From: a virus
IMG/VR virus record: IMGVR_UViG_3300035698_019258
Coordinates: 1 to 20,776 of that record
Strand: one strand, 5' to 3'
Length of the DNA: 20,776 nucleotides
Below the pieces are notes generated by a model that ran no database searches, was not told the origin of the DNA, and saw only the letters and a program-made list of their open reading frames with translations. A program made the position numbers and the translations under genes. Below are positions 1 through 20,776 of the stretch, piece by piece; position 1 is the stretch's first letter, and each line of letters begins with the position of its first letter.

Positions 1-1129
1 AATAACTAACAATCTTTAGAGGTGTTGAACTATCAGCATTACTCATATCTGCAAATGTCAAGACATTTGTTGTGCCTTGCATATAAGTTTGAGAATCTCT
101 CTGGCTCTTTTCTATTCTGGCTAAAATTTCATTTCTATTCTTAACTAATTTAGCATAAGCAGTATTGGTGACTTGCAGGGTTAGATATTCTTCTCCATTG
201 TTCATCCCTTTTTCCATGCCCACTATTCTTACACTTTCATTATCAAGACCCTGAGATTTTGCATTTAAAGTTATTACATCTCCACTGATTAAATTTTGAT
301 TAGGATTTAAAACTTCAAAATCATAAATTTTAACAGGGTCTTTGTAAGTTGCTACAAGTGCATTGGCCAAAGTATTTGCTTCACTAACACTTATCACACT
401 TGAATCTTTGTGGATTTTTCTAATAGTGCCATAAGTTGCTTTGCTTGATGCATCTTGACCTTGAGAAGTATCGCTTTTTATTTGATTTACTCCATCCCCC
501 TTCCCATAAATTCGTACATCATTCCCAATAGGATAAGATTGTGAGATTCTTATATTGCTTATTTGAATTCCTGCATTAAAAGTCGCCACACTCGTCGAGC
601 CCCCTTTATGATTTAAAATATCAACTTCAGAATTAGCATAATCTATTTGGATATCTTGCTGTGTTTTTTCTCTTAAATTTGATATGGCATTCCATAAGCT
701 ATCTGTAACCTCTTCTCTAAAATCTATATTTGTGCCTGCTTCAATAGTTCCTGCGCTTAATTTTGTACTCTCTCCCACAATGTTAGAGAATATTGTTGCG
801 CTGGCAGTGTTTTGCCAAGGGCTACTTGAATAATCTCCATTTTCCTTAGCGAGCCATATTTCATAACCAGATGCATGAGCAGAAATTCCACCGCCTTCTA
901 AAAAATCGATACTATCTATCAATCCATGAAATTCTAATGTCCCATTCCTATAAATGTAAACTTCTGATCCTATTTCTATAAGACTTCTCTTGCTCTCACT
1001 CGAACTAGTTAGCTTAATATTCGCCTCGTTAATGTTGCTTAATTTATCAGAATAATTAAATCCTGCATCAGCTATTACTGTGCCCTCTTCATTTGAAAGA
1101 TTTTTGAATTTTATAATAAAGCTACTCAT
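1..1129 (-). CDS. Baseplate hub / tail-associated protein, N-terminal part (truncated by window edge)
   Basis: An open frame of 376 codons starts at the ATG at 1127-1129 and is still open at base 1, so the C-terminus is missing. The protein starts MSSFIIKFKNLSNEEG. It then has a beta-rich region with EVYIYRNGTLEFHGLIDSID around residues 60-80, a stretch near residues 110-190 containing an FREEVTDSLWNAISNLREKT segment, and later GNDVRIYGKGDG and SGDVITLNAKSQG. This layout (a small beta domain with a G-x-I-D-S turn, then a helical SLWNAI-type region, then an OB-like domain) is what tail hub proteins of siphoviruses (gp27/Tal-like, ReqiPepy6 gp37-like) look like, and the position after tape measure and distal-tail candidates agrees. 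The start is 5 bases after the previous stop. The family call is from pattern and order, not from a search. Confidence 0.65.
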   Translation of the reverse strand, partial: MSSFIIKFKNLSNEEGTVIADAGFNYSDKLSNINEANIKLTSSSESKRSLIEIGSEVYIYRNGTLEFHGLIDSIDFLEGGGISAHASGYEIWLAKENGDYSSSPWQNTASATIFSNIVGESTKLSAGTIEAGTNIDFREEVTDSLWNAISNLREKTQQDIQIDYANSEVDILNHKGGSTSVATFNAGIQISNIRISQSYPIGNDVRIYGKGDGVNQIKSDTSQGQDASSKATYGTIRKIHKDSSVISVSEANTLANALVATYKDPVKIYDFEVLNPNQNLISGDVITLNAKSQGLDNESVRIVGMEKGMNNGEEYLTLQVTNTAYAKLVKNRNEILARIEKSQRDSQTYMQGTTNVLTFADMSNADSSTPLKIVSY

Positions 1130-1134
1130 TTTTA

Positions 1135-1917
1135 TTACGCACTATATGCATTCCTGAATTTTATTGTATAACCTGCGTTAAAATTAGATACTGAAAAAGT
1201 TGAAGTGCTGGCTCCTGATGCTAATTGTAAAATCCCAAAACCATCAGTAGTTCTAACACTTTTTATTTGCGAGCCCGCAACAGTTGCATAATTATATTCT
1301 GTCACAAATACGCCATCACCACTATCAACCATTTCAATAAATTTAATTATAACTGTCTGACCAGTTGTTAATGAAGAATTTGGAATTGTGATTTCATTTC
1401 CTAAACCATCACTAATAATAATATCACTAGCCCCACTCGTGACTACTCCTTGAATCTCCTCGATAAAAGTGGTTATATTTCCATCATTAGTTCTATGAGC
1501 TCCGCCATTTGTATAAGTCTGTTGGGTATCATCAAAAAGCACTCCAACCACAGTTTCAAATGTTGCAACATAATCCACAAAATTAGTTCTTCCCCCACTA
1601 TGAGTTTTTTTAACTTCTCTCCCGACACCTAAATAAAATTTATCAGATTCAAAATAAAGTTTTTTAAGTTTGTAAGTTTCCATAAAGTGTCCGCTTAAAG
1701 TTCTATAATCTGTATTTTTATTTGCTCCAAAAAAATGTCCTGTCATCACGATTGTTTTTGGTGATACTCCTCCGCCACTGACAAAGATATGATATCTTTG
1801 ATAATCGATGTTTGTTATTGTATGATTTGAACTGATTGAATCATCGAAGGTATTTGGATTATTTGGAAAATTAAAAGTGTTTGCTGTCCCACTATAATTT
1901 TCTATTTTCATTGTCAT
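1135..1917 (-). CDS. Distal tail protein candidate (Dit-like)
   Basis: This 260-residue protein would sit at the tip of the tail tube, where it would join the tube to the baseplate hub. Evidence is mainly positional: it lies directly after the tape measure and before the hub. The N-terminal half (about residues 1-150) is beta-rich and includes VSPKTIVMTGHFFG and a KLKKLYFESDKFYLGVG stretch, similar in style to the N-terminal ring-forming domain of Dit proteins. The C-terminal half (about 155-260) is rich in Gly, Ser and Thr and looks like a separate jelly-roll or adhesin-type domain. The first ATG (1915-1917) overlaps the tape-measure stop in an ATGA, and a GAGG lies 7 bases upstream, so this start is preferred over the second Met three codons on. 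A tail-tip adhesin is the main alternative. Confidence 0.55.
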   Translation of the reverse strand: MTMKIENYSGTANTFNFPNNPNTFDDSISSNHTITNIDYQRYHIFVSGGGVSPKTIVMTGHFFGANKNTDYRTLSGHFMETYKLKKLYFESDKFYLGVGREVKKTHSGGRTNFVDYVATFETVVGVLFDDTQQTYTNGGAHRTNDGNITTFIEEIQGVVTSGASDIIISDGLGNEITIPNSSLTTGQTVIIKFIEMVDSGDGVFVTEYNYATVAGSQIKSVRTTDGFGILQLASGASTSTFSVSNFNAGYTIKFRNAYSA

Positions 1918-2750
1918 ATTATATCCTCATACGAAAGCGATTCATACTTTCTGTTCATTTTTTTAAAAGGATTCCAGCCAAAAGGTCCCATTCCAAAAAG
2001 TGATGGACTATTAAATCCAAGAACAGGATTATCTCTTCCAAATCCAACTAATCCTGCGGCTCCTAATCCCCCTATTAATGCACCTATCCCAGCGCCCCCT
2101 AGGGCCCCTATTGGTCCGCCGAATGCTCCAATTGCTGCACCAACCCCTGCTCCTGCCAAAGCTCCACCACCTGCTCCAATTAATCCGGCTGTTATCTCTG
2201 GCCCTAATAATTTAACAGCTCCTTTTCCCATTGATCCTACAAGTTTGAATAGCTTGTCTATAATTGGAGATTTTTCTCTTAATTTTTCAAGACCTGATTT
2301 TACATCATTTAATTTTTGAGCAAGTCCTCCCATAGCATCTCTCCATCCTTCTATAACTGTGCTTACAAACCATCCTAAAGGTCCTTCTGCATTTTCAACA
2401 CTATCCACAAAAGAAGAAAAAGTATCTGCTGCAAAATCAAATGCTGGCTTTAATGTTCTCCCTAAAGACCTGCTTAACTCTCCAGTTTTCACTTTTATTT
2501 TAGCCATAGCTCCTGCAACTGCTGGTGATCCTTTTGCTAATGTTGTCATCATTCCTGTGCCAGCCAATCCAAGCCCCACAAAAGCAAGACTCATTTTTCC
2601 CAATAAAGAAGATATCCTTACAAGGTCTCCATGCACTGGTTTACTGCTATCACTAATACTTTTCATTCCGCCTCTGATTCTATTTACACCAGCATCTATT
2701 TGAGCGGTGTTTATTGTTCCAGCGATTTCTAATTTTCCTACTTCTACCAT
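1914..2750 (-). CDS. Short tape measure protein candidate
   Basis: This 278-residue protein follows the frameshifted tail chaperone, the invariable place of the tape measure gene, which sets tail length and is threaded inside the tube. Residues 1-60 are polar and helical (GVNRIRGGMKSISDSS), residues 50-75 hold a hydrophobic segment (LAFVGLGLAGTGMM), the middle is amphipathic helix, and about residues 186-240 form a long Gly/Ala-rich hydrophobic stretch (GAGGGALAGAGVGAAIGAF), as in membrane-active regions of tape measures. It is short for the family: at about 1.5 angstrom per residue it would specify a tail near 40 nm. A GAGGT lies 5 bases before the ATG. The first bases of the gene also contain the TAG that ends the chaperone extension, so the two overlap. 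Confidence 0.65.
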   Translation of the reverse strand: MVEVGKLEIAGTINTAQIDAGVNRIRGGMKSISDSSKPVHGDLVRISSLLGKMSLAFVGLGLAGTGMMTTLAKGSPAVAGAMAKIKVKTGELSRSLGRTLKPAFDFAADTFSSFVDSVENAEGPLGWFVSTVIEGWRDAMGGLAQKLNDVKSGLEKLREKSPIIDKLFKLVGSMGKGAVKLLGPEITAGLIGAGGGALAGAGVGAAIGAFGGPIGALGGAGIGALIGGLGAAGLVGFGRDNPVLGFNSPSLFGMGPFGWNPFKKMNRKYESLSYEDII

Positions 2751-3348
2751 TTTGACCTCATTCTTTCAAGTGCCTCATCAATCTTAGCCTGTCTTATTTG
2801 TTTAGTTTCTACAGCGTTGTGAATCTCAAATATTTCTATTAAGTCTCTTATCTCCATTTTTTTGAATTCATTAGGGCTTATCCCCCTTTGAAAACATTGG
2901 TATTTCATCCAAGAAAGCAGTGCATCTCTATCTTTTATTACGAATCCGTCTTTTGAGGCTGTTCCGATGAGTCTTGAAATTTTTTTTTACCTTTAGACTC
3001 TCCACTGTCTATCTTAGTGATCTCTCTTATAATTTGAGTGAATACAACGGGCTTAAGTTTACTGAGAATTTTCCATCTTTCTTCTTTATTAAGATTTTTC
3101 CACTCTTTCTCTACATTAATTATTTTTTTTATTGTCTCTTTGTCATATGGAACTTCAATAATATTTCTGGTCTTACATTCATTTAATTTGTCAAGTTTTT
3201 GAATAAGTTTTTCATCATTAGTTATTTCTGTATACTCTGAAAGCCATGAATTCTCTTCACCAGCTGTTACAGGTTTATACTTGAATATTTTCCCATCTAT
3301 TGAAAATTCAACCGCGTTCTCGTCAACAAAATCATCTTCATATGCCAT
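2744..3348 (-). CDS. Tail assembly chaperone, frameshifted long form (gpGT-like)
   Basis: This entry is the product of a predicted -1 ribosomal frameshift. The zero frame is read from the ATG at 3346-3348 to the A-run at 2980-2988. After a slip of one base the frame stays open for 78 further codons until TAG at 2744-2746, just inside the tape measure gene. The fusion would have 201 residues. The extension begins ISRLIGTASKDGF and continues through ALLSWMKYQCFQRGI, a helical EFKKMEIRDLIEIFEI part and a charged end ERMRSKW. This copies the lambda G/GT arrangement, in which the short and long chaperones hold the tape measure before the tube polymerises. Without the shift, 2751-2937 would be a gap with no gene. 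A separately started gene from an internal ATG (WMKYQ) is less likely. Confidence 0.8.
2938..3348 (-). CDS. Tail assembly chaperone, short form (gpG-like)
   Basis: The zero-frame product has 136 residues, starting MAYEDDFVDENAVEF, with a beta-rich N-terminus (FSIDGKIFKYKPVTAGEE), a helical middle and a Lys/Ser/Gln-rich tail that ends at TAA 2938-2940. It sits between tail tube and tape measure, the standard place for gpG-type chaperones, and small acidic-then-basic proteins of this size are usual there. I place the start at the ATG 3346-3348, one base after the tail tube stop (TAAAATG junction); the longer frame from 3384 would lie inside the tail tube gene and begins with unlikely residues. 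Sequence identity to known chaperones is not recognisable by eye, so the call rests on position, size and the frameshift signal. Confidence 0.75.
   Translation of the reverse strand: MAYEDDFVDENAVEFSIDGKIFKYKPVTAGEENSWLSEYTEITNDEKLIQKLDKLNECKTRNIIEVPYDKETIKKIINVEKEWKNLNKEERWKILSKLKPVVFTQIIREITKIDSGESKGKKKFQDSSEQPQKTDS
2980..2988 (-). promoter_or_regulatory. Programmed -1 frameshift site (A9 slippery run)
   Basis: On the coding strand nine A residues follow GGT and precede TTTC. In the zero frame they are three AAA codons, so the last seven (2980-2986) form the canonical slippery heptamer A AAA AAA. Eleven bases upstream lies a Shine-Dalgarno-like GGAGAG (2998-3003), placed as in the stimulator of the bacterial dnaX frameshift. 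The -1 frame beyond it is open to 2744 while the zero frame stops after 13 more sense codons. Confidence 0.78.
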
Positions 3349-3349
3349 T

Positions 3350-4315
3350 TTAAAAATATACCGCCAAGCTATCTGTTGCAACAATAGTTGTAGATAATGG
3401 AGCCCCTACAACATCCTGAGTATTTATTCCCTCAAGATTAGTCGGAGCATTGACACTTTCAAGGAAAAGATTTGTAAAAGTAAAAACTACATCATCACTC
3501 GCTCCCCTGATTATCTCTAATTTATTTGTTCCTGAAACATTAACCGCAGCAATCCAATCATCTGTAAATGTAGAATCTTTTTGATTAATATTCAAAGCTA
3601 AATTATAAGATGCTGTCTTTGGAATAGGCTCTCCTATTGTTCTGTTTAAAGAAGAATTTGCATATCTGCTATCCTCTTCATCTATCCCATTGTCTATTGA
3701 TAATTCTCCATTATTGACTTCTACAAATTCGCTACTGCTCCAAGTTAATTTAACATGATGAAATTTAAAGCCGTCATCTGTTGGAGCTGATACACTTGAA
3801 ACGCTTGTTCCTTTTGAAATAGATTTTGCCATACATTCCGCCTCAATTGTTATAAGTCCGTCAGTGTCCCCAGTACCTTTTGAAAATCTTAAAGTCAATC
3901 TTTTGATAACGCATCCTGTCAAAGTTATTACTTCGTTTGTGGACCCTCTTTTAGCCCATTCACATGTAAATGATTTCACTGCATCACTTAAAGAAAAAGT
4001 ATGTGTGTAAGGATCTGCTCCGGTATTTACTACAGAACCATGAGCACAAAACATTAAGAATTTCCAGTTGACAGGTGTGAAATTTAAAGTAAATTTATAT
4101 TGTAATGGTCCTTGCTCTAAATCTTCTATTTCCCTGGTATCTGATCCAGCACTTAATATTTTCTGCCATCCTTGACTAAAATCTGGAGTTAATGTTACAT
4201 TCTTCCCAACAATTTCACCATCATTTGCGATTGTATTTCCGCCTAAAAGTCCATATCCGCCAGCTTCATCTACCCATGCAATCTGCTCTCTTTGGCCTAA
4301 ATACATTTCTACCAT
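3350..4315 (-). CDS. Major tail tube protein
   Basis: This 321-residue protein is predicted to polymerise into the tail tube. It is almost wholly beta-strand in character, with alternating segments such as LQYKFTLNFTPVNWKFLMF, VITLTGCVIKRLTLRFSKG and GLITIEAECMAKSI, and a second half (about 195-321) with ASYNLALNINQKDSTF and DVVFTFTNLFLESV. The motif of a strand pair followed by a TGC/VIKRLTL strand and an IEAECMA strand resembles the tube domain of siphovirus major tail proteins. It lies just before the chaperone pair, as expected. Its ATG overlaps the preceding stop (TAATG), which points to coupled translation. It is somewhat longer than a minimal tube protein, so the C-terminal part may be a surface Ig-like domain. 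Confidence 0.75.
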   Translation of the reverse strand: MVEMYLGQREQIAWVDEAGGYGLLGGNTIANDGEIVGKNVTLTPDFSQGWQKILSAGSDTREIEDLEQGPLQYKFTLNFTPVNWKFLMFCAHGSVVNTGADPYTHTFSLSDAVKSFTCEWAKRGSTNEVITLTGCVIKRLTLRFSKGTGDTDGLITIEAECMAKSISKGTSVSSVSAPTDDGFKFHHVKLTWSSSEFVEVNNGELSIDNGIDEEDSRYANSSLNRTIGEPIPKTASYNLALNINQKDSTFTDDWIAAVNVSGTNKLEIIRGASDDVVFTFTNLFLESVNAPTNLEGINTQDVVGAPLSTTIVATDSLAVYF

Positions 4316-4998
4316 TATATCTCACCTACATTTATTGTGTTCATTTCAAAATCGAAAACTTTATGATGGACTTGTAATTCTTCATTAAAAGGAAGGTCTT
4401 GGATGTGTCCAGGTCTATAATTAAATAAAGCAGGGTATAATTCGTCAATACTTGATCTAAATGATTCAATAACTTTTAATCCAATATATTCAGCTAACTT
4501 ATCTCCTTCATATTTTACACCATCTATTGTTGCAACATAATCTTCTGCTGTCCATACATCTATTTGAAATAATATTGTTGTTTGAATATCAGAATTATAC
4601 TGGCCTAATCTCTCACCACTTCCATCAACAATTAAAATATTCATTCTAGGAAAAGAAGTTTTGCTTAATGTTGTTAATGGCTTATCTGGATAAACCCAAT
4701 TTGATGTTCCATATTTATAAGTGATATCAACATTGTCTGTCCCGTTTGGAGTAGCAGAAAAAAATATAATTTTTTGATTTTGAAAATCAACATAATAATC
4801 CTTCCATTTAATTTGATCCACTCCATCAACTGTTAAGCCTGTTATTGCAGACATTTTTCCAGAAGAAGGAGATAATGAAAATTCTGTCCCGCCACCATCA
4901 AATTCTTCAGTAGTTGAGCTTTCTGCTCGTGAACGTGGATCTGTCAAATTCTTTCTTAAAAAATCTACAATAATATTTTTTGGACTTATCGTCGCCAT
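4315..4998 (-). CDS. Tail terminator / tail completion protein candidate
   Basis: This 227-residue protein starts the fourth proposed transcription unit. Residues 1-30 and 110-227 resemble tail terminator proteins: an N-terminal helix (NIIVDFLRKNL), a strand with FPRMNILIVDGSGERLG, a Q-strand (TTILFQIDVWTAED) and a helix with YIGLKVIESFRSS, ending in beta-strands. Between them about residues 32-108 look like an inserted beta domain with TEFSLSPSSGKMSAI, VDGVDQIKW, YYVDFQNQKIIFFSATPNG and VDITYKYG. Terminators cap the tail tube at the head end. The gene has a GAGGT 5 bases before the ATG. The placement between the gp10-like protein and the tail tube supports the role; the inserted domain is unusual. 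Confidence 0.6.
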   Translation of the reverse strand: MATISPKNIIVDFLRKNLTDPRSRAESSTTEEFDGGGTEFSLSPSSGKMSAITGLTVDGVDQIKWKDYYVDFQNQKIIFFSATPNGTDNVDITYKYGTSNWVYPDKPLTTLSKTSFPRMNILIVDGSGERLGQYNSDIQTTILFQIDVWTAEDYVATIDGVKYEGDKLAEYIGLKVIESFRSSIDELYPALFNYRPGHIQDLPFNEELQVHHKVFDFEMNTINVGEI

Positions 4999-5017
4999 TT
5001 TTACCTCTTGGATTTGA

Positions 5018-5063
5018 TTAGGCCTCTTGACCTAAGTATTAATGCCCTAAGATCGTTAGGGCA
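5018..5063 (-). promoter_or_regulatory. Leader with two overlapping-choice hairpins before the tail unit
   Basis: On the coding strand, arms TGCCCTAA and TTAGGGCA (5043-5063) form a perfect 8-bp stem with a 5-base loop. A second pair, TTAGG and CCTAA (5018-5035), forms a weaker stem. Because all arms share CCTAA or TTAGG, the first arm could also pair with the third, giving alternative folds. The stems lie between the predicted start site near 5067 and the ribosome binding site. They could regulate or stabilise the tail-unit mRNA, or form a protein site on the DNA. Confidence 0.45.
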
Positions 5064-5089
5064 GGTTAGAATTATTAACTCAAATAATA

Positions 5090-5121
5090 TTATAAAGAAT
5101 ATTGCTCAAAAAGAGAATATT
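5090..5121 (-). promoter_or_regulatory. Promoter/operator element, copy 1
   Basis: This 32-base element is identical to the copy at 10716-10747. On the coding strand it has AATATT and AATATT half-sites 12 bases apart, an inner CTC-TTTTT-GAG inverted repeat and then a TTTATAA box (5090-5096). It starts 5 bases after the stop of the gp10-like gene. An archaeal TATA box here would place transcription start near 5067, giving a leader of about 70 bases to the tail terminator candidate. It could alternatively act as a hairpin that ends or processes the upstream mRNA. Confidence 0.65.
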
Positions 5122-5126
5122 CTTTT

Positions 5127-5555
5127 TTATGGTCCTTCAAATATTCTATTAAAACTATCCTTGACTTTTTTATTTTTAACTTGCTCTAAAGCAGGCCTCA
5201 TAAATGGTTGAGCATTTGTTCCTAATCTTCTTATTTTTTCTGCTACTGCACCAGCCGCATCTTCATCTCCAAGTTTTCTTCTAGCCCAAGACTTTAATTC
5301 TTTTGCACTTACAACATGTGGCGATGTTCCATATTCTACATCACCAGCATAATTCACAGTTGCAACCAAAAGATATTTTATACTTCCAGGAAGAGAAGGA
5401 AATAATTTTATAGAATTTCTTAATCTTCCAGTGTCTACAGGTGCATTTTGTTTTGCTATTTTTTGCATATCAAGCATAGCCCTGAATAAAACCCTTTTTA
5501 GTTTTTCATTTACGTCTCTATCCTTCATACTAAATTCAGCTGATATGCCAGTCAT
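5127..5555 (-). CDS. HK97 gp10-like head-tail / tail component
   Basis: This 142-residue protein belongs to the HK97 gp10-like family, which acts at the head-tail junction or as a tail completion factor. The signature is clear: a long N-terminal helix (VLFRAMLDMQKIAKQNAPVDTGRLRNSI), with the hallmark APVDTGRLRNSI about residues 38-50, then a strand with YAGDVEYGTSPHVV near residues 68-82 and the C-terminal NAQPFMRPALEQ about 113-124. These are the usual landmarks in the usual order, and the length is typical. It starts one base after the previous stop (TAAAATG junction). It is the last gene of the protease-capsid unit and is followed directly by the repeated promoter-like element. Confidence 0.9.
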   Translation of the reverse strand: MTGISAEFSMKDRDVNEKLKRVLFRAMLDMQKIAKQNAPVDTGRLRNSIKLFPSLPGSIKYLLVATVNYAGDVEYGTSPHVVSAKELKSWARRKLGDEDAAGAVAEKIRRLGTNAQPFMRPALEQVKNKKVKDSFNRIFEGP

Positions 5556-5556
5556 T

Positions 5557-5934
5557 TTAAGAATCCAATCCTATATTTTTTAAAACAGATGATATAAAAA
5601 TTATATCACTTCCAACTTTTCTATTTCCGAGAATTGATTCAACTCTCCATCTTTTGCTTGTACTTACTTCTTCAATTATATCCCCTTCATCCAAGTCAAT
5701 ATTTCCGCTGACAAAAAATTTTACATTCCCAGAAACCGCAAGCCCCATTTCTCTTATTTGCCTGTCTTTTTCAGTGATTCTTTGCATTATTCCTTGTATT
5801 GCCGTCGATGATTCGCTTGCGTCTGTCTTCCCACCCATAGTATCAAGGGTATCAGTTATTTTTATTAAATTAAAATTCCCACCGAAATCACTTAAAGGTC
5901 CATCTTCAAAATCAGAACTTGTTATACCTGCCAT
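5557..5934 (-). CDS. Head closure (stopper) protein candidate
   Basis: This 125-residue protein lies between the connector adaptor and the gp10-like gene, where the stopper of siphovirus necks is normally encoded. After an N-terminal extended part it has helices about residues 40-65 (IQGIMQRITEKDRQIREMG) and then a small beta-barrel with VKFFVSGNIDLDEGDIIEEV and the KRWRVESILG strand, the GDII...W-x-V pattern common in head closure proteins. Its ATG overlaps the upstream stop as TAATG. The neighbour order adaptor, stopper, gp10-like, terminator, tube is the standard one. The sequence alone would not be decisive. Confidence 0.62.
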   Translation of the reverse strand: MAGITSSDFEDGPLSDFGGNFNLIKITDTLDTMGGKTDASESSTAIQGIMQRITEKDRQIREMGLAVSGNVKFFVSGNIDLDEGDIIEEVSTSKRWRVESILGNRKVGSDIIFISSVLKNIGLDS

Positions 5935-6758
5935 TAGAATATTGCCGGTCTTCTATCCACTCTACTGAGAATTTCTCGCGCTTCTTTCTGCAATTGAAGT
6001 GCAGTCTCTCTCCATTGAGTATATGGCTCCCCCTTTTGAACATGAAATTCCCCAAGAGTGTATCCTGTAATATCTTTAAAAGATTCTCCAACGACTCTCG
6101 CAACAAGAGCAATACCAGAAATAAGCCTCATTAATTTTTTGATAACCTCACTTACTTCTAACTTTATAACTGTGCTTCCATTTTCATGACTAAAACTTAA
6201 ATTATCTACTGTAATCTGATTTGTTGTAACTGCTGTTATTTTTGCCGCCTCTTTATTTCCATCCATCCCATAAATTTCAATCCAGTCATTTGCAGTAAAT
6301 CCTGATTCGCTTGCAACACCTAAATCTATAGAAGAACCAGGAATTGAAGCACTTGTTATTGAAGTTTGTGTATTGCTTTCTTCTAACCATCCATGAACAT
6401 ACTTAATTATAATTGACTTTTGTTTTCCTTTAAATCTTGTTGTCTCAGGAGATCCATTTAAATTAAGTTCTAATTTTCCGCTTTGTTTTGTAATAAAAAC
6501 ATTTCCGTCAATAGTTATATCTGTCCCATCAATTTTAAGTTCCTTTAATGCTAAAAGAGGATTCTTCATAACTAAAATTCTATTTGTATAATTTCCGTCT
6601 AGAATGTCTATTCTTTCTTTTGGAGTAAATGAAGCATTCAAATATTTTTCAACTTCTGCCTCAGCTTCAGCAATTGTTTCTGTAACATCAGCATCTGGTA
6701 CTAAGTCAAGAGTTACTCCACTTATTCTTCTCACCTCAGCTATTGTTGTTAAACTCAT
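5934..6758 (-). CDS. Head-tail connector (gp6-like adaptor) with inserted beta domain
   Basis: This 274-residue protein should form the adaptor ring below the portal. The N-terminus has SLTTIAEVRRISGV and a helix with ETIAEAEAEVEKYLNASF (about residues 25-43), which is the typical opening of gp6-like connectors, followed by RILVMKNPLLALKELKIDG. The C-terminus has the matching helices VIKKLMRLISGIALVARVVG and ALQLQKEAREILSRV. Between them, about residues 130-200, is an extra beta domain (ASIPGSSIDLGVASESGF, DWIEIYGMDG, AAKITAV), so the protein is longer than minimal adaptors. An AGGAGG sits 5 bases before the ATG, and the start follows the preceding stop by one base. Confidence 0.75.
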   Translation of the reverse strand: MSLTTIAEVRRISGVTLDLVPDADVTETIAEAEAEVEKYLNASFTPKERIDILDGNYTNRILVMKNPLLALKELKIDGTDITIDGNVFITKQSGKLELNLNGSPETTRFKGKQKSIIIKYVHGWLEESNTQTSITSASIPGSSIDLGVASESGFTANDWIEIYGMDGNKEAAKITAVTTNQITVDNLSFSHENGSTVIKLEVSEVIKKLMRLISGIALVARVVGESFKDITGYTLGEFHVQKGEPYTQWRETALQLQKEAREILSRVDRRPAIF

Positions 6759-6759
6759 T

Positions 6760-6960
6760 TTATCCTCCTAAAAATGTCACTATTAATCCGGTTGTTAGAC
6801 TTCCCAATAAAGTGATTAGAATAGTAGCCCATATCGGCAGTCTTTTAGAATAATGATTTACTAAATTATCAATATCTATTCGTATTGATTTGATATCTTC
6901 TTTTATCTCATTAATCATAATACGATTTTCTCTAGCTAAGATATTATTTTTCGGCGCCAT
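6760..6960 (-). CDS. Small membrane protein, XhlA-like
   Basis: This 66-residue protein has a charged amphipathic N-terminal helix with heptad-like spacing (EIKEDIKSIRIDIDNLV, residues 18-34), a short basic turn (SKR), and one strong transmembrane segment about residues 41-65 (IWATILITLLGSLTTG). That plan, a coiled-coil of about 35 residues and a C-terminal anchor, is the one of XhlA-type and similar holin-accessory proteins. In the capsid operon it could instead be an assembly factor or virion membrane anchor. I use ATG 6958-6960 (MAPKNN) because the longer frame begins with TTG at 6969. Function is not certain. Confidence 0.55.
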   Translation of the reverse strand: MAPKNNILARENRIMINEIKEDIKSIRIDIDNLVNHYSKRLPIWATILITLLGSLTTGLIVTFLGG

Positions 6961-6974
6961 GGTATTCAAGGAAT

Positions 6975-7202
6975 TTATTTATCTGATTCTTTCTCTGTGG
7001 AATCTTCAAACTGTTTTGTCTCTACTTTCTTGTCTGAAACTTTTCCCTCAGTTACTTTTTTATCTACAGGTTCAAACCCATAAGATAATCCAAGTTCTTT
7101 AGGCAGTTCAATGCTTTCCCCAGTTTTCACAGTCTTCCAGATGTATCCCTCTTTATTTGGCTGTCTTACTTTTCTATCTTCTAAATTGTTTTCAAATTTC
7201 AT
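6975..7202 (-). CDS. Small charged hypothetical protein
   Basis: This 75-residue protein is not recognised. Residues 1-45 look folded, with KEGYIWKTVKTGESIELPKE, reminiscent of small proteins near capsid genes that begin with a beta-hairpin and an 'I-x-L-P' strand. Residues 46-75 are a low-complexity Lys/Glu/Asp/Ser tail that is probably disordered. It starts one base after the upstream stop (TAAAATG) and lies between a decoration-like protein and a membrane protein. An accessory head protein is a guess from context. Confidence 0.6.
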   Translation of the reverse strand: MKFENNLEDRKVRQPNKEGYIWKTVKTGESIELPKELGLSYGFEPVDKKVTEGKVSDKKVETKQFEDSTEKESDK

Positions 7203-7203
7203 T

Positions 7204-7578
7204 TTAAGATTTTACATTGACAAATACAACGACCTCATCATTTTGTGTTCCAGAACCGATTGTCAGCTTTAATCTTCCATGCACTACAAATTCTCCATAA
7301 ACAGCAGTGTCCCCGCCCTCAGTATCACTTAGATCTAAAGCAGTCCCAGTATTGTCTTGAAGAGCAACTCTTGGATAAACAACTTTGTCTGTATTGTCAG
7401 TCGCTAAATCTAATATCTTCTGGCCTACGCCCTCTTGACTATCTATATCAACTTCGCAGGTATTTGTAGGATAGTTTATCTCAATAGATAATATCTTCCC
7501 GCTAATAACTGGGCTGAAAACAGTTGCTGCACCAGTGCCGTCTAAAGCACCTGATTCGATTCTATATTGTCGCATCAT
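7204..7578 (-). CDS. Small beta-rich structural protein (decoration candidate)
   Basis: This 124-residue protein is rich in beta-strand patterns (SGKILSIEINYP, AVYGEFVVHGRLKLTIGSG, EVVVFVNVKS) with many Asp, Gly and Thr, typical of capsid decoration or head-fibre proteins. It starts MMRQYRIESG, with GGAG 9 bases upstream of the first ATG. It is the third small beta protein in a row after the capsid gene. No catalytic motif is visible. A similar short protein in other viruses is often annotated only as a structural protein. Confidence 0.6.
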   Translation of the reverse strand: MMRQYRIESGALDGTGAATVFSPVISGKILSIEINYPTNTCEVDIDSQEGVGQKILDLATDNTDKVVYPRVALQDNTGTALDLSDTEGGDTAVYGEFVVHGRLKLTIGSGTQNDEVVVFVNVKS

Positions 7579-7603
7579 TCTTTTTTCTCCATTTATTTAT
7601 TTG

Positions 7604-7624
7604 TGACTAATTGGGGTTTAGTCA
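7604..7624 (-). other. 7-bp hairpin in the leader of the decoration-like gene
   Basis: Arms TGACTAA and TTAGTCA form a perfect 7-bp stem with a 7-base loop ACCCCAA. It lies between the T-rich tract 7630-7655 and the ATG at 7578. It may protect a processed 5' end or belong to an intrinsic stop signal for the upstream gene. Confidence 0.45.
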
Positions 7625-7629
7625 GACCC

Positions 7630-7655
7630 TTAAAAAAAATAAAAAAAATAAATTA
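7630..7655 (-). terminator. T-rich tract after decoration-like gene
   Basis: On the coding strand the TAA at 7653 is followed by ATTTATTTTTTTTATTTTTTTTAA-type sequence, with two runs of eight T. Archaeal transcription stops at such oligo-T tracts without a hairpin; in bacteria the T-run would need the stem upstream, whereas here the stem (7604-7624) is downstream. Partial termination is likely, because the next genes have no obvious promoter. Confidence 0.45.
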
Positions 7656-8126
7656 ATTATCAAAATCTATTTCTACGCCACTAATAGCAATATCACATGC
7701 CGCATCGATAGCTGTTGTTCCAGTAACTTTCACATAATACTGGAAATCGTCAAGCACTCTTTCATCAAGGCCAACTTTCTCAGCGTCGAGAGCCGTGTCT
7801 GCCGTAACAGATACTTGAGCAATTGCACCAACAGATGCATCAGTGACAGCACCAGCACCTTTTGTTACTTTTCTCAAATCTGCATCAACAACTGTAGCAT
7901 TTCCACCTGTAGCTCCTAAAGCTCCAACGATTCTAAATCCCTTAATCTTCTGGTCTTTTTTCAGGCCATGGATAGGAATTGTAAAAACCATAGAACTCAA
8001 ATTAGTTGCCAAAGTAATTGTGCCGTCAGCTGCATGAATCCATCCTGAGGCTGTAACAATCTGGTGAGTATTGCAAAACAGGATGTTATTTCTAACTACT
8101 TTGTTTCCAGTTGGTAAGCCGCCCAT
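7653..8126 (-). CDS. Beta-rich structural protein (decoration or head protein candidate)
   Basis: This 157-residue protein has repeated beta-strands with small residues, for example GTITLATNLSSMVFTIPIHG, IKGFRIVGALGATGG and AACDIAISGVEIDF. The KITAG-like pattern of an alternating hydrophobic strand followed by GGNAT is that of many capsid surface proteins. It contains a DADLRKV turn near residue 80 and an Asp-rich C-terminus. GGAG lies 6 bases before the ATG. It is the second gene after the capsid gene, and a T-rich tract follows it. No known family is recognised with certainty; a trimeric decoration protein is the simplest suggestion. Confidence 0.6.
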   Translation of the reverse strand: MGGLPTGNKVVRNNILFCNTHQIVTASGWIHAADGTITLATNLSSMVFTIPIHGLKKDQKIKGFRIVGALGATGGNATVVDADLRKVTKGAGAVTDASVGAIAQVSVTADTALDAEKVGLDERVLDDFQYYVKVTGTTAIDAACDIAISGVEIDFDN

Positions 8127-8141
8127 TTTATCTCCGCAGAC

Positions 8142-8432
8142 TTACTCGCCGATAACAGTAATGACTCTTTTCTTGTCATTATTTCCTGATGCAGTTGTGT
8201 AAGTCAAAACTCCACCAGAAACAGCAGTTGTTCCAGATTCTTGCACTATCACGTTGTCTTCTGTTGTGTGGACAACTCCATACACTGACAAAATCTTTTT
8301 CAAACCAAAATCTGATAAATTTAGTGTCAAAGTATCAGTTCCACCTGTAACAGTAGTTCCGCTTGTTAGTACGACAATCTTGCCACCCAAATTAGGCGCA
8401 TACTCTTTTCTTATACTTGTTATGTCTGTCAT
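8142..8432 (-). CDS. Small structural protein downstream of capsid gene
   Basis: This 96-residue beta-rich protein includes GKIVVLTSGTTVTGGTDTLTLNL, KKILSVYGVVHTTEDNVIV and KKRVITVIGE. It resembles small capsid-stabilising or head-tail proteins found directly after HK97-type capsid genes. A GGAGG lies 5 bases before the ATG, the same strong layout as at 6758 and 9985, so high expression is likely. The function is inferred from position and composition only. Confidence 0.58.
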   Translation of the reverse strand: MTDITSIRKEYAPNLGGKIVVLTSGTTVTGGTDTLTLNLSDFGLKKILSVYGVVHTTEDNVIVQESGTTAVSGGVLTYTTASGNNDKKRVITVIGE

Positions 8433-8455
8433 TTTTCCTCCAATTTAATTTAGTG

Positions 8456-8514
8456 TGTTATTTTTTCTTAAACCAAAAAAAAATTATTAAAAACTAAAAA
8501 ATAACAAAAAGGTT
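8456..8514 (-). terminator. T-rich tract after the capsid gene
   Basis: The stretch between the capsid stop (8515) and the next gene is almost only T and A on the coding strand, with several runs of five to nine T. This is the kind of oligo-T tract at which archaeal RNA polymerase stops. No stable hairpin is seen. Incomplete termination would give more capsid mRNA than connector mRNA. Confidence 0.45.
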
Positions 8515-9669
8515 TTATGCAATATTATCAATGAAACTATTGAACTCTGGTGCTCTTAAGACAAGCGATTCGTAGATCTTCAACATGAATTTCTGACTGT
8601 CGTTTGTTATTGCTAACTCTTGGAAAGTCATATCCAATAAAACTCTCATCTCAATTTGATCTGTATCTAAGAAATAAATTTGCTTAGACCCAGAGTTATT
8701 AGATAAGAATCTGCTCGGTATCACAGGTATTGCTCCAATCATTGTCCATAAGACTAATTGCGCATTAACACCAAATGGTAATTCTGCACCTGCTCTCATA
8801 TCTGCAGGTGAAAATCTAAAGGTATCAATCATGATAGCTCTTATGTCCTGTAATACAGAACTAGAACATACCGCAATCTTTGGCCTTCCACCGTTATCAA
8901 ATGCTCTTCTTACAGTAGTTTCAATATCGTCCCATGTCAATGCTGCACTCGATAAATCGGTTACATTTGTTGTACTTTGCTGTACAATAATGCCGTCGAA
9001 TTCTGTTGCATCACTTGATGAATCTCCATTAATAATCAAATCCTCTTCCTTTTCTCTCAAAGCCCTTGCTTTGACTACTACTTCGAGTTGTCTTGCACTT
9101 GGCGCCGCTGCTGATGTAAACGGATTTCCACCTAAGCCAGTACCAGTTGCTATTGCTCCTTGTAGTATGAAAGATGATTGTGCCGCTTGAGATGGTCCTG
9201 TAACTCTTCCAACTGCATAAATAAACTTAATGGCCTTACTTACTCTTTCATAAGTATCATCATACTCTGAAAGTGGCGCATCTTCTGCCGCTGAAAAAGC
9301 TGAGCCTTTTGTGATCAATCTATTGAAATCTGCAGTCATGCCTTGGTTTGTAACTCTTGGAAGTAATTCCACAAGTGGCGTTTCTTTCCGAGTTATATCA
9401 ACAATTCGCGGATCCAAGAAAACTTGAATCATAGCAAAACCAGCTGTTCCAGCCCCGCCAGTTGATGTTGTCAATGCCTTATGCACTCCACGATTATAAA
9501 GCACTTTAAGCTCTGACCTTAAGTCAATTCCTTTCCAAGCATCAATATATGGTGTCTTATCTTTCAAAAACCCAAATGAATGCGAGTAAGCACTTTTTTG
9601 GTCTGGCTCCATCTGCAAAGTCCCAACTGATCCCGGTCCTGATTCTGGTAGATTTTTGTATTCATCCAT
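8515..9669 (-). CDS. Major capsid protein, HK97 fold
   Basis: This 384-residue protein is the main shell subunit. Its place right after the protease/scaffold gene and its sequence fit the HK97 fold: a polar N-terminal arm about residues 1-70 that is likely cut by the protease, an E-loop/P-domain region with VELLPRVTNQGMTADFNRL, a spine-helix type region with RQLEVVVKARALREKEEDLIINGD (near residue 207), the DATEFDGIIV stretch, an A-domain with KIAVCSSSVLQDIRAIM, FGVNAQLVL and IPVIPSRFL, and a final strand FMLKIYESLVLRAPEF. The ATG at 9667-9669 (MDEYKNLP) is chosen since it follows the protease stop by one base; the longer frame starts with TTG inside the protease gene. No Shine-Dalgarno is seen, so coupled translation is probable. 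Confidence 0.9.
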   Translation of the reverse strand: MDEYKNLPESGPGSVGTLQMEPDQKSAYSHSFGFLKDKTPYIDAWKGIDLRSELKVLYNRGVHKALTTSTGGAGTAGFAMIQVFLDPRIVDITRKETPLVELLPRVTNQGMTADFNRLITKGSAFSAAEDAPLSEYDDTYERVSKAIKFIYAVGRVTGPSQAAQSSFILQGAIATGTGLGGNPFTSAAAPSARQLEVVVKARALREKEEDLIINGDSSSDATEFDGIIVQQSTTNVTDLSSAALTWDDIETTVRRAFDNGGRPKIAVCSSSVLQDIRAIMIDTFRFSPADMRAGAELPFGVNAQLVLWTMIGAIPVIPSRFLSNNSGSKQIYFLDTDQIEMRVLLDMTFQELAITNDSQKFMLKIYESLVLRAPEFNSFIDNIA

Positions 9670-9670
9670 T

Positions 9671-9985
9671 TTAAATCTGGTCAAGAGGTCGAGCTTCGTC
9701 TACTGACTTTTGTTCAGATTCTGCATTCAACTTTTCATTAGTTGGAGCTTGTTCAGATAAACCTTTTTGAATTGGCTTACTGATGGCTTTTGAAATTTCT
9801 GCAATCTCTTTCTCAATTTTATCAAGCCTGCTCTTCACTTCAATTACTTCAGCCTTCGCTTCAGTTTCTGTAGTTTCTGCATCTGCGTTTTCAGTTGATT
9901 CATCACTAGCATTATCAGTTGATTCACTTTCCGATTCACTTTCTGATCCTTGACTAGCTTCGTCTTTCTTTTCTTGCTCTGACAT
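9671..9985 (-). CDS. Nested scaffold protein started inside the protease gene
   Basis: In the same frame as the protease, an ATG at 9983-9985 is preceded by GGAGG (9991-9995) with 5 bases between, exactly the layout seen before other genes of the window (6758 and 8432). It would make a 104-residue protein starting MSEQEKKDEASQG, Ser/Glu-rich to about residue 45, then a coiled-coil to about residue 70, and a polar end. The product equals the scaffold half of the fusion, as with lambda C/Nu3, and would supply scaffold in excess over protease. The frame was checked: 312 bases from the ATG to the stop codon, a multiple of three. Confidence 0.7.
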   Translation of the reverse strand: MSEQEKKDEASQGSESESESESTDNASDESTENADAETTETEAKAEVIEVKSRLDKIEKEIAEISKAISKPIQKGLSEQAPTNEKLNAESEQKSVDEARPLDQI

Positions 9986-10693
9986 TTTGTCCTCCTTTTT
10001 AATTTTCTCTTTGTGAGTATTTTTCTTTTTATTATTTTCTTCATCTTCGTCATCCTCGTCATTATTTTTCTTTTTCTTTTCAAGATAATCCAAAGATTTC
10101 ATAAAAATATCAGTTACAGAAGCGTGAGGATTTATTGCATTTCCAGTTAATGCATTATTTAATAAATTCATATCATCCAATAATCTAATTACAGTCCCAT
10201 CCTTTAGAGTTTTATTTGCAGTTTTTGTTGGAATAAATGCTATTGAGAAAGCATCATAAAATCCATTTTCTATATTGAATTTAATATCATCAAAATTCAT
10301 AACAACATTTCCTTTCTCATCAAATTTCTTCCAAGTCTTGTTTAGTTCCCATCTAACTTTTACACCGTTATTCCCTACATCCTTAACTCTCGTAAAATCA
10401 ACAGCTTTTCCTAAGGGGATTTTAGTTTTATTGATCTCTAATTCTATCGCTGTCTCTCCTCTAAATGCCTCATGTTCAAAATCTAATTTAAGAACTCTGC
10501 TTTTCATTTGCTCTATCATTCCGTCTAAAGCTCTGTCTGTAACTATATCATTAACTAAATCCCTATCAGAGGTAGAAATAAATCCCTCTACTATGAATCT
10601 TTTTTGACCTTTTTCTTGAATCTCTCCGAAAGTAATTGGCTGAGAATGAATTGTAAAAATACCCCCTTCTTGCATTAATTGTTGATTTCTCAT
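9671..10693 (-). CDS. Prohead protease fused to scaffold (HK97/U35-type)
   Basis: The 340-residue protein has an N-terminal serine protease domain of the prohead protease family (residues about 12-195). It contains FIVEGFISTSDRDLVNDIV, the catalytic His74 in LDFEHEAF and the catalytic Ser150 in GFYDAFSIAF; LTGNAINPHA near residue 185 matches the conserved end of the fold. Residues about 205-340 are charged and low-complexity, with a coiled-coil (VIEVKSRLDKIEKEIAEISKAI, about 285-306), a typical scaffold. The protease cuts the scaffold and capsid arms during maturation. I prefer the ATG at 10691-10693 (MRNQQL); a longer frame begins with a TTG inside the repeated promoter element. The TTTATAA box is centred 26 bases upstream, and no ribosome binding site is visible, so a leaderless mRNA is likely. 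Confidence 0.88.
   Translation of the reverse strand: MRNQQLMQEGGIFTIHSQPITFGEIQEKGQKRFIVEGFISTSDRDLVNDIVTDRALDGMIEQMKSRVLKLDFEHEAFRGETAIELEINKTKIPLGKAVDFTRVKDVGNNGVKVRWELNKTWKKFDEKGNVVMNFDDIKFNIENGFYDAFSIAFIPTKTANKTLKDGTVIRLLDDMNLLNNALTGNAINPHASVTDIFMKSLDYLEKKKKNNDEDDEDEENNKKKNTHKEKIKKEDKMSEQEKKDEASQGSESESESESTDNASDESTENADAETTETEAKAEVIEVKSRLDKIEKEIAEISKAISKPIQKGLSEQAPTNEKLNAESEQKSVDEARPLDQI
9991..9995 (-). promoter_or_regulatory. Internal Shine-Dalgarno for the nested scaffold
   Basis: GGAGG on the coding strand, 5 bases before the internal ATG at 9985. It lies inside the protease coding sequence, in codons for a Lys/Glu-rich linker, and it is as strong as any ribosome binding site in the window. 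Confidence 0.7.
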
Positions 10694-10715
10694 AATGGAA
10701 AGAGGTTTAAAAAAC

Positions 10716-10747
10716 TTATAAAGAATATTGCTCAAAAAGAGAATATT
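10716..10747 (-). promoter_or_regulatory. Promoter/operator element, copy 2 (leaderless protease promoter)
   Basis: This element is identical over 32 bases to the copy at 5090-5121. It overlaps the last stop codon bases of the repeat protein gene. The TTTATAA box (10716-10722) is centred 26 bases before the A of the protease ATG at 10693, which is the distance of an archaeal TATA box from its start site. No ribosome binding site lies between them. The inverted AATATT half-sites sit directly upstream of the box, where a regulator or TFB would contact DNA. Confidence 0.7.
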
Positions 10748-13700
10748 ATATTTCTTCTATCTCTAAAATTCTTATTAGCTTTTTATGATCTAATTTAGCA
10801 ACCAAATCAAGATCATCTTCATTCTCTTTTAAGATGCTGGAAGAAATTGAAATATCCTTTGAATCAACTTTATTTAATGAACTTCTTATTATTAATTCTT
10901 CAGAATTTTCTTTGAGAATTGGCGCAATAATATTAAAAGTGTATTCTTTTGATTCTCTCTTTAATCTTCTGCTTGGCAATCTCCCAACCTTTTTTTCAAC
11001 AGATCCAATAATGGCATCAACATTGAATATTTTATCTTGGGTTTTCTTGAGAATAGCATCTATAGTAAAATTCTTGTCTGTGCCCGGAGTAATAAGAATA
11101 GCATCTGCAGTAAGTTGTTTATCTTGAATTTTGCGTAATATTGAATCGGTGATAAATGTTTTTTCTTGAATCTTCTTTAATATTGCATCCATAAAAAAAT
11201 TCTTATCAAATATCTCCCTAATAAATGCATCTGCGGTTAGAGATTTCTCCTGTATCTTTCTCAATAAAGCATCTATAATAAAATCCTTATTATTTGAAAC
11301 TCTTAAAAGCGAATCTACTGTAAAACTTTTATCCTGAATTTTTCTTAAGATAGAATCGATAATGAAATTTTTAGTTTGTTCTTTTTGAAGTATTGCATCA
11401 GCAGTAAAAGTCTTAGTTTGTATTTGCCTTAATAATGAATCAATTGCAAATATTTTTTCAATATTTAATTTTTTCAAGATAGCGTTTATTGTAAATTCTT
11501 TTTCTAACCCGCCAGTAAGTATGGCATCAGCTGTAAAAGTTTTGTCTTGAATTTTCTTTAATAAAGAATCTATTGTAAAAGTTTTGTCTTGGATCTCTCT
11601 CAAAAAAGCATCAAGAATGAAATCCTTAGTAATTCTATTCACTAATCTTGCATCTGCAGTAAATTGTTTATCTTGGACTTTTCTTAAGATTGAATCAGTA
11701 ATGAAAGTTTTTGTATTCACAGCCCTTAAAAAAGCATCAATTGTAAAATCTTTAGTGTCGACTTTTCTTAATAATGAATCTAATGTAAAATTCTTATCTT
11801 GTGTCTTCTTTAGAATTGCATTAGAAGTAAATGTCTTATCTTGAATTTCTCTCAAAAAAGCATCAATAGAAAATCCTTTTGTAAATCTGTTAACAATAAT
11901 TAAATCCCCTGTAAAAGTTTTATCTTGAACTTTTCTTAAAATAGCATCAGATATAAGGGTTTTAGTCTGTTCTTTTTGAAGCAAGGCATCTATAGTAAAA
12001 TTCTTGTCTGTGCCCCCAGTAAGAAATGCGTCAGAAGTGAATGTTTTATCTTGAACTTTTCTAAGTATCGCATCAATAGTAAAATTCTTAGTTCCAGTAG
12101 TTGTAAGAATTGCATCAACAATAAAATCTTTTGTCAATCTTCTAACCAATATAGAATCAATACTGAAATCTTTTATTTGAGATTTTCTCAATAGGGCATC
12201 TATTATAAACTCTTTAGTCTCTTCTTTTCTAAGTAATGCATCTAATATAAAATCTTTAGTTTGTATTTTTCTTAGCAATGCATCAGCTGTGAATGTTTTA
12301 TCCTGAATCTCTCTCAGAAATGCATCAAGAATAAAAGTTTTAGTTATGCTGTTGACTAAGGTTGCATCAGAAGTGAGTGTTTTGTCTTGAACTTCTCTAA
12401 GCAGTGCATCAATTATTAATGTTTTATCATTATCAATTTCTTGCAATAAAGAATCCGCTGTAAGTGTTTTATCATTATCTGCTTTTTTTAAAATTCCATC
12501 TGCAGTAAAAGTTTTATCTCCAGTAGCCACAAGAATAGCATCTGTTGTAAAATTCTTAGTAAATCTGTTTACTATAATTGCATCTGTTGTGAGAGTCTTA
12601 TCATTAGTTTTTCTAAGAAAGGAATCTGCTAAAAAATCTTTTGTTAATCTATTGACTAATCTCGCATCAGTTATGAAAGTCTTATCTCTAATTTCTCTAA
12701 GAATTCCATCAGCAGTAAAAGTTTTATCCTGAACCTTTCTTAATATTGCATCAACACTTAATGTCTTATCGTTGTCAATCTCCTGTAATAATGCATTTGA
12801 AGTAAAAGTTTTATCTACTGTTGAAACTAAGATAGCATCTGCTGTGAAAGTCTTTGTGTCGGTTTGTTGAAGAAAAGAATCAACTGTAAAATCTTTGTCA
12901 TTATCACTTTTTTTTAAAACAGCGTCGATAGTAAGAGTCTTATCTTGAGTGGCCTCTAAAACTGCATCAGAAGTAAATGTTTTATCTTGAGATTTTTGAA
13001 GAAAAGAATCAACTACAAATGTTTTATCATTATCAATTTCTTGCAATAAAGAATCTGTTGTAAAAGTTTTATCATATTCTGTAACTCCACTTATAGTTAA
13101 CTTATTCCACCAAATATTAGGGGGAGATGTTTCATCAGCGAAAAGATAATCTATTTCATCAGAACTATTCCCACTATTAAACATCGCTTCAAGCTGAATA
13201 GCTTTTATATGAATGCTATCTCCACTTGTACCAGTTTTATAACAAGTAGCCTCTAAAGCTGCAAGTTTAGACCAAGTCCATCCACCAGAAGGAGTATTTA
13301 ATGTTATCCAATCATGCCAACCAGTGCTAATAGTTTCTTCTTGTATTGTTCCCAATAATTCCCCTCTCCCGTCAGTGTGAATAGCGATATTGGCAGTTGA
13401 ATCTCCACTCCCACCTCTTCCATTAAATCTTGCCCGAACAGAAGAAGGAGTGGGGTGATTTGAAGAAGATGGCGCATCTGTACCCTCTCCTTTTGTTTCA
13501 TTATTATCAATATCCCCGCTTGTAGTAGTATATGCAATTGTATTGGGATTGCCATCAAAAGCATAAGCCTCATTTGACCATACTCCATCTGGATCAGTTG
13601 CACCAACGTCAGAAGCATCAAAAATAAAATGCCTTGTTGTTTCATTAGCCTCTCCCCCTGAATCATAATTATTGAAATATGCCCACTTTGCTTTTACATC

Positions 13701-14678
13701 CTTGAAAGTTCCTTCTTCTAATAATGTTTCTCCTTCCCAACTACCATCATATTTATCATAAACAATATCATGAGGCGAAAGTATGTGTTGATCCCTTTCA
13801 TAAAAAACATAAATATCTGTTCCATTTGCCACTAAAGAAGGATTTACTCCTACATTGCTATTTGAATAAGTTGTCCAAGCACCTGTCCAGTTTGCAGATT
13901 GTTTAGCAATATTAATTTCAGTATTTGAATCAACGTAAGCTATCCATACATCCTTGTTGCTGTCGACTACAATTGAAGGGTGATTGTCGTGGCCAGCTAA
14001 AACAGAATCATCCACGATTTTTGTAGTAAATGAAGAAGGATCATTTGCATTTCCTATTGCTGCCTTGATAGCGCCATCAGTATTATTCTGCCAAACAATA
14101 ACAGGGACATTTGAAGAATTTATAGCAATACCACAACCATAAGTATGTTTTTGGGTTGAAGATCCTTCAAGTTCTATAGTCTCAGTTTTTGTTTTCCATA
14201 ATGCTCCAATTTTATTAGTATATCTTGTTGATCTGTAAAGTGTTCCTTTTGAACTTTGAAAATTAATCCATGCAATATGAGGTTTATCATTAAAATCAAC
14301 AGCTAATGAAACATAAGCATCTATGGCAGCACCACCATCTTCATCATCTAAAGCTTCTTCATCACCTTGATATAAATCAGTATTAGTATTAAATTGAACA
14401 TACCCTAAAATACTGCCACTGCCATTATCAACCCAATAGCCAATATGAATAATATCATTAGAATCAATTGCAATCCCAACAGCGTCAGTACTTCTAGGCG
14501 GTTTATTTGTGCTATCTTTTTCTGTCCAAGAAGTCCCATCTGATGACTTCCAGACATACATTCGGTCATTAGTATCATCAAGTGTAACTGCATATAATGT
14601 GCCGTTGCTTGTACGGACTACTACTCTTTCACCACACCCGATATGATTAGTATTAGCAATAGTTATTTTTGTTGCCAT
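10746..14678 (-). CDS. Giant repeat fibre/adhesin: propeller-like head plus 49 tandem 14-residue repeats
   Basis: This 1310-residue protein has three parts. Residues about 17-300 hold recurring blade-like segments (AVGIAIDSNDIIHIGYW, VSLAVDFNDKPHIAWI, CGIAINSSNVPVIVWQ, PSIVVDSNKDVWIAYV, PSLVANGTDIYVFYE) as in sialidase-like beta-propellers. Residues about 300-535 look like a jelly-roll or sugar-binding domain. Residues 536-1228 are 49 tandem units with consensus DKTFTIDAILRKVQ; 42 units have 14 residues and 7 have 15, which sums exactly to the 693 residues observed. The last 82 residues continue with degenerate units. Alternating hydrophobic residues suggest a fibrous beta-structure. The gene lies in the portal unit, not with the tail tip genes, so it may be a head fibre, a neck whisker or a tail fibre. 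Host binding is an inference. Confidence 0.8.
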   Translation of the reverse strand: MATKITIANTNHIGCGERVVVRTSNGTLYAVTLDDTNDRMYVWKSSDGTSWTEKDSTNKPPRSTDAVGIAIDSNDIIHIGYWVDNGSGSILGYVQFNTNTDLYQGDEEALDDEDGGAAIDAYVSLAVDFNDKPHIAWINFQSSKGTLYRSTRYTNKIGALWKTKTETIELEGSSTQKHTYGCGIAINSSNVPVIVWQNNTDGAIKAAIGNANDPSSFTTKIVDDSVLAGHDNHPSIVVDSNKDVWIAYVDSNTEINIAKQSANWTGAWTTYSNSNVGVNPSLVANGTDIYVFYERDQHILSPHDIVYDKYDGSWEGETLLEEGTFKDVKAKWAYFNNYDSGGEANETTRHFIFDASDVGATDPDGVWSNEAYAFDGNPNTIAYTTTSGDIDNNETKGEGTDAPSSSNHPTPSSVRARFNGRGGSGDSTANIAIHTDGRGELLGTIQEETISTGWHDWITLNTPSGGWTWSKLAALEATCYKTGTSGDSIHIKAIQLEAMFNSGNSSDEIDYLFADETSPPNIWWNKLTISGVTEYDKTFTTDSLLQEIDNDKTFVVDSFLQKSQDKTFTSDAVLEATQDKTLTIDAVLKKSDNDKDFTVDSFLQQTDTKTFTADAILVSTVDKTFTSNALLQEIDNDKTLSVDAILRKVQDKTFTADGILREIRDKTFITDARLVNRLTKDFLADSFLRKTNDKTLTTDAIIVNRFTKNFTTDAILVATGDKTFTADGILKKADNDKTLTADSLLQEIDNDKTLIIDALLREVQDKTLTSDATLVNSITKTFILDAFLREIQDKTFTADALLRKIQTKDFILDALLRKEETKEFIIDALLRKSQIKDFSIDSILVRRLTKDFIVDAILTTTGTKNFTIDAILRKVQDKTFTSDAFLTGGTDKNFTIDALLQKEQTKTLISDAILRKVQDKTFTGDLIIVNRFTKGFSIDAFLREIQDKTFTSNAILKKTQDKNFTLDSLLRKVDTKDFTIDAFLRAVNTKTFITDSILRKVQDKQFTADARLVNRITKDFILDAFLREIQDKTFTIDSLLKKIQDKTFTADAILTGGLEKEFTINAILKKLNIEKIFAIDSLLRQIQTKTFTADAILQKEQTKNFIIDSILRKIQDKSFTVDSLLRVSNNKDFIIDALLRKIQEKSLTADAFIREIFDKNFFMDAILKKIQEKTFITDSILRKIQDKQLTADAILITPGTDKNFTIDAILKKTQDKIFNVDAIIGSVEKKVGRLPSRRLKRESKEYTFNIIAPILKENSEELIIRSSLNKVDSKDISISSSILKENEDDLDLVAKLDHKKLIRILEIEEI
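10995..13073 (-). repeat. 49-unit in-frame tandem repeat array (42-45 bp units)
   Basis: Tandem units encode K-T-F-x-x-D-A-x-L-x-x-x-x-D with near-invariant Lys, Phe/Leu, Asp/Asn and Leu/Ile positions. Bases differ much more than residues, so the array is old and held by protein selection, while some neighbours (the Q-E-I-D-N and R-K-V-Q-D-K variants) are near copies of each other, which suggests internal duplication. The 15-residue variants mostly end in IDN or ADN. Confidence 0.9.
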
Positions 14679-14684
14679 TTTAAA

Positions 14685-15140
14685 TTATTCCCCTTCCCAA
14701 TAGAATCCACATTCAGGATGATCTTTTGACCATTGATTTATTTCCTTTTCTTTTTTTATGTTTTGTTGAGGAGAATTTTTACAAATAGATAAAAGATAAG
14801 TGCTATTCCAAAGTTTACATCGATGAGTTTGTTTATCAAAAAAAGGGCAACTTCTGTCAGTAGGTGAAACTTGTAAGCCTTTCTCTGAAAGATAAAATTT
14901 GATTAAGCCCACATCAAGGATAACAACCTCTCCAAAAATATTACTCATTCCCCTTACCCAATTGATTTCTTTTTTGATTAATGTAATTAAAGGCTCACTT
15001 GATTCAGGATGTTGCCTATACCAATCAAATAAATAATTTCTAATTGCAGGAAACCAATTAAATTCTAAATTTTGTTCTCCTGTATCATAACAACCACAAA
15101 GACCGCACCAATTACAAGCCCCTTTAATATTCAAAACCAT
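14685..15140 (-). CDS. Cysteine-cluster protein (YkgJ-like metal or Fe-S binding)
   Basis: This 151-residue protein carries eight cysteines in the layout of YkgJ-type putative zinc or iron chelating proteins: C9-x2-C12-x2-C15-x-C17 at the N-terminus, then C98-PFFDKQTHR-C108 and KLWNSTYLLSI-C120-KNSP, plus C144. The 'C-P-F-x9-C-x-L-W/Y ... C' part matches the family's second half. The middle (about 25-90) is a helical insertion. A structural or metal-dependent role in a virion module is not established. The start follows the upstream stop by one base (TAAAATG), behind a G-rich stretch. It could be a redox enzyme cofactor carrier or a protein modifier; function remains open. Confidence 0.7.
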   Translation of the reverse strand: MVLNIKGACNWCGLCGCYDTGEQNLEFNWFPAIRNYLFDWYRQHPESSEPLITLIKKEINWVRGMSNIFGEVVILDVGLIKFYLSEKGLQVSPTDRSCPFFDKQTHRCKLWNSTYLLSICKNSPQQNIKKEKEINQWSKDHPECGFYWEGE

Positions 15141-15141
15141 T

Positions 15142-15525
15142 TTATTTACCCCCCTCTTCTTTTATTAAATTAGGCGCATAGAACCAGTCACTTTTTTCAT
15201 TCCAAGCTCCTGCTAATTCAATTCTGCCATCCTCAAAAATATAAGCTATTGATTGAACATTTTCTCCCTTAATATTTTTCTGCCATCCAACAAGATAAAC
15301 TGATATTTTGCTGCCAGAAAATACTTGCTGAGCAACCCTTCTTCTAAAAATTAATTTCTGGCCTTCTTCTAAATGAACTTTAAAAATTAATTTATTTTCT
15401 TTATAAATTTCAAAGAATTTTAAGATAGCTCTATCTATATCTGTGTATTTATTTGCTCTTCCATCTTCATTGTATTGATTAAGCGATTCACCATTCTTGT
15501 AAACCGCCTTCCATGTCAGTTCCAT
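15142..15525 (-). CDS. Conserved phage protein of unknown function
   Basis: This 127-residue protein starts MELTWKAVYKNGESLNQYNEDGRANKYTDIDRAILKFFEIY. The WKAVY-x-NG-x-x-L-x-QYNEDG-x-x-x-KYTDIDR signature occurs in small proteins of many tailed phages, from memory, but their role is unknown. A middle strand region (KLIFKVHLEEGQKLIFRRRV) is followed by a YLVGWQKNIKG strand and an IAYIFEDGRIEL strand, so it is a compact beta protein. No Shine-Dalgarno is visible before the ATG. It lies between an unknown structural protein and the cysteine-cluster protein. Confidence 0.68.
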   Translation of the reverse strand: MELTWKAVYKNGESLNQYNEDGRANKYTDIDRAILKFFEIYKENKLIFKVHLEEGQKLIFRRRVAQQVFSGSKISVYLVGWQKNIKGENVQSIAYIFEDGRIELAGAWNEKSDWFYAPNLIKEEGGK

Positions 15526-15530
15526 TGTAT

Positions 15531-15551
15531 TGGAAATAAAAAATAAAAAAG
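15531..15551 (-). terminator. T-rich tract after the 190-residue structural gene
   Basis: The TAA at 15552 is followed on the coding strand by CTTTTTTATTTTTTATTTCC, two runs of six T. It could be an oligo-T stop of the archaeal kind. No hairpin is present, and no promoter is seen for the next gene, so termination would have to be partial. Confidence 0.38.
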
Positions 15552-16124
15552 TTAAATTTCGTCGTATCTAAACGTGAATGTTTCGTCAGCCAGATTTCCC
15601 GGTGATGCAGTAGTACCTACTTCCATCTGTAGCACAAGATAGTTTGTTGTTTCGCCAATTGCATCAATGATACTTCCACTTTCGCCTATACTTGGGCCTG
15701 AAAGAGGAGCTCCTGATGTAAAACTAAATGCATCTGATGAAGTTGTTAAACCAGTATGAGCCGCTACCATCTCTGAATCAACATCAGCCACTTCATAACC
15801 AGCATTTGAGATATCAGTTTTTGTTGGAAATTGATCTCCTACTTTGACAGCTACACCAGTTCCAAATCCTCCACCATCTGTGAAAAATCTTATATTATCC
15901 ACTTGTGTATCTGGAGCCACAGTGCATGCTAAATAGATTTGTTTCCATCTAGAATATTCTGTTCCAGCAGCAGGAATTGGCATAGGATCACTGTTGTCGA
16001 TTGTAGCATCGTCAGCTTGCTTAAACCTAAGATTAGGCGGGCCTAAACCATCAGTATTCTGCTCAGTTGCTGGAGTAGTATCTGTTCCTCCAAAGTCAAA
16101 ATTCACATTAAAAGTTGCAACCAT
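15552..16124 (-). CDS. Structural protein of unknown role, beta-rich
   Basis: This 190-residue protein is rich in Thr, Ser, Gly and Asp and is probably a beta-sandwich: MVATFNVNFDFGG, YSRWKQIYLACTVAPD, NIRFFTDGGGFGTGVAVKVGD, TNYLVLQMEVGTTASPG and DETFTFRYDEI. The final FTFRYDE strand and the repeated short strands suggest a jelly roll. It lies in the portal unit before the long repeat protein and may be a partner of that fibre or a decoration protein. GGAGG lies 11 bases before the ATG. A second, out-of-frame ATG sits five bases upstream, at the distance preferred elsewhere in the window, which is odd. Confidence 0.6.
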   Translation of the reverse strand: MVATFNVNFDFGGTDTTPATEQNTDGLGPPNLRFKQADDATIDNSDPMPIPAAGTEYSRWKQIYLACTVAPDTQVDNIRFFTDGGGFGTGVAVKVGDQFPTKTDISNAGYEVADVDSEMVAAHTGLTTSSDAFSFTSGAPLSGPSIGESGSIIDAIGETTNYLVLQMEVGTTASPGNLADETFTFRYDEI

Positions 16125-16156
16125 TTCATTTCTTACCTCCCTTTTGATTTGTCATT

Positions 16157-16459
16157 TTAGACTATTACATAATTTATTTTAATTTTTAATTTAGCTCTTA
16201 AAGGTTTCATTGTTGTAATCTTTGGCCTGAATTCAAGCTCAACTTCTTCAGTAGTTTTTGGAGCTATCCTTTCAATAGATTTTTTTAAATTAACACCGCT
16301 CCCCTTAAGTTCTATTTCAATATAAACAAAATATTGTATTGCATTGTGCAAAAAGATAGATTTTTTAGTAACTTCTCCAGCTACAATTTTCTCAAAGACT
16401 ATCTCATCCTTAATCTCTTTCTCTTTTTCCTTATCATAATATATTTTAATCTCTTCCAT
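16157..16459 (-). CDS. Small Ig-like structural protein candidate
   Basis: This 100-residue protein has strands EIVFEKIVAGEVTKKSIFLHN, YFVYIEIELKGSGVNL, TEEVELEFRPKI and LRAKLKIKINYVIV. The order of strands and the 'G-E-V-T-K-K-S-I-F-L-H-N' stretch followed by 'TEEVELEF' look like an Ig-like domain of the type used for surface proteins. It overlaps the portal C-terminus by 14 bases (start 16459, portal stop 16446). Function is not known; a portal- or fibre-associated accessory is inferred from position. Confidence 0.58.
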   Translation of the reverse strand: MEEIKIYYDKEKEKEIKDEIVFEKIVAGEVTKKSIFLHNAIQYFVYIEIELKGSGVNLKKSIERIAPKTTEEVELEFRPKITTMKPLRAKLKIKINYVIV

Positions 16460-18863
16460 CTATTTCATCCTCTAATTTTTTTAATAATGATTCTTTTCTT
16501 TTGAGAACTTCCATCTCTTTCTCTTTTAATTTCTTATCAACTTCATCATTAACTTGTTCCTTGCCAATATTCAGAATAACTGGCCCTGATTGTTTTGGCT
16601 CATCTTCTTCGTCTTTTAATGTAAAATCCATTGAACTTCTGCAATTAACATGTGAGGGTGGTGAATCAAATTCTTGGCCAGTAGTTCGATCCTTAAATTT
16701 CTCATTTAAATCAATTGTTTTTTTATCCAATCTAAGACAAATAGCAGAAGTTCTGTCGTCATGGACAGCTACCCAAGTTTTTGTCATTTTTTCTCCGCTT
16801 TTTTTCATGGCTTGCAATTGTCCTTGATTTTCTGCCCGATTAGATTCAGTTCTTGCTATCATTTCAGCCCGATTTTCTCCAACATTAAAGACTTTGCTGA
16901 CTCTATTTTTTAATTGTGAAATACTCTCGCCATTTATGAATCCCCTTTCTAATTCTTGAGCCAAGTCATTTGATATCTCCTCAGTCATCCCAGCAATATT
17001 TTTATAAGTATAATCCTGTAAGAATTCTATTGCATCTTTATTCAATTCTATATTTCTGTCCAATTCTTTTTCAGATTTTTCCCAGCCTTTTTCAAATAAA
17101 TCTTTTACTACCCCATCACTTAATACCCTTACTCCTTCAAAGCTGATTAATTGTTTTAAGAATTTTATAACATCCTTAACGGCCTTTAATTGTGAAACGT
17201 GATCTTTTCCTTCTTCTTTTTCTAAAAGACCTTTAATTCTTTTCTCATTTTCTTGCATAAGATTGATTACAGCTTTCTCTAATTTGACTTCTGTTTGGTC
17301 TTCTTTTCTTGGAAATAAATAAATTATATCTTTATTTATCTGAGTTTTTTCTTCAATTTGAGATTCTATACTTTTTTTCTCTTTTTCTAAATCTTTTTCT
17401 TTTGGAGATTCTTCTTTATTATCTTCAAACTCTTTTTCCCTTTCACCCATATTAAAAACATTCCCCGTATTAGGCCTAAACTCATTAGGCGGTTTATCGC
17501 CCCAATCAACTTCATCCATTCCTTCTGATTTTCTTATTTCATTTACAGTTCTTAATCCAGTATCAATTTGTTTTTCATAAAGTTCAACTTTTTTAGTTTC
17601 TTCTTCTACATCAAACATTAAAAATCTAAATTTAATTCCTTCATATCCAAACTCGCTAATAACTTCTTTATTGAGATGAAATTCAATCATCCTTAAAATA
17701 GGATTAATCGCTCTTTTTCTAAATATTTGACTTTGCACGATTTGGTTTGCCATACCTTTTGCATCTTCAGTATATCCTAATTCTGTTGGTGTAACTCCAA
17801 AACTAGCCCATACCATTTTGCTAAACCATTTTTGTTGTTCAATTAATTGCAATTCTAAATTAGAAAATTGTATCCTTGTAAAAGTTGGTTTCTTATTTAT
17901 GACAGGAACGTAATGAGGCTTTCTTATCCAATTTCCAGCACTGTCTCTTTCTCTTACTTTTTCATTCCACATATCTTCAAATGCCTTAACACTATCTGAA
18001 TCGCTGTCTTCAAGTCCGAGCACACCCTTTGGCACATTATTGTCCGTGTGATATTTAAGATTGTCTTCTATAGCATAGATTAACATTTGAACTGCATTCG
18101 CTAAATTTTCTATTGGACTTCTTCCATAAATACTATCTGTTCGCGGATTTCTCTCAAACCAGATTACTTCTTTTTTCCCAAAAGGTATTGGTTTGGCTGA
18201 TGATAACCAACCAAATTGAAAATAAGCTGCACGTTCTCTTGCATCAATTGCTTTAATCAATCCGGGAAGCATATTCTCAGGATGTTTATTATTTCCCACT
18301 ATCTCCATGTCGAGCATTAAATCATCTCTATCAGTGAACATACCAAACATATTAGGATTCTTAGTAAAAGTAGCACCATCTTTTGACACAATGCCGACCA
18401 TCTCACTCTTCATATTAAATTGCTTGACTATAACTCCAGAATCAATCTCTAAAATATCACGCACTACTTCCCTTAAAATCTTTTCAAAACTTTCTTTATT
18501 AGTATTTGGATTGTCAAAAAATGTTTCAATATGTTCAATATTTTTTTCTTTTTCCGGTGTAAGCTCTTCTGTTTCATCTTCTGGAACTATCCCCCAAGGC
18601 ACTGCGCTTATTCCGTCTATAATTGTACTTAAACACATTTCAACATAAGGAGTTGATGCCAATCTTCTTATTTCAAGTAAATCAACATTTCTAGGATATC
18701 CGAATGGTGGCTTAAAGAAAAATCTAGTTTGAAAAGCTTTATTTATTTCTCCTCTTGATTCTTCTGTAATCATTCCCACAGGCGGGACAGATTTGGAAGT
18801 TGGTTTAAACCATCCTTTGAAAGTATTCCAAAAGTTTTGTTTTGCTAAGTTTTCTTCTGCCAT
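16446..18863 (-). CDS. Portal protein fused to a MuF-type head morphogenesis domain
   Basis: The 805-residue product combines two functions often encoded separately. Residues about 30-450 are an HK97-type portal: IYGRSPIENLANAVQMLIYAIED, then KGVLGLEDSDSDS, a FSNLELQLIEQQKWFSKMVWASF stretch and GVTPTELGYTEDAKGM. Residues about 450-640 form a Lys/Glu-rich linker. Residues about 655-745 are a MuF domain (ARTESNRAENQGQ near 673, VAVHDDRTSAICLRLD near 700 and PPSHVNCRSSMDF near 738). A C-terminal coiled-coil (KKLKEKEMEVLKRKESLLKKL) ends the protein. The portal is the DNA channel; the MuF domain may add an internal head protein. The frame has an ATG at 18861-18863 with no clear Shine-Dalgarno. Confidence 0.88.
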   Translation of the reverse strand: MAEENLAKQNFWNTFKGWFKPTSKSVPPVGMITEESRGEINKAFQTRFFFKPPFGYPRNVDLLEIRRLASTPYVEMCLSTIIDGISAVPWGIVPEDETEELTPEKEKNIEHIETFFDNPNTNKESFEKILREVVRDILEIDSGVIVKQFNMKSEMVGIVSKDGATFTKNPNMFGMFTDRDDLMLDMEIVGNNKHPENMLPGLIKAIDARERAAYFQFGWLSSAKPIPFGKKEVIWFERNPRTDSIYGRSPIENLANAVQMLIYAIEDNLKYHTDNNVPKGVLGLEDSDSDSVKAFEDMWNEKVRERDSAGNWIRKPHYVPVINKKPTFTRIQFSNLELQLIEQQKWFSKMVWASFGVTPTELGYTEDAKGMANQIVQSQIFRKRAINPILRMIEFHLNKEVISEFGYEGIKFRFLMFDVEEETKKVELYEKQIDTGLRTVNEIRKSEGMDEVDWGDKPPNEFRPNTGNVFNMGEREKEFEDNKEESPKEKDLEKEKKSIESQIEEKTQINKDIIYLFPRKEDQTEVKLEKAVINLMQENEKRIKGLLEKEEGKDHVSQLKAVKDVIKFLKQLISFEGVRVLSDGVVKDLFEKGWEKSEKELDRNIELNKDAIEFLQDYTYKNIAGMTEEISNDLAQELERGFINGESISQLKNRVSKVFNVGENRAEMIARTESNRAENQGQLQAMKKSGEKMTKTWVAVHDDRTSAICLRLDKKTIDLNEKFKDRTTGQEFDSPPSHVNCRSSMDFTLKDEEDEPKQSGPVILNIGKEQVNDEVDKKLKEKEMEVLKRKESLLKKLEDEIDGRD

Positions 18864-18914
18864 GAATATGATATTAGTAATGAGGAGGGCATATTTACAT
18901 CAAGTCTAGAAAAC

Positions 18915-18946
18915 TTATAAACAATATTGCTCAAATTAAGAATATT
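18915..18946 (-). promoter_or_regulatory. Promoter/operator element, copy 3
   Basis: This copy matches the other two in 28 of 32 bases. It keeps the TTTATAA box (18915-18921), both AATATT half-sites and GAGCAATATT, while the inner loop differs. It lies 17 bases after the terminase stop, and the predicted start site near 18891 gives a leader of about 28 bases to the portal gene. It is the promoter candidate for the portal-to-fibre unit. Confidence 0.6.
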
Positions 18947-18962
18947 CTCAAAAAATAAAAAA

Positions 18963-20339
18963 TCAAGCAAAACCAAAAGCTAATTCTTTTGTATTGACTA
19001 CGAAAAACATTCTCATCATAAGTGTATCCCCAATATCTGTTGACCTTCCTAAATTTTCTTTAATATCTTCTTTTGATAAAACAGCAAGAGGTGCATCTTT
19101 TCCCGGGTCTTTTTGTTTTATTTGTTCTAAATCTTCTATAAGTAATTCTCTAATTTCTACAGGGATATCTCGATAAATTCCTATTTGCCCTGAATTGATA
19201 TAATTTGCTAATTCAAACCAACACTGAGCTTTAAGATTTTTATAATTCCTTAATGATTTATCTCTGTCTGTTTCTTTCTTTCTTTTAATAGGTTGACCAT
19301 TATTAACAAATCCCTTAACTCCGGGAAGGTCTTTTACTAATCCAAAACCTACACCATCCTCATCAATTGCACATTTACTTCTTGGAATATTATATTCTAT
19401 TAGAATCTTGTCCAGTTCTTCATTTGAAATATTATCTTTTATAATTATTTTTTTAATGAAAAAATTATCCCAGATTGTAATAACTGTTTTATCTCTGCCT
19501 CTTCCAGCCACGTCAACAATACAATACTTATGGCCTCTTTCTGCTTCATTTGTAAACATATCCATTATTAAATCATAATCAAAAAGTTTTGTAGGATCAT
19601 CATCATATTCAAAATTCCCATATAATAATCTCTCCTTGCTTACCTTGTCTAACTTTTTTAGATTTTCAATATAGTGCTCAGAAATGTAAGGATTATCTCC
19701 GACTAATGCAGGCATAAAATATCTATATGGTTTAAGTGAATTATCTTTGCTTGGTTTATAAAACTCAAAATATAAAAAATTCTTAGATGGATTACTTGCT
19801 ATCAGAAGTTTTGGAATTAAACCAAATTCATCTAACTTATATCTTATTCTTGACATTACAATATTTTTAGCTTTTACTGTGATTTGGCTTGCTTCATCAA
19901 TAAATGCTCCTGTGAATTCAGTCGATCCTAAACTATCAAACTCAGGGTCGCTTGGATATAAAAATAAATCTTTAAGATAAATTGTGCTTCCATTTATAAA
20001 TTTAATAACTCCTTCTATCTGATTATATTTATAATGTATATTTAATCTTAGACCCCATTCTCTACATACTTGAAAAAAAGTTAATAATGTTGATTCTTTC
20101 AAACTCTTTAAAATTGCTCTACCCATCAACCATCTACTTCCACGATACTCAATGCAATTCATTAACAACCAAGCACATCCCAAATAGGATTTTCCTCCAC
20201 CAGCTCCCCCACCATAAAATATTTCTGTATGTTTTTTATCTTTTGAACTTAAAACTTCTAAGCATTTAAATTGTTTAGGTGAAGGGTCCCATATAATTTC
20301 TTCATTTTGCATCTGTAGGTTTTTCATCTTGACGTTCAT
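18963..20339 (-). CDS. Terminase large subunit (ATPase-nuclease)
   Basis: This 458-residue enzyme packages viral DNA into the prohead. The ATPase motor has a Walker A GGGAGGGKS (43-51) and a Walker B GAFIDEAS (Asp148, Glu149). The RNase H-like nuclease follows with all three acidic positions: VDVAGRGRD near residue 275, AIDEDGVGFG near 326 and DIGDTLMMRM near 437. The length is normal for the family. It overlaps the small subunit gene by 38 bases. ATGs at codons 1, 5 and 10 are all possible starts; the first is used here. The stop at 18963 lies directly before the third promoter-like element, so the terminases form their own unit. Confidence 0.93.
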   Translation of the reverse strand: MNVKMKNLQMQNEEIIWDPSPKQFKCLEVLSSKDKKHTEIFYGGGAGGGKSYLGCAWLLMNCIEYRGSRWLMGRAILKSLKESTLLTFFQVCREWGLRLNIHYKYNQIEGVIKFINGSTIYLKDLFLYPSDPEFDSLGSTEFTGAFIDEASQITVKAKNIVMSRIRYKLDEFGLIPKLLIASNPSKNFLYFEFYKPSKDNSLKPYRYFMPALVGDNPYISEHYIENLKKLDKVSKERLLYGNFEYDDDPTKLFDYDLIMDMFTNEAERGHKYCIVDVAGRGRDKTVITIWDNFFIKKIIIKDNISNEELDKILIEYNIPRSKCAIDEDGVGFGLVKDLPGVKGFVNNGQPIKRKKETDRDKSLRNYKNLKAQCWFELANYINSGQIGIYRDIPVEIRELLIEDLEQIKQKDPGKDAPLAVLSKEDIKENLGRSTDIGDTLMMRMFFVVNTKELAFGFA

Positions 20340-20775
20340 TTTGTAACTCTTTTGGTTTTCTTATTTCAATATTTAATCCTCTGAGATTTACTTCGTCGGC
20401 TACTTTGTCTTTAAACCCATATCTTTCCAATAAATCAGTAAATCCATGTTCATTCTGAAGGATTATCTGGCTTGCCTTGAATTTTTGCTCAGGAGTTCCC
20501 TTACGTAATAATTTTCTCATCTCAATTTGAATTTTCTTATTTGCCTCTAAAAACTCAGTAAATCCTTTTTCAAGCTCTCTTGGATCAAGGGTTGTGACAA
20601 TTTGATTAAAATCTTTGCTTATTTGTTGCTGTGAAATACCATAACGCTCTGATAACCGAAGCTGAGAAGGCAATCCCCAGAATCCAAACTCTCTAATTAG
20701 CAGTTTTAAATCCTCTCTTCTGGCTCTATATGACAACCCTTTCACAACCCTTTTTGGATTAGATTTCTTTGCCAT
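20302..20775 (-). CDS. Terminase small subunit candidate
   Basis: This 157-residue protein precedes the large terminase and overlaps it, the standard place for the small subunit that recognises DNA and starts packaging. Residues about 15-58 are helical with a helix-turn-helix (LPSQLRLSERYGISQQQISKDF, about 35-56). Then come an amphipathic helix with FLEANKKIQIEMRKLLRKG near 94-112, and a TPEQKFKASQIILQNEHGF helix. The C-terminus is polar. The ATG is at 20773-20775, one base from the edge, so upstream signals cannot be seen. A general DNA-binding regulator is the less likely alternative. Confidence 0.82.
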   Translation of the reverse strand: MAKKSNPKRVVKGLSYRARREDLKLLIREFGFWGLPSQLRLSERYGISQQQISKDFNQIVTTLDPRELEKGFTEFLEANKKIQIEMRKLLRKGTPEQKFKASQIILQNEHGFTDLLERYGFKDKVADEVNLRGLNIEIRKPKELQNERQDEKPTDAK

Positions 20776-20776
20776 T

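Follow-up and report, generated by a model that had tools for sequence, protein, structure and literature searches.

In lambda, the G/GT locus lies between the tail tube and tape measure genes, with the −1 shift placed at a phased heptamer shortly before G ends (PMC5009743). A −1 G/T frameshift has also been proposed in the haloviruses HVTV-1, HCTV-1, HCTV-2, and HCTV-5 (PMC5009743; PMC8211752), the heptamer of HCTV-2 being A_AAA_AAC (PMC5009743), as cited in these reviews. Experiments on archaeal −1 frameshifting are very thin, with one cellular case named and the viral cases being predictions (PMC8211752). That cellular case is fucA of S. solfataricus, where a −1 shift of the archaeal ribosome on an A-rich heptamer was reported (PMC8211752). 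It shares with the locus described here the A-rich slip heptamer, and it differs in coding for a cellular enzyme and in its rare codon and putative stem-loop (PMC8211752).

Our window, that is, the whole 20,776-base stretch of the virus record that was analyzed, carries its structural genes on the minus strand. Between the gene of the major tail tube protein on one side (3350–4315; Pfam Phage_tube_2, E 1.2e-8) and that of a 278-aa tape measure protein on the other (1914–2750; PHROG tape-measure families, best E 2.3e-6), we located G, the zero-frame ORF of the tail assembly chaperone (2938–3348; 136 aa, ATG at 3348, TAA at 2940–2938), and T, its −1-frame extension (2747–2980), all of them on the minus strand. 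The short tape measure suggests a very short tail. Near the end of G, frame 0 reads GGT AAA AAA AAA TTT through an A9 run (2980–2988, minus strand), which contains A_AAA_AAA (2980–2986), the sole correctly phased slippery heptamer in the window. A −1-frame TAA (2989–2987) abuts the heptamer directly on its 5′ side, so the −1 frame opens exactly there; it then runs for 78 codons past the heptamer to a TAG (2746–2744) that overlaps the start of the tape measure gene, four bases past its ATG (2750–2748). This confirms, on the minus strand, the initial annotation, which had described a 78-codon −1 frame beginning at A_AAA_AAA and filling the gap between the chaperone and tape measure genes. The locus is thus like lambda G/GT in its position, in its phased heptamer close to the end of G, and in an extension that reaches the tape measure gene, and unlike it in the slip site, an A9 run with A_AAA_AAA.

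In our view, the locus is very probably a G/GT gene for a tail assembly chaperone whose expression involves a programmed −1 ribosomal frameshift. The majority of ribosomes would terminate at the stop codon of G and release the short product, while a minority would slip back one base, with two tRNA-Lys on A_AAA_AAA (2986–2980), and enter the T frame to yield the predicted GT fusion, a protein of 201 aa whose end coincides with the start of the tape measure gene. If the lambda model applies, the tape measure protein would be coated by many copies of G and few of GT, with T recruiting the tail tube subunit.

The link of G and T to lambda consists of position and fold, without an informative match at the sequence level. 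Family HMM searches with the G and T of the window returned nothing informative, with only weak matches in some family members; sequence and fold searches of the PDB gave nothing significant, and no useful relative was found among annotated phage records. The AlphaFold model of G, a protein that shares 47–57% identity with 14 relatives, has a mean pLDDT of 86, and its best Foldseek match was M1I8W5 (E 2.6e-4, prob 1.00, TM 0.56), the matched proteins being annotated as phage tail assembly chaperones. Among these matches are the chaperones of two Bacillus phages, Gemini (E 2.6e-4) and 019DV002 (E 2.9e-4), both with prob 1.00, and, more weakly, the tail assembly chaperone of Haloarcula hispanica tailed virus 2 (E 0.056). 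As modeled, G folds like known tail assembly chaperones, which points to a putative chaperone function. The model of T is of lower confidence than that of G (pLDDT 74, pTM 0.45).

We collected further sites by scans seeded with major capsid, tail, and G proteins, together with one scan of GTDB genomes, and recovered 33 distinct G/T sites of four G types, the window counted. A phased A_AAA_AAN heptamer is present near the end of G in all 33, within a run of 6–10 A's at the same place, nine being the commonest length. The −1 frame is open for 62–81 codons up to the start of the next gene in every site with enough sequence, L122 being truncated by the end of its contig. Moreover, T has homologs in the relatives and evolves under purifying selection: dN/dS is about 0.08–0.21 in close pairs, and pN is lower than pS in 117 of 120 pairs. 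A conserved phased heptamer, an open −1 frame, and protein-like evolution of that frame amount to more than chance. Since 0 of 33 sites fail when inspected for a missing A run or a broken −1 frame, the earlier proposal of a lambda G/GT-type −1 shift at the A run is well supported.

Two other readings of this arrangement have to be weighed against frameshifting. The true run could be A10 and G-T one continuous ORF, the A9 being an error of homopolymer sequencing or assembly. The window is indeed a single contig, and we found no second contig with the same slip site and exact flanks; the same shift would nevertheless be needed at 33 of 33 sites from many metagenomes. In addition, another A9 exists in this virus group, in the gene of a helix-hairpin-helix protein, where nearly all relatives are in frame, and therefore the contigs are not systematically broken at A9. 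We regard an error of this kind as most unlikely. That second A9 (L041:3475–3483 and relatives) lies in a Lys-rich linker of a small gene of the head region, whose C-terminal domain is, by eye, helix-hairpin-helix-like; in L041 itself the domain lies in the −1 frame after the run, which could be a second frameshift or a homopolymer error.

Alternatively, G and T could be separate proteins, with T started internally or by re-initiation. A zero-frame stop does fall between the body of G and most of T, which makes T resemble a separate ORF to a gene caller. However, the first ATG, GTG, or TTG of the −1 frame comes 78 nt past the heptamer in the window and usually 60–84 nt past it in the relatives, within the conserved domain, while conserved T residues start right at the A run. 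Separate initiation cannot explain the conserved residues that open T, and we find this reading hardly credible at all. The T half of proteins of this type would escape ordinary gene calling.

With the −1 frame evolving as protein, the agent of slippage has to be considered. RNA polymerase could add one A, or drop two, at A9, so that some mRNAs would encode GT in a single frame. The A9 of the window is long enough for this, and most sites are A9–A10. Furthermore, the class-1 sites ending in AAC or AAT invariably have an A as the third base of the codon that precedes the Lys pair (GTA, TTA, ATA, or GAA), and GTA is used there even though it accounts for just 29% of Val codons, a pattern suggestive of selection for run length. 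Given this apparent preference, polymerase slippage may contribute in the A9–A10 members. As the main mechanism it is unlikely: it would call for a homopolymer of about nine or more, present in the window but not kept in relatives with runs of A6, A7 (four sites), and A8, where the phase is kept. The last base of the heptamer also speaks against it. In class-1 A_AAA_AAN sites, C and T at this base are interchangeable for both proteins (Asn in the zero frame, Leu in the −1 frame), and C was found in 9 of 11 class-1 lineages where the codon usage of the two frames would predict 0.64. The lineages are related, so probabilities for this excess are not exact, but with a mean pS of about 0.7 the synonymous sites come close to saturation. 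Finally, two relatives carry a hairpin at the canonical spacing for frameshifting. Because of the A6–A8 relatives, the preference for C, and these hairpins, the comparison of sequences favors ribosomal over transcriptional slippage.

The initial annotation had also read a GGAGAG (2998–3003, minus strand), 11 nt upstream of the heptamer, as a stimulator of the dnaX type. The element is present but weak. Its predicted duplex with the 3′ end of 16S rRNA reaches −6.7 kcal/mol, a strength that about 4% of the positions in G match, and genome-wide 12.5% of positions are predicted to pair at −6 kcal/mol or lower. Against this background of 12.5%, 12 of 21 gene starts of the virus have a predicted pairing of −6 kcal/mol or lower; the virus thus uses SD sequences at its starts, and GGAGAG could act. 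Comparable upstream pairing (−6 kcal/mol or lower) was nevertheless seen in only 5 of 22 sites tested, so we rejected an upstream SD as a conserved stimulator and keep GGAGAG, from its sequence, as a candidate stimulator of the window that would be at most lineage-specific. The likeness to dnaX, which combines A_AAA_AAG with an upstream SD and a downstream hairpin, is limited to the A-rich heptamer and to an SD-like element upstream; unlike dnaX, the SD-like element is not conserved, the window has no hairpin, and the last codon of the heptamer is AAA, AAC, or AAT rather than AAG.

Downstream of the heptamer, we found no structure in the window (z +1.4 to +2.0), and across sites there was only a weak mean tendency toward structure (p 0.05). 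The unstructured downstream region, the poor conservation of the SD-like element, and the position of the zero-frame stop, 39 nt past the heptamer in the window but 0–6 nt past it in most relatives, are points against frameshifting in the window. L041 and L048, on the other hand, carry an 11-bp stem 6 nt 3′ of A_AAA_AAC, a length and spacing found at 0.4% of positions in related contigs. Between the two stems, three base pairs differ by compensatory changes on both sides, and two more by a single change that leaves the pair intact. As the hairpin is present in L041 and L048 only, this covariation comes from one comparison, and a search for further sites of the L041/L048 type found none. We put forward, tentatively and as somewhat less than an even prospect, that −1 ribosomal frameshifting in the chaperone gene is universal in a clade of DPANN tailed viruses and that the helper signal differs by lineage, so that A6–A7 sites can bear a hairpin while A9–A10 sites, whose slip runs overlap or are longer, for the most part go without one. 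If true, viral −1 frameshifting on DPANN ribosomes would for the first time be documented across a lineage and with covariation in its support. The set of 33 sites, two of them with a covarying hairpin, offers ready reporters for slippage by archaeal ribosomes and for the contribution of RNA polymerase.

As to the host, MCP relatives in GTDB genomes came from five bins, two of Woesearchaeota and one each of Nanoarchaeota, an unnamed archaeon, and WOR-3, so that four of the five genome matches are archaeal MAGs and one is WOR-3. When phyla were sampled, matches came from 3 of 371 genomes in the phylum that includes the Woesearchaeota and Nanoarchaeota bins, from 1 of 34 in the other archaeal phylum, and from 1 of 147 in that of WOR-3; all of them belonged to the five bins above, and therefore the rates alone do not discriminate between hosts. 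In the Nanoarchaeota bin, G itself is encoded on a 36-kb contig and has the same A9 site, whereas a gene of the L033 contig gave one weak match, uninformative as to the host, when searched in Nanoarchaeota-type genomes. The related viral contig L139 encodes (1686–4196) a surface-type protein of 836 aa that includes a PGF-pre-PGF domain, the gene being either cargo or host DNA; this domain is known mainly from archaea. The hosts are probably DPANN archaea, as judged from metagenome bins, which can be contaminated. Tailed proviruses of Woesearchaeales have already been reported, in a paper whose text makes no mention of frameshifting (PMC11705971).

An archaeal host, which the initial annotation had raised, is likely, and its remark that few such cases are known in archaea is fair; the window is nevertheless not the first archaeal viral case, as those of the haloviruses were proposed earlier (PMC5009743; PMC8211752). 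Our relatives are like HCTV-2 in having A_AAA_AAC as their main heptamer, and they are unlike the haloviruses, whose hosts are halophiles, in their likely DPANN hosts and in the long A runs in which most sites lie. The set of loci represents well-supported additions, likely in DPANN viruses, to the G/GT kind of frameshift.

Other genes of these viruses deserve a brief mention. In a related contig, the ORF of a putative large terminase (L060:4397–6370) appears by eye to contain an intein-like insertion. In the window, a 1310-aa ORF (10746–14678) consists mostly of short repeats (...DKTFTxDAxLRK...) and is probably a tail fiber or surface protein, and a single 805-aa ORF (16446–18863) fuses the portal protein with a Mu F-like head morphogenesis domain.
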